From positions 1,282,455-1,346,454 of the forward strand of contig NZ_JALAAD010000001.1 in the NCBI RefSeq assembly GCF_022984075.1: a stretch of 64,000 bases of DNA, read 5' to 3'. The notes beneath the pieces were generated by a model. That model made no database searches and was not told the DNA's origin. It worked only from the letters and a program-made list of their open reading frames with translations. Position numbers and translations under genes: made by a program. How positions within the stretch are numbered: the stretch's first letter is position 1; each line of letters begins with the position of its first letter. This DNA is from Synechococcus sp. C9. Its GTDB lineage: Bacteria > Cyanobacteriota > Cyanobacteriia > Gloeomargaritales > Gloeomargaritaceae. Shown here in pieces: positions 1 to 64,000 of the stretch.

Positions 1-1086
1 CCAGGACTGGATTTCCTCAGGATGGCAATCTCGGAGGGTGATGTGCCCGAGTTTGCGCCCCGGTCGGGATTGGGTTTTGCCGTACCAGTACACCTTGCCC
101 CATTGCGCCAGCTGTTGCCGTTGAGCTAAATACTCACAGGTGGCGGTTTCATAGCCCAGTAGGTTGACCATCAAGGCACCGGGGGTGGTCAGGGCGGTAC
201 TGCCTAAGGATTGCCCGGTGATGGCTCGTAAATGCTGGTGAAATTGGGAAGTGACGCAGGCATCCAGGGTGTAGTGACCGGAGTTGTGGGTGCGGGGGGC
301 GATTTCATTAAGCAGTATCTTGTCATCACCATTGCCTTCCCTGAGATAAAACCATTCCGTCGCCAAAATCCCCTGGTAGTCCAGGGCGGTGAGCAGGGTG
401 TGGGTGTGCTGTTGGAGTTGCTGGCTGACCGCATCGGGGAGGGGGGCGGGGGCATAGACCCACCGGCAAACCTGGTTGACTTGGTGGGTGCGGCTGACGG
501 GGTAGGCGGCAATAGTGCCCTGGCAGTCCCGGGCGGCGACGAGTGCCAATTCCTGCTCAAACGGCACATAGGCTTCAGCCAAAACGGTGGGAACAGCCCA
601 TTCCTGCCACAGGGCGGTTAACTCTGCCGGGGTGCGAATGATCCGGGTACCCAAACCGTCATAACCGTGGCGGCGGGCTTTCACGACCAGGGGTAGGGTG
701 GGTGGGGGGTCACCCTGGGACAGAAGCCAAAATTCCGGTTGGGGGATGCCCAAATCCCGGACATAACAGCGTTGATCGTATTTATCCAAAAGGGGGGCAA
801 GGCTGGCTAAATTGGGGCGAAACATGACCCCAGGGCGGGCAGAGCGGGCAAGTAATTCCCAGTTGATAAATTCATTTTCAAAAGTAATCAGGTCGCATTT
901 TTGCATCAGTTGGGCAAGACCTGACGGGTCATCCAGGGGCGCAATCACCTGCCCAGCACTGAGGGAAACGGCGGCATCCTGGGGGTCGGGGGTTTGTACC
1001 CACAAAGTAATTCCCAAATCCTGAGCCGCCTGTGCCAACATCCACGCCAGTTGTCCCCCGCCCAAAACGCCTACGGTCGGATTCAC
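1..1086 (-). CDS. purK: 5-(carboxyamino)imidazole ribonucleotide synthase, PurK (C-terminus beyond window)
   Basis: ATP-dependent carboxylation of aminoimidazole ribonucleotide in purine synthesis. The reverse strand reads 362 codons with no stop to the window edge, so only the last residues are missing (the family is about 380 aa). The N-terminus has the nucleotide-binding glycine motif VGVLGGGQLAWM, followed by ITFENEF and an ATP-grasp loop with RHGYDGLGT; NEIAPRTHNSGH matches the conserved metal/phosphate-site block. The start is a GTG at 1086, three bases after the stop of the upstream RNase H gene, so the two are probably cotranscribed. The upstream frame beyond the GTG runs into the rnhA stop region, which supports this start. 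Soluble cytoplasmic enzyme. Confidence 0.93.
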   Translation of the reverse strand, partial: MNPTVGVLGGGQLAWMLAQAAQDLGITLWVQTPDPQDAAVSLSAGQVIAPLDDPSGLAQLMQKCDLITFENEFINWELLARSARPGVMFRPNLASLAPLLDKYDQRCYVRDLGIPQPEFWLLSQGDPPPTLPLVVKARRHGYDGLGTRIIRTPAELTALWQEWAVPTVLAEAYVPFEQELALVAARDCQGTIAAYPVSRTHQVNQVCRWVYAPAPLPDAVSQQLQQHTHTLLTALDYQGILATEWFYLREGNGDDKILLNEIAPRTHNSGHYTLDACVTSQFHQHLRAITGQSLGSTALTTPGALMVNLLGYETATCEYLAQRQQLAQWGKVYWYGKTQSRPGRKLGHITLRDCHPEEIQSW

Positions 1087-1089
1087 AGC

Positions 1090-1686
1090 CTATTTCCGCC
1101 CAAAATCCGCTGGGATTTGCCCCCAACGACGGGTGTCCCACTTCAACAGGGGGTTGGGGTAGGGGTGGGTGCGGAGCCAGCGTTCGGCGGCACGAATTTC
1201 CGCACCTAAGGGGGTGTTCTCTAACGCCAAATTGGTACGGCATTGGCGTTTTTGCACCCAACCCAGGGCGATCTGGGAGTCGGAATAGATTGGCCAATCA
1301 CAGCCCCGTGCCGCACACCATTGCAATGCGGTGACAATCGCCAGAAATTCAGCGATGTTGTTGGTTCCCAGGGGATAGGGGCCCCGGTGAAAAATTTCTA
1401 CCCCGCTCTCGGTGAGCACACCCCGGTATTCCATCACCCCCGGATTGCCGGAGCAGGCTCCATCCACGGCGTAACTTTGGCGCACATAGTCCGTTTTGCT
1501 AGGGGAATCAGGCATGGGTAAATCGCCGCCATTTTCGTAAAAAGCTCGGTCGGCGGTCGCCTGGTCGGGATAGCTTTTGTACTGCGCCCCGCTAAAGCCC
1601 CGCACCTGTGCCCAACAGTCATCCCAAGTACGATAAACACCGGGTTTACGTCCCCGCCACACCACATAGGCTTTGCTACGGGTCAT
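1090..1686 (-). CDS. rnhA: Ribonuclease HI with N-terminal viroplasmin-type hybrid-binding domain
   Basis: Degrades RNA in RNA:DNA hybrids. 198 aa. Residues 1-55 form the small RNase H1 N-terminal (caulimovirus viroplasmin-like) domain, with VVWRGRKPGVYRTWDDC and FSGAQYKSYP. Residues 68-198 form the catalytic domain: D75 in DGACSGNPG, E113 in NNIAEFL, D136 in YSDSQIA, and a last acidic residue at D184 or D194 in the KWDTRRWGQIPADFGRK tail. All catalytic carboxylates are present, so it should be active. Its ATG overlaps the stop of the upstream membrane-protein gene by 4 bp and purK follows 3 bp downstream, giving a tight three-gene unit. Confidence 0.92.
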   Translation of the reverse strand: MTRSKAYVVWRGRKPGVYRTWDDCWAQVRGFSGAQYKSYPDQATADRAFYENGGDLPMPDSPSKTDYVRQSYAVDGACSGNPGVMEYRGVLTESGVEIFHRGPYPLGTNNIAEFLAIVTALQWCAARGCDWPIYSDSQIALGWVQKRQCRTNLALENTPLGAEIRAAERWLRTHPYPNPLLKWDTRRWGQIPADFGRK

Positions 1687-2132
1687 GATGCCTCCAAAAA
1701 TGGGGCGAGCAAGGGGCGGAGTTCCGGTTCATGGACGTACATATAGCGGACGGTAGCCCGCAAACGGGGTAATTCCGAGGGGGGAGCCGTGCGAAATAGT
1801 TGCGTCAAAGTGGGCGCATCCCATGCCCGTTGCCCCGTGAGTAGTTGGGTGAATGTTTGTTCAAAGTAATGCTTTTGTTTGGCATTGGAACGGTGGAATT
1901 GTGGCCAGAGGATCAATCCCCCCAGGGCAAAGGCACCTGCCCCCGCCATTGCACCGGGTAAAGTGTTGCCGGTTTCCAGCCAAACGCCTGTCCCCAAAAT
2001 GGCTCCCAGTCCTACGGTCAACCCCCATGTCCGGTAGTCCGGGGATAAAGGCCGCCACCAGGGAGCAACCAGAGCCACGACCAACCCCAGTTCAATCACC
2101 GTTTCTACATTCCCCATCAACCCGTGTAACAC
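1683..2132 (-). CDS. Hypothetical membrane protein (149 aa)
   Basis: I do not recognise the family. The first 85 residues contain two or three hydrophobic segments (VIELGLVVALVAP, TVGLGAILGTGVWLE, AMAGAGAFALGGLILW). The rest is a soluble C-terminal tail with THFTQLL-like helices and repeated leucine/proline segments. It is first in a unit with rnhA and purK (4-bp overlap with rnhA). The start could be 2132 or the internal ATG 18 bp downstream (MGNVETV). No catalytic motif is visible, so a function cannot be assigned. Confidence 0.6.
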   Translation of the reverse strand: MLHGLMGNVETVIELGLVVALVAPWWRPLSPDYRTWGLTVGLGAILGTGVWLETGNTLPGAMAGAGAFALGGLILWPQFHRSNAKQKHYFEQTFTQLLTGQRAWDAPTLTQLFRTAPPSELPRLRATVRYMYVHEPELRPLLAPFLEAS

Positions 2133-2410
2133 AGTTTTTGTGCGCTCATTGACCGGTAAACCTTAGATAATTAACGGTTTATCCTTGGGATACCGCTATC
2201 AATTGGCAATTATAGGACACCCGCAGAATCATTTGCTCCGTTGGCATCGGTGGCGAAATCCCCAATGTGCAAAATTACATGAAAATACCTATCGGTTTGC
2301 CAGGGGAGAATGACTGTTTTAAGCCTATGTTAAACTGTTCTTTAGTGTCTCACGTTTGTCGTGGTGAGCCTTAGGGTTCCCTGCAATTGGAAACGGAAAA
2401 GCAACTAAAA

Positions 2411-2962
2411 ATGCCGCAAATACTGCAACGGATTCCCCTCGGTGGGGTGGGTTTGGTGATTGGTTCCATCTTAACGGTGATCGGTTTTGGGGCTTACTTT
2501 GCCGATATGCCGACTTTGAATTTGGCTGGTTTCTTTTACGGGATTCCCCTCCTGCTGGGGGGATTGGCCCTGAAAGCGGCGGAATTGCCCCCGGTACCCT
2601 GGCGGCAACCCACACCCCCGGAGGTGATGGCGCACCGGACGCAGGCCACCCCGACCCAAAATCAAATCCGCCAGGAGGTCACCCGCTACCGTTACGGGGA
2701 AAAAGTGCATTTGGGTGCGGCCCTAGAACGGCTGAAATTAGGGGAGACGGATGAGGAATGGCCGGTTTTGGTGGGTATCCATGAGGAATTGCGGGATAAC
2801 CATTACACCTTGGTATTGACCTTCGATTCCCCGGATGTGCCCTGGACGATGTGGCAAGAAAAGGTAGAGAAATTAACCAATTTTTTTGGCCCCGATATTC
2901 AAATTGCCCTCCATCAACCCCAGGAGGAAATGGTGGAATTGGCCTTACTGAGTACCCGTTAA
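2411..2962 (+). CDS. DUF2854 conserved cyanobacterial membrane protein
   Basis: 183 aa protein of a family found in cyanobacteria and plastids; function unknown. Two adjacent transmembrane helices near the N-terminus (GGVGLVIGSILTVIGFGAYF and FYGIPLLLGGLALKAAE) are followed by a soluble domain of about 130 residues with HLGAALERL and a conserved WPVLVGIHEE segment. ATG 2411 gives the start closest to what I recall for the family (a short lead before the first helix). A TTG at 2387 would add eight residues and has an AGGG 10 bp upstream, so the start is not settled. It is transcribed divergently from the 1683-2132 gene, with about 250 bp of intergenic DNA. Confidence 0.8.
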   Translation: MPQILQRIPLGGVGLVIGSILTVIGFGAYFADMPTLNLAGFFYGIPLLLGGLALKAAELPPVPWRQPTPPEVMAHRTQATPTQNQIRQEVTRYRYGEKVHLGAALERLKLGETDEEWPVLVGIHEELRDNHYTLVLTFDSPDVPWTMWQEKVEKLTNFFGPDIQIALHQPQEEMVELALLSTR

Positions 2963-2965
2963 TTT

Positions 2966-3104
2966 ATAGCAATTTTCAGGAATTGATGTGAATCACAAAG
3001 TTACTACGCCACCCAGACGGTTAGAACCAGAACCGGGCGATGCCCTGCGACCCTTTACTCTCTGAGTATCAAATTTTTACCCATAATTCAAGTACGATTG
3101 CCGT
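2966..3104 (-). repeat. Degenerate miniature repeat, family A copy 1
   Basis: A decayed member of the family A repeat. The left end reads TATAGCAATTTT and the right end ACGATTGCCGTATA, an imperfect inverted repeat. The centre keeps the family core in reverse orientation (CCAGAACCGGGCGATGCCC, then GCGACCC). It lies between the convergent DUF2854 and anti-sigma genes and encodes nothing. Confidence 0.5.
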
Positions 3105-3115
3105 ATATCGCCCTA

Positions 3116-3820
3116 TCAAATCGCTGACCCACCCATTACCATTGGACCCGTGGGGGCATCCGTCATGTCTGGCTCTTGGGTAATGGCTAGGGTTTGTACG
3201 TTCGGGGCATTGGGCATAAAGCGAGGATTGGCCCAGCGAATCACCCCACTCTCGTTGGGAATGAATTTACCGCAGGCGATTTTTTTCCCATCCTTGGTGA
3301 TCGCCCACAGGACATAGACCTGATCCTTGGGGGGTTTGGGGAGTTTTTGGTTAAACACCACCAGCACTTCCCCTTGCCCCGTCAGCACCCGGGCAGTCGC
3401 TCCTTTGGCCGTATCCCTGCCCGTCAGGGTGGCCATCTGGGTGTCCCGGTTTTGCAAGGCCGCCACCACTTCCCGTTGTACCTGCAATTCCCGCTGGGCG
3501 AGGCGCAGCTGCTGACCGTTGAACCAACCCCAGGCCCCCAGTCCACAACTCCCTACCACCCCCGCCGCCGCTATCCCCCACAACCAAGGCCGGGGACGGG
3601 CCGGGGCGGTGGCGAGAATTTTCTGTTTGAGGGGAGGGGGAGGTGCCACGGCTTCGCAACCATAGGCCAAACTATGCCAAGCGGTATTTAATGCGGTTAA
3701 TTCCTGCGCCAAAGCCGGGTCGGTGGCCATTTGGGTTTCCCACACCTCCCATTCCTGCGCCGATAGGTCTTGGAGAACCAGACCAGCCAATAATTCTTCC
3801 GTGGGGTCGTTCATAGGCAT
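3116..3820 (-). CDS. RskA-type membrane anti-sigma factor
   Basis: 234 aa. The N-terminal 75 residues (LLAGLVLQDLSAQE, LAQELTALNTAW) match the sigma-binding anti-sigma domain. A single transmembrane helix at about residues 83-103 (LWGIAAAGVVGSCGLGAW) is followed by a short coiled segment and a periplasmic RskA/anti-sigma-K C-terminal domain (GQGEVLVVFNQKLPKPPKDQ and YVLWAITKDGKKI). No zinc-binding HxxxCxxC motif is seen in the N-terminal part, so it is not a ZAS-type anti-sigma. It lies 9 bp downstream of the sigma gene. By family logic it holds the sigma factor at the membrane until a signal triggers proteolysis. Confidence 0.88.
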   Translation of the reverse strand: MPMNDPTEELLAGLVLQDLSAQEWEVWETQMATDPALAQELTALNTAWHSLAYGCEAVAPPPPLKQKILATAPARPRPWLWGIAAAGVVGSCGLGAWGWFNGQQLRLAQRELQVQREVVAALQNRDTQMATLTGRDTAKGATARVLTGQGEVLVVFNQKLPKPPKDQVYVLWAITKDGKKIACGKFIPNESGVIRWANPRFMPNAPNVQTLAITQEPDMTDAPTGPMVMGGSAI

Positions 3821-3829
3821 GGGATAGGT

Positions 3830-4390
3830 CTATATCTGATCCTGCAACAATTTGCGGAGTTTTAACAGGACGGTACGGGTACGGGTTTTCACCGTGCCTA
3901 GGGGTAGATTTAATTGTTCAGCAATCTGGGCTTGGGTCAACCCCTGGTAGTAAGCCAGTTCCAGCAGATGACGTTGCTCCGCCTCCAGTTGGGACAACGC
4001 CGCCTGTACCCGCTCCTGCCGTTCCTGTACACTCACCTGTTCCCACAACCCCCCTGCCACCGGCATCCATTCCCCAGCCCCCCACCGCTGAGCCAACCGC
4101 AGGCGAGCTTGGCGCATCCGCAGCCGGTCAATGCCCCGGGAACGGGTCAGGGTAGTGAGATAGGTCGCCACAGAACCCCGCTGGGGGTTGTAGCCCCCCT
4201 TGTGCCACAGGGTCGTAAACACTTCTTGGGTCAAATCCTCCGCCTCCTGGGGTTGTTGCAAAACTCGCAATGCTAAGGAATACACCAGGGTACCGTAGCG
4301 TTCGTAGAGCAGAGCCATTGCCCGGGATTGACCCTGCTGAATGCCCTGGAACAATTCCTGGTCGGTGCTGCGGGGGGAAAAAAAATTCAT
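3830..4390 (-). CDS. ECF (group 3/4) RNA polymerase sigma factor
   Basis: 186 aa. Region 2 spans about residues 20-95 (AMALLYERYGTLVYSLALRV, EAEDLTQEVFTTLW). Region 4 spans about residues 132-182 with a helix-turn-helix (GLTQAQIAEQLNLPLGTVKT). There is no region 1 or 3, as expected for an extracytoplasmic-function sigma. The gene order DM13 protein, sigma, anti-sigma resembles the SigG-type loci I recall from other cyanobacteria. It is probably cotranscribed with the anti-sigma 9 bp downstream and the DM13 gene 29 bp upstream, and may autoregulate the unit (inference). Confidence 0.9.
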   Translation of the reverse strand: MNFFSPRSTDQELFQGIQQGQSRAMALLYERYGTLVYSLALRVLQQPQEAEDLTQEVFTTLWHKGGYNPQRGSVATYLTTLTRSRGIDRLRMRQARLRLAQRWGAGEWMPVAGGLWEQVSVQERQERVQAALSQLEAEQRHLLELAYYQGLTQAQIAEQLNLPLGTVKTRTRTVLLKLRKLLQDQI

Positions 4391-4419
4391 ACCCTCCAGT
4401 GTACCCCCCGGACTTGCCC

Positions 4420-4848
4420 CTACAGTTTGGCGAACCCAAAAGTGGCGTTAAATTGCCGACACCAAACCGCTACGGATTGATACCGACTCACATCCACATT
4501 AGCGGGAATGGCATAGCGTTGTTGTCCTTGGGTCTTTTGCAATTTCCCCAAAGTCACATAATCCTCGGCTTTCAACCCACCAATCGGCACCGTTGCTTGG
4601 CGGTACAAAATCACCTGCAAATCGGGACCCGCATCGGTTTTGAATTTTTGGTCAAATTCGACAAAGGTTTTGCCGCCTGCGGTGACAATTTTCGCCGTGC
4701 CCTGGGTGGGATGTTCCGCTTTCACAAACATACCTTGGCGCAGGGCTTGGGCAAACCCCGGGGCAACCCACACCGGCGCACCCGCCAGGGAGACAAACAT
4801 CGCCCCACCCACCCACCAACGTCCTAAATTGCCAAAATTCATGACCAT
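4420..4848 (-). CDS. DM13-domain exported protein
   Basis: About 140 aa with a signal peptide (residues 1-34, hydrophobic core WWVGGAMFVSLAGAPVW). The DM13 domain follows (GTAKIVTAGGKTFVEFDQKF, DLQVILYR, LGKLQKTQGQQRYAIP) and ends in the hallmark cysteine segment VAVWCRQFNATFG. DM13 domains are proposed to act in electron transfer at the cell surface; the single conserved Cys is present. It heads the unit with the ECF sigma and anti-sigma factor and is a candidate target or sensor component of that system. Start at 4848, or at the second ATG (4842). Confidence 0.85.
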   Translation of the reverse strand: MVMNFGNLGRWWVGGAMFVSLAGAPVWVAPGFAQALRQGMFVKAEHPTQGTAKIVTAGGKTFVEFDQKFKTDAGPDLQVILYRQATVPIGGLKAEDYVTLGKLQKTQGQQRYAIPANVDVSRYQSVAVWCRQFNATFGFAKL

Positions 4849-4928
4849 TGACTCCTAAGATAAGGGGGATCAAATTCACCAATTGAACGTAGGCATAAAC
4901 CCACACAAATTGTTGAATCTATCACTAA

Positions 4929-7241
4929 TTACGAACCCAAATCCGGGATGGATTCGGTCGGGGCAAAAATCTGCCAACTCACCCCCACAAACCCCAGGAT
5001 ATAGACCCCAATAGCGATGGCGGCAAAGGCGGCTAAGGTTGCCCAAATCGGATGCCCGCCCTTGGTTTTTTTGCCCTGCCGGGTTTCCATCTGCTCCACA
5101 TCCAACCAAGGGGTCGCCCCCCACCGCAACCACCCCTGCACCGCCACCGGCTTGCCAATCAACCGCAGGGGATGGCGACTGCCCAACCACAGATGCCGTA
5201 AATAACTGGGGGACGGTTGGTAATGCAGGGGAATCGTGCCCTTGCGGGTTGCCAGCCACAAATCCTGCCCCAGGGCATTATCCCAACTCAACCGCCCCAA
5301 CAACTGCCCCTGCCAATACTGGGGTTGCCCATAGGCTGGGGAATGCGCCCCCACCGTCACCGCCTGTACCACCTCCGGTTCCGCCTCCGGGCGAGTGCGG
5401 GGCAGATCGGGATAAAAGAAATTCACCCGCACCAAGGTTCCACACCCCCAGCCAAACCAAGCCAACGCCACCGCCACCCACCGATCCGGCTGGGACAAAA
5501 ACCACCCCATCAACAGCCCGACGAACCACCCCACCAACCAGCCCGCCCCCAACCCCAACCAGGGTGCCAGATACAGGGCGTGCTGTTGCCAGGGCAAGGG
5601 TTCCCGCGGGGGGATCGTCACCTCCGGCGGTATCTTCCAGTCCTGCGCCAACCGCATCAGATGACCCAACCGAGTGGTCACATCCGCCTGCGCCAGGGAT
5701 AAATTCAACCAAGGCCAGCGGGGACGCAACACCTGCTCCCAGGGCACCTCCGGCGGCAGTGTCCCCAAAAAGACCCCCCAACGGGGATGTACCGGCAGGA
5801 GCAATTCCCACAGGTTGTAGAGATGCGGCAGACCGCCCTTTTCCTGCAAAACCGCCGCCGTCCCCACATTCAATTTCAAAATGGCCCGGGCGAGGGCATT
5901 CGGGTCAGGGGTAATGAGCATCGCCCGCCGGTCAGCATAGCAGGTAAATACCCGGGCAAATCCCAACCCCCCCCACCGCCACAATCCCCACCACCCATAA
6001 AAGAGCCAAGACAGGGTGCCCGTCAGCCAACTCACCCGCCGCCAGCGTTCCCCCAGCCGAGCCAGATGCAGATAAATTAAGTAAGGAATGTGGTGTAACA
6101 AGGTTAACCCCGACAGCAAGCCCAGCCCCAAAAATATTGCCGTCCGTCCCAGGGGCAAACGCACCAACAACCGCCGACTCAACTCCTGCGCCACCAATGC
6201 CACCAACTCCCGGTCATCCAGGGCAGACTCCGCCCCCGCCGTGATCACCAACCAATGGGCCCGGGGCAACCAACCAAAACTCCATACCAGGGGTGCCGGA
6301 TGTTCCAAATACCAGAGTTTAATCGGCGGCCAGCGGCGGTCGGTGCTAAATTTTTCCAGCAATCGGGCGGTTTCCGGGAACCGTTCCCCCAATTCCGCCA
6401 GGGTCAACGCCCGTCCCGTTCCCAACCGTTTCACGCTCCAGCCCAGTACCCAAGGAGCCGTCGTGAAACACAACCAGAGCAAACCCACCGTGATCCCCAC
6501 CGGCGGTTGCACCCAGCTAAAGTAACGCAGGGTTAAAAAGAGAATTTGACTGCCCGCCTGCCCCACCCAATAAAAACTGGTCAAGACCAAAAGATAGACC
6601 AAAGCCAACGTGCCCAAACCCAACAACCACAAGGGCCAAGTGGCAGGGCGTTGGAGTTGCGTCCATTTTTGCGGCCGGGGAGCATTGCGCCAAGCACGCT
6701 GAACCGGCACCTGCGGATCGGGTAATTGCGGGGTGGTACCGGGAGAACCTTCTGGCGCAGGCACTTCAGGATTTAATCCAGGCGGCGGCGCAGATGACTC
6801 TATGGACGGGCTATCTAACTCTGATGAAATAGGGGCTATTTCTACCGGATTAGTTTCTGCGGCGGGGGAATGATTGCTTAAATCGGGGGAATGATCTTCT
6901 AATTCTGCCGAGGAAGCCAATGCTTCTGGCGAGTTAATTTCCGGTACGGGTAAATCATTAGTTAATTCTGTGGGCTTAACGCATCCTTCTGTTAAATCAT
7001 TTTTTTGTATTGGTAAATTATCTTCTAATTCTGGCAAGTTATCAGATACGCTCAAGGGATTAGCTTCTAATTCAGAAAGATGAGCAGATGCCGTCCAAGG
7101 GTTTGTTTCTGATTCCGCTAATGAATCCCGTGAGCCAACCGACTCTAACCCTGATGGTGGTGCCGACGATGGTTCTGGGGCAGGCGTTTCCCCCCCATTG
7201 GCTGGCGGTAGGTTGGTTGACCGTTGGTCTGCGTCCCCCAT
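4929..7241 (-). CDS. Large M48-like membrane protein with lost zinc-binding motif
   Basis: 770 aa from ATG 7241, preceded by GGGGGA 4 bp away; an upstream ATG at 7358 would overlap the previous gene by 64 bp and is less likely. Residues 1-180 are an acidic, low-complexity stretch rich in S, E, P and N with loose repeats of the type ELExNLP. Residues 195-560 resemble an M48/HtpX-type membrane peptidase (hydrophobic helices around 205-280, 365-425 and 545-600), and the C-terminus ends with one more helix. At the site where HExxH is expected (about residues 347-353) it reads AQELSRR, and the EYxAD-like third-ligand motif reads TCYAD, so all three zinc ligands appear missing. Probably a pseudoprotease or scaffold. 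It lies 53 bp downstream of the Get3d-like gene, so likely in the same operon. Confidence 0.75.
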   Translation of the reverse strand: MGDADQRSTNLPPANGGETPAPEPSSAPPSGLESVGSRDSLAESETNPWTASAHLSELEANPLSVSDNLPELEDNLPIQKNDLTEGCVKPTELTNDLPVPEINSPEALASSAELEDHSPDLSNHSPAAETNPVEIAPISSELDSPSIESSAPPPGLNPEVPAPEGSPGTTPQLPDPQVPVQRAWRNAPRPQKWTQLQRPATWPLWLLGLGTLALVYLLVLTSFYWVGQAGSQILFLTLRYFSWVQPPVGITVGLLWLCFTTAPWVLGWSVKRLGTGRALTLAELGERFPETARLLEKFSTDRRWPPIKLWYLEHPAPLVWSFGWLPRAHWLVITAGAESALDDRELVALVAQELSRRLLVRLPLGRTAIFLGLGLLSGLTLLHHIPYLIYLHLARLGERWRRVSWLTGTLSWLFYGWWGLWRWGGLGFARVFTCYADRRAMLITPDPNALARAILKLNVGTAAVLQEKGGLPHLYNLWELLLPVHPRWGVFLGTLPPEVPWEQVLRPRWPWLNLSLAQADVTTRLGHLMRLAQDWKIPPEVTIPPREPLPWQQHALYLAPWLGLGAGWLVGWFVGLLMGWFLSQPDRWVAVALAWFGWGCGTLVRVNFFYPDLPRTRPEAEPEVVQAVTVGAHSPAYGQPQYWQGQLLGRLSWDNALGQDLWLATRKGTIPLHYQPSPSYLRHLWLGSRHPLRLIGKPVAVQGWLRWGATPWLDVEQMETRQGKKTKGGHPIWATLAAFAAIAIGVYILGFVGVSWQIFAPTESIPDLGS

Positions 7242-7294
7242 ACGTTCCCCCAGGGCAAGATAATCAAGATAATCAACATAATTAGAATGTAATC

Positions 7295-8347
7295 TTAAAA
7301 GGTGATGGTCAAGTAGGGTTCGTGGAAACGGGCACTGGTAATCTTCTGCCCTTGCCATTGGCTTGGTAGGGTAATATTCCGCCGCTGGTCCCCCGCCTCA
7401 ACCGTTAAGCCGGGGCCATACTGGGTGAGTTTAACCTGGGATTTCTGAAATCCGGGTAAAAACAACTGAATTTGTTTGGCTTCCAAGTCCAAGGTCATCG
7501 GGGCGGGCACCGGAGCCAAATGGTCAAAATCCAACAAATGCTCCCCCGTCCCCACCGGCAAGGGCGCAAAGCGATCCCCCAAGGTCGCCGGTTCCCCCTC
7601 GGTCAACAACACCCCCTGCACCCGTACATCCACCTGCTGGGCACTCCCCCACCACCAGCGAGCCATCTGCACGTCAAACTTGTGACCATTGGTGACCAAA
7701 TAGGCGCACAGGGCTTGGGGGTCATTGACCAAATCTTGCCCCTGGCGGAACAAATTTTCTAGGAATTCCTTGGGTTGCTCCAGGCTTTGGTTTTCCCAAC
7801 CACTGGTGAACATCGCCCCCACCAAAGGCGTGACAAAGGGGGAAACATTGCGGCTAAATTCCGAAGCGACCAACACCTGGGTAAACCGCCGGTAATACCA
7901 GTCCGCCAGGGTGGGCACCCCCATCATCCGCAGGGTTTCCCGGTCGCTGGCACCGTCGTATAAAATCACATCGTACTGCTCATCCTGGCGATAACTCCGC
8001 AGGGCATTCAGGGTCAATAAACTATCCAAACCCGGAAAGACGCTCAATTCCTGCCCATACACGTCCCGGAAAAAGGGGGATTTCACATAGCGGGCTTCCA
8101 GAGCCTTGAGTTCTTCCCAGAGTTGCTCAAGTAGGACGATGGCTTGGAGTTGTACCGCTTTGATCCCTGGACTCACTTCCTGGGGTTGCGGGGTTAAGGG
8201 GGTTTCCAGTTCCCGATCCAGGTGGGGGTTGGGGCAATGGGTGACGACCAGCACCCGTCTTTGCCGTTGGGCGAACCAGCGAGCCACCCCGGCGACGATG
8301 CCTGCCCGCTGCCCCGCTTGCCCCAGCCAGGTGATGATGCGCGCCAT
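7295..8347 (-). CDS. Get3d/ArsA-like protein with degenerate P-loop
   Basis: 350 aa. The fold signature of Get3/ArsA NTPases is visible: an N-terminal beta-strand (ARIITWL), VLVVTHCPNP, EQYDVILYDGASDRETLRM (switch-like) and VLLTEGEP. The C-terminal 65 residues form the alpha-crystallin-like domain typical of photosynthetic Get3d proteins (QIQLFLPGFQKSQVKL, then LTVEAGDQRRNITLP). The Walker A segment reads GQAGQRAG (about residues 9-16) instead of GKGGxGKT/GRT: the lysine and the terminal Thr/Ser are both replaced, so ATP hydrolysis is doubtful. Its ATG overlaps the DUF2862 stop by one base (TGATG), so it is translationally coupled. A family-wide divergent paralogue is possible. Confidence 0.8.
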   Translation of the reverse strand: MARIITWLGQAGQRAGIVAGVARWFAQRQRRVLVVTHCPNPHLDRELETPLTPQPQEVSPGIKAVQLQAIVLLEQLWEELKALEARYVKSPFFRDVYGQELSVFPGLDSLLTLNALRSYRQDEQYDVILYDGASDRETLRMMGVPTLADWYYRRFTQVLVASEFSRNVSPFVTPLVGAMFTSGWENQSLEQPKEFLENLFRQGQDLVNDPQALCAYLVTNGHKFDVQMARWWWGSAQQVDVRVQGVLLTEGEPATLGDRFAPLPVGTGEHLLDFDHLAPVPAPMTLDLEAKQIQLFLPGFQKSQVKLTQYGPGLTVEAGDQRRNITLPSQWQGQKITSARFHEPYLTITF

Positions 8348-8562
8348 CAGTTCAGCTTAAAGGCGGGTTCCAATTCTTCGGGGAAAAACCAGGTTTGGCT
8401 TTGGTCATTGAAACGCACGATCAGCCCAATTCCCTTGCCATCCACCACCCGCATATCACTCACCACGCCGACTTGACCCAGTTTTTTGCTGATTTCAGAG
8501 CCGACCCGGTCTTTCAAACAGCACACCCGCACTTGCTGACCGACATACATTTCTGCCGCCAT
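8347..8562 (-). CDS. DUF2862 small cyanobacterial protein
   Basis: 71 aa, close to the family's usual length. SH3-like barrel pattern: MYVGQQVRVCCLKDRV, KLGQVGVVSDMRVVDGKGI, then VRFNDQSQTWFFPEEL with the conserved C-terminal WFF(P)EEL. Function unknown; the family is nearly restricted to cyanobacteria. It is the first gene of the operon with the Get3d-like and M48-like genes, and its stop overlaps the next start. An association with membrane-protein handling is inferred only from that context. Confidence 0.85.
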   Translation of the reverse strand: MAAEMYVGQQVRVCCLKDRVGSEISKKLGQVGVVSDMRVVDGKGIGLIVRFNDQSQTWFFPEELEPAFKLN

Positions 8563-8649
8563 ACGCCTTTATCCTAGGGAACCAATGCCCAGTTTAGCGG
8601 GTTTGGGGGCAAGTTTGTTACATTGAGGATGCTTTTGTGCCAAACATCC

Positions 8650-9138
8650 ATGAGCAACCCACCGACTCGCCTGCTGTTTGTCTGCATGGGCAATATCTGC
8701 CGTTCCCCGGCGGCGGAGGGGATCATGAACCATTTACTCCGGCAAGAGAATCTGCAGGAACAATACGTTTGCGATTCGGCGGGGACGATTGGCTATCACC
8801 GGGGCAGTCCCCCGGACGAGCGGATGCAGTTGGCGGCGAAAAAACGGGGCATTCGCCTCACCGGGCGGGCACGGCAATTTGAGCGGGCGGACTTTGCCAA
8901 TTTTGACCTGATTTTAACGATGGACCGGCAAAACTATTGGGATGTCCTGGCGCTGGACGGGCAGAACCAATACGGGCATAAGGTGAAAATGATGTGCGAA
9001 TTTTGCCGCACCTATCCCTACAAAGAAGTCCCTGACCCCTACTACGGCGGGGCGGAGGGGTTTGAATTGGTCTTGGATTTGCTCACGGATGCCTGCAGCG
9101 GGCTGTTGGCTGATTTGCGCCAGGGTAAAGTTCCCTAG
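8650..9138 (+). CDS. Low-molecular-weight protein-tyrosine phosphatase
   Basis: 162 aa. The catalytic loop CMGNICRS (C12, R18) is at the N-terminus, with the general acid in VPDPYYGG (D129), both exactly placed for the family. It removes phosphate from tyrosines (cytoplasmic), often regulating polysaccharide or photosynthetic proteins in bacteria. The ATG at 8650 fits the family N-terminus (a few residues before RLLFVCMGN); an in-frame start at 8623 would add nine unlikely residues. It runs convergent with argJ, the two stops overlapping by 4 bp. Confidence 0.93.
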   Translation: MSNPPTRLLFVCMGNICRSPAAEGIMNHLLRQENLQEQYVCDSAGTIGYHRGSPPDERMQLAAKKRGIRLTGRARQFERADFANFDLILTMDRQNYWDVLALDGQNQYGHKVKMMCEFCRTYPYKEVPDPYYGGAEGFELVLDLLTDACSGLLADLRQGKVP

Positions 9139-10343
9139 GTGGTGTATTCGGCGTTAATGCGGACATAGTCATAGCTCAGGTCACAGCCCCAGGCGTAGCC
9201 CACCCCTGGTCCGTCCCCCACCTGCACCTGGATCACCACCGGGTCGGAATGCAGATAGTTTTTCCCCGCCTCCCGGTCAAAGGGCAGGGGTTGTCCCGCC
9301 CGCATCAGGGGAATCGGTCCCAGGTCAATCGCCAGGTCATCCGGGTTAAAGGGCACTCCCGCCCGTCCTGCCGCCGCCGCAATCCGCCCCCAGTTGGGGT
9401 CCCGCCCAAAGACCGCCGATTTGACCAACAGGGAGCCGCTGATGGTGCGGGCAAGGGTTCGGGCGGCTTGATCCGTATCCGTACCCCGCACCTGCACTTC
9501 AATCAAACAGGTGGCTCCCTCCCCGTCCCGGGCGACTTTTTTGGCGAGTTGGATACAGGCTTCCGTCACCATCGCCCTCAGAGTGGGCACCCTGGGGTCA
9601 TCTGCCCGGATGACCGTTCCCCCCGCCGCCCCATTCGCCAAAGCCAACAGCATATCATTGGTGCTGGTGTCCCCGTCCACGGTGATTTGGTTAAAACTGA
9701 CCGCCACCGCCTCTTGGAGCAGCTTTCGCCACAGACCCGCCTCCACCGGGGCATCACAGGTGACAAAAGCCAACAGGGTCGCCATATTGGGGTGGATCAT
9801 CCCGGAACCCTTGGCGATGCCCCCAACCCGGATGGGTGGCTGGAGGTCGGTACTTTCCAGGGCAATGGTTTTGGTCACCAAATCCGTGGTGAGAATCCCT
9901 TGGGCGGCTAAATCCCCCCCCTCCCGGGTGGTCACGGCCAGCAGGTCAGGAATTGCCCCCACCAGTTTATCCATCGGGATCAACCGGCCAATCACCCCGG
10001 TCGAAGCCACCAAGACTTGATTGGGCGCAATCCCCAGGGCCTCCGCAAAGGCGGTTGCGGTGGTACAAGCGTCCTGCCACCCCTGATGACCGGTAGCGGC
10101 ATTGGCCTGCCCGGCGTTACAGACAATGGCGTGAACCGGTTGGCCGGTCTGGAGTTGTTGCTGGCAGTAGGTGACACAGGCCGCCCGCAGTTGGGAAGTG
10201 GTCAAGGCCCCGGCGGCGACCGCAGGCTGTTCCGAGTAAATCAAGGTCAAATCCAAGGCCCCGGAAGGTTTTAACCCCGCCCGCACTGCCCCCGCCCGAT
10301 AGCCCTGGGGAGCCGTGACCCCACCGGGAATTTCTCGCCACAT
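9135..10343 (-). CDS. argJ: Glutamate N-acetyltransferase / ornithine acetyltransferase ArgJ
   Basis: Transfers acetyl between N-acetylornithine and glutamate, recycling the acetyl group in arginine synthesis. About 402 aa. The autoprocessing site is the conserved PNMATLLAF, with the threonine nucleophile near residue 189, giving alpha and beta chains. The oxyanion-hole segment VASTGVIG and the C-terminal GCDLSYDYVRINAEYTT are intact. ATG 10343 is preceded by AAGG; GTG at 10352 would add three residues. It stands alone on its strand; the roughly 210 bp upstream (to 10555) hold no gene and probably contain its promoter. Confidence 0.94.
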   Translation of the reverse strand: MWREIPGGVTAPQGYRAGAVRAGLKPSGALDLTLIYSEQPAVAAGALTTSQLRAACVTYCQQQLQTGQPVHAIVCNAGQANAATGHQGWQDACTTATAFAEALGIAPNQVLVASTGVIGRLIPMDKLVGAIPDLLAVTTREGGDLAAQGILTTDLVTKTIALESTDLQPPIRVGGIAKGSGMIHPNMATLLAFVTCDAPVEAGLWRKLLQEAVAVSFNQITVDGDTSTNDMLLALANGAAGGTVIRADDPRVPTLRAMVTEACIQLAKKVARDGEGATCLIEVQVRGTDTDQAARTLARTISGSLLVKSAVFGRDPNWGRIAAAAGRAGVPFNPDDLAIDLGPIPLMRAGQPLPFDREAGKNYLHSDPVVIQVQVGDGPGVGYAWGCDLSYDYVRINAEYTT

Positions 10344-10555
10344 GAACGGCACCTTTTTACGCAGTTGATTTTCATAATATACAGCAATGCCATTTGAATT
10401 GTGAGTAAAAATTGGTACAGAGACCCTGTGGAGACAATTAAAAAAATTCCTATTTAGACAGTCAAAAATTACAGGTTATTGCCCCCTTTGCGGTTTGAAT
10501 AACCCTAGGGATTCTCTGGTGGAATTTCACTAATAAATTTATCGCTTTATGGCTC

Positions 10556-11161
10556 CTAACCTCCCCCGAGGGCTTGGGTGAGGACATAGATGGCTCCCAC
10601 TAAAATCGCCCCGCCCGCCCACCGCATGGTCGCTGGTGGACAGTAGCGCCGGATCAGTTGCCCCGCCAATAGCCCCAAACCATTCAACCCCAAGGTGGCG
10701 AGGGCAAACCCCAGTCCATAACTCCACCCGGAGACATCCCCAGGCATTTCGGTGCCGTGGGCATAACCGTGAAAGAGTGCCAAAAATCCCACCAACGGGG
10801 CACTGGCATACAGGGGCAAACGGGTACCCAGCAGGACCAACACCCCAAAAATCACATCCGAAGCGATAATCGCCGGTTCCACACCGGGTAAGGGCACCCC
10901 CACCATCCCCCCGATGGCTCCCAGGGTCATCACGCCCACAAATGCCAGGGGCACCACCCACAGGGCCCTGCCCCCCAGTTGCGTCGCCCATAGCCCCACC
11001 GCCACCATCGCCAGCAGATGGTCCAAGCCCCCCAGGGGATGTTCCACCCCATGCCAAAAGCCGTGGGTGACCCCGGCCTGCACGTGGGCCAGACTAGGGG
11101 GAGCCACCAGGAACAGCCAAGTGAGGCAAAATAACCAGCCAAAAGAGTACCGATTCCGCAT
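10556..11161 (-). CDS. hupE: HupE/UreJ-family nickel/cobalt permease
   Basis: 201 aa with a cleavable-looking signal/first helix (FGWLFCLTWLFLVAPPSLAH), then five or six transmembrane segments. The metal-binding histidine motifs HPLGGLDHLLAM and FHGYAHGTEMPG are both intact. The family imports Ni2+ or Co2+; in cyanobacteria such genes are often tied to cobalt/B12. I see no cobalamin riboswitch in the 43 bp between this gene and the Crp-family gene upstream, which is on the same strand and may be cotranscribed. Start at ATG 11161; an upstream in-frame start would run into the neighbouring gene. Confidence 0.85.
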   Translation of the reverse strand: MRNRYSFGWLFCLTWLFLVAPPSLAHVQAGVTHGFWHGVEHPLGGLDHLLAMVAVGLWATQLGGRALWVVPLAFVGVMTLGAIGGMVGVPLPGVEPAIIASDVIFGVLVLLGTRLPLYASAPLVGFLALFHGYAHGTEMPGDVSGWSYGLGFALATLGLNGLGLLAGQLIRRYCPPATMRWAGGAILVGAIYVLTQALGGG

Positions 11162-11204
11162 GGGATGACCGCAGACCAATAGGAAAACCTGTTTGATTGT
11201 AGCC

Positions 11205-11894
11205 CTAACTGTCCACCAATGCTTCCAGTTTCCGGCGGTCCGGCAGGTAAAAATGCTCCGCATCCGGGCGGGTGAGCAGTCCTTCCTGTTCCAGTTTTTT
11301 CAGTACCCGGGTGACGGTTTCCCGGGTGAGGCCGCAGAGACTGCCGAGTTCCCGGTGGGGCAAATTGGGGATCAGGACGCCGCCTTGTTGCACCTGCCCT
11401 TGCCCCTCGGCCAAAAACAGCAATACATCGGCTAACCGGGCACTGCTTTCCGACTCCCGCACCTGCAAGCGGCGGTTTAACTGCTGAATCCGTTTGACCA
11501 GCAACTGGGCCAGCCGAAAGCCCACCTGGGGTTCGGTGCTGATCAAATCCCGAAAGTCCTGCGCCGGTATGCCCCCGACGGTCACGGAGGTGAGGGTCAC
11601 CACATCGCTGGAACGGGGCGAGGATTCCAGGCTGGCCATTTCCCCAAAGAGATTCCCCGGCCCCAGGATATTCAGGGTAATGTCCCGGCCTTCCCGGTTG
11701 TGGGTGACGATTTTCACCCAGCCCTGCATGAGTAAATACACACAGTCCCCCCAGTCCTGTTCCAGAAGCAGGGTGGACCCCGCCGGGTGGTGCCGCAGTA
11801 CTAGCCGTTGGCTCGCCCGGTTTTGGATCGGGGTCGGTAGCCCATGAAACAGGAGGGTGGAGTTGAGAAATTCCGTCAGGGTCGGCGGGGGCAT
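11205..11894 (-). CDS. Crp/Fnr-family transcription regulator (SyCRP1-like)
   Basis: 229 aa. Cyclic-nucleotide-binding beta-roll at residues 15-120, with LFGEMASLESSPRSSDVV: the GE...RS residues that contact cAMP in E. coli CRP are present, so cAMP binding is plausible. A long dimerisation helix (LLVKRIQQLNRRLQVRESES) and a winged HTH at about 175-215 (LGSLCGLTRETVTRVLKKLE) follow. No Fnr-type cysteines are seen, and the helix C-terminus differs from NtcA. It is divergent from mreB, sharing a 141-bp intergenic region. Confidence 0.88.
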   Translation of the reverse strand: MPPPTLTEFLNSTLLFHGLPTPIQNRASQRLVLRHHPAGSTLLLEQDWGDCVYLLMQGWVKIVTHNREGRDITLNILGPGNLFGEMASLESSPRSSDVVTLTSVTVGGIPAQDFRDLISTEPQVGFRLAQLLVKRIQQLNRRLQVRESESSARLADVLLFLAEGQGQVQQGGVLIPNLPHRELGSLCGLTRETVTRVLKKLEQEGLLTRPDAEHFYLPDRRKLEALVDS

Positions 11895-11988
11895 CGGCTC
11901 CGGGGATGAGGCTGTTAGGGTTTATCGGTATTTACCCATTGTCGGAGAAATCTGGCTCCCTGCCCAGGGGTAAAGTCACCAAATCTGC

Positions 11989-11994
11989 TAGAAT
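11989..11994 (+). promoter_or_regulatory. Candidate -10 element upstream of mreB
   Basis: TAGAAT lies 42 bp before the mreB GTG in the divergent intergenic region. No good -35 hexamer stands at 16-18 bp upstream, so this could be an activator-dependent promoter, but the call is weak. Confidence 0.3.
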
Positions 11995-12035
11995 GCACCG
12001 TAACCTGAGCCATCACTGTCACAAGGGGGCGGATT

Positions 12036-13064
12036 GTGGGTTTATTCAGTCGCTTTTCACGGGATATGGGGATTGACCTGGGCACGGCCAATACGCTGGT
12101 CTATGTGTCCGGTCGGGGGGTGGTCCTCCAGGAACCCTCGGTGGTGGCCATTGACCAGGATTTGAAGGTGCCCCTGGCGGTGGGGGAGGATGCCAAACGG
12201 ATGTTGGGGCGGACCCCGGGGAATGTGGTGGCGGTGCGTCCCCTGCGGGATGGGGTGATTGCGGATTTTGACACGGCGGAATTGATGTTGAAGCATTTTA
12301 TCCGGCAGGTGCATGGGGGGCGTTCCCTGGCCCAACCCCGGATTGTGATCGGCATTCCCAGTGGGGTGACGGGGGTGGAACGGCGGGCGGTGATTGATGC
12401 GGCCATGCGGGCCGGTGCCCGGAAGGTGGATTTGATTGATGAACCGGTGGCGGCGGCGATTGGGGCGGGTCTGCCGGTGGATCAGCCGATTGGGAACATG
12501 ATTGTGGATATTGGCGGGGGCACTACGGAGGTGGCGGTCTTGAGTTTGCAGGGGGTGGTGCTGAGCGAGTCGGTGCGGGTAGCGGGGGATGAACTCAGCG
12601 AGGCGATCATGACCTACATGAAAAAGGTGCACAACCTGGTAATCGGGGAACGGACGGCGGAGGATATTAAAATTGATGCCGGTTCAGCCTACCCGGTGGG
12701 GAACGATGACCAGTTGGTGGAGGTGCGGGGGTTGCATTTGCTCTCTGGGTTGCCCCGCACGGTGACGATCAAAGCCCCGGAGGTGCGGGAAAGTATGGCG
12801 GAACCCCTGGCGGTGATTGTGGATGCGGTGAAGCGGACCTTGGAGCGCACGCCCCCGGAATTGGCCGCTGATATTGTGGACCGGGGGATTATGCTGGCGG
12901 GGGGAGGTGCCCTACTGCGGGGGCTGGACACCCTGATTAGCCATGAAACCGGGATTGTGGTGCATATTGCCCCGGAACCCCTGAATTGTGTGGTGTTGGG
13001 AACCGGTAAGGCCTTGGAAACCGCCCGGGGGTTAGACCGGGTGTTCAGCAGTCGTTCCGGTTAG
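12036..13064 (+). CDS. mreB: Rod-shape actin homologue MreB
   Basis: 342 aa. Actin-fold ATPase that polymerises under the membrane to organise cell-wall elongation. Signature segments are the N-terminal amphipathic [20 protein letters not shown] (phosphate 1), [15 protein letters not shown] (phosphate 2) and [15 protein letters not shown] (adenosine). The start is GTG 12036, with AAGGGGGCGG upstream. It is the first gene of mreBCD. The full set suggests a rod-shaped or elongating cell. Confidence 0.97.
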
Positions 13065-13106
13065 GGAACAATCGGTGTAGGATGAGGGCAGTTGGCGTGC
13101 GGTGCA

Positions 13107-13865
13107 ATGACCCGGTTTGAACTCCTCCGGCGGTGGTGGCAACGTTATACCTCGCAAATTCTCGGTGGGGTGGGGGTCGTGTCATTGGCGGTGTATTTAC
13201 AAACCACCCAAGCCTGGGTACTGCGGGAACTGTATCGGGGGTTACAGGGGGGGCGGGTGCCGGATACCCGTTTGGCGGACAGCCGTCTGCAGGAGTTGGA
13301 AACCCAGGTGCAGGAATTGCAAATCCAAAACCGCCAGCTTCAGCAGTTATTGAATTATCAGCAAAAAATGCCCTTGGCAACGGTGGCGACGACGGTGCTG
13401 GGGCGCAGTGCCGGGCATTGGTGGCATCAGATTTGGGTGGGGGAAGGCAGTGCCAAGGGGATTACGCCGGGGTCGGTGGTGTTGGCGCCGGGGGGCTTGG
13501 TGGGACGGGTGTTGGATGTCACGCCCCATACCAGTCGCGTGTTGTTGGTCACGGACCCCAGCAGCAAGGTGGGGGTGATGGTCAACCGTTCCCGGGCGAT
13601 GGGGATTTTGGTGGGGCAGGGGACGGGGCAGACGGTGTTGGAATTCTTTGATAAAAATCCCGATGTGAAACCGGGGGATAGGATTGTCACTTCCCCGTTT
13701 AGCACGATTTTCCCGGCGGGGATTGCGGTGGGACAGATTGAGAGTATTGATTGGCGTGCCATGCCTGCGCCCCAGGCGACGGTGCAACTCTATGCCCCGG
13801 TGGAGCGGTTGGAATGGGTGTTATTGCATAGTTATGGTGCGAAACCGGCTCTCCTCGCTCCCTAG
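13107..13865 (+). CDS. mreC: Rod-shape-determining protein MreC
   Basis: 252 aa. One N-terminal transmembrane helix (ILGGVGVVSLAVYLQTTQ), a coiled coil at about residues 55-85 (LQELETQVQELQIQNRQLQQ) and the periplasmic double beta-barrel domain (ITPGSVVLAPGGLVGRVLDV, VTDPSSKVGVMVNRSRAMGI). It links MreB to peptidoglycan synthases. ATG 13107 is preferred to an upstream TTG at 13092. The gene lies 42 bp after mreB, and its end overlaps mreD by 32 bp. Confidence 0.94.
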   Translation: MTRFELLRRWWQRYTSQILGGVGVVSLAVYLQTTQAWVLRELYRGLQGGRVPDTRLADSRLQELETQVQELQIQNRQLQQLLNYQQKMPLATVATTVLGRSAGHWWHQIWVGEGSAKGITPGSVVLAPGGLVGRVLDVTPHTSRVLLVTDPSSKVGVMVNRSRAMGILVGQGTGQTVLEFFDKNPDVKPGDRIVTSPFSTIFPAGIAVGQIESIDWRAMPAPQATVQLYAPVERLEWVLLHSYGAKPALLAP

Positions 13866-14367
13866 TCTGGGGGGGGTACTGGCTACCGTCCTGTCGGCAT
13901 TGGCATCCCTGGCGCTTTTGCCCCTGCGGTTACCGGGGATGGAATTGGCGGGGATTGCCCCGGACTGGCCGCTCATCTGGGTGGTGGCCTGGAGTGTGAA
14001 ACGTACGGCCTGGCAGGGCTTAATCGCCGGGGTGTCCCTGGGCATTTTGCAGGATGCGCTGGTGAGTCCGGGGGTGGGTTGGTGGCCGTCCCATGCCTTG
14101 GGGTTGGGGGTGGCGGGGGCGTTGACGGCACTGTTGCAAAAAGACCGGCTGATTCAAGAGGATTTTATCTCAGTCGCTCTCATTGTCTTTGCGATGGCGG
14201 CCATTAGTGAAACCTTGATGGCTCTGCAATGGAGTGTGCTGGGGCACCGTGCCCTGGGGCAAATTTGGTTGGATCACCAGCGGTTAACCCTGGCATCGGC
14301 GATTTTGAGCAGTCTGTGGGCGCCTTTGGTGTATGTGCCCTTGAGTCGGTTGTGGCCGGAGGATTAA
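13834..14367 (+). CDS. mreD: Rod-shape-determining membrane protein MreD
   Basis: 177 aa with five predicted transmembrane helices (GGVLATVLSALASLALLPL, WPLIWVVAWSV, LIAGVSLGILQDAL, FISVALIVFAMAAISETLM, ILSSLWAPLVYVPLSRLW). The VSLGILQDALVSPG segment is typical of MreD. The ATG at 13834 lies inside the end of mreC (32-bp overlap), giving translational coupling. It runs convergent with the 14364-14789 gene, the ends overlapping by 4 bp. Confidence 0.9.
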   Translation: MVRNRLSSLPSLGGVLATVLSALASLALLPLRLPGMELAGIAPDWPLIWVVAWSVKRTAWQGLIAGVSLGILQDALVSPGVGWWPSHALGLGVAGALTALLQKDRLIQEDFISVALIVFAMAAISETLMALQWSVLGHRALGQIWLDHQRLTLASAILSSLWAPLVYVPLSRLWPED

Positions 14368-14789
14368 AGCCCTTTTTCTAAAACGGTCTGGATTTCATCC
14401 CGTTTGGTTGTCCAACTGTCCGCCCAACTGGTGACCGGATAGGCCAAGGTGAGGATGCCGTATTCAAAACTGGGGTTGGTGTAGGTGCTTTCGCCCCGGA
14501 TGACAACTTTTTTTAAGCCTTCCTTGAGGGCTTCTTTGCCCAAATCGTCGATACAAATTCCCTTAAATGCTTCGATGAGGGGACGAAAAAACACCTTGGG
14601 TAAATTTTCTTCGTACTGTTCTGAGTAGCCTTCCGATACGGCCATAATTGTATCCCAGTCCACAACCACCGGCACATCAAAACCCGCCGCCGCATCCATT
14701 TCCGCCTTGAGTTTGGGGTATTTGTTTTCTTGAAATGCCTTAATTGCCCGCCGTTCGGTCAAACCCATTGTATTGCTCCCTTGCGCCAT
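14364..14789 (-). CDS. Conserved hypothetical protein (141 aa)
   Basis: Not recognised by name. A compact soluble protein: an N-terminal helix LTERRAIKAFQENKYPKLKA, then VPVVVDWDTIMAVSEGYSE, FRPLIEAFKGICIDDLGKEA and a C-terminal strand set (KVVIRGESTYTNPSFEYG). The reading frame continues upstream to an ATG at 14855, but that codon lies within a miniature repeat (14849-14956). ATG 14789, with AGGG at good spacing, is the better start, and ATG 14768 is also possible. No catalytic motif or membrane segment is seen. Confidence 0.7.
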   Translation of the reverse strand: MAQGSNTMGLTERRAIKAFQENKYPKLKAEMDAAAGFDVPVVVDWDTIMAVSEGYSEQYEENLPKVFFRPLIEAFKGICIDDLGKEALKEGLKKVVIRGESTYTNPSFEYGILTLAYPVTSWADSWTTKRDEIQTVLEKGL

Positions 14790-14848
14790 ATCGCCCTGTA
14801 TCATAACTGATTTGCCCATACCCTGACCATGTGCTGACGAATTGAGAT

Positions 14849-14956
14849 ATGGCAATTTTACTTAATTAACGAATAGAAATTCCCCAGAACCCAATGCGGG
14901 GCGGTGCCCGGCGACCCCTGTTCCTATAACAAAAACGTGGCGTAGCAATTTTTTAT
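14849..14956 (-). repeat. Miniature repeat, family A copy 2
   Basis: Reverse-orientation family A copy. The core AATTCCCCAGAACCCAATGC is followed by GGGGCGGTGCCC, with weak terminal inverted repeats (ATGGCAATTTTA at the left, TAGCAATTTTTT at the right). It separates the 14364-14789 gene from rsmD. Confidence 0.6.
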
Positions 14957-15023
14957 GGTGCGAATAAAACAGAGATGCGTTCTCAAAAAATGCGATAAGT
15001 TAGAAAATTAAACCTCAGCAACA

Positions 15024-15509
15024 ATGGGAATGGAACTGCGACCAACCACTGCCAAAGTCCGGTCAGCCCTCATCAATATCTGGCGATGGGAATTGTCCGG
15101 GGCGGTGTTTCTGGATTTGTGTACGGGGACGGGGGCGGTGGCATTGGCGGCTCGGCAGGCGGGGGCACGTTTGGTGGTGGCGGTGGATGCGTCTGCCAAG
15201 GCGATTCGGCAATTGGTCGTTCATGCCAACCGGGAGGATTTCTACGTTCTGCGGGGCACCCTGCCGGGCTGTTTGGCGGGCTTAAAAACGAAGTTTGATC
15301 TCATTTACTTTGACCCCCCCTACGCCAGTGGGTTGTACCTGCCGGTGTTGACGGGAATTGTGCAACACGAATTGCTGGCAAATGATGGGGAATTGGCGGT
15401 CGAACATCACACCCAGTCACCCCTGCCGGAGCAACATTTAAGTTTAATTCGCACCCGCCAAAAAAACTATGGCGATACGGTTTTGAGTTTTTATCAACTG
15501 GTGCATTAA
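15024..15509 (+). CDS. rsmD: RsmD-like 16S rRNA guanine-N2 methyltransferase, short N-terminus
   Basis: 161 aa. SAM-dependent methyltransferase of the 16S rRNA m2G966 type: the opening LRPTTAKVRSALINIW is the conserved RPT(T/S)xRVREALFNI block, the SAM loop is FLDLCTGTGAVALAA, and the catalytic motif is FDPPYASG. Other RsmD proteins have about 15-20 residues before the RPT block (an IxGxxRGR-type strand). Here an in-frame TAA stands four codons upstream of the ATG, so that segment is absent. A MITE-like repeat ends about 70 bp upstream, so a 5' truncation or re-start is possible. The core looks intact. Confidence 0.82.
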   Translation: MGMELRPTTAKVRSALINIWRWELSGAVFLDLCTGTGAVALAARQAGARLVVAVDASAKAIRQLVVHANREDFYVLRGTLPGCLAGLKTKFDLIYFDPPYASGLYLPVLTGIVQHELLANDGELAVEHHTQSPLPEQHLSLIRTRQKNYGDTVLSFYQLVH

Positions 15510-15559
15510 CCCTTTAGAACTGCCAGGGAGCAATCCATAGGCACCTCCTTTGGGAATAC

Positions 15560-15871
15560 TCACGCCACATCTACAAGGGACTTCAGACCCAGAATCCAAA
15601 GAATTTTGCCTTCAATAAGTTCCAATTCCCGCTTATGGGCAATCGGCTCCGTTTCCAAACGTTTATAGACTTGGGTGAGATGCTCCAATTCCGCAACGGC
15701 ATTTTTTACGGAATCTTCCTCTAAATATAAATCCGCTAACGCCGCATCCAAGTCACATACCGTCGAAATTTCTGGGCTGGCTCCATCAATCACCACTGAC
15801 CGCAACCGCCCCCGATACTTACTCAAAATCTTGCGGATGATGTATTTGCCAAACACGGATAAGCTGTTCAT
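15560..15871 (-). CDS. Hypothetical protein (103 aa)
   Basis: I do not recognise this protein. It is mostly alpha-helical, with a basic N-terminus (GKYIIRKILSKYRGRLRSVV), an acidic middle (DLDAALADLYLEEDSVKNA) and a helix with EHLTQVYKRLETEP. The start is set by a strong Shine-Dalgarno (GGAGGT) seven bases before ATG 15871; an ATG at 15886 lies upstream of that site. No membrane segment. It stands alone between rsmD and the PSII assembly operon. Confidence 0.55.
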   Translation of the reverse strand: MNSLSVFGKYIIRKILSKYRGRLRSVVIDGASPEISTVCDLDAALADLYLEEDSVKNAVAELEHLTQVYKRLETEPIAHKRELELIEGKILWILGLKSLVDVA

Positions 15872-15878
15872 GTTTTTG

Positions 15879-15884
15879 ACCTCC
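15879..15884 (-). promoter_or_regulatory. Shine-Dalgarno deciding the start at 15871
   Basis: GGAGGT on the reverse strand, seven bases before ATG 15871. It falls inside the longer frame that begins at 15886 and therefore favours the shorter protein. Confidence 0.6.
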
Positions 15885-16178
15885 ACTATTCCAACTCCTT
15901 ACGAAAGTATTAAAGGATTTTCCCACAAAAAAATCTCTCCTAGAGCTTACAGAACGTGCATTTACCGGAGTAAAAACCCTCGGTTTTGCAAGCCATTTGC
16001 CCCAGCCCAAAGAGATTTTTTATTGGTCAATGCCCTAATTTTAGATAAATTTAATGTTTGTTGGGCAAGGGATTTTACAAAGGTTTACAAAAATTTTAAG
16101 GTTCATTTTGTGGGACATTTTGTGCTGAATGATCATGTTTGTTGATAGGGCGAATAAGTAACCCAAATGGGGGATTGC
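15885..16178. other. Intergenic stretch without a recognisable gene
   Basis: AT-rich spacer downstream of the PSII assembly operon and upstream of the 103-aa gene. A short direct repeat (GGGACATTTTGTG, then ACATTTTGTG, near 16110) is visible. Possible short frames here lack ribosome-binding sites and protein-like composition, so I see no supported gene. Confidence 0.5.
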
Positions 16179-16211
16179 GGGGAGCAGAAATGGGAATTAA
16201 CTCTGTTCCCC
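16179..16211 (-). terminator. Hairpin after the PSII assembly operon
   Basis: A 10-bp inverted repeat with one mismatch (GGGGAGCAGA / TCTGTTCCCC) separated by a 13-nt loop, starting 20 bp after the last operon gene. No T-tract follows on the reverse strand, so it may be a transcript-end stabiliser rather than a classic intrinsic terminator. Confidence 0.35.
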
Positions 16212-16230
16212 GGCCGTGGTTCATCGAGTC

Positions 16231-16698
16231 CTAACTGCCCACCATTTCCGCAGTAATGTCCACAATTGGACGCACCAGGGCAAACTCCTGCGGGGTTAAC
16301 CGTTCTTTCAGAACTTCCCCCATAATTCCATAGAATTGGCTACCGGATTCCTGGTGGAAGCAGTGGGCGATGGTTTGGAACCAACAGAGAGTACGTTGCT
16401 TGTAGGCGGTAATATCCCCGGTGAGCAGGGTAGCGGCAATGTAGCGCAACATATCAATGTAATCCCGGCGGCAAATTTTGGCCATATCTGGCTTGTTTTT
16501 GTAAACAAAGTTGGGATAACGCATCAGAAACCGGCGTTCCATTTCCTGCAAAATTTCCGCTTCGGCAGCCTTGATTTTCCCGTAGGCACTGAACCGTTGG
16601 CGCATTTCCGCCAGATAGGTGTGGACGGGTTGCCATTCCTCCGGGGTGACATACCGACCGTCGGCCTTGAGGGTGAGTTGGTTGAGTTCGCTAAGCAT
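16231..16698 (-). CDS. Phycobilisome-fold protein of the PSII assembly operon (slr0149-like)
   Basis: 155 aa, all-helical, and matches the globin-like phycobiliprotein fold. The segment AKICRRDYIDMLRYIAATLL aligns with the KCxRDxxYYLRYVTYxL block of phycocyanins and allophycocyanins, and the cysteine three residues before the Asp is present, which is where the chromophore attaches in true phycobiliproteins. Bilin attachment is therefore possible but unproven. It is the last gene of a six-gene unit whose order corresponds to slr0144-slr0149 of Synechocystis, an operon reported to contribute to photosystem II assembly. It lies 33 bp after the ferredoxin gene. Confidence 0.75.
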   Translation of the reverse strand: MLSELNQLTLKADGRYVTPEEWQPVHTYLAEMRQRFSAYGKIKAAEAEILQEMERRFLMRYPNFVYKNKPDMAKICRRDYIDMLRYIAATLLTGDITAYKQRTLCWFQTIAHCFHQESGSQFYGIMGEVLKERLTPQEFALVRPIVDITAEMVGS

Positions 16699-16731
16699 GG
16701 GAGTTCTCCTAAATGGTATGGGTCAAACGCA

Positions 16732-17220
16732 TCACAAACTGACTTCGTGGGATTGTTTCAGGTATTCGCTGACCTGAATCCGGGTGTCTTGCAGTTGGTT
16801 GACAATGGAGCGGGTGATCAGCTTGCCGGTTTCCACCAACACCTCCCCGGTAATGGGATGCACCAGGTCTTGTTCGGTGCGGCGACCAATCAGGGCTTCC
16901 ACATCCGCCATCACGTCCACATACATCCCCTGGGGCACCTGCACGATGACCCCGTTCCCCTGGACTTTGGTTTGGCACGCCAGACGGGAGTTGGCTTTGG
17001 CGGTGGCGACCATGGCGAGGGTGCGTTCTTCCCGGCGGTTTTTGGGGCTGAGTTGGCCCATGCCGCTTTGGATATAAATGTGGCAGGTGGCACACATCCC
17101 CCGCCGCCCACATTCCTGCAAAACGTGCAGGCCATTGTCAACCAAAGCCTCGATCAGGGATTGCCCATCCTGTAAATTGGCCGTCACGCCGATGGGTTCC
17201 AAACGCACTGCCCAGGTCAT
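16732..17220 (-). CDS. [2Fe-2S] ferredoxin of the PSII assembly operon (slr0148-like)
   Basis: 162 aa. Plant-type 2Fe-2S domain in the first 105 residues: cluster cysteines in LQECGRRGMCATCHIYI (Cx5Cx2C) and the distant Cys in RLACQTKV. A C-terminal extension of about 60 residues (VDVMADVEALIGRRTEQ, then GEVLVETGKLITRSIVNQLQ) is longer than in PetF, as in slr0148-like proteins. Likely a stromal electron carrier serving the operon partners. It lies 9 bp downstream of the second V4R gene. Confidence 0.85.
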   Translation of the reverse strand: MTWAVRLEPIGVTANLQDGQSLIEALVDNGLHVLQECGRRGMCATCHIYIQSGMGQLSPKNRREERTLAMVATAKANSRLACQTKVQGNGVIVQVPQGMYVDVMADVEALIGRRTEQDLVHPITGEVLVETGKLITRSIVNQLQDTRIQVSEYLKQSHEVSL

Positions 17221-17229
17221 GGCATTCCT

Positions 17230-17880
17230 CTAATTGCGGAGTCGTTGGAGAATGGTGGCCGCATCCATGCCGCTTTGCACCCAATCCATGACGGGTTGCA
17301 ACTGTTCCGGTAAGCCGATGAGAAACTGGTTGCTCCCCTGCCCCTGGGAAATGCAGGCGATTTGGACGCATTGCACCTCCCGCCCGGTCAACTGGCGGAA
17401 CAACACCTCCAGTAAACCCACCTCCACGTAGGCAGAGGGCTGACCTGAACCGCTCTGGGGTTGCACCCAGGGGGAATTCTGGTTTTGCACCAGGATCAAC
17501 CCCCGCTGGCTGTAGCTCCAATCCAGGTGTAATTGCCCCCACCCATGCACCTGCCAGCACCGGATCAGGCAGTACACCAACTCCTGCATGGTCAATTCCG
17601 CTAGGGGTTTGCCGTAGTATTCCGCCAATTCCTCCGACAAGCGGGCAAACAAATGCTGTCCCCAGTGCCGCCCACAGCTTTGCAACACCAAAGGGGTGGC
17701 CTTGCCCACTTCCTGCTCCAAACTCCGGTAAATTCCCTGCACCAGGTGTTCCGGGATGGCCAGCAGGCGATTGCCCCGGCGGTTGCTCAGGGTGCCCAGT
17801 TCCGCATCCCCCTGCACATAGGCTCCTGGCGCAAAGTAGTCCGTTGGCACCGGCTGATTCAGCAGTGTGTCTAAATTCAT
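17230..17880 (-). CDS. V4R-domain protein 2 of the PSII assembly operon (slr0147-like)
   Basis: 216 aa. A V4R (4-vinyl-reductase-like, small-molecule-binding) domain occupies most of the protein: YFAPGAYVQGDAELG, LVLQSCGRHWGQHLFARL, LELQ-type tail with REVQCVQIACISQGQGSNQF. Compared with the first V4R protein of the operon it keeps fewer cysteines. V4R domains occur in bilin-related and tetrapyrrole-related proteins, which suggests ligand sensing or chaperoning during PSII assembly (inference). It is 28 bp after the slr0146-like gene and 9 bp before the ferredoxin. Confidence 0.8.
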   Translation of the reverse strand: MNLDTLLNQPVPTDYFAPGAYVQGDAELGTLSNRRGNRLLAIPEHLVQGIYRSLEQEVGKATPLVLQSCGRHWGQHLFARLSEELAEYYGKPLAELTMQELVYCLIRCWQVHGWGQLHLDWSYSQRGLILVQNQNSPWVQPQSGSGQPSAYVEVGLLEVLFRQLTGREVQCVQIACISQGQGSNQFLIGLPEQLQPVMDWVQSGMDAATILQRLRN

Positions 17881-17908
17881 TACCAGCCTCCTGTAAATTA
17901 TTAAGGAC

Positions 17909-18346
17909 TTAAGGACGACTCAAACACCGTTGCGCCTGCTCCCAGTAAGGAGCCAACAACGGCCAGCCCTGACTGCCCAGGACGGTTTTCAATTGGGCTT
18001 GCAACAGTTGCCCCAGGGTCGTGTGCAAGGGACTGTGCGGCCGGGCCTGCAACCACTGCCCCACCCGGTGGTCGAAAAACTCCGGGTCATCCAACACCAT
18101 CGCCAGAGCCGCCCCCCGCAAGGCTCCCACCCAATCCCGCAGAGCCGATTCTGCCGCCGCCTCATCCGCATGGGGCATCTGCCGGGTCACCGGGCGAAAA
18201 ATCTGCGCCTCCTGGGTACGCAACTGGTCATACACCTTCAGGCGGTTGGTCATGGCGTGAAACTGTTGCCACAACTGCTGTTGTTCCGCCGCTTCCAGAT
18301 ACCGTTGCTCCGCCGTATTCAACAAATTCAACATGGTTCCATTCAT
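17909..18346 (-). CDS. Helical protein of the PSII assembly operon (slr0146-like)
   Basis: 145 aa, almost entirely helical: MLNLLNTAEQRYLEAAEQQQ, then LRDWVGALRGAALAMVLDDP and HTTLGQLLQAQLKTVLGSQG. The pattern resembles a divergent phycobilisome-type globin fold, but no chromophore cysteine is found at the expected site, so it would be a non-pigmented relative. The identification rests mainly on position, 4 bp after the slr0145-like gene and before the second V4R gene. Start ATG 18346 or 18334. Confidence 0.65.
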   Translation of the reverse strand: MNGTMLNLLNTAEQRYLEAAEQQQLWQQFHAMTNRLKVYDQLRTQEAQIFRPVTRQMPHADEAAAESALRDWVGALRGAALAMVLDDPEFFDHRVGQWLQARPHSPLHTTLGQLLQAQLKTVLGSQGWPLLAPYWEQAQRCLSRP

Positions 18347-18350
18347 GGCC

Positions 18351-18590
18351 CTACTCCTGTCCCCAACAACTGTTCATCCATTCCTCCAGGGTCGGCACCG
18401 CCACCGTTACCCCCGCATCCGCCACCACCGCCACGCCGCCCCAAGGCCACTGCCCCCAAAACTGCGCCACCGGCAAGGTCAGGTCTAAATGCCACGCCCC
18501 TTTGCCATTCTGTTGCGCCGCCGCAGGACGACCCTGCCAGGGGAACCGCTCGAAAAATACCCGCACGGTCTGATTTAAGTCGTAGCCCAT
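18351..18590 (-). CDS. Small protein of the PSII assembly operon (slr0145-like)
   Basis: 79 aa. Begins MGYDLNQTVRVFFERFPWQG, contains AQFWGQWPWGGVAVVADAG and ends PTLEEWMNSCWGQE. No transmembrane helix; probably a small beta-rich soluble protein. Its start overlaps the end of the first V4R gene by 16 bp and the next gene starts 4 bp downstream, so translation is tightly coupled. Function unknown beyond operon membership. Confidence 0.7.
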   Translation of the reverse strand: MGYDLNQTVRVFFERFPWQGRPAAAQQNGKGAWHLDLTLPVAQFWGQWPWGGVAVVADAGVTVAVPTLEEWMNSCWGQE

Positions 18591-19306
18591 ACCGCCTGCC
18601 CCCCTGCGAGTTTCTGCTCAATGTCCCGCACGCTCAAACCCTGGCTGACCCACTGGTTCACCTGCTGGATCACCGGCGCTTTGCCCACCACAAACCGGCA
18701 GTAGGTCGCTCCCATCGAATAGCATTGGATTTCCGCACATTCCAACGTCCGTTGCACCAGATGGCTCAAAAAGCCCGCAAACAACCCCGCATACAAATGG
18801 CACACGGGTTTGCCTACCACCCCCAGGGTGCGCGCAATCGCCGAATCAAAGATGTTCACCAGCAAAATATTCTGCTTTTGTAAGGACAAATCCACCTCCC
18901 AACGCCCCCAACCCTGGGCGGTAAACGGCCACCACCAGGTTTCCAACAAAAACAATAAATTAGACTGGCGCACGGAACGCTGAAACTCCGCCGTAAACCA
19001 CTGGTCAAAGGCGTGCCCATCAAAGGTGCCCCACTGGCGACCAATCTGGTACATCACCACCGGGGCGGCTTCCCCCACCTCCTCCGTCAAACCGTCGAGT
19101 AAACCCGTGATCAGGTCTTCGCTGGCAAAAAAATTCACTGCTCCATTCCAATCCGTCACCTTCCCCTGGGCTAAATCCCAATGGAAAAAGGTGGTGAGAT
19201 CGTAATGGTTGTGCTTGTTATCCTTTGGTGCCACCGGGGTTGGCGTGGGGTTCTCCAACCAATCGGCTGTGGTTAATACCGTTCCCTTTCCTGGCATTCC
19301 TGGCAT
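18575..19306 (-). CDS. V4R-domain protein 1 of the PSII assembly operon (slr0144-like)
   Basis: 243 aa, first gene of the unit. After an N-terminal linker (residues 1-35) comes a V4R domain with EVGEAAPVVMYQIGRQWGTF, VGKPVCHLYAGLFAGFLSHL and the cysteine-rich end AEIQCYSMGATYCRFVVGKA. The Cys/His positions characteristic of V4R are kept, so ligand or metal binding is plausible. In Synechocystis the homologous operon affects accumulation of active photosystem II. The operon promoter must lie in 19307-19600, where I see AT-rich DNA but no clear -35/-10 pair. Confidence 0.82.
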   Translation of the reverse strand: MPGMPGKGTVLTTADWLENPTPTPVAPKDNKHNHYDLTTFFHWDLAQGKVTDWNGAVNFFASEDLITGLLDGLTEEVGEAAPVVMYQIGRQWGTFDGHAFDQWFTAEFQRSVRQSNLLFLLETWWWPFTAQGWGRWEVDLSLQKQNILLVNIFDSAIARTLGVVGKPVCHLYAGLFAGFLSHLVQRTLECAEIQCYSMGATYCRFVVGKAPVIQQVNQWVSQGLSVRDIEQKLAGGQAVWATT

Positions 19307-19598
19307 GACCCTTCCCTCTATTTCCTAATGGGATAGACGCAATAAAAGTTATGGGAACCAATTCCCCAAATGGAATACACCTGCGTGTTAACCCGCCCAC
19401 AGGCATCCCTTTTGTAACCCCCAGATTCAGAGGTCATCTGCTCTGGGAATGAATAACTTTGCGCTATCTAAAATTCTAAAAATATTTGCAGGTATGTCAG
19501 GTTTTTTTTATGTTTTTTAACAAAATATGTAACCTTACGAAGTGGATTTTGTAGTACCAAATTTTATCCGTAGATACTCCGTAAATCCAAGTAATTAT
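19307..19598. other. Intergenic region upstream of the PSII assembly operon
   Basis: AT-rich in its right half (19440-19600), with poly-T and poly-A tracts. No supported gene; likely carries the operon promoter. Confidence 0.5.
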
Positions 19599-19710
19599 TG
19601 GGAAGCTCTACTTATTTGAACCAATCATCAATTCCATCGTGGGCATGCCCATATTACCCAGAACCAAGGGTGCTGCGACCGCTAACTTGGAATTGATAGA
19701 GGTGCCCTAT
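19599..19710 (+). repeat. Miniature repeat, family B copy 1
   Basis: Left end GGGAAGCTCTACTTATTTGA, right end ATTGATAGAGGTGCCCTAT; the two ends form an imperfect inverted repeat around GGG-A/C-ACCTCTAT. The middle holds the shared core CATATTACCCAGAACCAAGG. It encodes nothing and sits between two divergent operons. Confidence 0.65.
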
Positions 19711-19846
19711 TGCTCGTGATTGGCAGGTGACGAGGGGGATTCCCAACCCTGACCTCCGGGTTTTTACGGAGAGCGGCGGCTGTACCCCGTCCCCCTGGCG
19801 GCTGTGCTATAGTGAATCCAATTGCTTACTATATCGCCCTGATACA

Positions 19847-20395
19847 ATGCTGGAATTGGCGACCCTGGGTTTATTGCGGCGGGAACCCCTGCACGGCTAT
19901 CGCTTGACCAAACTGCTGGAATTATTTATGGGCAGTTGTATCAGCGTGAATTACGGGGCAATCTATCCCCTATTGCGGCGGTTGGAACAGCGGGGGCATA
20001 TCAGCAGTTTGTCTATACAAAAAGGGGGGGCGGGCCCCAGCCGGGTGATTTACCAAATTACGCCCCAGGGGCGGGAGCGGTGGTTAGCATTAATGTTAGA
20101 AAAGCACCGGGAAAGCTGGGTCAACAGTCGGGCACGGTTTATGGTGATGTTGTGTTTCTTTGGGGATTTGACCCCCGAACAGCGGTTGTTGCTGTTGGGG
20201 CATCGGTTGGAGCAATGCCAAACCCGGTTGACCCATTTGCAGGCGGAGGAAACCCAGGGGTTGTTTGCCGATCACTACCAGCAGGCGGCATTGCAACGGG
20301 CGGTGCGGATGGTCGAGGAGGAATTAGCCTGGGTGCAGGAGTTAATTGACACGGAACCGACCCTGGAACCGGTTGCCCTCCAGGTGCAGGGATGA
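19847..20395 (+). CDS. PadR-family transcription regulator
   Basis: 182 aa. The N-terminal winged helix begins right at ATG 19847 (MLELATLGLLRREPLHGYRL) and contains YGAIYPLLRRLEQRGHI and the wing ending SRVIYQITPQGRERW; the C-terminal domain is helical (LTPEQRLLLLGHRLEQC). PadR proteins repress efflux or detoxification genes in response to small molecules. Its stop overlaps the membrane-fusion-protein start (ATGATG), so it is the first gene of a PadR-MFP-RND operon and probably autoregulates it. A longer frame from 19727 is untypical of the family. Confidence 0.9.
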   Translation: MLELATLGLLRREPLHGYRLTKLLELFMGSCISVNYGAIYPLLRRLEQRGHISSLSIQKGGAGPSRVIYQITPQGRERWLALMLEKHRESWVNSRARFMVMLCFFGDLTPEQRLLLLGHRLEQCQTRLTHLQAEETQGLFADHYQQAALQRAVRMVEEELAWVQELIDTEPTLEPVALQVQG

Positions 20396-21765
20396 TGTTG
20401 CAACGACTGCCTTTGCCCCGCCAGCGGTGGGTGTGGGTGCTCCTGGGGCTGTTGGTGCTGGGGGGAGGTTGGTTATTCTACGACCGTTTTTTGCGGATTC
20501 TGCTGGTGGTGATTCGGCTCAAACCCCAGCCCTCGCCGGTGGTGGTGACCCGTCCCCAGGTGCAGAGGGTGGCGGAAACCTCTGATTTTGTGGGTCGGTT
20601 TGATTCCCGTCAATCGGTGACGTTGCAACCCCGGATCAGCGGGCAGGTGCAGGAAATTTTGGTGCAATCCGGGGCGACGGTACAAGCCGGGCAACTGCTC
20701 CTGCGGGTGGATGCCGCCCAAGAGCAGGCGCAGGTACGCAATCAGGAAGCCGCGGTCAAAAATGCCCAGGCGGAGGTCACGGCGGCGCGGACGGATGTGC
20801 AGGCAGAACGGGCGACCCTGAAAGCGGTGCAAGCCAATCAAGCCGCACTGTCGGCGGATCGGCAATTAGCCCGTCAGGAGTACCAGCGGTTTGAGCAATT
20901 GTACCGGGAGGGGGCAGCCAGCCAGCAGGAATTAGACCAGCAATTATTTCGTTTGCGTGCCGCTGAAGCCCGTCTGGAGCAGGCGAAAGCCCAGGTCAGC
21001 ACCCAACAGTCCGCCATCGCCAGGGCAGAGGCTCGTTTGGTGCGGGCGCAAGCCAGTTTATCCCAAGCCCAAGCCAGTTTATCCCAAGCCCAGGCTAATT
21101 TAGAGAACTACATGATTCGGGCGCCTTTTGCCGGTCAAATTGGCAACATTCCCATCAAAGTCGGGGATTTCGTCACCACCAGCACCCCCCTGTTGACCCT
21201 CACGGAAAACCAAAACCTGGAACTCAGCCTGGACATTCCCCTGGAGCGGGCGGCGGATTTACGCCTGGGTTTGCCGGTGCAGTTGCTATCTCCCCAGGGG
21301 CAGGTGATTCAGACTGGGAGCGTTTTTTTCATTGCGCCGACGGTCAACACCCAGAGCCAGACCGTGCAGGTGAAAGCCGCCTTTGCCAATCCCGCAGGTC
21401 GGTTTCGGAGCGACCAATTTGCCCAGGTGCGGGTGGTGTGGGCGACCCGACCAGGGTTGGTTGTGCCCGTGACCGCCATTTCCCGGTTGGGCGGGCAAAA
21501 TTTTGTCTTTCTCGCCAAACCCTTTCGGGAATCCGGGTGCAAAAGTGCGGTTTTACCGAATCCGGGTCCCCCCCCCCAGCTTCAGCCCACCGATTGGGTT
21601 GCCGTCCAGACCCAAGTGCAATTAGGTAAAATCATCGGTAACACGCAGGAAGTGTTGAGCGGCATCACCCCCGACAGCCGCCTGATTCCTACGGGGATTT
21701 TGCAGTTAAATAACTGCACCTGGATTACGGAACAAAAACCCGTTGCTCCCACACCCCCATCATGA
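20392..21765 (+). CDS. RND efflux periplasmic adaptor (membrane fusion protein)
   Basis: 457 aa. N-terminal membrane anchor (WVWVLLGLLVLGGGWLFY), lipoyl halves (VTLQPRISGQVQEILVQSGA and MIRAPFAGQIGNIPIKVGD) flanking a long alpha-hairpin with repeated QASLSQAQASLSQAQ, then beta-barrel and C-terminal domains (NTQSQTVQVKAAFAN, LVVPVTAISRLGGQ). It bridges the inner-membrane RND pump to an outer-membrane channel, which is not encoded here. Its start overlaps padR, and its stop overlaps the pump gene by 4 bp. Confidence 0.93.
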   Translation: MMLQRLPLPRQRWVWVLLGLLVLGGGWLFYDRFLRILLVVIRLKPQPSPVVVTRPQVQRVAETSDFVGRFDSRQSVTLQPRISGQVQEILVQSGATVQAGQLLLRVDAAQEQAQVRNQEAAVKNAQAEVTAARTDVQAERATLKAVQANQAALSADRQLARQEYQRFEQLYREGAASQQELDQQLFRLRAAEARLEQAKAQVSTQQSAIARAEARLVRAQASLSQAQASLSQAQANLENYMIRAPFAGQIGNIPIKVGDFVTTSTPLLTLTENQNLELSLDIPLERAADLRLGLPVQLLSPQGQVIQTGSVFFIAPTVNTQSQTVQVKAAFANPAGRFRSDQFAQVRVVWATRPGLVVPVTAISRLGGQNFVFLAKPFRESGCKSAVLPNPGPPPQLQPTDWVAVQTQVQLGKIIGNTQEVLSGITPDSRLIPTGILQLNNCTWITEQKPVAPTPPS

Positions 21766-24700
21766 TCTTTTCTATTGCTAATTTTTTCATCCGCCGACCC
21801 GTTTTTTCTACGGTTTTGTCGGTGTTTATTCTAATTGTGGGTGCCGCCTGTATTCCCACGTTACCGGTTGCCCAATACCCGAATGTTACCCCCCCGCAAA
21901 TTGTGGTTACGTCCCGCTATGTGGGTGCCAATGCGGAGGTGGTCGAATCCACTGTTACTAACCTTTTGGAACGGGAATTAAACGGCATTGATGGGCTGAG
22001 ATATATCAAATCCACCAGTGCCAATGATGGAACCAGTAATATTGCCCTCACTTTTGACCTAGATCGGAATCAGGATATTGTGGCAACGGATGTACAAAAC
22101 CGGGTATCGAGCGTCCAACCCCGCCTACCGGATTTAGTCAATCGCACGGGGATTCAAGTCACCAAAGCCAACAGTAGTTTTTTATTAGCCATTGGGCTAT
22201 ATGCGGAACCAGATGCGAATGGCAAAGACCGCTACGATGATATTTATTTAAGTAACTATGCCGACCTATACATTACGGATGCCCTGAAACGGATTAAAGG
22301 CGTAGAAAATGTGCAGATTTTTGGGGAACGCCAATATGCCATGCGGATTTGGCTTGACCCCTTGAAATTAGCCGCCCGAAATCTCACGCCTCAGGATGTG
22401 GTGCAAGCCATTCGGGAGCAAAATTTGCAGGTGGGGGCGGGACAAATTGGACAGCCGCCGGTGCCCCCTGGACAGGAATTTCAATACTCCGTAACGGCGC
22501 AGGGACGGTTAGCGAATGCTGAGGAATTTGCCAAATTGGTGATCCGCACCGAACCCAATGGTTCCCTGCTCCGGCTCAAGGATGTGGCCCGGGTGGAATT
22601 GGGGGCGGAAAATTACAGTTCGATTCTGCGATTTACGTCCGATGATGGGGTGTCCCACCGGGGGGTGGGTTTGGGCATTCGGCAACAGTTGGGCAGTAAT
22701 GCTTTAGCGGTTGCCAAACAGGTCAAAGCCCGGATGCAAGAACTGCAAAAAAGTTTTCCGCCTGGATTGAAATATGAAATTGCGTTTGATACGACCCTAT
22801 TTGTGGAAGCCGGTACTCAGGAAGTCATTACTTCTTTAATTTTAGCTATCTTTTTAGTGGTTTTGATTATTTTCCTATTTTTGCAGAATTGGCGGTCGGC
22901 GTTGATCACGTCTATTGCTATCCCCGTTGCTTTGGTGGGGACGTTTATCTTTGTGAAAATTTTTGGGTTTTCGATCAATACCCTCACCCTGTTTGGTTTA
23001 ACCCTGGCAACGGGTTTGGTGGTGGATGATGCAATTGTGATTGTTGAGGATATTACCAAACGTATCCAGGAAGATGGGATGGCTCCCCTACCGGCGGCGA
23101 TGGCTTCGATGGATGCCCTATTTGGGGCGGTGATCGCCACATCAATTGTGTTAATTACGGTGTTTGTGCCGGTGGCTTTTTTACCAGGAACCACAGGGCA
23201 ACTCTACCGCCAATTTGCCCTCACCATTGCCTTTGCGATTACCATTTCCACGTTCAATGCCATTACCCTAACCCCGACTTTAGCCGCCCTTTTAATCCGT
23301 CCCGGACAAGTTCCCAATCACTTTGTCTTTCGCTGGCTGAATCAACGTTTGGAAGAATTGCGCCAGAATTATCGGGAAAGTTTGCAAGGGGTGGTGCAAC
23401 GAAAAAATGTTATTTTGGCATTGTTTTGTCTGGCTTTGGTATTGACCTACGGAGCCTATAATCTGATCCCCAAAGCCTTTTTACCCGATGAAGACCAGGG
23501 CTATTTTATTACCGTTGTGCAAGCCCCCCAAGGGGTATCCCTGGAATATACGGAGCGGGTGTTACAAAAGGCGGAAGCCATCCTCAAAACCCAACCGGAA
23601 ATTCGCAATATTTTTGCGGTGGGGGGCTTTAGTTTTAGTGGGGCAACGCCGAATGTGGGGTTAATTTTTGCCACCATGCGTCCCTGGTCAGAACGGCCTC
23701 GGCCCGAACAATCCGTAACTGGGGTGATTGGTGGCTTTTTCCCACCCCCGGCCCGGGGTTTATTCCCGCAATTTTTGGGAATTAAAGAGGCGGTAGTGAT
23801 TCCTTTTTCCCCCCCAGCAATTAGTGGTGTGGGCAATTTTGGTGGTTTTGAATTTCATTTACAGGATCGGGTGGGTCTGGGTCTATCCGTGTTGGGGGAA
23901 ACTCTGGATCAATTTCTGGAGGCGGCCAAAAAATTTCCTAATCCCGACCGGCCGGTCTTAACCCGACTGCGGGCGGATTTCAGTGGTAACACGCCCCAAA
24001 TTGAGGTGCAGGTGAATCGGGAGCGGGCAAATGCCCTAGGTATTAAGGTGTCCGACATTTTCAACACCTTACAAACCCTGCTCGGTTCCACCTATGTGAA
24101 TGACTTTAATCAATTCCAACGCACCTATCGGGTGTATGTGCAAGCGGACGGTTCATTCCGCACCAATCCGGCGAACCTCAATCAATTTTATGTGCGCTCT
24201 CAAAACAATCAAATGATTTCCTTGGGGAATCTAATTACGGTTCGGCAAATTACAGCGCCAGCGGTGATTAGTCATTTCAATTTATTCCGTTCGGTGGAAA
24301 TCAACGGGGTAGCCAGTCGCGGCAAATCCTCTGGGGAGGCTATTCAAGCCTTAGAAACGGTGGCACAGCAAGCCTTACCGCGGGGATTTGGTTACGAATG
24401 GTCGGGGTTATCCCTAGAGGAAATTGAATCGGCGGGGCAGGCGATTGGCATTTTTGCGTTGGGGGTTGTATTTGTATTTTTGACCTTGGCCGCTCAGTAT
24501 GAAAATTATATTGATCCATTCATTATCATGCTGACGGTGCCCCTGGCGGTATTGGGGGCATTAATGACTGTCTTTTTGCGGGGATTGACCATTGATGTTT
24601 ACACTCAAATCGGCTTTGTCATGTTGATTGGGATGGCGAGTAAAAATGCCATTTTGATTGTGGAATTTGCCAATCAATTGGTGGCGGAAGGTTTGGGGAT

Positions 24701-24953
24701 CACCAAAGCGGTGTTGGAAGCCTGTCGGGAACGTTTGCGACCGATTTTGATGACGGCACTTTCTACTTTGATCGGGGCATTTCCCCTGTGGATGGCGACG
24801 GGGGCAGGGGCGGCGGCACGGCGTTCTTTGGGTACCTGTATTGTTGGCGGGATGGGGATTGCCAGTTTACTGAGTTTATTCATCGTTCCGGTGCTGTACA
24901 TTGTCATCAAAAATCTGGAAGCCCGATACCTTAAGCGGGTTCCCCCGGTTTAA
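21762..24953 (+). CDS. AcrB/MexB-type (HAE1) RND multidrug efflux permease
   Basis: 1063 aa, typical length. Inner-membrane trimeric proton/drug antiporter with 12 helices and two large periplasmic loops. The first helix is RPVFSTVLSVFILIVGAACI. The proton-relay aspartates are in ATGLVVDDAIVIVEDI and the relay lysine in IGMASKNAILIVEFA, so the pump looks functional. The region around the switch loop (GFSFSGATPNVGLIF) and the C-terminal GGMGIASLLSLFIVPVLYIV are intact. It forms an operon with its adaptor and a PadR regulator. Confidence 0.95.
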   Translation: MIFSIANFFIRRPVFSTVLSVFILIVGAACIPTLPVAQYPNVTPPQIVVTSRYVGANAEVVESTVTNLLERELNGIDGLRYIKSTSANDGTSNIALTFDLDRNQDIVATDVQNRVSSVQPRLPDLVNRTGIQVTKANSSFLLAIGLYAEPDANGKDRYDDIYLSNYADLYITDALKRIKGVENVQIFGERQYAMRIWLDPLKLAARNLTPQDVVQAIREQNLQVGAGQIGQPPVPPGQEFQYSVTAQGRLANAEEFAKLVIRTEPNGSLLRLKDVARVELGAENYSSILRFTSDDGVSHRGVGLGIRQQLGSNALAVAKQVKARMQELQKSFPPGLKYEIAFDTTLFVEAGTQEVITSLILAIFLVVLIIFLFLQNWRSALITSIAIPVALVGTFIFVKIFGFSINTLTLFGLTLATGLVVDDAIVIVEDITKRIQEDGMAPLPAAMASMDALFGAVIATSIVLITVFVPVAFLPGTTGQLYRQFALTIAFAITISTFNAITLTPTLAALLIRPGQVPNHFVFRWLNQRLEELRQNYRESLQGVVQRKNVILALFCLALVLTYGAYNLIPKAFLPDEDQGYFITVVQAPQGVSLEYTERVLQKAEAILKTQPEIRNIFAVGGFSFSGATPNVGLIFATMRPWSERPRPEQSVTGVIGGFFPPPARGLFPQFLGIKEAVVIPFSPPAISGVGNFGGFEFHLQDRVGLGLSVLGETLDQFLEAAKKFPNPDRPVLTRLRADFSGNTPQIEVQVNRERANALGIKVSDIFNTLQTLLGSTYVNDFNQFQRTYRVYVQADGSFRTNPANLNQFYVRSQNNQMISLGNLITVRQITAPAVISHFNLFRSVEINGVASRGKSSGEAIQALETVAQQALPRGFGYEWSGLSLEEIESAGQAIGIFALGVVFVFLTLAAQYENYIDPFIIMLTVPLAVLGALMTVFLRGLTIDVYTQIGFVMLIGMASKNAILIVEFANQLVAEGLGITKAVLEACRERLRPILMTALSTLIGAFPLWMATGAGAAARRSLGTCIVGGMGIASLLSLFIVPVLYIVIKNLEARYLKRVPPV

Positions 24954-24997
24954 TCATCCGAGTTTTGCGATAAATTTTGCTATGATAGTAATCCTGC

Positions 24998-25069
<72 letters not shown>

Positions 25070-25244
25070 TACGAGCTTTCCTCCATTTCATCGGGATTTT
25101 CCTGGATGCCTCTGTAAGTACGGGTTGGGTATGGTTGGGGTTATTTGAGGCAGTTTAGAGCTAAAATTGGGCTATCTGCTTTTGATGTCATTCTGGCAAA
25201 ATATCGCCCGGAACCGTAGCTTCAAATGATGCCCACGAGAACAA
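25070..25244. other. Intergenic DNA after tRNA-Val
   Basis: No gene supported. The frames that run through here from the tRNA have no homology-like features. Confidence 0.5.
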
Positions 25245-25436
25245 TTTGGGCGCAAGATTGAGGAGCCACAGGGAGTGCAACGCAGGATGATGAATTGCGC
25301 CAATGCCCATGAGATAAAGTTTTTGGGGAATTGCCCCCCTCCTTTGCCCAGGGAGTTAGCGGCACCGACTTGGTTAGCAATGTATCATGGGCAACGGATT
25401 ATGCTATTTGTAGTTATTTTATAATAACAAATAATA
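25245..25436 (+). repeat. Dispersed repeat D, copy 1
   Basis: About 190 bp that recurs in inverted orientation at about 57489-57690. The best-conserved part reads, on the plus strand, GCCAATGCCCATGAGATAAA and on to TTGGTTAGCAATGTATCAT. The two copies align without an indel over about 130 bp, and both strands stay open in part of it, so this may be the relic of an old coding sequence or a mobile-element end. No known family recognised. Confidence 0.55.
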
Positions 25437-25685
25437 TTTGGACAGCACTACCAGTGGTGTAAATAAATTAAATTTGATAAATTAGATAACGAGGTAATTC
25501 TACGGCGTTGGTGACTGCCAATAATGTTTTGTGATCTACAAGCCGCGCCTGAGGGAACCAAGCACTCCAGTGGCAGTAAACCGGGCGCTGTACCCGGAAA
25601 CTTTATATTGGGGATAACGGTACCCACTTGATTTTTTGCGGTCCAAAACTGAGGTAAAACGGCACCGTGGAATCCTCACTCACTT
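25437..25685. other. Intergenic DNA between repeats D1 and B2
   Basis: Mixed-composition spacer. Short GC-rich palindromic bits (ACCGGGCGCTGTACCCGG near 25578) suggest another decayed small element. No gene. Confidence 0.4.
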
Positions 25686-25800
25686 TTGGGAACCTCTATT
25701 TATTTGAACCAATTCGTTGGCATACCCATATTCCCCAGAACCAAGGGAACCCCTAACTTTGAATTGATAGCGGTGCCCTAAACTCAGTTAGGATTGCTAT
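25686..25800 (+). repeat. Miniature repeat, family B copy 2 with a family-A right end
   Basis: Begins GGGAACCTCTATTTATTTGA, has the core CATATTCCCCAGAACCAAGG, and reaches a B-type end ATTGATAGCGGTGCCCTA. It is immediately followed by TTAGGATTGCTATGA, the terminal sequence of family A, so the copy is a mosaic or an overlap of two elements. Confidence 0.6.
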
Positions 25801-25932
25801 GATTTAGGCTTTCCTGGATTGAGGGGATAATTTTTTCTAATCAGAGAATGTGGCTAAGGTTCTCACCCGCAAATGATTAATTAAAAAAATTCAAAAAGTC
25901 ATCAGCTCGTCTCTTGGGAGTGCCTTGGAGTG

Positions 25933-26958
25933 CTACTCTTCAATTTGCCAGGGCTGGTTCAGGTGTTCGGGGTCAAGCAGGCGGGGGGGACGCACGGCCA
26001 AAATCAGCCGCCCCAGTAGGGGGCAACCCGGATCATCCCCAAACCACTTGAGGGTCACTTGCCCATTCTCTGATACTAAAAAATAATGCTCCGCTTGCCA
26101 TTGGGTAGCTTGGCGGTCCACCACCAGTAATACGGGTTCGGCAATGCCAATTTCCCCCGGCAGTTGGTGGGTGAGCAGGGCAAGCGGCTCCTGGGCGGAA
26201 CGCAAAATTGGCCACCCCGGTAAGGCCACCACCTGGGGCGCACCCGTGACGTGGCCAAAGGGGGGCTGGGTTTGGGCAACGGGTGTATCTTCCCAAACTG
26301 ACACACTTAGGGGCAATTCCCCCACCAGGGTCAGGATCAGGGGTTGCTCCAGGGCGGATTCTAACCGATACCAGGGCAGGCGGGGAGGGGTGGGCAGGGT
26401 TTCCCGGTGCTGGGGGTCGAGGAGTTGTTCCAGAGCCGTTCTCGCTGCTTCCGTGTGGGCAAAACTCAAGCCCCGGGATAGGAGACGTACCCGCTCTGGG
26501 CTGGTGGGTTTTTGCCGCAGAAGTCGCCAGCATTGGAAAGCCACCGCATCCCCCGGATGGTCGCTAAAATTCGGCGGTACCCGGTATTGGCTCCGTTCCT
26601 TGATGGCTTTGACGACCTCTCGGGTGGCACTGGCGTCCAGGCGTTTTTCAGCTACAAATCGGGCGCAGGCGAGCCGTTGGGTCTGGGACAATAGCCGCAG
26701 TTCGTAGAGGAGGTCACTGCCTTCGGTGCGGAAATAGTCCTGCACTTGGGCATCCTCCAGGGAGGCAAAGACTTGGCTGGCGACAATCAGTTGATTTTGG
26801 GTGCTGGGTTCCAGTCCGGTTTCTTCAAAAATGGCTTCGGTACGCCACCCGGCTTTACTCAGGTGTTGACAAAGTTGCCCCCAATCCACCCAAGTACCTT
26901 CTCGCCGCCGCAGTTGTTGCAACCATTGTTGGTGCTGTTCGGGGGTGGAGTCACTCAT
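25933..26958 (-). CDS. raf1: Rubisco accumulation factor 1 (Raf1)
   Basis: 341 aa, typical for the family. Chaperone that assembles RbcL dimers into the L8 core of Rubisco. The N-terminal helix-turn-helix domain has [37 protein letters not shown] and [11 protein letters not shown]; the helical middle has [17 protein letters not shown] and [18 protein letters not shown]; the C-terminal beta-domain has [16 protein letters not shown] and ends [16 protein letters not shown]. Its ATG overlaps the recA stop by 8 bp, so it is translationally coupled to recA. No Rubisco genes are in the window. Confidence 0.92.
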
Positions 26959-28030
26959 CCGTCGGTTCTAGCTCCTCGTCCAGGTCTTCGCTGGTGGGGG
27001 CAGTGGTCGGGGCAATCACCGCACCGGCTTCCAGTTTTTGCCGCACCTGCTGGTCAATGGTGTCCCGGATGGCTGGGTGTTCCTCCAGGTATTGCAGGGT
27101 GTTTTCCCGCCCCTGACCGATGTTTTCCCCCTGGTAGCTGTACCAGGCACCCTTGCGCTTGACGATCCCCACCTGCTCGGCAATATCCAGGATACAGCCC
27201 GCCTGGGAAATGCCTTTGCCAAACACGATGTCAAATTCCGCCAACCGAAACGGGGGGGCGACTTTATTTTTCGCCACTTTTACCTTGACCCGGATGCCAA
27301 ATTCCTCCGTGCCCTTTTTCAGGGTTTGGATGCGGCGAATGTCCAGCCGCACCGAGGCGTAAAACTTGAGGGCGTTGCCGCCGGTGGTGGTTTCCGGGTT
27401 GCCGTAGGTGACACCAATTTTTTGCCGCAGTTGGTTGAGAAAAATGACGATACAGCCGGTTTTGCTGATGTTGCCGGTAATTTTCCGCAGGGCTTGGCTC
27501 ATCAGCCGGGCTTGCAGACCCATGTGGGAATCGCCCATATCCCCCTCAATTTCCGCCTTGGGCACCAGAGCCGCCACCGAGTCCACCACGATGATGTCCA
27601 CTGCCGTTGAGCGCACCAGGGAGTCCACAATCTCCAGGGCGGCTTCCCCGTGATCCGGTTGGGAGACCAGCAGATTTTGCACATCCACCCCCAGAACTTC
27701 GGCGTAGGCGGGGTCGAGGGCGTGTTCCGCATCCACAAAGGCGGCAATCCCCCCCCGTTTTTGCACTTCAGCGACCGCATGGAGGGCGACGGTGGTTTTC
27801 CCAGAGCTTTCCGGGCCGTAGATTTCCACCACCCGTCCCTTGGGCAGACCGCCTCCCAGGGCTAAATCCAGGGTCAAGGCGCCGCTGGGGACGGTTTCCA
27901 CCTTGATCCGGGAACCATCCCCCAAACGCATGATCGCCCCTTTGCCAAAGGTTTTTTCGATCTGTTGCATGGCAAGGGTAAGGGCTTTTTGCTTGTCTTT
28001 TTGGCTGTCGTCAGTGGGAGCGGCGGGCAT
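26951..28030 (-). CDS. recA: Recombinase RecA
   Basis: 359 aa. Strand-exchange ATPase. Walker A GPESSGKT, Walker [14 protein letters not shown]1/L2 regions with [20 protein letters not shown], and the C-terminal domain ending in an acidic tail ([12 protein letters not shown]). All expected motifs are intact. It sits 35 bp downstream of gshA on the same strand and overlaps raf1 by 8 bp. I see no recognisable LexA box directly upstream; the short gshA-recA gap suggests a shared transcript. Confidence 0.98.
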
Positions 28031-28065
28031 AGGATTCCATTCGGTTAGGTTAATGTCTCTTTATT

Positions 28066-29211
28066 TTACGCCGCCTGGGGGGGACAGATTTCGGTGACCA
28101 GGTCGGTTTCCCGTGCCTGCATGGCTTGGATGGCATTTTGCAGGACAGTGGCGAGGCTCTCCCCCCGTGCCATCTGCGCCAGCCAGCGTTGGGCTTCGTT
28201 GCCCTCGGCGAGGATGGTGCGTAGGGGGGACAGAAAACAGCTAAACCCGTACTGCTTGGCAAGGGGGGTCACCTGTTCAAGTAATTCTGCGATCCAGTCC
28301 CGTGCCCGCACACTCTGCCCGGTTTGCCAATGGGTGAGTACACTGTCTAAACTGTGTTGGGCGGCTGTTTGGGCGTTGGTCTCGCTCTGCACCCGCAGTT
28401 CCTCCGCCCGCAGTCGGGGGTAGGGATGCCCGCAGAGGGGGTCGAGGTTGGGGTTGCGTAAAAGTTGGTACAACCGGGCTTCCAGCAGGGCGGTGATTGC
28501 CAGCAGATGCACCGGGTCGCTGACCAGATCGCAAATCCGCAGTTCCAAGCGGTTCAAATCGTAGGGGCGGCGGTTGCCGTTGGGGCGCACGCTACTCCAG
28601 AGATGGCGCACGTTTTGCATGGTGCCCGCCTGGAGTTGGGTTTCCGTCCACTGGATGAAATGCCGGTGGCTGAGAAACAGGGGCACATGGGGGGGGGTGT
28701 GGGGAAATTGGTGCCAACGGGTGCTGTGCCAGCCCGTGATCCGCCCGTCCAACCAGGGGGAAGCGGCACTCAAGGCTAAATACAGGGGGGCTTCCACCCG
28801 CACCAACCGACAGGCACGGATCAGGGTTTCCGGGTCGTCAATGCCGATATTGATATGCACGCTGGCGGTGACCACCCGGGTGCCATAGGTTTTCTGAATA
28901 TAGGTGTGGTAGGGGTTGCCGGGGTCAGAACGTAAAAACACCGTACTGTCCCCCAATGCCAAGGTACTGCCGGGGATCAAGGTATAGTTGCCCAAGGTGC
29001 GTAGGTATTGGCGCAGGTGTTGCCGGGGTTGCACCAAATCGCAGAGCAAGCGTTCGTACCGTTGCCGGGGCGGGGTCGTATATTCCACGTTGCGCCGGTC
29101 CGGTTCCCAGACAAAGCCGGGCAGGTGATGCACAATTTGATCCGCTAGCCCCACCACCTCCCCCTGGGGCGTGCCGGTGTAGAGTTCGATTTCAAAGCCT
29201 TTACACAGCAT
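28066..29211 (-). CDS. gshA: Glutamate-cysteine ligase, cyanobacterial type
   Basis: 381 aa. First step of glutathione synthesis, joining Glu and Cys with ATP. It starts LCKGFEIELYTGTPQGEVVG and contains WEPDRRNVEYTTPP, TRVVTASVHINIGIDDP and YDLNRLELRICDLV, the pattern of the cyanobacterial GshA family rather than the E. coli type. Length is typical. It is followed 35 bp later by recA, so glutathione synthesis, recombination and Rubisco assembly genes may share a transcript. Confidence 0.9.
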   Translation of the reverse strand: MLCKGFEIELYTGTPQGEVVGLADQIVHHLPGFVWEPDRRNVEYTTPPRQRYERLLCDLVQPRQHLRQYLRTLGNYTLIPGSTLALGDSTVFLRSDPGNPYHTYIQKTYGTRVVTASVHINIGIDDPETLIRACRLVRVEAPLYLALSAASPWLDGRITGWHSTRWHQFPHTPPHVPLFLSHRHFIQWTETQLQAGTMQNVRHLWSSVRPNGNRRPYDLNRLELRICDLVSDPVHLLAITALLEARLYQLLRNPNLDPLCGHPYPRLRAEELRVQSETNAQTAAQHSLDSVLTHWQTGQSVRARDWIAELLEQVTPLAKQYGFSCFLSPLRTILAEGNEAQRWLAQMARGESLATVLQNAIQAMQARETDLVTEICPPQAA

Positions 29212-29288
29212 GGGCTGGCACCTTCTACACTAAAAGCCAGGGGCATGAGCATCCACAAACCCCTTCTGATTATAGGAGCAAAGGGCAA

Positions 29289-30083
29289 ATGGGCTGGGGC
29301 AAATTCGCCGGTGCTGGCTTGAGCGTTTGGGGGGTCTATTCCGTCTGGCGGCGCCACGCCAAGGTGTATCAAAATACCTGGTTGGTGAATAGTTTACCGC
29401 CTCTGTCGGAACCGATTATTTACCTGTTGAGCTTTGGTTTTGGTCTGGGTCCCTTGATCCCTGGGTTGATCTACCAGGGACGAGAAGTAACTTATCTGCA
29501 ATTTATTGCCCCGGGGATGATTGCGGTGGGGGTTTTATTTCAAAGTTTTTTTGAAGGTGCCTATGGGAGTTTTATCCGTCTGCAATTTCAAAAAACCTGG
29601 CAGGCTTTGCTCACCGCTCCCCTCACCTTTACGGAAGTGTTTTTGGGGGATTGGCTGTGGGCGGCGACCCGGGGCACTTTGGCGGGGTGTACGACGGGCT
29701 TGGTGGTGGTACTGCTGGGTTTGTATCCCCCCTTGGCGTTGGTTTTGTCCTTGCCGTTGTTGATTTTGGGTGCCCTGTTGTTTGGCGGCATCGGGCTTTT
29801 AACCGCCGGTCTGGTGCGGACGGTGGATCAGATCAATGTGCCTATTTTTCTGCTGGTCGTGCCCATGTTTGCCCTTTGTGGCACCTATTTTCCCCGGGAT
29901 AATTTACCCCCGCTTTTGGGTGCCATTGCCCGGTTTTTACCCCTGTCGGCCCTGATTGACCTCCTGCGTTGGCCCTTGGCGTGGCCAGGGTTTGCACCCA
30001 TCTTGCTCGCCTGGTTGCTCCTGTGGGTGATGGGGATGGGGGGCTGGGCTTGGCGGGTTATTCATCCCCAGGTGTATCGGTAG
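29289..30083 (+). CDS. ABC-2-type transporter permease
   Basis: 264 aa from ATG 29289, with AAGGGCAA just upstream. Six predicted helices; the first conserved block VYQNTWLVNSLPPLSEPIIY leads into YLLSFGFGLG. The middle has FLGDWLWAATRGTLAGCTTG and the C-terminal part FLLVVPMFALCGTYFPRDNL, typical of NodJ/ABC-2 permeases. The ATPase partner is not adjacent. The substrate is unknown (lipid, polysaccharide or drug export are usual). Convergent with the WG-repeat gene, overlapping it by 26 bp. Confidence 0.88.
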   Translation: MGWGKFAGAGLSVWGVYSVWRRHAKVYQNTWLVNSLPPLSEPIIYLLSFGFGLGPLIPGLIYQGREVTYLQFIAPGMIAVGVLFQSFFEGAYGSFIRLQFQKTWQALLTAPLTFTEVFLGDWLWAATRGTLAGCTTGLVVVLLGLYPPLALVLSLPLLILGALLFGGIGLLTAGLVRTVDQINVPIFLLVVPMFALCGTYFPRDNLPPLLGAIARFLPLSALIDLLRWPLAWPGFAPILLAWLLLWVMGMGGWAWRVIHPQVYR

Positions 30084-31161
30084 CCGGATCAGTAACCTTC
30101 TCCATCGCCACCCGGAAGGCATAGGGAAATACGGGCTGGCCGTTGCGGTTGATATAGCCCCATTCATTGGCAAATTTCACCGGTGCCATCCCCTCCCGAA
30201 AGGATTCCGCATTGGCAAACTGGCAAGGGATCACCATCTGCCCCGTACTGTCAATGTACCCCCATTTATCCCCCTGCCGCACCAACGCCATCCCCTCGCT
30301 AAAATACCAGGCTTCATCATAGGCATAGGGAATGACCAGATGTCCCTGGGGATTGATATAGCCCCAACGGAATCGCCACAGCACCGGTGCCAAACCTTGC
30401 ACAAATTTCAGAGCCTGATGAAATTGCGCCCCGATTTGCCACTGCCCGCTGGTGTTGATATAACCCCAAAAACCATCCAGATTGGCTGGTGCTAAACCCT
30501 CATGAAACGGTTGCACCCAGGTGAAAAATTCCCCAATCACCACCCGCCCCTTGTCATCAATAAAACTCCAAGAATTGCCCTGTTTGACCCGAGCTAAACC
30601 ATCGGAAAAACTATAGACATTATCAAATTTCAAAGGGATGACCAGGCGACCAACCCGGTTCACATAGCCCCATTTATTACCCTTTTTAACGGCGGCTAAA
30701 CCCTCTCGAAAATTTAATACATGGTCAAATTGACAGGGCACCACCACCTGCCCCGATTTATTAATAAAACCCCAGTGCTGACCATTATTTACCCCAGCCA
30801 ATCCCTCGCTAAAATCCACCGCCCTAGCAAACTGGAATGGAATAACCGTATTCCCTTTTTTGTCAATAAAACCCCACTTTTCCCCCAGTTCCACCGCCGC
30901 CAAACCCTCGCTAAAATTGCGGGCATCCTGATACCTCAAAGGAATTACCAAATTTCCCGAATGGTCAATATACCCATGCCAAGACCCCTGTTTAACCCCG
31001 GCCCGCCCGTTGACAAAGGGTTGCGCCGCATCAAAATGCAAGGCTAAGGGGGGACGACGGTGTTCCACATAGGCCTGCCCCGCTGGTATCATTCCCAACA
31101 GACAGAAAACAGTTGCCAAAAATACCAACCAAAACCGGTGGCGGGAGCGGAGCGTACGCAT
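30058..31161 (-). CDS. Exported WG-repeat protein
   Basis: 367 aa from ATG 31161, which gives a good signal peptide (RFWLVFLATVFCLLGMIPAG, cleavage near AYVEH). The remainder is about nine WG/KWG repeats of 34-36 residues, each of the pattern F-x-E-G-L-A-x-V-x-x-G-x-x-W-G-[YF]-I-[ND]-x-x-G-x-x-[VI]-I-P. Such beta-repeat proteins are secreted and thought to bind partners. Frames extending upstream of 31161 look non-coding. The 3' end overlaps the convergent ABC permease. Confidence 0.85.
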   Translation of the reverse strand: MRTLRSRHRFWLVFLATVFCLLGMIPAGQAYVEHRRPPLALHFDAAQPFVNGRAGVKQGSWHGYIDHSGNLVIPLRYQDARNFSEGLAAVELGEKWGFIDKKGNTVIPFQFARAVDFSEGLAGVNNGQHWGFINKSGQVVVPCQFDHVLNFREGLAAVKKGNKWGYVNRVGRLVIPLKFDNVYSFSDGLARVKQGNSWSFIDDKGRVVIGEFFTWVQPFHEGLAPANLDGFWGYINTSGQWQIGAQFHQALKFVQGLAPVLWRFRWGYINPQGHLVIPYAYDEAWYFSEGMALVRQGDKWGYIDSTGQMVIPCQFANAESFREGMAPVKFANEWGYINRNGQPVFPYAFRVAMEKVTDPATDTPGDE

Positions 31162-31262
31162 TTTGGTGGCGGAGAACTGTGAATTTGTAAATTTTTTAAT
31201 TATCCCCACACCCCACCCCAACCCGTCGAGTTTTATTACAAATAATTTACATTGAACACCCG

Positions 31263-32429
31263 TTAGCCCTTGGCCGCCTGGAGGAGCGCCGCCGTTACCG
31301 CCAAACTTTCTTGGAACAGGATATTTTGCTGTCCCCAGCGTTGGATTTGCTGTCCCAGCAGGGTTTCGGCGGGAATATCCCGGAGGGTACTCACCTGTTC
31401 TACCCGGCAAAATTGCGCCTTGCCACCCCCTTCCAACCGCATACAGCCCGTCGTTTCGGAACACAAGACCGTACAGCAATTGGCATCCGGCTGAGCCGAA
31501 TCCAGCCGCAGACCGATCAAATCCCCCACCACCGAGCCGACATCCGCCAAGGGTAAGCCCGCCAGTTCCGTTTTGATTTCCTGTCCCTCCGGGGAATGGC
31601 AAATGATCCGATGAATCTCGTAGTCGCCGGATTCCAGGGTGTAGGACTGGGGCACCCAACCGAGCCGACTAGCCAGCCAACCAAAAAAGAGCAGGGCTTG
31701 GGTCGGATTTCCCTTTTCGTAGTCAATCACCACCTGGTCAATTTTGGGTAAATCCACCCGGCGGTCGGGGGGGTCAAAGGCGGCGGCGGTCAATTCTTGC
31801 CAAATGCTCAACCGACTCCAGTTCAAGTCCGCCAGGGGGATATTGAGATTGAGCAACTGCCACAAATCCAACAAACCCCGTTCCGGTTGGGCAAAGGTCG
31901 CCGAATCCACCAGCACCCGCATTCCCCCCCGTTCCCGCAGATGAATCAACCCCTGGAGCAACACATCCTCCGGGTCAGGGTGGGCTTGCCACCAGAGATA
32001 GGTGGGTAAATCCCCGATCAGCAGGGCATTGATCAAACCCAAGGAACGCTCCAGGGCGGGGCGGGAACCGGTCAGGGTAATGTATTCACAGCAGATCAAA
32101 TTGCTTTGCCCCCGTTTCTGCATCGGGCAATAGGCCGCCACCCGTGCTTCCAGGGGTGCATCGGTCGCTAGTTCCTGGGGACGGAGATGGATCACCCGGC
32201 AGGGATTTTGTACCGCCAAACCCTCCACCGAGGGAGCAATCTGCGCCGCCAAGTCTGGGGATTCATAGACCACCAAAGTAAACGTCGCCGCCCGTACCGC
32301 CCGGGGACCCGCATCCCCATCCCCGTCCACCCCCAGCCAAATCTGCCCCAATTCGGATTCAATTTCACTCAGGGACACATCTTTGGGGGCTTGGAGTGCC
32401 ACCACTGCTTCGGTCGTCACCATTGCCAC
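31263..32429 (-). CDS. opcA: Glucose-6-phosphate dehydrogenase assembly protein OpcA
   Basis: 388 aa. Redox-responsive activator of G6PDH (Zwf), controlling the oxidative pentose phosphate pathway at night in cyanobacteria. Characteristic segments: ESELGQIWLGV, ATFTLVVYESPD, NPCRVIHLRPQ, DLPTYLWWQAHPD, and LDLWQLLNLNIPLADLNWSR. Cysteines near the C-terminus (CCTVLCSETTGCMRLEG) correspond to the region where thioredoxin regulates OpcA. zwf, often next to opcA, is absent from the window. Start ATG 32429, or 32423. Confidence 0.93.
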   Translation of the reverse strand: MAMVTTEAVVALQAPKDVSLSEIESELGQIWLGVDGDGDAGPRAVRAATFTLVVYESPDLAAQIAPSVEGLAVQNPCRVIHLRPQELATDAPLEARVAAYCPMQKRGQSNLICCEYITLTGSRPALERSLGLINALLIGDLPTYLWWQAHPDPEDVLLQGLIHLRERGGMRVLVDSATFAQPERGLLDLWQLLNLNIPLADLNWSRLSIWQELTAAAFDPPDRRVDLPKIDQVVIDYEKGNPTQALLFFGWLASRLGWVPQSYTLESGDYEIHRIICHSPEGQEIKTELAGLPLADVGSVVGDLIGLRLDSAQPDANCCTVLCSETTGCMRLEGGGKAQFCRVEQVSTLRDIPAETLLGQQIQRWGQQNILFQESLAVTAALLQAAKG

Positions 32430-32660
32430 TACCCTCCCAAGGCGATGGATGCCTACTCATGCTAAAAAAACTCTGGCACCACTGAACCGAATTTTAAGAT
32501 CAGCTACAGGTTCTCGGAATCCAGAGATGGTCGGACAGCCCTAGGTATCGGGGATCAGTGGTTCTCAAAGCCTTGCCCCCATATCTCAAAAATTTTGGTG
32601 TTGCCATTGGCTCATTTTTTCTCATTCCAAAAATGACATTTTTTACAGGTTGAAATAACT
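32430..32660. other. Intergenic region upstream of opcA
   Basis: No gene. Contains a few short inverted repeats; likely holds the opcA promoter on the reverse strand. Confidence 0.45.
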
Positions 32661-32794
32661 TTAGGGAACCTTGATTTATTTGAATTTATTTGAACCAACC
32701 ATAAATTCCATCGTAGGAATGCCCATATTACCCAGAACCAAGACGGGGGCGGTACCCCTGCGACCCCTATTCCATTTTCATTTAGGATTGCTAG
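32661..32794 (+). repeat. Mosaic miniature repeat: B-type left end, A-type right end (copy B3)
   Basis: Left end TTTAGGGAACCTTGATTTAT with a duplicated TTTGAATTTATTTGAA block, then the B segment CCATATTACCCAGAACCAAG. After that come the A core GGGGGCGGTACCCCTGCGAC and the A terminus TTTCATTTAGGATTGCTAGA. This copy physically links the two families. Confidence 0.65.
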
Positions 32795-32996
32795 ATGCGA
32801 TCCCAGTAGCATTAACCTATAGTACTGGAACTTGCCAATCCCCAGGATGGCAGTCCGCAGACCCCCCCATTGCCTGAAAAGGTGAGAATGATTATTATGT
32901 ATTATGAATTATGAAAGGGAACCTAAGACCAGCGGTCGCCTTCTAAAATGAGGAATTAGCCTCCCTTCGTCATTGCCCATCCCTACCCCAATCCGC

Positions 32997-33587
32997 ATGG
33001 CTCTGCCTGAACAAATTCTCACCCTCGAATCGAGCCTGAATCAGCTACTGGAAGCATATCAACAGGGGCAAAGGGATTTCACGGGCATTGACCTACAAGG
33101 GGTGAACCTCAGTCGGGTGAACCTGACCGGAGCGAATTTGACGGGAGCGAATCTCAGCCACACCAACCTGAGCGGTGCCAACCTCTACGAAGTGAACCTG
33201 ACGGATGCCAAGCTGGACGGCGCCTATCTCGGCAGTGTCATCCTCCCCGACCAGGAAACGGGTCGCTTGGTCTATGGTTCCGTATTGGTTCGGACGAATC
33301 TCAGCCGTGCCACCCTGGTACGTGCCAGCCTTGTGGAGGCCAACCTCAGCCGCACCACCCTATTTCAGGCCAACCTCCGCCAAGCCGACCTGCGCCATGC
33401 CAACCTTTATCGCACGAATTTTAATGGGGCGGATTTAACCGAAGCCCAACTCCGGCAGGCCAAACTCTGCGGGGTCAATTTGGAAAATGCCATTATTGAC
33501 ATTCTGGAATTGAGCAAGGCCGACCTTGACCCAGAAACCCGGCAAATGGTGAAGGAGCGCATTAGTAGCGGTAGCTGGCATAACTAA
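32997..33587 (+). CDS. Pentapeptide-repeat protein (196 aa)
   Basis: Starts LPEQILTLESSLNQLLEAYQ, a helical cap, then about 27 pentapeptide repeats A(D/N)LxX from GIDLQGVNLSRVNLTGANL onward, with one interruption (VILPDQETGRLVYGSV) and a helical C-terminal cap (DPETRQMVKERI). It should fold as a right-handed quadrilateral beta-helix. Function unknown; soluble, with no signal peptide. The start is uncertain: ATG 32997 has no clear ribosome-binding site, and TTG 32973 is an alternative. Confidence 0.8.
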   Translation: MALPEQILTLESSLNQLLEAYQQGQRDFTGIDLQGVNLSRVNLTGANLTGANLSHTNLSGANLYEVNLTDAKLDGAYLGSVILPDQETGRLVYGSVLVRTNLSRATLVRASLVEANLSRTTLFQANLRQADLRHANLYRTNFNGADLTEAQLRQAKLCGVNLENAIIDILELSKADLDPETRQMVKERISSGSWHN

Positions 33588-33691
33588 TTAATTGCTGGTG
33601 CAACTTCACAGTTTCTCGGTGATATTTATCACGTTATCCCAGATTTTTTCTTCCTAAAGTGAAATTATTCAACCTTTGGGAGTTTCATATT

Positions 33692-33856
33692 ATGTCACAA
33701 TTACAGGAGCATATTGGGCAAGCGGTGCGTTTGTCCCTGGCATTATCCGCCACCATCGGGGTGGTTTGGGGCATTCAAAGCCTGCGACAGGATTTTCAAC
33801 AACAGGTCAGTTATCCCCATCCGGTCACGACCCAGCCCATCCCCTCTCAACGCTGA
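33692..33856 (+). CDS. Small single-helix membrane protein (54 aa)
   Basis: A short protein: MSQLQEHIGQAVRLSLALSA, then a hydrophobic stretch (LALSATIGVVWGIQSL) and a polar, proline-rich tail. One transmembrane or amphipathic helix. An upstream GTG at 33659 would add 11 residues. I do not recognise it. Its end overlaps the convergent TRAP permease gene by 10 bp. Coding status rests on sensible composition only. Confidence 0.45.
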   Translation: MSQLQEHIGQAVRLSLALSATIGVVWGIQSLRQDFQQQVSYPHPVTTQPIPSQR

Positions 33857-34371
33857 TCCTGGCGGAGCCACTGACCCAGGCGGATGACTTGGGCAATCCC
33901 TTGGAGAAATAGGAGGCCAAAACCCAACACGGGCAGGGATTTTACCCAGTAGCGGGGCAAACCACCGGGGTCGGGGGACTGCTCACCTATGCGCCAAGCG
34001 GTGATCACCGTAGGGGTCGTCACCCACAGCAGTAACGCCACAAACGGCAACAGGAACAGCAGGGTAGCCAGCAGGTCAACCCAGGCTCGTTGACGTTCTG
34101 ACCAGCGATTGTACAGCACATCTACCCGCACATGGGCGTTATGGTAGAGGGTGTAGGCGGCTCCCAGCAAAAAAATCGCACTGAATAGATACCACTGCAA
34201 TTCTAAAAAGGCATTGGAGGTCAAATTCATGCCCAGCCACCGCCCCAGGTAGCGGCCCACCACATTCCACACCCCCACCAGCACCAACAGGGGCACCAGC
34301 GCCATCGCCAGCCAACCCGCCCCCAGGGTCAGACGGTTGAGCCAGTGGGTGATGCTGTCCCAATCACGCAT
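33847..34371 (-). CDS. TRAP transporter small permease (DctQ family)
   Basis: 174 aa with four transmembrane helices (GWLAMALVPLLVLVGVWNVV, FLELQWYLFSAIFLLGAAYT, LLATLLFLLPFVALLLW, VLGFGLLFLQGIAQVI). The conserved pattern VGRYLG, then LELQWYLFS and HVRVDVLYNRWS, is diagnostic of DctQ. Small TRAP permeases pair with a large DctM subunit and a binding protein; neither is in the window, so this is an orphan or the partners are elsewhere. Related to GtrA-type glutamate uptake subunits in cyanobacteria (inference). Confidence 0.88.
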   Translation of the reverse strand: MRDWDSITHWLNRLTLGAGWLAMALVPLLVLVGVWNVVGRYLGRWLGMNLTSNAFLELQWYLFSAIFLLGAAYTLYHNAHVRVDVLYNRWSERQRAWVDLLATLLFLLPFVALLLWVTTPTVITAWRIGEQSPDPGGLPRYWVKSLPVLGFGLLFLQGIAQVIRLGQWLRQDQR

Positions 34372-34389
34372 GATTTTAGGATACGCCCA

Positions 34390-34419
34390 TTGTCAGGTTT
34401 GATTCAAGATTGTTAAGAT
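34390..34419 (+). promoter_or_regulatory. Promoter of tRNA-Gln
   Basis: A -35 TTGTCA (34390-34395) and a -10 TAAGAT (34414-34419) spaced by 18 bp, with the mature tRNA beginning 28 bp further on. Both hexamers and the spacing fit a sigma-70 promoter. Confidence 0.55.
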
Positions 34420-34447
34420 AGCTAATGCGTTCCCAAAGTGTTCGCAA

Positions 34448-34519
34448 TGGGGTGTCGCCAAGTGGTAAGGCAGCTGGTTTTGGTCCAGCCATTCCGAGGT
34501 TCGAATCCTTGCACCCCAG
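34448..34519 (+). tRNA. tRNA-Gln (anticodon UUG)
   Basis: 72-nt cloverleaf. Acceptor TGGGGTG pairs with CACCCCA, discriminator G. Anticodon stem GCTGG/CCAGC with loop TTTTGGT gives UUG. The T-arm is GAGG-TTCGAAT-CCTT with a G-T pair. CCA is not encoded. The HAD gene begins 24 bp downstream on the same strand. Confidence 0.93.
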
Positions 34520-34543
34520 TCCCTGAAAATTTCGGCAATGCTC

Positions 34544-35323
34544 ATGGCTCTACCGGTACTGGCACTGGATTTTGACGGGGTACTCTGTGATGGGCTGAAT
34601 GAGTACTTTACCGTCAGTGCTAAGGTTTATCGGGAACTTTGTCCTGAAATTGGCTGTACGGGCAACCTGGAGCCATTGCGGGAATGGTTTTACCGTCTGC
34701 GCCCGGTGATTACCCACGGGTGGGAAATGCCCCTGCTTTTGCACGGATTGATGGCGGGGGAGGACATTCAAGCGATGGAATCCGCTTGGCCGCAGGTACA
34801 ACAACGGCTACTCAGGGAGACTGGGTGGACGGCTCAGGACTTGGGGCAACGGGTGGACGAGATGCGGGATGCCTGGATCGCCCGAGATGAGCAGGAATGG
34901 CTGTCCCTGCATGAATTTTACGGGGGCGTGGTGGCGCAGGTGCAAAGATGGTTGACGACGACCCCTTTTCAGCCGGTGATTGTCACCACCAAACAGGAAC
35001 GGTTTGTACAAGCCCTGTGGTCTGGGGTAGGCGTAACTTGGCCGGAGCAATGGCTGTACGGCAAAACCCTCGCCCAGCCGAAAACCCAGATTTTACAAAA
35101 ATTGCATCAGCAGTATGGAGTGATTGGGTTTGTGGAGGACCGTTGGGAGGCCCTGACGGCGGTACAGCAGGTGCCCGCTCTACAAAACATTCCTTTATTT
35201 CTCGCCACTTGGGGGTACAACACGCCCGCCCAGGCCCAATCTGCCCGCCAGTTGGGGATTCAGCCCCTCAACCTTGGGGAATTTTGCGACCCCCAATCCC
35301 CTTGGTGCCGGGGCAATGATTAG
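34544..35323 (+). CDS. HAD-superfamily hydrolase
   Basis: 259 aa. Motif I is LALDFDGVLCDG near the N-terminus; motif II is PVIVTTKQERF; the motif III lysine lies in LYGKTLAQPKTQIL; motif IV is VIGFVEDRWEAL. The helical cap inserted after motif I (FTVSAKVYRELC, then EWFYRLRPVITHGWEMPLLL) makes it a C1-cap phosphatase-like enzyme; substrate unknown. Two ATGs (34538, 34544) are possible starts. It begins 24 bp after tRNA-Gln and may be read through from its promoter. Confidence 0.83.
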   Translation: MALPVLALDFDGVLCDGLNEYFTVSAKVYRELCPEIGCTGNLEPLREWFYRLRPVITHGWEMPLLLHGLMAGEDIQAMESAWPQVQQRLLRETGWTAQDLGQRVDEMRDAWIARDEQEWLSLHEFYGGVVAQVQRWLTTTPFQPVIVTTKQERFVQALWSGVGVTWPEQWLYGKTLAQPKTQILQKLHQQYGVIGFVEDRWEALTAVQQVPALQNIPLFLATWGYNTPAQAQSARQLGIQPLNLGEFCDPQSPWCRGND

Positions 35324-35444
35324 CAAAACCTGCAATTATTCATACAATTTGCCGTTTAAGATAAGAAAATTGTATGGCAATTGTGGCATTAGGGGGATGA
35401 CAAGTCCCTAGCAGTCCTGGTACATTTTATTCGTGTGAGGAGCG

Positions 35445-35502
35445 AACCAGTGAGGGAGCCGAGACGAAACACGGCAAGTCGTCGGCTCCCTTTCTGGTTT
35501 TT
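35445..35502 (+). terminator. Strong hairpin with T-tract (terminator or sRNA 3' end)
   Basis: Outer stem AACCAG/CTGGTT, inner perfect 9-bp stem GGGAGCCGA/TCGGCTCCC, 19-nt loop, followed at once by TTTTT and soon by TTTTTT. It stands 120 bp after the HAD gene. It could end that transcript or a small RNA that begins in the 35324-35444 gap. Confidence 0.6.
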
Positions 35503-35648
35503 AGCTTTTTTATGCTCGTCATTTACCAGATTTGGGAATAATTGTCAAAAAAATTGCATCACAGGGGAGAATTTCCCAAAGACAGGTCAGCCCTATGTTC
35601 ATCCCCTCAAGCACGATATGCCTAGAATTAGGGCTATGCTACTAACCA
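35503..35648. other. Intergenic DNA
   Basis: No supported gene. An 86-codon open frame over 35435-35695 has no protein-like features and runs into repeat B4. Confidence 0.45.
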
Positions 35649-35756
35649 AGGGCACCTCTACCAGTTCAGCACCCCCCGCCTTTGGTTTTGGGTAATATGG
35701 GTATGCCAACGATGAGACAGGCTATGGGTTGGCTCAAATAAATAGAGATACCCTAT
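35649..35756 (-). repeat. Miniature repeat, family B copy 4 (reverse)
   Basis: Ends GGGCACCTCTACCAGTTC and AATAGAGATACCCTAT form the B-type inverted repeat. The core is CCTTTGGTTTTGGGTAATAT, with GGGTATGCCAACGATGAG, in the opposite direction to copies B1-B3. Confidence 0.65.
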
Positions 35757-35790
35757 AGTGTAGTTGGAACCATCAATGAGGTGTGGGTCA

Positions 35791-36450
35791 ATGGCTTTAG
35801 ATTATGTATCCGCAGATTTAGTCCAGCAACAGTTGTATTGGCGTTATGCCACCAAAAAATTTGACCCCAACCGGAAAATATCCCCAGAAATTTGGGCGGT
35901 TTTAGAAGAAAGTTTGCGTTTAGCTCCCTCCTCTTTTGGTCTGCAACCCTGGCGGTTTATTGTGGTGAATAATCCGGCGATTCGTGCCCAATTGGTAGAA
36001 CATTCTTGGGGGCAAAAACAAGTGGTTGATGCGTCCCATCTAGTGGTTTTAGCCTTGCAAAAAAATGTAGGCACCCAAGATGTGGACCGTTACCTCGCCC
36101 GTACTGCCCAAGTACAAGGTACGCCTATGGAAAACCTCCAGGGTTTTGGCAATTTGATTAAGGGATTTTTGACCCAACCGCCCTACCCATTGAATTTAGA
36201 AGAGTGGGCGGCTCGGCAGGTGTATCTTGCCTTGGGACAATTCATGACTGTAGCGGCTTTTATGGGCATTGATACCTGTCCGATGGAGGGATTTATTCCT
36301 GCTAAATATGATGAAATTTTGGGCTTAAAAACGACCCCCTATCGCTCGGTGGTGGTGTGTCCAGTGGGCTATCGGGCGGCGGATGATAAAAATGCCCAAC
36401 GCCCGAAAGTTCGCTACGAAAAAAGTGATGTCTTCATGTATGTGGATTAG
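35791..36450 (+). CDS. NAD(P)H-dependent nitroreductase-family oxidoreductase
   Basis: 219 aa. FMN-dependent nitroreductase fold: QQQLYWRYATKKFDPNRKIS at the N-terminus (the RxTxKxFD flavin-phosphate motif), LRLAPSSFGLQPWRFIVV (flavin contact), ARQVYLALGQFMTVAAFMGI, and MEGFIPAKYDEILGLK (substrate/flavin cap). Resembles NfsB-type enzymes. ATG 35791 matches the family start. Its end overlaps the convergent lyase gene by 17 bp. Repeat B4 lies immediately upstream and may carry or disrupt its promoter. Confidence 0.88.
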   Translation: MALDYVSADLVQQQLYWRYATKKFDPNRKISPEIWAVLEESLRLAPSSFGLQPWRFIVVNNPAIRAQLVEHSWGQKQVVDASHLVVLALQKNVGTQDVDRYLARTAQVQGTPMENLQGFGNLIKGFLTQPPYPLNLEEWAARQVYLALGQFMTVAAFMGIDTCPMEGFIPAKYDEILGLKTTPYRSVVVCPVGYRAADDKNAQRPKVRYEKSDVFMYVD

Positions 36451-37699
36451 GGGCAAATTCAGGTAAAAGTTGCTCTAATGCCCACAGCCAATGGAGCCAC
36501 GTCGTTCCCCCCTGACAAAAGATGATGTAGGGCGGCCGCAAAGGACCATCGGCGGAAAATTCGCTGGTACTGCCATCAATAAATGTGCCCCCTGCCATAA
36601 TTAATTGGCTTTCATAACCGGGCATGGGAGCGGGCACGGGGTCCAGGTAACTTCCCACTGGACTCAGCCGTTGTAAAAGGCGACAAAAACGGGTTAAACG
36701 GTCAGGGTCGCCCAACTGAATGGCTTGAATCGTATCCGTGCGCGGGGCATCTAAGCCAGGTTGTACCGGGTAGCCCAGTTTGCTAAAAGTAGCCGCCAAT
36801 AGTAACCCTGATTTGAGGGCTTCCCCCACCATTTGCGGTGCTAAGAATAAGCCCTGAAAAAATAAGCGATTGAACCCCAGGGATGCACCCGCTTCTATCC
36901 CAATACCAGGGGCACTCAAACGGTTGGCGGCGAGTTCAACATACGCCTTTTTCCCCGCTACATAACCGCCACAGGGGGCAATGGTACCGCCAGGATTTTT
37001 AATCAAAGAACCGGCGATCAAATCAGCACCAACCATAGTCGGTTCCTGCATTTCGGCAAATTCGCCATAGCAATTGTCCACAACGCAAATCACCCCAGGA
37101 TTAACTTTTTTTATTTCATGAATAACGTTTTTTAGTTGAGCAATTGTTAAACTTGGTCGCCAGGAATAACCACAGGAACGCTGAATAAAAGCCACTCGGG
37201 TTTTACTATGAATCATCTGGGGTAATTTTACCCAATCAATGTCACCCGTTGGGGTTAAATCTAATTGCCGGTAAAGAATCCCAAAATCCTGTAATGAACC
37301 GCTACCAGATTCTCGGATTCCCAACACCGGCTCCAAGGTATCGTAGGGGGCACCGGCGACGGACAAGAGTTCATCCCCCGGTCGGAGGACACCGTACAAG
37401 GCGCAGGCGATGGCATGGGTACCGGAGAAAAACTGAGGACGTACCAAAGCCATTTCCGCACCTATAACTTGAGCGAATACCTGTTCTAAAACCTCTCGTC
37501 CCTGATCCCCGTGACCATAGCCGGTGGTGGACTGAAAATGATGCACCCCGACCCGATGGGTATTCATGGCGGTAACCACGCGACTAAAATTGTATTTAAC
37601 CAGCCCATCAATGCGCCGAAAATCATTCGTTAATTCATCAATAATTTGGCGCAATAGGGGATGATTGGTGAGAGGGTCAGTCATGGTTTTTGGGTTCAT
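36434..37699 (-). CDS. Methionine gamma-lyase-family PLP protein (aluminium-resistance type)
   Basis: 421 aa. PLP-dependent fold-type I family long annotated as aluminium-resistance or methionine gamma-lyase family protein. Markers: HHFQSTTGYGHGDQGREVLE at the N-terminus, RPQFFSGTHAIACALYGVLR, CVVDNCYGEFAEMQEP, and the Schiff-base lysine in LIAGSLIKNPGGTIAPCGGY. The C-terminal part ends with TFIDGSTSEFSADGPLRPPY. True substrate uncertain. Start ATG 37699, or 37684. Repeat A3 lies directly upstream. Confidence 0.88.
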   Translation of the reverse strand: MNPKTMTDPLTNHPLLRQIIDELTNDFRRIDGLVKYNFSRVVTAMNTHRVGVHHFQSTTGYGHGDQGREVLEQVFAQVIGAEMALVRPQFFSGTHAIACALYGVLRPGDELLSVAGAPYDTLEPVLGIRESGSGSLQDFGILYRQLDLTPTGDIDWVKLPQMIHSKTRVAFIQRSCGYSWRPSLTIAQLKNVIHEIKKVNPGVICVVDNCYGEFAEMQEPTMVGADLIAGSLIKNPGGTIAPCGGYVAGKKAYVELAANRLSAPGIGIEAGASLGFNRLFFQGLFLAPQMVGEALKSGLLLAATFSKLGYPVQPGLDAPRTDTIQAIQLGDPDRLTRFCRLLQRLSPVGSYLDPVPAPMPGYESQLIMAGGTFIDGSTSEFSADGPLRPPYIIFCQGGTTWLHWLWALEQLLPEFAPNPHT

Positions 37700-37712
37700 T
37701 AACTCATGTCAA

Positions 37713-37812
37713 TATAGCATTTCTCAATTAGAATAAAATCGGGTTTCTAGGAGTATCGCCCCCTCCTGAGTTCCATAGAATTTCTGTTCGTTCATCCTGT
37801 AGGATTGCTATG
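37713..37812 (+). repeat. Miniature repeat, family A copy 3
   Basis: Left end TATAGCATTTCTCAATTAGA and right end TGTAGGATTGCTATG, 100 bp. The core is diverged (GGAGTATCGCCCCCTCCTGA), but the ends and AGAATTTCTGTTCGTT are clearly of the family. It lies between two divergent genes. Confidence 0.65.
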
Positions 37813-37860
37813 GATAGAGTTATCCTAAATTAATGAATGATTGTTTGTTCAGGCTGAATC

Positions 37861-38619
37861 ATGGCAGGACATAGTAAGTGGGCGAATATCAAACGGCAAA
37901 AAGCCCGGGTGGATGCCCTCAAGGGACAGGTTTTTGCCAAATTATCACGGGAGATGATTGTGGCGGCACGCTCAGGGTTGCCTGACCCGGCGGCTAATTT
38001 TCGCCTGCGGACAGCAGTGGAGAAGGCTAAGGCGGCGGGGATGTCCCAGGAAAATATCGAACGGGCGATTGCCAAGGGGGCAGGACTGTTGGGGGCGGAT
38101 GCGGACAGTTTGGAGGCGGTGCGTTACGAGGGCTATGCGCCGGGGGGGGTGGCGGTCTTGATCGAAGCCCTGACGGATAACCGCAACCGGACGGCGGGGG
38201 AGATTCGGGCGGCGTTTAATAAATACGGGGGCAATTTGGGGGAAACCGGCTGTGTGGGCTGGATGTTTACCCAGGTGGGCTGGATTGAACTGCCGGGGGT
38301 GACGAATGAAGATGACCTGCTGGCGGCGGCGCTCCAGGTGCCTGCGACGGGGTACGAGTGGGACGGGGAGACGGCGGCGTTGCTCACGGAACCCTTGGCT
38401 TTGGAGGCGGTGGTGACGGCACTACAAAAAGAGGGGTATCCAGTGGGCACGGCCCTGACCCGCTGGCAACCCACGACTACGGTGGCGATTACCGATGCGG
38501 ACTGGGGGCGAAAGGTACTGCGGTTGTTAGAGGTATTGGAGGATTTGGACGACGTGCAGGCGGTGAGTGCCAATTTTGAGATGGATGAGCCGGTGTGGGC
38601 AACGCTCATGGGCCATTGA
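37861..38619 (+). CDS. yebC: YebC/PmpR-family protein (TACO1 type)
   Basis: 252 aa, full length. N-terminal GHSKWANIKRQKARVDALKG, NIERAIAKGAGL, YEGYAPGGVAVLIEALTDNR and AFNKYGGNLGETGCVGWMF are diagnostic. The family acts as transcription regulator and/or ribosome-associated factor easing translation of polyproline stretches. A pentapeptide-repeat gene follows 23 bp later on the same strand, suggesting cotranscription. Confidence 0.96.
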   Translation: MAGHSKWANIKRQKARVDALKGQVFAKLSREMIVAARSGLPDPAANFRLRTAVEKAKAAGMSQENIERAIAKGAGLLGADADSLEAVRYEGYAPGGVAVLIEALTDNRNRTAGEIRAAFNKYGGNLGETGCVGWMFTQVGWIELPGVTNEDDLLAAALQVPATGYEWDGETAALLTEPLALEAVVTALQKEGYPVGTALTRWQPTTTVAITDADWGRKVLRLLEVLEDLDDVQAVSANFEMDEPVWATLMGH

Positions 38620-38642
38620 CCAATCCCCTGTATCATAAAACC

Positions 38643-39857
38643 ATGAATGCGGATGAACTGTTACGGCGGTATGCGGATGGGGAGCGGGACTTCCGGCAGG
38701 TGAACCTGAACGGGGCGGATTTGGCTTTGGCCATCCTGCGGGAAATCAATCTCAGTCGGGCGAAGCTGGCGGGGGTTGGCTTCAGTCAGGCGAATTTGAC
38801 CCGGGCGGATTTGAGCCGGGGGATTTTGCGGGAAGCGGATTTGAGCCAGGCAGTACTGCGGGAGGCCAATCTGACGGCCGCCAAACTGGTGGGGGCGTAT
38901 CTGAGCCAGGCGGATTTGGAGGGGGCGGTTCTCAACAAGGCCAAATTGACCGAAGCGGATTTGGTGGGGGTAAATCTGCGGGGTGCCAAGTTGGTGGGGG
39001 CCAATTTGAGCCGGGTGGTGCTGATTGAGGCGGATTTGAGCGGGGCTGACCTGAGTGGGGCGGATTTAACGGGTGCGAATTTGAACGATGCCCGTCTATG
39101 TGGAGCGAATTTGGCACGGGTGGATTTGACCCGGGCGGCCCTGCGGCACAGTGACCTCAGTCAGGCCAATTTTTTTGAAGCGGATTTGAGCCGGGCAATT
39201 TTGCAGGGGGCGAAACTGGTGGGGGCGGGCTTGAGCGATGCGATTTTGAGTGAAGCCAATCTTGCCAATGCGGACTTGACCGAAGCCCAATGTATGAACG
39301 CCGATTTCAGCCGCACCAACCTCAAGGGGGCGAACCTCACCCGGGCGGTTTTGAACGGGGCGATTTTAGACCGGGTGGATTTGATCCATGCCAATCTCAC
39401 GGAGGCCGACCTCACCCGGGCGGATTTGACCGGCGTGGATTTGAGCCGCACCAACCTCACCCGGGCGCAACTGCCCAAGGCGATGTTACAGCGCAGTAAT
39501 CTGGTACAGGCGACGCTCCGGGAGGCCAATTTGAGCGAAGCGGATTTGAGCGATGCCCGTTTGTGCCGGGCGATTCTCACGGGGGCACGGTTGCACCAGG
39601 CCAATCTCACGGGTGGGGATTTGACCGGGGTATTGCTCCAGGGGGCGGATTTGGGCGGGGCCAATCTCACCGGGGCAATTCTCAACCAGGCGGACTTGAC
39701 CAATGCCAGCCTAGTGGGTGCCGATTTGAGCGGGGCTTCTCTCTATGAAGTGCTGGTGCAGGGAACGGATTTCACCCGGGCCTGTCTAACCGATGCCTAT
39801 CTGGAGGCCACGGATTTACAGGGTGCCCTGCTCACGGAAGCGATTTTGCCCCGCTGA
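38643..39857 (+). CDS. Long pentapeptide-repeat protein (404 aa)
   Basis: From ATG 38643: a short helical cap (MNADELLRRYADGERDFRQV) and then almost uninterrupted pentapeptides, roughly 75, of type A(D/N)L(S/T)x, to the end (LQGALLTEAILPR). It should form a very long right-handed beta-helix, with no signal peptide. The coding DNA is a mass of imperfect 15-bp repeats. It lies 23 bp downstream of yebC. The last 26 bp overlap the convergent lipoprotein gene. Function unknown; homologues mimic DNA or act as scaffolds. Confidence 0.88.
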   Translation: MNADELLRRYADGERDFRQVNLNGADLALAILREINLSRAKLAGVGFSQANLTRADLSRGILREADLSQAVLREANLTAAKLVGAYLSQADLEGAVLNKAKLTEADLVGVNLRGAKLVGANLSRVVLIEADLSGADLSGADLTGANLNDARLCGANLARVDLTRAALRHSDLSQANFFEADLSRAILQGAKLVGAGLSDAILSEANLANADLTEAQCMNADFSRTNLKGANLTRAVLNGAILDRVDLIHANLTEADLTRADLTGVDLSRTNLTRAQLPKAMLQRSNLVQATLREANLSEADLSDARLCRAILTGARLHQANLTGGDLTGVLLQGADLGGANLTGAILNQADLTNASLVGADLSGASLYEVLVQGTDFTRACLTDAYLEATDLQGALLTEAILPR

Positions 39858-40236
39858 CCACCAGGCGGTAGGGGGGGGACTGCCCAGGGTCAAGACTGCC
39901 GATGAAAATTTCGTAAACCCCTGCCCGCCAATACCCGGAAATCTGCGCCGGGCGGTCTTGGATGGGGGTCGCACACAAAAACCCATCGGCTCCCCGGACC
40001 AGGAGGGTAACGTTTCGGGCCTCCCTGACCTCCAATTTCAGATAATCCATATCTTCCGCAATCTGCAACCGATGGTTGGGGCGGCGATGGACAGAACCAC
40101 ACTGCCCACTGGCGACCGCACCACCCGCCCGTCCCTCCAGGGTTAAAGGTTCAAACCCCGGTGCCACCACCACCAAAGGCACGCCACAAGCGGTCAGCAC
40201 TAACCCCAGACCCAGCCAGAACCACGGTTTTGCCAT
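39832..40236 (-). CDS. Putative lipoprotein (134 aa)
   Basis: ATG 40236 gives a signal peptide with lipobox (WFWLGLGLVLTACG), so it is probably lipid-anchored in the membrane. The mature part is a small beta-rich domain: EDMDYLKLEVREARNVTLLV, DGFLCATPIQDRP, ISGYWRAGVYEIFIGSLDPG, resembling pre-peptidase C-terminal-like domains (inference). The start overlaps the CPBP protease stop (TAATG), so it is coupled to it. It overlaps the end of the pentapeptide gene on the other strand. Confidence 0.7.
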   Translation of the reverse strand: MAKPWFWLGLGLVLTACGVPLVVVAPGFEPLTLEGRAGGAVASGQCGSVHRRPNHRLQIAEDMDYLKLEVREARNVTLLVRGADGFLCATPIQDRPAQISGYWRAGVYEIFIGSLDPGQSPPYRLVVSGAKSLP

Positions 40237-41066
40237 TACCCTGGCAGGGTTCTCTGCGCCCACCAGCGGGTCATGACCGCCACCGCCAACATGGCCGTCA
40301 ACCCCAGGGGACTGGCCAAGGGATTCGTCTCCAGCGCCGTCAGCCAGGGGGGGAAATCGGGATGCACCGTCAGCCAGCCCCCCACCCGCACCCAGTAGTA
40401 GGTCGCCACCAGCCCCCCGTGAAACCCCACCGGCCACCCCAGGCGACCCCCACAGGCCAGCCGTCCCCAGGCCAAACTCAACCCCAACAACATCAACCCC
40501 GGAAACTGCGGCCAGATGGTCAAAAGCACCTGCGGGGGGTGGAAAAAATGCGCCAAGGCAAACACCCCACTACTGCCCCAGACCGCCCCCGCCACCCCAT
40601 AATCCTGGCGCAACTCCTGCCACAACCAACCCCGAAACAGCCATTCCTCCGCCAAGGCCACCCCCAACCCCACGGCGACCCCTTCCAAAATAATTGGCGT
40701 CTCCGGCGGTTTCTGCCACTGCAACCAGCCCCAGTGCGCCTGCATACTGAGTAATGCCATCAACGCCCCCAGCCCCCACCCCCAACCCCACAGGGCTTCC
40801 CGCCCCCAGCGTTCCCCCAACGCCAAACCGTAGTAAGCCCAGGGATGCCGTTCCCCCCGCACTCCCCAACTCCACCAGTACAAAATACCGATAAATTCCA
40901 GATAGAGAATTGTGGTCGCCAGAGAGCGCACCTGGTCACCCGTACCCAAAAACGGCCAGAGTACCAGCACCACCGGCAACCAAAACGCCAACAAAATCAG
41001 GACAAACGCCAGCAACCGCAGGGGGAATGGCAAAGTCGCCAACCGGCGTAACCTCGCTTTTAGCAT
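40236..41066 (-). CDS. CPBP-family intramembrane glutamic endopeptidase
   Basis: 276 aa, about seven helices. The catalytic motif is ALAEEWLFRGWLWQ (E140, E141, R145), with the second motif ALAHFFH and the third GFHGGLVATY, all as required for the CAAX-protease/bacteriocin-processing (Abi) family. Substrate unknown. It overlaps the clpS stop by 7 bp and the lipoprotein start by 1 bp, so clpS, this gene and the lipoprotein gene form one unit. Confidence 0.87.
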   Translation of the reverse strand: MLKARLRRLATLPFPLRLLAFVLILLAFWLPVVLVLWPFLGTGDQVRSLATTILYLEFIGILYWWSWGVRGERHPWAYYGLALGERWGREALWGWGWGLGALMALLSMQAHWGWLQWQKPPETPIILEGVAVGLGVALAEEWLFRGWLWQELRQDYGVAGAVWGSSGVFALAHFFHPPQVLLTIWPQFPGLMLLGLSLAWGRLACGGRLGWPVGFHGGLVATYYWVRVGGWLTVHPDFPPWLTALETNPLASPLGLTAMLAVAVMTRWWAQRTLPG

Positions 41067-41347
41067 TCCGGCTCAATCGTGCTGGTCAAGCCCCGGCGTT
41101 GCAACCCCTCGCAATAAAATTCCGCTGGCTCCTGGGGGCAGACAATCACCAACCCCACCCCCGTATTGTGAGCCTCCAACATCACCGCCACCGCATCCAT
41201 CCAAGACAGGCTGGGCACGGTTTTCATCAGGGACTCCACCACATACTCCATCGTGTTGTGGTCATCATTGTGCAACAGCACTTTGTAGTTGGGGGCGTGT
41301 TTGCGCTGTCCCCCGGTTTTCGGCTTTTCCAGAATCTCAGTAGCCAC
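41060..41347 (-). CDS. clpS: ATP-dependent Clp protease adaptor ClpS
   Basis: 95 aa. N-recognin that delivers substrates to ClpCP. Core: NYKVLLHNDDHNTMEYVVES (the NDD motif for N-end binding), VMLEAHNTGVGLVIVCPQEP and AEFYCEGLQRRGL. The start is GTG 41347, with GGAGGAACC upstream. A 5' fragment of the same gene lies at 42703-42779, within a duplication. Confidence 0.95.
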   Translation of the reverse strand: MATEILEKPKTGGQRKHAPNYKVLLHNDDHNTMEYVVESLMKTVPSLSWMDAVAVMLEAHNTGVGLVIVCPQEPAEFYCEGLQRRGLTSTIEPEC

Positions 41348-41359
41348 TGCGGTTCCTCC

Positions 41360-41974
41360 CTAATTCACACAATAAATTAACTGAGCTTGTAATTGGTTAT
41401 AAATAAAGTCTAAAGCCCCCATCAATACCGGTAGGTCATCGAGGGTGTAAAAACGGATGTTAAAGGTAAAAAAATCACGCACCAATTTACCAAATTGCCA
41501 AATTTTACCATCCGTGACAATGCCGTAGATGTCCACCGCCTGGTCATTCATTTTTTGTGCCGCCACCATCGCCGCCAGACATTGCCCCCAACCCGCATCA
41601 AAATCATTCTTTTTCGCTTCCATAACCAAGAGTAAAGGCTTTTCCAAAACCGTTTTGCCTAGGGGGGAACGCTTGGATACCAAGTAATCCGGTGTACCTG
41701 CCAAGACCTCATCATAACGAATAAACCGATGACTCCAGAGGGAAAAGACATCGGCATAGGGGCGATAGGCGGTTTTGAGCACTGGAAAAATTAAGTTTTC
41801 CCGAATGGCAAATTCCGACCCATGGGTATCAATAAATTTTTCGGTAAACTCCAGTTCATCCATCAATTCTTGGCTAACCGCTATCGGGTTCACTTGCATA
41901 AAATTCTCACTTTGATATTTAATCAAAAACCGTTCCTGGACTTCCGCAATGGTTGAAAAATCCGTAAAGGCCAT
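41360..41974 (-). CDS. Solo PD-(D/E)XK nuclease-fold protein
   Basis: 204 aa. The core reads GTPDYLVSKRS, then LLLVMEAKKNDFDAGWGQCL: D96, E119, K121 and Q131, the arrangement of PD-(D/E)XK enzymes such as the N-terminal domain of type I restriction HsdR. There is no helicase or methyltransferase partner here. It fills the slot between clpS and DUF427 that in the second copy of the duplication is taken by a toxin-antitoxin pair. The nuclease function is inferred, and it could instead be a regulatory domain. Upstream is the DUF427 gene on the same strand, with an 18-bp gap. Confidence 0.65.
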   Translation of the reverse strand: MAFTDFSTIAEVQERFLIKYQSENFMQVNPIAVSQELMDELEFTEKFIDTHGSEFAIRENLIFPVLKTAYRPYADVFSLWSHRFIRYDEVLAGTPDYLVSKRSPLGKTVLEKPLLLVMEAKKNDFDAGWGQCLAAMVAAQKMNDQAVDIYGIVTDGKIWQFGKLVRDFFTFNIRFYTLDDLPVLMGALDFIYNQLQAQLIYCVN

Positions 41975-41992
41975 AGAAGGCTCCCGATTGAC

Positions 41993-42277
41993 CTATCGTT
42001 TCACCTGCACACCCCGCCAAAACGCCACATAGCCCTTGATGTTCTGGGCGGCTGGTTTGGGTTCCGGGTAATACCAAGCGGCATCGGGATTTTCCTTACC
42101 GTTGACCGTGACGGTGTAATAATTGGCAACCCCTTTCCAACCGCAGGTGGTGTGGGTGTCAGACGGGCGAAAATACTCCATTTTCAGGGCGGACGGCGGA
42201 AAATACACATTCCCTTCCACCACTTCGTAGTGGTCGCTCTCGGCTAAAACCACCCCTTCCCAAACTGCCTGCGCCAT
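41993..42277 (-). CDS. DUF427 protein, copy 1
   Basis: 94 aa. Family markers: AVWEGVVLAESDHYEVVEGN, YFPPSALKMEYFRPSDTHTT, CGWKGVANYYTVTVNG, and the end KGYVAFWRGVQV. The DUF427 beta-fold has unknown function. The protein is identical to that at 43522-43806, and the DNA differs at only a few bases. ATG 42277 is the common start of both copies. Confidence 0.9.
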   Translation of the reverse strand: MAQAVWEGVVLAESDHYEVVEGNVYFPPSALKMEYFRPSDTHTTCGWKGVANYYTVTVNGKENPDAAWYYPEPKPAAQNIKGYVAFWRGVQVKR

Positions 42278-42373
42278 CGGAGTACCTACTCTGCGGACGG
42301 TCAAATTTATTTTAACTTAATCATTCCGGGCGGGGGAGTCGCTAGGATGGATCAACGGCATGGAGGGATGGGA

Positions 42374-42583
42374 ATGTTGCCCTGTTTGCGACCGGATTTG
42401 GCGACGTTGGCGGTCTATCACCCCCAGGCACGGGAACTGGGGACGGATTGGCTCGACGGCAATGAGTTTCCGCTGGATTGGCCGGCACCGCTGAAGGAAA
42501 AATTGGTCTGGCTGTACCGCCAGGATATTGCCAACAACCGCTACCCCGATGGCAGTCATGGGGAGGTGAAGCAGGAATTATAG
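42374..42583 (+). pseudogene. Truncated hisC, copy 1 (5' 69 codons)
   Basis: Matches the first 69 residues of the intact hisC at 43902-44987, with one residue changed (LAVYHPQ versus LTVYHPQ). It has the same ribosome-binding site and ATG, then breaks after GAATTA, where repeat C begins and supplies the TAG stop. The pyridoxal site is absent, so the product cannot be active. Confidence 0.9.
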
Positions 42584-42692
42584 TCATTCCGAGTTAGAAT
42601 GCGACATTTTTTAGGTATTCGTAATCGCTCTATCCCCTTCTAGGAAAGGGTTTTCAGGTAAAAGTGAATGTCGCAAATTTGTTTGAAATTAT
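42583..42692 (+). repeat. Miniature inverted repeat, family C copy 1
   Basis: 110 bp. Left end GTCATTCCGAGTTAGAATGC followed by GACATT; right end AATGTCGCAAATTTGTTTGA followed by AATTAT, giving imperfect terminal inverted repeats of about 24 bp. The centre has CTATCCCCTTCTAGG. It sits precisely at the junction of truncated hisC and truncated clpS. A second copy of the same length is at 60554-60663. TA dinucleotides flank it. Confidence 0.75.
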
Positions 42693-42702
42693 TTCATTAT
42701 TA

Positions 42703-42779
42703 TGCAACAGCACTTTGTAGTTGGGGGCGTGTTTGCGCTGTCCCCCGGTTTTCGGCTTTTCCAGAATCTCCGTAGCCAC
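42703..42779 (-). pseudogene. Truncated clpS, copy 2 (5' 26 codons)
   Basis: Reverse strand from GTG 42779 encodes the first 26 residues of ClpS (ATEILEKPKTGGQRKHAPNY, then KVLLH) before the frame enters repeat C. The GGAGGGACC ribosome-binding site is retained. DNA identity to the intact clpS is high, with only a few substitutions. Confidence 0.88.
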
Positions 42780-42811
42780 TGCGGTCCCTCCCCAATTTAG
42801 ATGCAACTGAA

Positions 42812-43132
42812 CTAACTAACGCCATGGGTAACATCATCAGCACGATGAGATTGAGCCAATTTCACCTCCAAGGTACACCCCACCGCTTCAGCATAACGGC
42901 GCAGGGTCGCCAGGGAAGGGGAATGTTTCCCCGTCATCAGGGATGCCTCCAGACGAGCAACCGCCGGGGCTTTGGTTCCCATACGTTTGGCTACCTCAGC
43001 TTGTGACAACCCTGCCTCTTCCCGTGCCGCTAACATTTGCCGCAGTAAAGCAAATTCCGTGCTTAAGTTGTCATAGACCAATTGGGTCTCTGGATTCTGC
43101 AAAAGCTTTGCTTTCAATTCAGCGTGATTCAT
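42812..43132 (-). CDS. XRE-family antitoxin (HigA-like)
   Basis: 106 aa from ATG 43132. A helix-turn-helix of the Cro/C1 type covers about residues 40-95 (AGLSQAEVAKRMGTKAPAVA, then SPSLATLRRYAEAVGCTLEV). The N-terminal helix NHAELKAKLLQNPETQLVYD is typical of antitoxins paired with RelE/HigB toxins. It follows the toxin gene with a 14-bp overlap (toxin first, as in higBA). It should bind and neutralise the toxin and repress the promoter. Confidence 0.85.
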   Translation of the reverse strand: MNHAELKAKLLQNPETQLVYDNLSTEFALLRQMLAAREEAGLSQAEVAKRMGTKAPAVARLEASLMTGKHSPSLATLRRYAEAVGCTLEVKLAQSHRADDVTHGVS

Positions 43133-43454
43133 CGTTTTTGACCTCCAATAGCCGTTTTCGAGCAATTTTAAGTACCTGGGGAGCCGTTTTTTGAGATTTT
43201 TTGATGTAACCGTATAACATAGCAATTCGTTGACCAGCTAAAGTGCAATAAAATATGCGAGCAATCCCCTCTGGGGCTTTTAAGCGTAACTCAAATAAAC
43301 CATGACTCAAGGCACGGGTGTGGGGCATTCCTAAATCGGCTCCAAATTCAAGCATAAGGTCGGTGAGCCGCAGATATTTAGCCGCCAATCCGGGAGATAA
43401 TTGCAAAATAAATTGCTCAACATCATCGTAGGGGTATTCGATATTCCAGGGCAT
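43119..43454 (-). CDS. RelE/HigB-type (phage Gp49-like) toxin
   Basis: About 111 aa from ATG 43454 (MPWNIEYPYDDVEQFILQLS). Family markers: LAAKYLRLTDLMLEFGADLG, the substrate-binding ARALSHGLFELRLKAPEGIA pattern (here TRALSHGLFELRLK), ARIFYCTLAGQRIAMLYGYI and the basic tail KKSQKTAPQVLKIARKR. Such toxins are ribosome-dependent mRNA endonucleases. Upstream gene of the pair. It occupies the duplicated clpS-DUF427 slot. Confidence 0.85.
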   Translation of the reverse strand: MPWNIEYPYDDVEQFILQLSPGLAAKYLRLTDLMLEFGADLGMPHTRALSHGLFELRLKAPEGIARIFYCTLAGQRIAMLYGYIKKSQKTAPQVLKIARKRLLEVKNDESR

Positions 43455-43521
43455 GACCCTGCCCAATGATACATAACATAGATGTTAATCCAGTTCACGC
43501 TCATTGCATGACCCATAGGGG

Positions 43522-43806
43522 TTATCGTTTTACCTGCACACCCCGCCAAAACGCCACATAGCCCTTGATATTCTGGGCGGCTGGTTTGGGTTCCGGGTAA
43601 TACCAAGCGGCATCGGGATTTTCCTTACCGTTGACCGTGACGGTGTAATAATTGGCAACCCCTTTCCAACCGCAGGTGGTGTGGGTGTCAGACGGGCGAA
43701 AATACTCCATTTTCAGGGCGGACGGCGGAAAATACACATTCCCTTCCACCACCTCGTAGTGGTCGCTCTCGGCTAAAACCACCCCTTCCCAAACTGCCTG
43801 CGCCAT
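43522..43806 (-). CDS. DUF427 protein, copy 2
   Basis: 94 aa, identical in protein sequence to the copy at 41993-42277; nucleotide differences are few and silent (for example, a T/C change in the CCACTTCGTAGTGG/CCACCTCGTAGTGG segment). It is divergent from the intact hisC, as copy 1 is from truncated hisC. Confidence 0.9.
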   Translation of the reverse strand: MAQAVWEGVVLAESDHYEVVEGNVYFPPSALKMEYFRPSDTHTTCGWKGVANYYTVTVNGKENPDAAWYYPEPKPAAQNIKGYVAFWRGVQVKR

Positions 43807-43889
43807 CGGAGTACCTACATACGGACGGTCAAATTTATTCTAACTTAATCATTCCGGGCGGGGGAGTCGCTAGGATGGATCAACGGCAT

Positions 43890-43895
43890 GGAGGG
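43890..43895 (+). promoter_or_regulatory. Shine-Dalgarno deciding the hisC start
   Basis: GGAGGG six bases before ATG 43902. Two upstream in-frame starts (43875, 43896) lie before or directly against this site and are unlikely. The same arrangement is present in the truncated copy. Confidence 0.65.
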
Positions 43896-43901
43896 ATGGG
43901 A

Positions 43902-44987
43902 ATGTTGCCCTGTTTGCGACCGGATTTGGCGACGTTGACCGTTTATCACCCCCAGGCACGGGAACTGGGGACGGATTGGCTCGACGGCAATGAGTTTCCG
44001 CTGGATTGGCCGGCGCCGCTGAAGGAAAAATTGGTCTGGCTGTACCGCCAGGATATTGCCAACAACCGCTACCCCGATGGCAGTCATGGGGAGGTGAAGC
44101 AGGAATTATGTCATTACATCCACGAAGGGCTGGGCACGACCCCATCCCCAATTACGCCGGAATGGCTGACGGTGGGCAACGGTTCCGATGAGTTGATTCG
44201 CTCTTTGTTGATTGCCACCTGTTTGGGGCAAAATGCGGGGATTTTGATTGCGGAACCCACGTTTTCCATGTACAAAATTCTCGCCCGTACCCTGGGCATT
44301 CCCGTTTGGACGGCGGCACGGGATGAACAGTTCGCCATGTGTCTTCCCCAGGCGACGGAGTTAATTAACCAAGAACCGATCCGGGTGGTGTTTGTGGTGC
44401 ATCCCAATTCCCCCACCGGCAACGGTTTGACGCTTCAGGAACGGGAGTGGTTGCGCCAACTGCCCCCCAAAATCCTGGTGGTGATTGATGAAGCCTATTT
44501 TGAATTTAGCCAGGACACCCTTTTGCCCGATTTGTTAACGCATCCCAATTGGGTGATTTTACGCACCTTTTCCAAGGGGTTTCGCCTCGCCAATTTGCGG
44601 GTCGGGTATGCCATTGCCCACCCGGAGGTAATTAGCGCCCTGGAAGCTGTACGTTTGCCCTACAATCTCACCGGCTTTTCCCTGCTGGCGGCACACCTAG
44701 CGCTCACCCAACGGCGGCAACTGCTCAGCGCTATCCCGGAAATTCTCACCGAGCGGGAACGGCTGTGGGCAGAATTGCAAAAAATTCCTGAAATCCAAGT
44801 GTGGGCGAGTCAAGCCAATTTTTTGTACTGCCGTTCTACCATCCATCCCCCAGCATGGTTACATCAACGGTTGCAGGAACTGGGGAGCTTGGTGCGGCAC
44901 ACGGGCGGGGGATTGCGTCTGACGGTTGGGACACCCGCCGAAAACACCCGTTTATTACAACGTCTGCGGCAAACCTGCGGGGGTTAA
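43902..44987 (+). CDS. hisC: Histidinol-phosphate aminotransferase (HisC family)
   Basis: 361 aa. PLP-dependent fold-type I transaminase of histidine synthesis. Markers: LDGNEFPLDWPAPLKE, the substrate loop GNGSDELIRSLL, FVVHPNSPTGNGLTL, VVIDEAYFEFS, and the Schiff-base lysine in LRTFSKGFRLANLRVGYAI. The C-terminal SLVRHTGGGLRLTVGTPAEN is intact. This is the complete copy of a gene whose 5' third is repeated at 42374. It overlaps the end of the SRPBCC gene on the other strand by 33 bp. Confidence 0.92.
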   Translation: MLPCLRPDLATLTVYHPQARELGTDWLDGNEFPLDWPAPLKEKLVWLYRQDIANNRYPDGSHGEVKQELCHYIHEGLGTTPSPITPEWLTVGNGSDELIRSLLIATCLGQNAGILIAEPTFSMYKILARTLGIPVWTAARDEQFAMCLPQATELINQEPIRVVFVVHPNSPTGNGLTLQEREWLRQLPPKILVVIDEAYFEFSQDTLLPDLLTHPNWVILRTFSKGFRLANLRVGYAIAHPEVISALEAVRLPYNLTGFSLLAAHLALTQRRQLLSAIPEILTERERLWAELQKIPEIQVWASQANFLYCRSTIHPPAWLHQRLQELGSLVRHTGGGLRLTVGTPAENTRLLQRLRQTCGG

Positions 44988-45425
44988 ACCCACCGACAAG
45001 CCCTGACTGTAGGCACGAAACCGCTCCAAATCCCCTAGCAGTGTCCGTTCCACGTGGGGCCCAACCAACCCATCCACCCACTGGCTCACCCAAGCGGGCA
45101 GACTGTACGCCACCGTCAGCTTGACCACACAATGCGCCCCCCGGTCATAAAACCGCACCGCCCCCCGATTCGGCAGACCCGTCACCGATTCCCACTGCAT
45201 AATTTGGTGGGGAATTTGCTTAATGATCCGGGAGTGCCAATTGAAATCCAAGCCCCGGGTCGCCAGATGCCAACGGGACAATTCCGGTTGATCCGGCAAA
45301 ATTTCCACCGACCGAATCCACTGCATCCAGTGGGGAATGCGCTCCAAATCCGACCACAATTCCCACGCCACCTGCACCGGAATTTCCACATCCACCTGCA
45401 CCGTATGTTCGCTCCATTCTGCCAT
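44955..45425 (-). CDS. SRPBCC (START/polyketide-cyclase-like) protein next to crtQ
   Basis: 156 aa. Hydrophobic-ligand-binding helix-grip fold: TVQVDVEIPVQVAWELWSDL, IPHWMQWIRSVEIL, FNWHSRIIKQIPHQIMQWES, and a C-terminal helix VERTLLGDLERFRAYSQG. An SRPBCC gene directly beside crtQ is a conserved cyanobacterial arrangement, suggesting a role in carotenoid handling (inference). It starts 4 bp downstream of the crtQ stop, so it is cotranscribed. The 3' end overlaps hisC. Confidence 0.85.
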   Translation of the reverse strand: MAEWSEHTVQVDVEIPVQVAWELWSDLERIPHWMQWIRSVEILPDQPELSRWHLATRGLDFNWHSRIIKQIPHQIMQWESVTGLPNRGAVRFYDRGAHCVVKLTVAYSLPAWVSQWVDGLVGPHVERTLLGDLERFRAYSQGLSVGLTPAGLPQTL

Positions 45426-45429
45426 TGGT

Positions 45430-46866
45430 TTACCTCAAAAATGCCAACACTGCCTGCGCCGCCTGTTGCCCAGAAATCACCGCCCCTTCCATGCTGTCAA
45501 TGTAATCCTGTTGGGTGTAACTGCCCGCCAAAAAAAAGTTAGGAATCGGGGTTTTTTGGGGCGGACGAAATGGCTCCATCCCCGGATTTTCTCGGTACAA
45601 AGATTGCGCCAATTTCACCACACTAAACCAGGTCATATTCAGGGAGCGAGAAGAGGGAAATAACTCGTGAATTTGCGCCAGGGCATGGTGGGCAATCTGC
45701 TCATTATTCATGGGAATAAACGCATCCCCTGGGGTCAACACCACCTGCATCAACGACCCTTCCCCTTCCCGGTAATAATCCGCCGGACTGGTCAATGCCA
45801 AATCCGCAAAACAGGAAAAATCTGCATCCGCACTGTAGAGCAAATTGTCCAAACCCGCCGCTTTTGTTAAACATTTTTGTGCCTGGGGGTTTTGCAATTC
45901 CGTCACCCAACCATCAAACCGCAACTGCACCGTCACCACCGGCACTGCTTCTAATTTGTAAATCCGGTCAAACTCCGCCCACCGCCGCCATTCCTGGGGC
46001 AATAACCGCTGAATTCCCGGCACATCACAGGCGGCAATATAAGCATCAGCCGTCACCGTTTCCGTATCTTCTCCTGGTGCTACAAGTAACCCCGTTACTT
46101 CAGTTCCCCCAGGTGTTTCCGTAAAAGCAATTTGCCGCACCCGCCGAGATGTGAAAATCTCTCCCCCTCGTGCCCGAATATAGTCCACAATGGGCTGATG
46201 CAAATAGCGATCCGGCGAACCCTTGAGCATATTCAAACGGGACGCTTCCGTACGGGCGGCAAACATCATAAAAATCGTCAACATACAGCGGGCAGAAATC
46301 TGTTCCGTATCAATAAATCCCAACGCCAAAGCAATTGGATTCCAGAGCCGTTCTAAACTGTGTTGGGAACCGCCATGACTGCGAAACCAATCCGCAAAAC
46401 TCAACCGGTCTAAATCCCGAATCTGTTGCATCGCCCAATCATAATTCACCAATCCCGGCACAATCGGACTGGTACCTAATGCCAACGCATTGCGTAACTT
46501 ATCCCACCAGGTTAATTGGGCGGTGGTAAAAAACGCCTTCAACCCATGAAACGGTGCCCCTAATAAAAAGCGAAAATCCAAGTTGCCTAATTGCCCACCC
46601 CGATTCACAAAGGTATGGACGTGTTCTTTCGGTAACAAATTATCAAACCCACCCACTTTTCGCAGTAAATTAAACAGATTGTAGTAATTATTAAAAAATA
46701 CGTGTAACCCCATCTCAATGTGATTGCCCTGTTCATCCTGCCAACTGCCCGCTTTGCCCCCCACAAACCGGCGCCCCTCGTACAGCGTTACCTGATGACC
46801 CGCATCCACCAAGGACACCGCCGCCGCCAAACCCGCCAAACCCGCCCCAACAATCGCTACTCGCAT
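45430..46866 (-). CDS. crtQ: Zeta-carotene desaturase CrtQ
   Basis: 478 aa. FAD-dependent desaturase converting zeta-carotene to lycopene in the carotenoid pathway. The N-terminal FAD motif is [20 protein letters not shown]; further markers are [40 protein letters not shown], and the C-terminal flavin block [20 protein letters not shown]. The [14 protein letters not shown] block distinguishes it from phytoene desaturase CrtP. It forms an operon with the SRPBCC gene. Confidence 0.94.
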
Positions 46867-47024
46867 AGGCTAAATTTTAACCTGGCTTAACATTTAACGT
46901 TGCTTAACATTCTATCTCAGATTTGCCGAACGTCTAGCCCTGACCGAAACCGTTCCCCAGGGTCGCCGCTTGGTACTATGGAGAAACGACTCTCACCCGC
47001 CCTAACCAAATTCCCACTTGTTCG

Positions 47025-48131
47025 ATGATTTGTCCCATGTCCATTACCGTATCCTTAAACGAGCGCAGTTATCCCATTTGGATCATCCGTGACGGTCTGC
47101 AACGGGCGGGGGAATTGCTCACTGGAATTGGGCTAATTGGGAAGGTATTAATTGTCTCCAACCCAGTGATTTTTCGGCACTACGGGGAAGCGTTATCCAC
47201 TGCATTAAAAACTGCTGGTTTTGCTGTGGAATCCTGTATTTTACCCGCAGGCGAACGGTATAAAAATCTGAAAACGGTAGAACGGATTTATGCCGATTGT
47301 GCCCAGCATCGTTTAGAACGTCGTTCCACCCTGATCGCTTTAGGGGGTGGGGTGATTGGTGATATGGCTGGATTTGCCGCCGCTACCTGGTTACGGGGGA
47401 TTCATTTTGTGCAAATTCCCACCAGTTTATTAGCGATGGTAGATGCGTCAATTGGTGGTAAAACGGGGGTGAATCATCCCCAAGGCAAGAATTTAATCGG
47501 GGCATTTTATCAACCCCAAGCGGTACTGATTGACCCCAACGTATTGCAAACTTTACCTGTGCGGGAATATCGTTCGGGCATGGCAGAAGTGATTAAATAC
47601 GGCGTGATTTGGGAACCGGAATTATTTACTTTATTGGAATCGCAACCCCGGCTCTCTGAATACCGTTTTTTATCCCCGGAAATTCTGACCAAAATTCTCT
47701 ATTTTTCCTGCCAAACCAAAGCCACCATTGTTAGTCAAGATGAACGGGAAGCGGGTATGCGTGCGTTACTCAATTATGGGCATACGATTGGGCATGGGAT
47801 TGAAACAGTGACCAGCTATCGCCAGTACACGCATGGGGAAGCCGTCGCTTTGGGAATGATTGCCGCCGGAGATATAGCGGTGGAGATGGGCTGGTGCTCA
47901 GCAAACGAACAGGAACGGCAAAAGCAATTAATTCGCAAGGTTAAATTACCCACCCAATTAAAACCCGATATTGACCTTGAAGCGATTAAAAATGCCCTCT
48001 ATTGGGATAAAAAAGTGGAACAAGGAACCGTGCGGTTTATTTTGCCCCAAAAAATCGGTCAAGCGGCAATGACCAACCAAGTGCCCCCGGCAGTCATTCA
48101 CCACGCCTTAACCCAGTTAATCACGCAATAG
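47025..48131 (+). CDS. aroB: 3-dehydroquinate synthase
   Basis: 368 aa. Converts DAHP to 3-dehydroquinate in the shikimate pathway, using NAD and a divalent metal. Markers: ALGGGVIGDMAGFAAATWLR, VQIPTSLLAMVDASIGGKTG, EVIKYGVIWEPELF, and the metal-binding LNYGHTIGHGIETVT and YTHGEAVALGM. Start ATG 47025, or ATG 47037 (SITVSLNERSYPI), which is closer to the usual length. A TACTAT about 45 bp upstream may be the -10 element. Confidence 0.95.
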   Translation: MICPMSITVSLNERSYPIWIIRDGLQRAGELLTGIGLIGKVLIVSNPVIFRHYGEALSTALKTAGFAVESCILPAGERYKNLKTVERIYADCAQHRLERRSTLIALGGGVIGDMAGFAAATWLRGIHFVQIPTSLLAMVDASIGGKTGVNHPQGKNLIGAFYQPQAVLIDPNVLQTLPVREYRSGMAEVIKYGVIWEPELFTLLESQPRLSEYRFLSPEILTKILYFSCQTKATIVSQDEREAGMRALLNYGHTIGHGIETVTSYRQYTHGEAVALGMIAAGDIAVEMGWCSANEQERQKQLIRKVKLPTQLKPDIDLEAIKNALYWDKKVEQGTVRFILPQKIGQAAMTNQVPPAVIHHALTQLITQ

Positions 48132-48163
48132 TTTCATAGTTCAATGCACTAATTTTTACCAGT

Positions 48164-49303
48164 TCAATAGTAACGTCCCCGCCAGGTTTTGGGACGGGTC
48201 AATGAGGATAAAATAATTCGCAGTACCGCCAAACTATCCGCCAAAGGGGACAACCAAAACAGCCAACTATTTTGATTCCAACCCGCATACACGGGGCGAA
48301 TTGCCAATAACATTCCCCAGCGGATGAAAATTAAGCATAAATTCACCCAAAATAAGGTTTTATTTACGGGATTGGTGGGCAAAAATAAACTGGTTAAACA
48401 CAACCAAATCGGCAACCCCTGCACACTCAATAAAAACCAATGATCCCCCCACAATTGGGCGATGGAAGTTGCATCTTTCAAATCTAAAGAACGCCCCCAT
48501 TCCCGCCACGTTTCCCAAAATCCCTCATACATCCGTACCTGCAACACCCGTGACCCATCCAAAAAGCCGACTTTATAGCCCTGTTTTGCCACATTTCGCA
48601 CCCACGTCACATCATCACAAAAAGAAGATTTTGCTGTTTCATAACCCTGCATTTTTTCCAAAACCGCCCGGCGCACCAAACAACATTGCCCATTCGCCAT
48701 CACCCGTGCCGGTGCCGATGGATTCAGCCCCGTTGCCCCAAACCGGTAAATCAAGGTCATCAGCAAAGCCGGTTGCAACCACCATTCCCCCGGATATTTG
48801 AGAATAAATTGCGGGGACAGCGTGATTACATCATAGTTTTCTTGTATAGCTAATTGCAGTAAAGCAGGCACCAGACCCATTTGGGGACGGGTATCCGCAT
48901 CCAGATTCAAAATCCAGGTACTTGCGGGGGAACTTTGCCGCCAGCCCCAGTCCAATGCCCAAGGACGTCCCACCCAATCAGCGGGCAAGGGCGGGTCAGA
49001 CAGCAGGCGAATGCGGGGGTCGTGGGTTTGCTGTGCCGCCACCAACTCCCGGGTGCCATCCTGGGAATGGCTATCCACCACCAAAATTTCCCGGACGCTG
49101 TAGCCCTGGCGTTGCACCCCCGCCAAACACCCCCCCAAGCGCTGTACCTCGTTCAACGTGGGAATGACCACACTCACCTGTCCCAAATAGGCGGGCGTTT
49201 CGGAAGCGGGTAAAAGGGGGGCAGGACGCTGAATACCAGGCAAAAGCCGTGCCAAAAGCAATGCCACTGCGGGTAATTGTAATAACAAAAGCATTAAACC
49301 CAT
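48164..49303 (-). CDS. cruG: Family 2 glycosyltransferase, probably CruG (carotenoid 2'-O-glycosyltransferase)
   Basis: 379 aa. GT2 fold: VSVVIPTLNEVQRLGGCLAG, ILVVDSHSQDGTRELV, LNLDADTRPQ (DxD-like) and FCDDVTWVRNVAKQGYKVGF. An N-terminal hydrophobic anchor and two or three C-terminal helices (LPIWLCLTSLFLPT, LFWVNLCLIFIRWGML) are present, ending RPKTWRGRYY as in CruG proteins I recall. CruG glycosylates myxol-type carotenoids together with CruF. The assignment is moderate; other carotenoid GT2 enzymes are similar. Confidence 0.7.
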   Translation of the reverse strand: MGLMLLLLQLPAVALLLARLLPGIQRPAPLLPASETPAYLGQVSVVIPTLNEVQRLGGCLAGVQRQGYSVREILVVDSHSQDGTRELVAAQQTHDPRIRLLSDPPLPADWVGRPWALDWGWRQSSPASTWILNLDADTRPQMGLVPALLQLAIQENYDVITLSPQFILKYPGEWWLQPALLMTLIYRFGATGLNPSAPARVMANGQCCLVRRAVLEKMQGYETAKSSFCDDVTWVRNVAKQGYKVGFLDGSRVLQVRMYEGFWETWREWGRSLDLKDATSIAQLWGDHWFLLSVQGLPIWLCLTSLFLPTNPVNKTLFWVNLCLIFIRWGMLLAIRPVYAGWNQNSWLFWLSPLADSLAVLRIILSSLTRPKTWRGRYY

Positions 49304-49365
49304 GCGCCGGTCAGCCTCAGTTTTATGTTTATTAACCGTTTATCATACTGAGGAGCTTTTTTTAT

Positions 49366-49502
49366 GAGCACCTCTCTAAATTAAAAGTTAGCGGTCGTAG
49401 CGCCCTTGGTTCTGGGTAACATGGGTATGCCAACGATGAGATTTATTTATGGCTACGCCACGCAGGCTATGGGTTGGCTCATATAACATAGAGATGCCCT
49501 TA
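49366..49502 (-). repeat. Miniature repeat, family B copy 5 (reverse)
   Basis: Left end GAGCACCTCTCTAAATTAAA, right end ACATAGAGATGCCCTTAT. The core is GCGCCCTTGGTTCTGGGTAA followed by CATGGGTATGCCAACGATGA, in reverse orientation. It carries an extra segment TTATGGCTACGCCACGCAGG not seen in copy B4. Confidence 0.6.
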
Positions 49503-49691
49503 TTTTAGGACAAACGTTAGGGTAATGAATATCCGCAAGCATCTTCATCACTAGAAATTATTTAGAATTGCTGTTTTGCTGATTTTTTCTTGGTTAATTA
49601 AGTGAAAATGCCATACCTCAAATTCAATTGTAACCTTAGTTATTCAGGAATAATTGGCTCGTCTGAGAAGCAGTAAATACTGGAAGATGAG
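49503..49691. other. Intergenic DNA between repeats B5 and A4
   Basis: AT-rich spacer without a supported gene. Confidence 0.45.
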
Positions 49692-49794
49692 ATATAGCAA
49701 GCTTAAATGAGAATAAAATGGGGGTCGCAGGGGTACTGCCCCCGCATTTGGTTCTGGAGAATTTCTGTTGGCAAATCAAGTAGGATTGCTGTAG
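49692..49794 (+). repeat. Miniature repeat, family A copy 4
   Basis: Ends TATAGCAAGCTTAAATGAGA and CAAGTAGGATTGCTGTA; core GGGGGTCGCAGGGGTACTGC, then CCCCGCATTTGGTTCTGGAG. Length 103 bp. Directly upstream of sppA. Confidence 0.75.
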
Positions 49795-49852
49795 TAAAAC
49801 TTTTTGACCCCTACTGATTGTAGGATGAAGGTACTGACGCTTGGGTGAGGCA

Positions 49853-50809
49853 ATGCTTCGGCAAGACCGGTTAATTGCGCTGGCACTGATTGTGATTTGC
49901 TTGATGGCGGCTCTGGGCAACTGGCTGGGGGGCGTTCCGGCACAACGTCCTGACCGGGTGGCGAGAACGAGCGGTAGTGCGGCGGATGTGGCGTTGATTC
50001 CCATCGCTGGCGTAATTACATTTGCAGGTGAAAGTAGTCCATTGGGGGGTGGGACGACCGCTGGGGCGCAGGGGATTATGCGGGCGGTGCGCCGGGCTGA
50101 ACGGGATGGGGTGAAGGCAATTTTGCTCAACATCAACAGCCCTGGGGGGTCTGCCGCCGCTTCCCAGGCGATATTTGAAGAATTGATGCGAGTGCGCCAA
50201 AAAGGCAAGGTCAAAATTGTCGCAACAATGGCTGATGTCGCCGCTTCTGGGGGGTATTACGTCGCCGCCGCCGCTGATCATATTGTGGCGAATCCTTCCA
50301 CCATTACCGGTTCGATTGGGGTGATTGTGCAGATACAAAATCTCACGGATTTATTGAAGAAAGTGGGGGTGCAAACGGTGACGATCAAAAGCGGCAAATT
50401 CAAGGATATTGCTTCCGCCTATCGCCCTATTACCCCTGGAGAAACAGATTTACTGAAATCTTTTGTTAATGAATCCTATCAACAGTTTTTTGAAGCAATT
50501 TTGCGGGGTCGCCAGGGTAAAATCACCCGTGCAGAGTTGGAACCAGTGGCTGATGGACGCATTCTCATTGGTGCCGCCGCCTTGGATGCTAAACTAATTG
50601 ATTCGCTGGGAAATTACTACGATGCAGTGGATCAAGTCAAAAAATTAACTGGACTGAAAACCGAACCGGTTATTCGCAATTACTTAGCTCCAGATTGGCG
50701 GGAATCGTTTCAACAATTATTTACGTTTAGCCTCGACCAATGGTTCCCAGAGCAACGACTGCACCGCCTCACACACTGGAATAAAATTCCCCTCGCCCTG
50801 ATGGAGTAG
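49853..50809 (+). CDS. sppA: Signal peptide peptidase SppA (short form)
   Basis: 318 aa. Membrane-anchored serine protease with a Ser/Lys dyad: the anchor is LIALALIVICLMAALGNWLG, the nucleophile lies in DVAASGGYYVAAAADHIVAN, and the lysine is expected near VTIKSGKFKDIASAYRPITP; LLNINSPGGSAAASQAIFEE is the oxyanion-loop block. ATG 49853 follows TGAGG and is preferred to an upstream in-frame TTG. A small membrane-protein gene follows 5 bp later. Repeat A4 ends about 60 bp upstream. Confidence 0.92.
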   Translation: MLRQDRLIALALIVICLMAALGNWLGGVPAQRPDRVARTSGSAADVALIPIAGVITFAGESSPLGGGTTAGAQGIMRAVRRAERDGVKAILLNINSPGGSAAASQAIFEELMRVRQKGKVKIVATMADVAASGGYYVAAAADHIVANPSTITGSIGVIVQIQNLTDLLKKVGVQTVTIKSGKFKDIASAYRPITPGETDLLKSFVNESYQQFFEAILRGRQGKITRAELEPVADGRILIGAAALDAKLIDSLGNYYDAVDQVKKLTGLKTEPVIRNYLAPDWRESFQQLFTFSLDQWFPEQRLHRLTHWNKIPLALME

Positions 50810-50814
50810 CCCCC

Positions 50815-51342
50815 ATGATGCTCCTGGATGGTCTGTACAATAGCTGGTTCCGTCCTGGGTTGGGTCGCCCCCCGATGCCCGTAGCCATTGTGAGTATTTT
50901 ATTAGTTTTAATTGTCCTGTCCTTTAATGCCGCCGGTTTGACCAATAGCAGTGCCAGTGGGTGGTTGGGCTGGTTTTTCCTATTTCTGTTAGGCGGTGGG
51001 GTGGGCTGGTTTTGGTTGTCTGCCGCCCTGCATATAATGGCGCGGTTGTTGGGGGGGATTGGTTCTGTGACCGATACGTTGGGGGCGGTGGCGCAGAGTT
51101 TGTGGCCGTTGATTCTCACCGGGGCGGCTAATAGTGCTTTGAAAGTTTCTCCTCGCCTCGGATTACTTTTTTCTTTGGGGATTAATCTGTGGGTAGTGGT
51201 CAATTTGGTGCGGTCAATGGCGCAGGAACATCAATTGCCCTGGGTGCGGGCACTGTTGTGTTTTGGCGGGGCAATTATTCTGGCGGAATTGGCTTTGGTG
51301 GGCTTGATTCTTTGGCCTTTGATGATTACTTTGGGAATGTAA
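50815..51342 (+). CDS. Hypothetical membrane protein (Yip1-like topology)
   Basis: 175 aa, five hydrophobic segments (VAIVSILLVLIVLSF, WLGWFFLFLLGGGVGWFWL, LGLLFSLGINLWVVVNLV, RALLCFGGAIILAELALVG, LILWPLMITLGM). The arrangement resembles the Yip1 domain, but the match is only by eye. It starts 5 bp after sppA, so it is probably cotranscribed. Second ATG at 50818. Convergent with cobN, 19 bp apart. Confidence 0.6.
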   Translation: MMLLDGLYNSWFRPGLGRPPMPVAIVSILLVLIVLSFNAAGLTNSSASGWLGWFFLFLLGGGVGWFWLSAALHIMARLLGGIGSVTDTLGAVAQSLWPLILTGAANSALKVSPRLGLLFSLGINLWVVVNLVRSMAQEHQLPWVRALLCFGGAIILAELALVGLILWPLMITLGM

Positions 51343-51361
51343 TTTCAATGGAAATTTACCA

Positions 51362-53557
51362 TCAAAGTTCCCCAACTTGAGATACATCTAAAGGGTCAAA
51401 ATCCCAGCCCCAATCCTGGGCAATCGCCTGGGTGAGTCCCAAACGGTTTGCTCCCGGATACCGACTGATGGCAATCAGCAAATCCCGGAGTAATTCTCCC
51501 TCTGGACAGATGCCGAAAATATGTAATCCACCACGAATTTGGGCTTCTTTTAATTCGCATAAATAGGTATCTAAATTGTCAATTACCTCGATTATTTCGT
51601 GGGTCATTTTCTCCTGGAGAATCGGCAATTCTTCCAGCAGATGATGCTTTTTCAATAATGCTTCTAAACGGCGGCCAATCCAGGGCAATCGCTCCGGGTC
51701 AAGGGCTTGGGCTTGGTAGTATTCATCCACCAGAGTTTCTAATTCGAGCAATGGCCCGTACAATTCGGCGCGGGTCAAGGGGGGCGTGAGATGGTCAAGA
51801 ATCACCGCTTGGGCACGGCGTTTGGCCTGAGTCCCTTCGCCCGGATCATTCACAATAAAAGGATAGAAATGGGGCAATGCACCCAGGGCAATTTCCGGGT
51901 AACAGGTTGCCGATAAAGCCACACTTTTGCCAGGGAGCCATTCCAAAGTTCCGTGTTTACCCAAATGAATCACCGCATGGGCTTGAAATTCATACCGTAA
52001 CCAATAATAAAACGCTAAGTAATGGTGTGTGGGTTCTAGGTCGGGGCTATGGTAATTGAGGCTGGGGTCTTGCTCATAACCACGACTGGGTTGAATACCA
52101 ATAAATAGATTTCCCCACCGTTGACCATAGATGGGAATCTTACCCTGTTCGGCGATGGTTTCTGGGCTTCCCCATCGTTGAATAATGGCTTCAGATTGGG
52201 GGATAGTCGTTAACCAATGTTGATACTTAGATAAGGGCACAAATTCTTCAAAATTACGACTGTGGGATTCCGGGTCATTGGTGCGTAAACGGGTTAATCT
52301 TTGCATCAGTTCATCGCCATTTTTGAGGGGGGGTGGCACGGTATAACCAGCTTGGTGTAAAGCCTGCCATACTTGAATACAACTGGCGGGAGTATCCAAA
52401 CCCACCCCATTGGCAATGCGCCCATCATCCGTGGGGTAATTGGCGAAAATAATTGCTATGTTCTGCTCAGGAATTGGCGTTGTTCGCAAACGTACCCACG
52501 CCTGGGCTAAATCGGCAACAAAATTGACCCGGTCTGGTACAGGTTGATAACTGTAAATCGGGGTTTCTAAATCCGGGTGTCGCTGGGTCGCTGTTTTGAA
52601 GGAAATCGCCCGGGTGATAATCCGTCCATCTACTTCGGGAAGGGCAACCTGCATCGCTAAATCCTTGGGGGATAATCCCCGCATTTCTTTGTGCCAAATT
52701 TCTCGTTCATCCGTACTCAGGATAATTTGTAATACGGGCACATCTAGGTTTTGCCAAAGTTCTAATTCGGGAATTTCTGAGCGCCATTGGGCTACGGAAA
52801 ACCCGGTCGTCACACAGAGCACTTGGGTAGGATGTTCCTGATAGTAACGTTCTACTGCTAGACGGGTTTCGGGATGGGTCAATGTGTGAATATAGTAGGG
52901 AAAAGGTTGCAAATTTCTGGCCTGCAATGCCCGACAAAATTCATCAATAACGGCTGTATTTCCCGCTAAAACATGGGCACGGTAAAAGAGAATGCCCACG
53001 CCCGGCGCAGTTTCTAAACATTTTCCACCCCAATCATAAGTTCCCCACTCAGGGATGGGTTGGGGCGGTGGCGGATACCCCGGCCAATTGAGGCTGTAGC
53101 TGGCAACAAATTCTAGGGCATGGCGATAGTTCACCACACCACCAAAACGCAGGTATTGGTGCAGATATTGTACGGCATGGAGCGGTACATGAGACTGCTC
53201 AAAAATGCTTAAATCCATCTGGTCATCCCCCGGCATCACCCACACCTGGGCGTTCAATTCCCGCAGACGTTCTACCCCATAAGCCCAGTAGTCCAATCCC
53301 CCTAGTAAGCGCAAAATGATGACGTTGGCATGACTTAAGGTTTGCTCAATATACCTATCAATACTGTAGGGTGTACTGAGTTTCAACCAGTTACAGACCC
53401 GCAGAGCTGGGAAATTGGCGGGAAGTTGGGTCACCGCCTGCGCCAGGGTTTGGATGTCCGTGTCCGCCGCCGTGAGAAAAACCATTGGGGCGGGGGTTTG
53501 CTGAATGTCGCTGGGGCTGGCCGACCAGTTGCCGGGTTGGGTGGGGATGCGGTGCAT
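51362..53557 (-). CDS. cobN: Cobaltochelatase subunit CobN, lacking the C-terminal part
   Basis: 731 aa, where cyanobacterial CobN is about 1250. The part present is colinear with the N-terminal 60 percent of CobN/BchH-type chelatases: MVFLTAADTDIQTLAQAVTQ, LRLLGGLDYWAYGVERLREL, FYRAHVLAGNTAVIDEF, IIFANYPTDDGRIANGVGLD, HLGKHGTLEWLPGKSVALSA and YPFIVNDPGEGTQAKRRAQA. It stops after DWGWDFDPLDVSQVGEL, the point where the C-terminal half should begin, and another gene begins 19 bp further, so the rest is not here. Either the subunit is split (second half elsewhere), or this is a shortened, possibly non-functional chelatase. It would insert cobalt in B12 synthesis. Confidence 0.85.
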   Translation of the reverse strand: MHRIPTQPGNWSASPSDIQQTPAPMVFLTAADTDIQTLAQAVTQLPANFPALRVCNWLKLSTPYSIDRYIEQTLSHANVIILRLLGGLDYWAYGVERLRELNAQVWVMPGDDQMDLSIFEQSHVPLHAVQYLHQYLRFGGVVNYRHALEFVASYSLNWPGYPPPPQPIPEWGTYDWGGKCLETAPGVGILFYRAHVLAGNTAVIDEFCRALQARNLQPFPYYIHTLTHPETRLAVERYYQEHPTQVLCVTTGFSVAQWRSEIPELELWQNLDVPVLQIILSTDEREIWHKEMRGLSPKDLAMQVALPEVDGRIITRAISFKTATQRHPDLETPIYSYQPVPDRVNFVADLAQAWVRLRTTPIPEQNIAIIFANYPTDDGRIANGVGLDTPASCIQVWQALHQAGYTVPPPLKNGDELMQRLTRLRTNDPESHSRNFEEFVPLSKYQHWLTTIPQSEAIIQRWGSPETIAEQGKIPIYGQRWGNLFIGIQPSRGYEQDPSLNYHSPDLEPTHHYLAFYYWLRYEFQAHAVIHLGKHGTLEWLPGKSVALSATCYPEIALGALPHFYPFIVNDPGEGTQAKRRAQAVILDHLTPPLTRAELYGPLLELETLVDEYYQAQALDPERLPWIGRRLEALLKKHHLLEELPILQEKMTHEIIEVIDNLDTYLCELKEAQIRGGLHIFGICPEGELLRDLLIAISRYPGANRLGLTQAIAQDWGWDFDPLDVSQVGEL

Positions 53558-53651
53558 GAAATTCCTGCCATTGAGCCTTGGTTTTTTAGGATAGCAGGCA
53601 TCCTGGTGCCGGACGGATTAGACTGGAAATGGTCATTACCCCTGGGTTCCT

Positions 53652-53942
53652 GTGCATCCCCTCGTTGGTTTTTACCGTTGGTATCGGGATACGTTGCGCC
53701 ATTCCCCCTATCGTTGGTTGCTGTTGCTCGGCTCGGTGCTGTATTTGCTCAGCCCGATTGATTTTGCCCCCGATGTGTTTCCCTTTTTAGGATGGATTGA
53801 TGACGGCATTTTGATTGCAATTTTGGCGGGAGAATTAGCTGTTTTTTTGAATCGGGAACCCCAGCCCAAACCACCCGTTTCCCCCACAGGAACTGTTATA
53901 GATGTGACCGCCCAAACAGTAGAAGAGGATAGCTCAGGATGA
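53652..53942 (+). CDS. DUF1232 (YkvA-like) membrane protein
   Basis: 96 aa. The conserved block YLLSPIDFAPDVFPFLGWID is diagnostic, preceded by YRWLLLLGSVLYL (first helix) and followed by a second helix (GILIAILAGELAVFL) and a polar tail. Start GTG 53652. The stop overlaps the next gene's ATG by 4 bp, so it is coupled to the M41-like protein. Function unknown. Confidence 0.87.
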   Translation: MHPLVGFYRWYRDTLRHSPYRWLLLLGSVLYLLSPIDFAPDVFPFLGWIDDGILIAILAGELAVFLNREPQPKPPVSPTGTVIDVTAQTVEEDSSG

Positions 53943-54598
53943 CCGAACGGCAGGTGAATTTGATTGCCATTACCCTATTTACATTCACGTTTGGTGCTTT
54001 ATTGACCCCCTTGATCCCTGGGGCAACGGGGTTCCTCGCTGGGGGGGTTTTGCTCCTGTTGGGCTTGGCAACGGCGGATGCGTGGGCCTGGCAATCCCAA
54101 GGTTTGACCCTACTCTTGGGTTGGTGGCCGACCCCTGACGAACGGGTGGTGTACCACGAAGCGGGGCATTTTTTGGTCGCACACCTGCTGGGAATTCCCA
54201 TCAGCGATTACACCCTATCGGCCTGGAGCAGTTGGCGGCGGGGTTATCCCCCTTCCGAAGCGGGGGTGCGGTTTGGGGCGATTCCACCGGCACTTCTGCC
54301 TCGCTGTCCGGTGCTGTGGCTGGCGGGGATTGCCGCTGAGGAATTAGTCTATGGTCAAGTGCAGGGGGGGGCAACCGATTGGCAACAGGCCAGTTTGTTG
54401 CTCACAGCTTTTCCCCCGGCAGAACGGGCATGGCGTCTGCGAGCCGCCCAACGGGAAGCCCGGCAGTTACTCCAACAGCATTGGTCAGCCTATTTGGCAC
54501 TGGTAACGGCAATGCGCCAAAAACAGTCGGTGGCAGATTGTCTCAAGCGACTGAATGAGACTCCCGCCGAGCCGCCAACTCCTGCCGCACCTGCATAA
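53939..54598 (+). CDS. M41-like (FtsH-type) metalloprotease domain without AAA ATPase
   Basis: 219 aa. Two N-terminal helices (IAITLFTFTFGALLTPLIP and GFLAGGVLLLLGLATADAW), then an FtsH-like peptidase region: HEAGH at residues 73-77 in VVYHEAGHFLVAHLLGIPIS, and AGIAAEELVYGQVQGGATDW carrying the FtsH AAEEL block and a third-ligand aspartate candidate near residue 146. There is no AAA domain, so it would act without ATP-driven unfolding or with a partner. It starts inside the DUF1232 gene (4-bp overlap). Its last 56 bp overlap the convergent NADAR gene. Confidence 0.85.
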   Translation: MTERQVNLIAITLFTFTFGALLTPLIPGATGFLAGGVLLLLGLATADAWAWQSQGLTLLLGWWPTPDERVVYHEAGHFLVAHLLGIPISDYTLSAWSSWRRGYPPSEAGVRFGAIPPALLPRCPVLWLAGIAAEELVYGQVQGGATDWQQASLLLTAFPPAERAWRLRAAQREARQLLQQHWSAYLALVTAMRQKQSVADCLKRLNETPAEPPTPAAPA

Positions 54599-55010
54599 GA
54601 ATTTTGCCCAGATGGTTGCACCCCGTGCCGTTGGGACCACAGCCCCAGTAGGTATCAATCGGCGAATTTTCCACCAATTCCTCGGTTCCCGTTTGTAGGA
54701 GTAATTGCGCCAATTCAGGATAAGAATTAAATTTACAACGTACAGCTTTAAGCATTACATCTTGCTTCACTTGTTCCCAATCGGGGCGTTTGGGGTGGCG
54801 GGGGTCACGGCCAATTTTTGCCGCCAATACGGGGCTAGGGACTTGGCGAATGGTGTCCACCAAATCCGCCCGGGGCGTACCGACAAATTTCTGGGCTTGG
54901 TAATAATGTTCTACCGTCGGCCAGCGGTGCCCATCCAGGGTGATTGGGTGGGGAGAAAAATTAGAAAAATAGCCGTAGGGCTGTTCCACTTGATAGAAAT
55001 AAATGGTCAT
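54543..55010 (-). CDS. NADAR-family protein (YbiA-like N-glycosidase)
   Basis: 155 aa. Markers: FYQVEQPYGYFSNFSPHPIT, WPTVEHYYQAQKF, DVMLKAVRCKFNSYPELAQL and DTYWGCGPNGTGCNHLGKIL. E. coli YbiA and plant homologues hydrolyse damaged riboflavin intermediates; other NADAR members act on ADP-ribose. It overlaps the GT2 gene stop by 4 bp (coupled) and the M41-like gene 3' end on the other strand. Confidence 0.9.
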   Translation of the reverse strand: MTIYFYQVEQPYGYFSNFSPHPITLDGHRWPTVEHYYQAQKFVGTPRADLVDTIRQVPSPVLAAKIGRDPRHPKRPDWEQVKQDVMLKAVRCKFNSYPELAQLLLQTGTEELVENSPIDTYWGCGPNGTGCNHLGKILMQVRQELAARRESHSVA

Positions 55011-55939
55011 GGTTGGTCAGCCAGTTGCCATTCCCGGTACGCCGCATACACTGCTTGCACATTGTACCAATTCAAAAAAATCCGAGAAAGTTCCCAAGCC
55101 CATTGGGATTGTCCCCGGTCAATCAGCATTTGCATCACAGGGGCAAGGGTGCGTTCATTCAGCAATCCACCTAGGGATAAAATGCCCCATAAAATGCGGT
55201 GCAACCAGGTCATTTGGATCATCAAACGCACTTCCCAGGTGGGATGTTTGCGGTAGAATAAAACGCCCATTTTGCCCCGTTGAATTTCCTTATCAATTAA
55301 ACTGGGAATGTGTTTAAGTTCAAAGGGGGGATGCCAGTGATAACCCACCGCTTCCGGGCAGGGAATCAGGGTCAATCCTAACTTTTTCAATCGCACCCCT
55401 AATTCCAAATCTTCCCAACCATAAAATTGAAAATCCGGGTCAAAGCCGCCGGTGAGTTCCAGCCAAGATTTGGCAATTGCCACATTACCCGTGGCGAAAA
55501 ATGCCCGAGACCGGTCAGTAATTTTGAATGGTTCACTGGTGGGGTTGTCAAAGTTCGCCGTATTCACCACCCGCCCGTAGGTAAAACATTTTTGGTGCCC
55601 CCATCGTTCATAGGATGCCTGGAGTTTTTGGGCATGGGCACGCAGAAAGATTGGCGTGACGACTAAATCGCTGTCAATAAATACGATGGTATCCCCTTGT
55701 GCCTGGGCAATCCCCAAATTGCGAGCGGCGGCGGGTCCCTGATGGGACTGTTCCAACCAACGCACGTGGGGAAGCTGGGAACGATGCGCTGACAACCACG
55801 CCAAGGTATCGTCGGTAGAGCCATCATCCACCACAATCACCTCATAGGGCTGAGACCAATCCTGCTGTTCTAGGGCATAGAGCGCCTTCGCCAAAATGGG
55901 TTGGCGGTTGTAGGTGGGAATAATGACGCTGAAAAACAC
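55007..55939 (-). CDS. Family 2 glycosyltransferase
   Basis: 310 aa from GTG 55939, chosen because a near-perfect Shine-Dalgarno stands before it. GT-A fold: FFSVIIPTYNRQPILAKALY, YEVIVVDDGSTDDTLAWL, GPAAARNLGIAQAQGDTIVF, IDSDLVVTP (DxD) and FYGWEDLELGVRLKKLGLTL (the ED catalytic block). It adds sugars to a lipid or polysaccharide; substrate unknown. Followed by NADAR with a 4-bp overlap. It is divergent from the GT61 gene, so two sugar-transfer genes share a control region. Confidence 0.9.
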   Translation of the reverse strand: MFFSVIIPTYNRQPILAKALYALEQQDWSQPYEVIVVDDGSTDDTLAWLSAHRSQLPHVRWLEQSHQGPAAARNLGIAQAQGDTIVFIDSDLVVTPIFLRAHAQKLQASYERWGHQKCFTYGRVVNTANFDNPTSEPFKITDRSRAFFATGNVAIAKSWLELTGGFDPDFQFYGWEDLELGVRLKKLGLTLIPCPEAVGYHWHPPFELKHIPSLIDKEIQRGKMGVLFYRKHPTWEVRLMIQMTWLHRILWGILSLGGLLNERTLAPVMQMLIDRGQSQWAWELSRIFLNWYNVQAVYAAYREWQLADQP

Positions 55940-55941
55940 CC

Positions 55942-55951
55942 GATCACCTCC
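55942..55951 (-). promoter_or_regulatory. Strong Shine-Dalgarno before the GTG start of the GT2 gene
   Basis: GGAGGTGATC on the reverse strand, complementary to the 16S rRNA 3' end over ten bases, with seven bases between GGAGG and GTG 55939. It excludes the upstream ATG at 56002. Confidence 0.8.
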
Positions 55952-56111
55952 ACTTTTTAGCTTATCAGGAAAGGGGCAGTGGTTCTTCCCATGCCGCACC
56001 AACCACTTAGTAAATAGAGAATTTTTTCAAAGTCTGCCGTTTGTAGATAATAATATCATGGTATATTAACCCATATTATCACCGCTTCTCAGATTAGAGA
56101 ATCACTACGCA

Positions 56112-57338
56112 ATGTCGAATAGTTTTTCAGTAATTCCCGTGCGGCAATTAACCAATCAAATCTATCAGAATCTATGGCGACCTTTGCGGCGATTGGGTAT
56201 GCAAACTGCCCTGAATTTATGGGGACAAATCCCTGCTAATAACTACTGGGAATCGGCGCAACATTACTACGAATATGCCAGCCAAAAAGAGACACCAGGT
56301 TTGGGGTATGAAGTATTGATTCCCGCCCATCAGGAAAGGATTACACCTCCCTGGACTGTCACGGGCGAGATACCACCGACCTTTCAGCAAACGGAATTTC
56401 ATATCCCAGCGGCTTTTTGTTACCAAATTCCCCATGCCCGAGTTGCCAGTCCTTATGGAGATGTGATTGCCCCCGATGGAAAATTGATTGATGACCATAA
56501 CCAGGAATCTGGGCGGCGACCTCACGAGCGTTCCGTGTGTACGTTAAAATTCCTTCCTGCCCAAGAAACCAATCGCACAATTGGGGTGATCGCCGGGGTC
56601 AAAGGTGGCTCAAATTATTATCATTTTTTGGTGGATGTATTGCCCCGCATTTATCTGCTAAAGTGCTCTCGGTTCTGGTCAGAAATTGACTTGATTTATG
56701 CCAATAAATTTCTACCGGGATTACAGAAACTCAAACCACTTTTAAGCCTGGCGGATTTAGGAGAAAAAGCTATCTTTTGGGCGGATGCCTATAGTCATCT
56801 GCGGGGTCAATCCGTCGTCGCCACATCCTTAACGGGTTTGCCGGGGATGTCTTATTTTAAGCCCCATTGGGTTTTTGAATTTTTACGCTCGACTTATTTA
56901 TCCCAAGGGAAGTGTCCAGATATGCCCCGGACGAAGCTCTATATTAGTCGTGCCCGGGCAGGTTTTCGTCGGGTATTGAATGAAGCAGAAATCTTGGATT
57001 ATTTAATCCCCTTGGGTTATCAACCGGTGTGGTTAGAGGATTTAAGTTTTGCAGAACAGGTGGGTTTATTTCAGCAGGCGGAACAGATCATTGCACCGCA
57101 CGGGGCAGGATTGGCAAATTTAATCTGGTGTCAACCTGGGGCTAAAGTTATTGAGTTTTTTTCACCCCAGTATTTGCCAGAATGTTATTGGGTGATTGCG
57201 AAACAAATTGGTTTATCCTATGGGTATTTGGTGGGGAAAAATCAGCCGGATATGCTATCTGCGTCAGATGTGCGAAAACATCATATTTGGGTTGATATGT
57301 CGGAGTTGGCGCAAGGCATAGACTGGCTGGCTTCTTAG
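56112..57338 (+). CDS. Glycosyltransferase family 61 (DUF563) protein
   Basis: 408 aa. The C-terminal half carries the GT61 pattern: GVIAGVKGGSNYYHFLVDVL, RTKLYISRARAGFRRVLNEA, ILDYLIPLGYQPVWLEDLSF, AEQIIAPHGAGLANLIWCQP and GAKVIEFFSPQY. The N-terminal half is variable and has no signal peptide. Likely transfers a sugar during capsule or O-antigen-type polysaccharide synthesis. Stands alone, divergent from the GT2 gene. Repeat A5 follows 20 bp downstream. Confidence 0.85.
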   Translation: MSNSFSVIPVRQLTNQIYQNLWRPLRRLGMQTALNLWGQIPANNYWESAQHYYEYASQKETPGLGYEVLIPAHQERITPPWTVTGEIPPTFQQTEFHIPAAFCYQIPHARVASPYGDVIAPDGKLIDDHNQESGRRPHERSVCTLKFLPAQETNRTIGVIAGVKGGSNYYHFLVDVLPRIYLLKCSRFWSEIDLIYANKFLPGLQKLKPLLSLADLGEKAIFWADAYSHLRGQSVVATSLTGLPGMSYFKPHWVFEFLRSTYLSQGKCPDMPRTKLYISRARAGFRRVLNEAEILDYLIPLGYQPVWLEDLSFAEQVGLFQQAEQIIAPHGAGLANLIWCQPGAKVIEFFSPQYLPECYWVIAKQIGLSYGYLVGKNQPDMLSASDVRKHHIWVDMSELAQGIDWLAS

Positions 57339-57358
57339 AATCAGAAATGTGGTAGTGC

Positions 57359-57480
57359 TATAGCAGTCCTAAATGAGAGTGGAACAAGGGTCACAGGGGC
57401 ACCGCCCCCGTCCTTGGTTCTGGAAACTTTGTGTATGCCTACGGCACGCAAGCTAATGTAAATCAAGTAGGATTGCTATA
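57359..57480 (+). repeat. Miniature repeat, family A copy 5
   Basis: Ends TATAGCAGTCCTAAATGAGA and CAAGTAGGATTGCTATA; core GGGTCACAGGGGCACCGCCC, then CCGTCCTTGGTTCTGGAAAC. It contains a segment TATGCCTACGGCACGCAAGC like the extra part of copy B5, so A and B share modules. Confidence 0.8.
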
Positions 57481-57488
57481 TCTGAGTA

Positions 57489-57690
57489 ATTTTTTGTTAT
57501 TATGCAATAATTACAAATAACACGATAGATCGCCAACGAAGTCGGTGCGGCTGACTCTCTGGGCAAATTAAGTGGGCAATTCCCAAAAAACTTTATCTCA
57601 TGGGCATTGGAGCAATCCATCATCCCACGTTGCGTTCCCGCTGGCTCCTCGTTGGTTGCCTTGAATGCAACACGACGCATCCCCCTAAAA
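57489..57690 (-). repeat. Dispersed repeat D, copy 2 (inverted relative to copy 1)
   Basis: Reverse strand matches copy 1 (25245-25436): GCCAATGCCCATGAGATAAA and the stretch to CGCACCGACTTC. On the plus strand an open frame contains LGKLSGQFPKNFISWALEQS; on the minus strand an 86-codon frame contains SNAHEIKFFGNCPLNLPRES. Which strand, if any, was coding is unclear. Confidence 0.55.
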
Positions 57691-57736
57691 TCCCTGTGAC
57701 TCTTTTTGAGCATTACAAAGATAGCACTACCCCTTT

Positions 57737-57919
57737 GTGACCATCCACCAGTCTAAGGGTTTAGAGTTGCCAGTAGTAGTCTTGGGCAATCCCCTTAAAG
57801 ACGCAAAACTGCAAAGGATGGAAGAAATTGTTAGACCCCTACTCGATCGTGAAGGTGAACCCCTAGAGCGCATGGCTGAGTTTGATGTGATGATTGTCCC
57901 AATTTGTTATGTAGACTAG
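57737..57919 (+). pseudogene. Remnant of a UvrD/AddA-type helicase C-terminus
   Basis: About 60 codons, beginning TIHQSKGLELPVVVLGNPLK, which matches the helicase motif V region (HxxKGLEFPVV). It then reads ERMAEFDVM, where an intact protein would continue RMFYVALSRA, and goes out of frame (IVPICYVD). No other part of the helicase is found nearby, so this is a decayed fragment. Confidence 0.7.
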
Positions 57920-57940
57920 GGGTAGAGTCTGGTGTTTACG

Positions 57941-58504
57941 ATGATCGCCACCCCCCAACCCCAGTGGATGTCAGTCACCCAATACCTAGAGTGGGAAGCC
58001 AAGCAACAAATCCGTCATGAATACCTAAACGGGCAGGTTTATGCCATGACAGGTGGAACAATTCCCCACAATGATATTGCCCTCAACCTAGCTACTGCCC
58101 TCAAAACATTTCTTAAAGGTACAACTTGCAAGGTGCAAATGGCGGATGTAAAGGTGATTATTTCAGAGCAAGGACCATTCTTTTATCCTGATGTGATCGT
58201 GAGTTGTGATGCAATAGACCGTCAAGCTAGGGATGGAATGAGATCGCCTAAATTAATTGTGGAGGTGCTGTCACCCACTACAGCAGGTTTTGATTATGGG
58301 CAAAAGTTTCGCTATTATCGACGCATTCCTAGCTTGCAAGAATATGTTTTAATTGATTCTGAGAATGTCAGTGTAGATTGCTATCGAAGGAGCGATCATC
58401 AATGGCAATTAACCAGCTATCCTGAAAGTGGGGATAAAGTGCATTTAGTCAGTATTGATTTTCAATGTTCTCTATCTTTGTTATACGAAAATGTAGAGAT
58501 TTAA
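57941..58504 (+). CDS. Uma2-family (DUF820) PD-(D/E)XK-like protein
   Basis: 187 aa. Typical of the family multiplied in cyanobacteria: MSVTQYLEWEAKQQIRHEYL, NGQVYAMTGGTIPHNDIALN, the active-site block FFYPDVIVSCDAIDRQARDG and SPKLIVEVLSPTTAGFDYGQ (D then ExL), ending LQEYVLIDSENVSVDCYRRS. Putative endonuclease; role unknown, often counted among mobile or defence-associated genes. Start ATG 57941 (GTG 57932 possible). Its 3' end is tandemly duplicated. Confidence 0.88.
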   Translation: MIATPQPQWMSVTQYLEWEAKQQIRHEYLNGQVYAMTGGTIPHNDIALNLATALKTFLKGTTCKVQMADVKVIISEQGPFFYPDVIVSCDAIDRQARDGMRSPKLIVEVLSPTTAGFDYGQKFRYYRRIPSLQEYVLIDSENVSVDCYRRSDHQWQLTSYPESGDKVHLVSIDFQCSLSLLYENVEI

Positions 58505-58589
58505 CTATGGGGGATAAAGTGCATTTAGTCAGTATTGATTTTCAATGTTCTCTATCTTTGTTATACGAAAATGTAGAGATTTAACTATG
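58430..58589 (+). repeat. Exact 80-bp tandem duplication at the end of the Uma2 gene
   Basis: The unit runs from GGGGATAAAGTGCATTTAGT to GAGATTTAACTATG and is repeated at once with no visible mismatch. The first unit contains the last 25 codons and stop of the Uma2 gene; the second is outside the reading frame. Confidence 0.95.
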
Positions 58590-58621
58590 CCTGTAACCAA
58601 GCTCACCCCCACCTTCGGGAA

Positions 58622-58825
58622 GTGCTAACAGAGGCTTTAGGGGAGTTTGCCGAAGAAAAGAAACACTTGGGGCTATCTTGGGCGGGTAAGCAGGAGGCAC
58701 GGCGGTTGGCAGTTACTCCCGGTCAGGGAATCCCTATACCTGCATTGGGTGAGGGCATCGATGAAGAGTATCGGTACGCCACCTGCCAATACTGCCAAAC
58801 TTTAGCCAACTCCGGTTTGGGATAA
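58622..58825 (+). pseudogene. Remnant of a type III/Mod-like DNA methyltransferase N-terminus
   Basis: 67 codons reading EALGEFAEEKKHLGLSWAGK, then QEARRLAVTPGQGIPIPALG. The GLxWxGKxxARxLAxTP pattern is that of the N-terminal segment of site-specific adenine methyltransferases of the Mod type, which continues into the DPPY domain; that domain is absent. Ends after GIDEEYRYATCQYC in unrelated sequence. Identification from memory of the motif. Confidence 0.5.
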
Positions 58826-58931
58826 TGGGCACCTCTATTAATTCAGGGCTATTGCGAACACCCCTGCGTTATTGACAATTGCCAACGAGAGAATGGGGCT
58901 TCCGAGCCTGCCGTGTAAGTACAGAAATAAA
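58826..58931. other. Intergenic DNA with a partial family B end
   Basis: ATGGGCACCTCTATTAATTC at 58827 matches the B-type end only; the rest of the element is missing. No gene. Confidence 0.4.
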
Positions 58932-59031
58932 TATAGCAATCCTAAATGAAAATGGAATAGGGGTCGCAGGGGCACCGCCCCGCATTTGGTTCTAGGGAAT
59001 TTCTGTTGGTTAATCGGACAGAATTGTTATA
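58932..59031 (+). repeat. Miniature repeat, family A copy 6
   Basis: The cleanest copy: TATAGCAATCCTAAATGAAA at the left, core TAGGGGTCGCAGGGGCACCG, CCCCGCATTTGGTTCTAGGG, and right end ACAGAATTGTTATA. 100 bp. Confidence 0.8.
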
Positions 59032-59246
59032 TGGCAATCATAAATGATCAGGCAATAATTAGCGTCGCAGAGATTAGCTTCCAGCGGGCTTCCTATGTGA
59101 TTACTGTTTCAATATCTGATAGTATTGCTATAAGTATAAATGCGCCAGTGGCAGGTGACTGTAGCTGGGGGAAAGTATGTCAAATATCATGGGGAATGCC
59201 ACGCTAACCTAGGAGAAGAACCATCTAAGTCTGGAGGCAATGAGCG
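59032..59246. other. Intergenic DNA upstream of the DUF29 gene
   Basis: No supported gene; an open frame from 58986 begins inside repeat A6. AGGCAATGAGCG just before 59247 provides a weak ribosome-binding site for the DUF29 gene. Confidence 0.4.
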
Positions 59247-59720
59247 ATGCAACCTCAAGTTAAAGTGAACTCCAAATCCCTATACGATACCGACTATCAA
59301 CTGTGGATTGATCACACCGTTGCTCAGCTAAAATCAGGCGATTTCAGCGAAGTGGATGTGGAGAATTTAATCGAGGAGGTTGAAAGTTTGGGCAGGAGTG
59401 ATAAGCGGGCTATTTTGAGCTATTTGATACGATTATGCGAACATTTTTTGAAGCTACAGTACTGGGAAACCGAACGCAAAAATTGTTTTCGAGGCTGGAA
59501 ACTTGAGATTATTAACTTTCGCTTACAAATTCGATTGATTCTCAAAGATAGCCCTAGCTTAAAAAGCCATCTTCATAAGAACTTTGAATTTGCCTATCAG
59601 AATGCTAGACAACTATTTCTTAATGCGAGTGAATTAGATGCCAAAGTAATTCCTGAAGAACCTGGCTGTACCCTAGAACAAGCTCTGAATGAAGACTGGC
59701 TTCCGTGGCAACCGGAATAA
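59247..59720 (+). CDS. DUF29-family protein
   Basis: 157 aa. Typical block: LYDTDYQLWIDHTVAQLKSG, DVENLIEEVESLGRSDKRAI, LSYLIRLCEHFLKLQYW, RGWKLEIINFRLQIRLILKD, and the end EALNEDWLPW-like (QALNEDWLPWQPE). All-helical; function unknown, a family expanded in cyanobacteria and often found in mobile regions. Codon use is AT-richer than in the window's core genes, as in the whole 57-60 kb zone. Confidence 0.9.
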   Translation: MQPQVKVNSKSLYDTDYQLWIDHTVAQLKSGDFSEVDVENLIEEVESLGRSDKRAILSYLIRLCEHFLKLQYWETERKNCFRGWKLEIINFRLQIRLILKDSPSLKSHLHKNFEFAYQNARQLFLNASELDAKVIPEEPGCTLEQALNEDWLPWQPE

Positions 59721-59810
59721 TCCTCAATAATTACACAACAGGCACTTACAAAAACCAGCTTCCAACGCACTTTCTACATGATTACTATTTCAATTTCTAA
59801 TAGGATTACT

Positions 59811-59930
59811 GTAGCGATTATACTTACAAACGTAAGGAAATTATGCCCTAGAAAAAATCAAGGGTCGCAGGGCACCGCCCCGCATTTGGTTCTAGGGAAT
59901 TTCTGTTGGTTAATCAGATAGAATTGCTAT
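59811..59930 (+). repeat. Miniature repeat, family A copy 7
   Basis: Right part is well kept (core AAGGGTCGCAGGGCACCGCC, CCCGCATTTGGTTCTAGGGA, end AGATAGAATTGCTAT); the left end is decayed (TGTAGCGATTATACTTACAA). It touches copy 8, giving two elements in direct tandem. Confidence 0.65.
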
Positions 59931-60046
59931 CGAAGTTGCACTTAAATTATCAGGAAATTACATACTTAAAAAATCAAGGGTCGCAGGGCACCGCCCCGTC
60001 CTTGGTTCTGGGGAATTTCCGCTGGTTAATCGCATGGGATTGCTAT
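59931..60046 (+). repeat. Miniature repeat, family A copy 8
   Basis: Core AAGGGTCGCAGGGCACCGCC, CCGTCCTTGGTTCTGGGGAA, right end CATGGGATTGCTATA. Shares the preceding AAAAATCAAGGGTCGCAGGG with copy 7, suggesting tandem duplication rather than two insertions. Confidence 0.65.
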
Positions 60047-60076
60047 AAACTTGCTATATGTAGAAATATCCCATAC

Positions 60077-60535
60077 ATGAAGTTTTGTAAGGGAGTTGAA
60101 CGGAAGCGTAATCATTTCCCCCCTTTTGATAAAAAATTATGTCCACCCCGGCTAAAATGCGGACAAAACCCAGATGGCTTTGTTAGCTTGAAATCTCAAA
60201 CACAGTCGTTGGGGTCAGCGGTGAAGCGATTGGCAGACGCATGGATTGACCAGTGGTGTCAAGAACAGGGCTGGACGGAGTGGGTCGCCAGTGGCGGTAC
60301 CTATTGGGCGTTTCCCCCCCAAGCCGTGATGCCAGTGCCAATTCCGAGGGAAGTGTTGCAGGAACTCAAAGCCACCTATGGATTATCGCCCCAGGAACGG
60401 TGGGCAGTGGGGGTGATGCTGGCAAGTACCATTATCGCTCTGCTGGGCAGTTGGTATAGTCATTGTCCGATTCCCTTGGTGGGAGCCTTTAGCCTGGGGG
60501 CACTGCTGACAGCGGCAATGGATACGGAACTTTAG
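60077..60535 (+). CDS. Conserved hypothetical protein with two C-terminal helices
   Basis: The conserved part is about 115 aa: SAVKRLADAWIDQWCQEQGW, TYWAFPPQAVMPVPIPREVL, LSPQERWAVGVMLASTIIAL (first helix) and PLVGAFSLGALLTAAMDTE (second helix). I recall similar proteins in other cyanobacteria, without function. The start is uncertain: ATG 60077 gives 152 aa but with an untypical first 37 residues, while TTG 60188 fits the conserved part better. A family A repeat ends 30 bp upstream of 60077. Confidence 0.6.
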   Translation: MKFCKGVERKRNHFPPFDKKLCPPRLKCGQNPDGFVSLKSQTQSLGSAVKRLADAWIDQWCQEQGWTEWVASGGTYWAFPPQAVMPVPIPREVLQELKATYGLSPQERWAVGVMLASTIIALLGSWYSHCPIPLVGAFSLGALLTAAMDTEL

Positions 60536-60553
60536 GCTCATCTCGCTGTTATA

Positions 60554-60663
60554 GTTATTTCGATTGAGAATACGACACTTTTTGGGTATTTATAATCGCT
60601 CTATCCCCTTCTAGGACAGGGGTTGTAGGTAAAGACTAATGTCGCAAACTTGTTTGAAATTAC
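60554..60663 (+). repeat. Miniature inverted repeat, family C copy 2
   Basis: 110 bp, the same length as copy 1. Ends GTTATTTCGATTGAGAATAC and (reverse complement of the right end) GTAATTTCAAACAAGTTTGC, each followed by GACA. Centre CTATCCCCTTCTAGGACAGG. TA on both flanks. Confidence 0.75.
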
Positions 60664-60863
60664 TATACATCCGCAACGGGGAGGATTTCAGCAGTATCGG
60701 TCAGGAAACGCCCCTGAGATGCCGGTTCACAATTGTTCTGCCAACCAGGTCTTGTGATGTAAATGTAATTATATAAATCCGGTCAATGCCGCTGGGTGGT
60801 TGGTGCGAATTAATTAGTGAGAGGATTTAACCAGGGGGGGAGACTCATTTACCCTAACCCGGT
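60664..60863. other. Intergenic DNA downstream of rpsU
   Basis: No gene seen. Confidence 0.5.
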
Positions 60864-61043
60864 TCAACGGTAACGACGCTTGCGGCGGGCATTTTTCGCC
60901 TTGCGTTTGCGCTTTTCCTGGGGGGTTTCAAAATATTGCCGGTGCTTGACGGTCGCCAAAATCCCTGCCTTTGAGACTTGCCGCTTGAACCGGCGCAGAG
61001 CGGACTCAATATTTTCGTTTTCGCCGAGAACCACTTGCGTCAT
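60864..61043 (-). CDS. rpsU: 30S ribosomal protein S21
   Basis: 59 aa, just below many length cut-offs. [40 protein letters not shown] and [19 protein letters not shown] match bS21 end to end, including the basic tail. A component of the small ribosomal subunit near the mRNA exit, where the anti-Shine-Dalgarno lies. GGAGG stands 12 bp before the ATG, a little distant. Apparently monocistronic, though a small open frame precedes it. Confidence 0.96.
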
Positions 61044-61086
61044 GCGAACGCCTAACCTCCTAAACGTAATTTAGACCGGATTAATA

Positions 61087-61248
61087 TCATACTCTGCGCT
61101 GGGGATTTTGACTAGGGATGGCTGGGCGGTCTGAAGCTGGTCGCCATTTCCCTGGCATCGTCAGCCAGAATTTTAGATGTTCCGCCAGACTGGAGTGCCT
61201 TTGCATCCCTGATTCAAGGTTCTTCACTACTTCAGTTAACATTTCCAT
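61087..61248 (-). CDS. Candidate small protein (53 aa) upstream of rpsU
   Basis: An open frame from ATG 61248 reading MEMLTEVVKNLESGMQRHSS, LAEHLKFWLTMPGKWRPASD and a polar end. It ends 43 bp before the rpsU ATG on the same strand. The N-terminal half looks like a helix, but there is no good ribosome-binding site and I know no homologue. It may equally be untranslated leader sequence. Confidence 0.25.
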   Translation of the reverse strand: MEMLTEVVKNLESGMQRHSSLAEHLKFWLTMPGKWRPASDRPAIPSQNPQRRV

Positions 61249-61417
61249 CGCAATTTTGATGAATTAAAAACAGGGGGTGCAGAGATATTGCCCTTGGACG
61301 TAGTGGCTTCCCCATGATGCAGGGGATCTGAACAGTTGATTCAGAGAATTTTGCACCAATGGGACACGGTGAGACTTATGATTATGATAAAGTCATCCAA
61401 TTTACCCCCCTACGGAT
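61249..61417. other. Control region upstream of cyAbrB
   Basis: Two overlapping TATGAT hexamers (61377, 61383) lie about 35 bp before the cyAbrB ATG and could be a -10; the nearest -35-like TTGCAC (61351) is too far for a standard promoter. Confidence 0.35.
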
Positions 61418-61831
61418 ATGCTCGATAAACGTGATAAACCCCAACCATTAACTGGGGAAGCTCTGCTCGCTAAGTTTGCAGAACTGAGTGGCTGGAGTGA
61501 CAAGGAAAAAGCGAAAGCCTGTGGTTATTACACGGTGACGAAAAATGGCACGGAACGGGTGAATATTCTCAAGTTCCGCAATGCGTTAATCGAAGCCCAC
61601 GGCATTCACTTAGATGGTAAAGGGCGTAAACCCAAACGTTCCCGGGGTGGCCGGGAAGCCAGTTATCGGGTGCGGGTGCAATCCAATGGCAATCTGTTGA
61701 TCGGGGCGGCCTACACCAAACAAATGAATTTGCAACCGGGGGAAGAATTTGAAATCACCCTGGGGCGCAAACAAATTCGCCTCAGCCAAGTCAATCCCAG
61801 CGGGGGTAAGGATACGGAAGAAACAGATTAA
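61418..61831 (+). CDS. cyAbrB-family transcription regulator
   Basis: 137 aa. N-terminal helical part (LTGEALLAKFAELSGWSDKE, AKACGYYTVTKNGTERVNIL, FRNALIEAHGIHLD), then a basic linker and the C-terminal AbrB-like DNA-binding swapped-hairpin (EASYRVRVQSNGNLLIGAAY, MNLQPGEEFEITLGRKQIRL). The GREASYRV and IGAAYTKQM blocks look closer to cyAbrB2 than to cyAbrB1 as I remember them. The family controls carbon/nitrogen metabolism and hydrogenase genes. Convergent with the next gene, 8 bp apart. Confidence 0.9.
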   Translation: MLDKRDKPQPLTGEALLAKFAELSGWSDKEKAKACGYYTVTKNGTERVNILKFRNALIEAHGIHLDGKGRKPKRSRGGREASYRVRVQSNGNLLIGAAYTKQMNLQPGEEFEITLGRKQIRLSQVNPSGGKDTEETD

Positions 61832-61839
61832 TGTTGGGC

Positions 61840-62277
61840 TTAAAGTTGTTTATGGGTGTGGGGGTGTTGGCGAATATTATCGCTATCCCGCACGGAGCGG
61901 CGGCTATTCAAAACCCGCTTCCGTTCTAAATTGAAATTCAAATCTCGCCGTTCCTGGCCAACCGCTACATGGGTCATGGCTTGGGGTTCCCGGAGGTAGG
62001 TGCGGGCGGCGGCAATGGCTCGTTCCCAAAAATCCGCGCAGGGTTGGGCGTGGGGAAAATATTCCGCCATCACCTGGGTGGCTTCCCCCAAGGTAGTGGC
62101 CCGCAGGACGGCGTAGGAGGTGGGCATCCCCTGGAGCAAAGGGCCCAGGGTGGCGGTGGGGATCGGTTCAATGATCGGCAGTTCGGTCAAGTCCCCTTCT
62201 TCTTTCCAAAAGCAGTGGGCAAGCCCTAATAGCAGATAGGATTGGGGATTCAGGTCAGGGGGAAGGGCGGGCAACAT
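61840..62277 (-). CDS. Conserved cyanobacterial hypothetical protein (145 aa)
   Basis: Soluble. PQSYLLLGLAHCFWKEEGDL, YAVLRATTLGEATQVMAEYF, DFWERAIAAARTYLREPQAM, THVAVGQERRDLNFNLERKR and RVLNSRRSVRDSDNIRQHPH recall a family present across cyanobacteria and lacking a known function. The next gene on the same strand starts upstream with a 9-bp gap, so they may be cotranscribed. Confidence 0.75.
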   Translation of the reverse strand: MLPALPPDLNPQSYLLLGLAHCFWKEEGDLTELPIIEPIPTATLGPLLQGMPTSYAVLRATTLGEATQVMAEYFPHAQPCADFWERAIAAARTYLREPQAMTHVAVGQERRDLNFNLERKRVLNSRRSVRDSDNIRQHPHTHKQL

Positions 62278-62286
62278 GGAGAAACC

Positions 62287-62610
62287 TTAGGGCTGGGTGA
62301 GCCAAATGACCTGGCGTTGGTGCGGTTGCAGGCGATGGGTCGCTTTTTGTTGTAAACGGGGTTGCTGTTGGGGGTCAAAGGTGCGTTGAAACTGGGTCTG
62401 CAATTCCCGTACCTGGGCTTCCGTGCGTGCCAATTCGGTTTGCAAAAATTGCGAGCGTTGTTGCTGTTGCTGGTGGTAGGGAATTAAACGTACCAATGCC
62501 ACGACCATGCCGGTACACACCAATCCCTGGATGGCAAAACCCCAAAATAATTCCTGGCTGGAGGGAACTTGGGCGGGGCGGTGAGCGACTGAAGGACGGG
62601 GGGCTGGCAT
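62287..62610 (-). CDS. Small membrane protein with coiled coil (slr1601-like)
   Basis: About 107 aa. A transmembrane helix (LFWGFAIQGLVCTGMVVALV), then a polyglutamine-containing coiled coil (YHQQQQQRSQFLQTELARTE, AQVRELQTQFQRTF) and a basic C-terminus (HRLQPHQRQVIWLTQP). Resembles a conserved cyanobacterial family without function. Start ATG 62610 or 62625. Divergent from the M48 protease gene. Confidence 0.65.
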   Translation of the reverse strand: MPAPRPSVAHRPAQVPSSQELFWGFAIQGLVCTGMVVALVRLIPYHQQQQQRSQFLQTELARTEAQVRELQTQFQRTFDPQQQPRLQQKATHRLQPHQRQVIWLTQP

Positions 62611-62733
62611 ACTGGGGAAAGACAAAAGAACTGCAATCTGAGCTTATGCGCCTAGTTTATATTAATTGTCATGTCAAAAGCTGTCCACTCCCGTTGGCAC
62701 CCTCTCGCCGGTGACGCTTCCATGAGGCAAGTC

Positions 62734-63612
62734 ATGCACATGATACCCAAGGCATTCCGGCGCAAGGAATCCCTCGCTCCCTGGCGGGTTCCCCAAGGGC
62801 TACGGCGTTGGGGGGTATTTGTCCTACTGTTGGTTTTGAGTTTGGGCTTGGTGGTGGCACCGGTGCAGGCCCAACGGAGTGGGGTGCCCTGGCCGGTACT
62901 ACTCCAACGGGGGTTAGAAATTCTGCAATGGAGCAACCTCTCCGACCGGCAGGAGGTGCAGTTGGGACAGCAAATCCATCAACAACTTCTGGGGCGGGAA
63001 TTTCAGGTACATAACGACCCGGATTTGCAACAATATATCACCGAGATTGGTCAACGGCTGGTGGGGGTGAGTGAACGCCCCAATTTGCCCTACGAATTTA
63101 CCCTGGTTCGCAGTCCCCAGGTGAATGCCTTTGCCACCATGGGCGGGTTTGTGTATGTGACGACGGGGCTACTCAAAAGTGTGGACAACGAGGCCCAATT
63201 GGCGGGGGTGATCGGGCATGAAATTGGGCATATCACTAATCGTCATGTGGTACGGCAGTTGCAACAGTTGGCGGTTGCCCAGGGGATTAGCACCCTGTTG
63301 GGGACGGATGGGAGTCGGTTGAATGCGGTGGTGATTGAATTGGCTCTGCGTCGCCCCCGCAGTCGGGAGCATGAACTGGAGGCGGACCGCAGTGGTTTGA
63401 ATTATTTGCTCCGTTCTGGGTATGATGCCCGGGGGTTGTTGGAATTTTTGGCAAAACTCCAAGGTCAGGGCACCCCGCCCACCTTTCTCAGTACCCACCC
63501 GGCTCCCCAAACTCGCATCGTCGCCCTGCGGGAACAAATGCCTGCCAACTCATCCGGTGGGGGCACCGACCCGCAAGCCTACCGACAACGGGTGCTTAGC
63601 CGCTTGCCCTAG
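62734..63612 (+). CDS. M48-family metallopeptidase (exported)
   Basis: About 292 aa. N-terminal membrane/signal segment (GVFVLLLVLSLGLVVAPVQA) and a catalytic domain: EVQLGQQIHQQLLGREFQVH, NAFATMGGFVYVTTGLLKSV, the zinc site GVIGHEIGHITNRHVVRQLQ and the third ligand in REHELEADRSGLNYLLRSGY, with THPAPQTRIVALRE at the end. All zinc ligands are intact, unlike in the 4929-7241 protein. Probably a periplasmic quality-control protease of the BepA/LoiP type. The start could be any of several ATGs between 62671 and 62740; GAGG before 62734 favours that one. Confidence 0.9.
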   Translation: MHMIPKAFRRKESLAPWRVPQGLRRWGVFVLLLVLSLGLVVAPVQAQRSGVPWPVLLQRGLEILQWSNLSDRQEVQLGQQIHQQLLGREFQVHNDPDLQQYITEIGQRLVGVSERPNLPYEFTLVRSPQVNAFATMGGFVYVTTGLLKSVDNEAQLAGVIGHEIGHITNRHVVRQLQQLAVAQGISTLLGTDGSRLNAVVIELALRRPRSREHELEADRSGLNYLLRSGYDARGLLEFLAKLQGQGTPPTFLSTHPAPQTRIVALREQMPANSSGGGTDPQAYRQRVLSRLP

Positions 63613-63711
63613 GGGGATACCCTGCTTCCCCAAAAGCCCATGTTGAAACGGATATAACCTGAGAAGTTCCAGCGAACAGTACACTGGAAATAGTGTGAAA
63701 CCCTAACCGTC

Positions 63712-64000
63712 ATGTTCCTAGCCATTGCCAATCACAAGGGTGGGGTTGGGAAAACCACTGCCACCCTAGCACTAGGGGGCTTATTGTCCGAGCTAGGAGC
63801 CTGTTTGGTGGTTGACCTCGACCCCCAGGGGAATCTCACCACTGGTTTGGGGGTGGAATTGGGTTCCGACCAGCCGGGAGCGTACCATTGGCTGACCGGG
63901 CAAGTCACCAGCGCCCAGGTGATTCAAAAAACCGCCAGCGGTCTCTATCTGTTGCCTGCCGATGGGAATCTCAGTCGGGCAGAAATGGAACTTTTACAGA
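63712..64000 (+). CDS. parA: ParA/Soj-family ATPase (truncated by window end)
   Basis: First 96 codons. MFLAIANHKGGVGKTTATLA carries the deviant Walker A KGGVGKT; LVVDLDPQGNLTTGLGVELG is the Walker A'/B region of ParA. It partitions chromosomes or positions cargo such as carboxysomes on the nucleoid. ATG 63712; the coding sequence continues beyond 64000, so a ParB partner cannot be assessed. Confidence 0.9.
   Translation, partial: MFLAIANHKGGVGKTTATLALGGLLSELGACLVVDLDPQGNLTTGLGVELGSDQPGAYHWLTGQVTSAQVIQKTASGLYLLPADGNLSRAEMELLQ

Follow-up and report, generated by a model that had tools for sequence, protein, structure and literature searches.

Maintained degeneration of Get3d and an M48-like membrane protein encoded beside petP in Gloeomargarita

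In Synechococcus sp. C9 (Gloeomargaritaceae), a gene for a Get3d protein without a Walker A motif is followed by a gene for an M48-like membrane protein without a zinc site (referred to below as pseudo-M48). Both losses are fixed in all six genomes of the genus that carry the genes (G000 to G005), and dN/dS within the genus is 0.10 to 0.18 for get3d and 0.08 to 0.20 for the pseudo-M48 gene. Chance does not explain the losses, because they are fixed across the genus and dN/dS is well below 1; for the same reasons, the sequence data support the view that both proteins are maintained pseudoenzymes rather than products of decaying genes. Pseudogene decay, against which an earlier reading of the sequence alone had already argued from the intact frames, was rejected on those frames and on dN/dS values that give no sign of relaxed selection. 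The same sequence-only reading had proposed a pseudoenzyme pair. The loss of both signatures, its fixation in the genus, and selection on both genes were borne out, but co-evolution of the pair was not, since the losses are uncoupled outside the genus. As judged from the alignments and trees, the two losses have separate histories, and each protein is a member of a larger family in cyanobacteria that has links to photosynthesis.

Locus organization and PetP

In the window (the whole 64,000-nucleotide stretch analyzed here), the three genes follow one another on the minus strand, each with an intact reading frame. The TGA of petP (positions 8347 to 8562, including the stop codon; 71 amino acids [aa]) and the ATG of get3d (7295 to 8347; 350 aa) have one base in common, and a 53-bp gap separates get3d from the pseudo-M48 gene (4929 to 7241; 770 aa), as had been described from the sequence. 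An in-frame ATG at 7358 offers an alternative start for the pseudo-M48 gene, giving a protein of 809 aa and an overlap with get3d.

The product of the first gene had been assigned to DUF2862, which is the right family, but its identity as PetP was missed. The protein scored 94.9 bits against the PetP model NF050003 (cut-off, 65) and matched PF11061 (E value, 6e-23). With both the NCBIfam and the Pfam cut-offs exceeded, it shows no notable difference from the known Tsr0524-like regulatory subunit of the cytochrome b6f complex (PMC9342900). Within the genus, dN/dS for petP is 0.05 to 0.16.

Get3d without a P-loop

The Get3d-like assignment was upheld by a full-length match (residues 1 to 350) to NF050088 at 420.7 bits (cut-off, 325), and by matches to PF02374 and, in residues 292 to 350, to the alpha-crystallin/HSP20-like domain PF17886 (E value, 1.6e-15). 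By sequence, the closest solved structure is that of Nostoc All4481 (NosGet3d, also NosAFP; 3igf/8egk), with an E value of 1.7e-87. The predicted model (pLDDT, 81) had 8egk as its best PDB match (TM score, 0.83; E value, 6.5e-35), which indicates a Get3d fold. The window protein thus resembles NosGet3d and AtGet3d (8elf) in full-length sequence, fold, and HSP20-like domain, and like them it lacks CXXC.

The difference lies in the P-loop. An alignment of 50 cyanobacterial Get3d proteins confirmed that GQAGQRAG (residues 9 to 16; positions 8300 to 8323) stands where GKGGxG[KR]T is expected. The segment GQAGQRA, compared with GKGGTGRT, is one residue shorter and has lost both Walker lysines and the Ser/Thr, leaving one Arg in the loop. 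NosGet3d, with GKSGVART, is also degenerate, but it keeps the first lysine and an Arg, and the loss in Gloeomargarita is therefore deeper. The Get3d P-loop has been described as conserved, with Arg replacing the canonical Lys in some cyanobacteria (PMC10248533). Because that study treats the P-loop as variable within Get3d, we class the window protein, on features other than the intradimeric (deviant) Walker A motif, as a variant member of the family.

The P-loop is also missing in the sister genus and in the lineages f13, f17, f26, and f27, and it is intact in most sampled genomes that carry pseudo-M48. In the Get3d tree, f26 joins the Gloeomargaritaceae with a support value of 94; since both branches are long, this grouping is possibly false. 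Orthologs with intact motifs had been named in the sequence-only reading as counterevidence. Get3d proteins with an intact Walker A do exist, though not among the close relatives, and no fully intact M48 site was found in the pseudo-M48 clade. A Get3 paralog with an intact P-loop is encoded in the source genome and in 18 of 18 other genomes tested, and ATPase function may therefore be supplied elsewhere, to judge by that motif. The recurrent loss indicates that a conserved role of Get3d can do without nucleotide turnover, at least in some lineages.

An alternative hypothesis is that Get3d, despite an unorthodox P-loop, still functions by responding slowly to nucleotide or phosphate, which would leave the M48-like protein as the only true pseudoenzyme. 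NosGet3d hydrolyzes ATP slowly (kcat, 0.28 per min) and the AtGet3d site binds phosphate (PMC10248533), so loss of the motif is no proof of inactivity, and the Arg left in the Gloeomargarita loop fits such a role. Both lysines and the Ser/Thr are nevertheless gone from a loop that is shortened by one residue genus-wide, a state beyond that of the Nostoc protein, and we regard this alternative as unlikely, with about one chance in four.

The M48-like membrane protein

Pseudo-M48 begins with an acidic, Pro/Ser-rich segment (residues 1 to 172), followed by membrane helices, the M48-like domain, two further helices, an OB-like beta domain, and a last membrane helix. Some relatives have a TPR-like N terminus in place of the acidic segment. 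Alignment confirmed the reported loss of the zinc site. The HExxH equivalent is QELSR (residues 352 to 356; positions 6174 to 6188), in which the Glu survives and both zinc-ligand His residues are gone. The third ligand, the E of E-x3-D, is absent from the segment TCYAD, which ends in CYAD at 5931 to 5942 and corresponds to EYFAD in active paralogs.

Several comparisons indicate that the protein is homologous to the M48 domain, although a Pfam search with the window protein gave no match of its own. Peptidase_M48 (PF01435) was matched by 28 of 36 aligned family members; and the HELGH paralog L002 of the same genome aligned over ~510 residues, a span that takes in the C-terminal beta domain (E value, 8e-28). 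A PDB profile search matched HtpX (3cqb; E value, 1.9e-8). PsaJ also appeared in the profile search, weakly and through one membrane helix alone, and was set aside as a chance match. The predicted fold is confident (pLDDT, 88; pTM, 0.87). A PDB fold search with this model gave no match at an E value of ≤0.001; its top rows, all with weak scores, were M48 proteins and OB-folds, with ZMPSTE24 the best and the HtpX domain also matched. The protein therefore resembles HtpX/Ste24-type M48 peptidases, including L002, but differs from them in lacking both HExxH and the third ligand and in lying on a branch apart from the HExxH copies.

In an unrooted M48 tree built without the motif columns, a branch with an SH-aLRT support of 100 set 42 pseudo-M48 sequences apart from the rest, and HExxH occurred in none of the 42; support for the HExxH side was 67. 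Rooting with the other M48 proteins of the source genome (L001 and L003) gave outgroup branches longer than 4 changes per column, and no branch separated the outgroup from all other sequences. The unrooted tree is compatible with a single origin of the motif loss. Many of the same genomes encode an HExxH paralog alongside pseudo-M48.

Could the protein still be active as a protease, with its catalytic residues moved to other positions? The HExxH Glu is often kept, and a member sampled later, L173, has HEIGH. L173 nonetheless has Tyr at the third-ligand position, and throughout the clade various other residues have taken the place of the zinc-ligand His and the third-ligand Glu, from which we consider activity of this kind very improbable. 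Conserved noncatalytic relatives of membrane metalloproteases are also represented by FtsHi and EGY3 in photosynthetic membranes or chloroplasts (PMC8197885, PMC9355673). They belong to other protease families (FtsH and site-2), and the comparison is offered as an analogy, with no claim of homology. Pseudo-M48 is a widespread, conserved, and apparently uncharacterized cyanobacterial membrane protein to which homology-based naming could easily give a metalloprotease label.

Gene neighborhoods across cyanobacteria

The three-gene neighborhood, which the sequence-only reading had proposed to look for, was not found in the other sampled genomes: the conserved unit is petP-get3d, not get3d with the M48-like gene. 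petP and get3d are linked in 45 of 50 genomes, and get3d is followed by chlG (chlorophyll synthase) in 26 of 54. In three picocyanobacteria-like genomes without Get3d, petP and chlG lie 35 to 38 bp apart. With chlG downstream in about half of the genomes, the petP-get3d linkage ties Get3d to cytochrome b6f and chlorophyll delivery. In Synechocystis, ChlG cooperates with the YidC insertase (PMC6175206); a literature search found no paper in which ChlG and Get3 appear together. Outside the genus arrangement, the pseudo-M48 gene is often followed by an Rbp3/RbpG-type RNA-binding gene (21 loci), and RbpG supports thylakoid biogenesis (PMC11500504). We found no mention of the petP-get3d, get3d-chlG, or pseudo-M48-Rbp3/RbpG linkages in the accessible literature.

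The get3d and pseudo-M48 genes are adjacent and codirectional in all six genus genomes that have both, and in neither the sister genus nor any other sampled genome. The synteny rejected an ancestral three-gene operon, and the three-gene row is a genus-specific arrangement of two older units, petP-get3d and the pan-cyanobacterial pseudo-M48 gene, in which the latter holds the place directly downstream of get3d that chlG has elsewhere. The pseudo-M48 gene is missing from several photosynthetic lineages that retain Get3d.

This distribution bears on two further explanations. The neighborhood could be an operon accident in the Gloeomargarita ancestor, with pseudo-M48 functionally unlinked to petP-get3d. 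The restriction to a single genus and the different gene order elsewhere would agree with that, but the order has been kept in six genomes despite synonymous divergence of up to about 1.9, and get3d and pseudo-M48 independently have photosynthesis-related neighbors; we put the likelihood of an accident at somewhat under one in three. Less probable still, at perhaps one in seven, is a co-evolved pair forming one dedicated Gloeomargarita complex with the membrane protein as the Get3d receptor. It would account for the invariable adjacency within the genus, the short gap, and the presence of two proteins inactive by motif and under purifying selection. It is at odds with an adjacency that stops short of the sister genus and with inactive pseudo-M48 in lineages where the Get3d P-loop is intact; co-occurrence of the latter kind, seen in most genomes, also led us to reject the idea that the two active sites were lost in a coupled way.

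Possible role in thylakoid membranes

We tentatively favor, at a little below even chances, a model in which a nucleotide-independent Get3d chaperone and a noncleaving pseudo-M48 serve one thylakoid membrane-protein system. A joint chaperone system had been suggested from the sequence; the membrane-protein chaperone role remains plausible by analogy, because NosGet3d and AtGet3d are both able to bind tail-anchor segments (PMC10248533), whereas the pairing with pseudo-M48 did not prove general. Both of these relatives are closed without bound nucleotide and have no A-loop (PMC10248533). The Gloeomargarita dimer, closed in the same manner, would hold hydrophobic segments of thylakoid membrane proteins, with small single-helix cytochrome b6f subunits as obvious candidates, and its ATP turnover would be absent or negligible. 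No Get3d partners or clients are known in photosynthetic organisms (PMC10248533), and our literature search for slr1794 returned that paper as its only occurrence. Pseudo-M48, derived from an HtpX-like protein with its fold kept and its zinc site gone, would bind membrane proteins without cutting them. In the biogenesis or quality control of membrane proteins it would serve as an adaptor or a regulator, perhaps for its HExxH paralog.

Linkage is not a demonstration of interaction, and any cooperation between the two proteins is our inference. A bolder version, which we see as a long shot, is that Get3d has its missing thylakoid membrane partner in pseudo-M48, either as a receptor or as an insertase adaptor, so that two dead enzymes would make up a nucleotide-independent Get-like targeting route. 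If so, the route would have come to light in Gloeomargarita through the joining of the two genes there.

Gene order and selection in Gloeomargarita

The 2.96-Mb genome carrying the window belongs to the Gloeomargarita group; among named records, Gloeomargaritales cyanobacterium VI4D9 is nearest (97% Get3d identity). Three minus-strand genes follow one another: petP (8347 to 8562), get3d (7295 to 8347), which overlaps petP by one base, and, after a 53-bp gap, an M48-like gene of 770 codons (4929 to 7241). The gene that the sequence-only reading called DUF2862 is there, but its product is now named PetP, a cytochrome b6f subunit described in Synechocystis as bound to the cytoplasmic face of b6f (PMC9342900). 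Downstream of the M48-like gene lie consecutive genes for a DM13-domain protein, an ECF sigma factor, and an RskA-type anti-sigma factor (3116 to 4848, minus strand), and petP's divergent neighbor (8623 to 9138, plus strand) resembles a low-molecular-weight protein tyrosine phosphatase, as named by eye from sequence.

The same reading held that the ATPase-like and protease-like proteins have both lost their catalytic signatures, which is correct: the losses are real and maintained. Across six genus genomes, pairwise Nei-Gojobori dN/dS was 0.08 to 0.20 for the M48-like gene, 0.10 to 0.18 for get3d, and 0.05 to 0.16 for petP. With several dS values above 1, most weight should go to the comparison with least saturation, G000-G002, which gave 0.100, 0.115, and 0.052, respectively. 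All three genes were undetected in searches of another genus member (G006; 98% complete, 260 contigs), for which a gap in the assembly is the likeliest explanation.

Recurrent loss of the Get3d P-loop

Over its full length, the window Get3d belongs to the NosAFP/Get3d family (420.7 bits against a cutoff of 325), and it carries a C-terminal HSP20-like domain. Its P-loop, GQAGQRA, is one residue shorter than GKGGTGRT and lacks both Walker lysines and the Ser/Thr. Degenerate loops (GQAGQRA, GQTGQRA, or GQAGRRA) are common to all six genus members with get3d, and the sister genus has GGGSQRQ. Further losses were found in L082 and L083 (family f26), L085 (f13), L063 (f27), and L054 (f17). The alignment held 51 sequences, including the Get3 paralog L007; under a definition in which the canonical residue may be Lys, Arg, or Cys, 12 of them lacked the motif. 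Our trees were built in quick mode and contain many open forks and long branches; the Get3d tree requires at least four P-loop changes, two of them forced by well-supported branches. P-loop loss alone does not prove inactivity, because the nearest solved relative, NosGet3d (GKSGVART), is reported to remain a slow ATPase (kcat, 0.28 per minute; PMC10248533). A second Get3 paralog with an intact GKGGVGKT occurs in the window's genome and in 18/18 other genomes examined, including those with a degenerate Get3d.

A widespread M48-like clade without HExxH

The M48-like protein has QELSR at the HExxH position and TCYAD in place of the third-ligand segment EYFAD. Elsewhere in the same genome, a full-length paralog (L002) carries HELGH and EYFAD, with 23% identity over about 510 residues. 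An alignment-based model of residues 173 to 770 was confident (pLDDT 87.9, pTM 0.87); its best PDB matches were ZMPSTE24 and, locally, an HtpX domain (TM 0.53 to 0.61 over the target), and its C-terminal beta domain matched OB-fold proteins, all with weak E-values. Its helices and hydropathy point to multiple membrane segments. Residues 1 to 172 are acidic and Pro/Ser rich, with no domain predicted; the N-terminal region of relatives such as L031 and L018 gave weak TPR matches.

In a tree of 69 sequences from which the motif columns were omitted, a branch with support of 67 separated the 20 HExxH sequences from the rest, and another with support of 100 set apart 42 HExxH-less sequences, the pseudo-M48 clade; the other 7 HExxH-less sequences were placed next to the HExxH group. 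Another 29 sequences from other genomes comprised 2 of active type (L197 and L198), 26 without HExxH, and 1 mixed (L173), so that among all 98, 22 had both motifs, 75 lacked HExxH, and 1 was intermediate. The mixed sequence, a candidate clade member (G105:C26:45501-47300), combines HEIGH with a Tyr where the third ligand would be, representing either a reversion or a retained ancestral state. HExxH-less copies beyond the main clade (L095, L118, and L120; L101, L124, and L125; L111; L200 and L201), with motifs such as QALGR, YQLGR, and YEVGQ, are either independent losses or misplaced clade members.

The genomes are a sample and the motif losses are sequence evidence; within that sample, the clade is present in roughly two-thirds to three-quarters of genomes. 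M48-family matches at E ≤ 1e-60, HExxH paralogs included, occurred in 84 of 106. In one of the genome samples searched, the clade was undetected in picocyanobacteria-like genomes (f2) and in families f12, f14, and f21.

Two neighborhoods that meet in one genus

Gene positions were compared across up to 59 genomes. In 45 of the 50 genomes with both genes (22/25 families), petP and get3d share a strand with petP close upstream (gap, ≤846 bp), and G027, where the pair is split between contigs, is probably the 46th. Downstream of get3d, chlG occurs in 26/54 genomes (17/26 families), within 400 bp in 24; three genomes lacking Get3d have petP and chlG only 35 to 38 bp apart. petP-get3d-chlG is a recurrent cyanobacterial cluster (L041 to L089; genomes G008 to G058). 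In Gloeomargarita, the pseudo-M48 gene comes next after get3d and chlG is located elsewhere. In the sister genus (G007), the gene after get3d is ABC-permease-like, and pseudo-M48 is encoded on a separate contig among different neighbors. At 21 loci outside the genus (within L019 to L040, L107, L110, L113, and L115), the next same-strand gene downstream of pseudo-M48 encodes an RRM protein of Rbp3/RbpG type, mostly after a gap of 530 to 730 bp; the type was assigned from sequence pattern and a longer, non-glycine-rich tail.

The biology proposed earlier, a single noncatalytic system, is partly right: the losses hold, but each has its own history, and the two come together in one genus. For Get3d, linkage with petP and chlG points to thylakoid membrane-protein biogenesis as the most likely setting. 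Taken with reports that name b6f subunits as possible Get3d clients (PMC10248533), describe interaction of YidC with ChlG (PMC6175206), and note disturbed thylakoids in an RbpG mutant (PMC11500504), it suggests that Get3d may be a nucleotide-independent chaperone for hydrophobic clients and that pseudo-M48 may serve as a membrane adaptor without cleavage. Joint action of the two proteins is possible but unproven.

Upstream of the pseudo-M48 gene, about 12 loci carry a prfC-like gene, named by eye from sequence.
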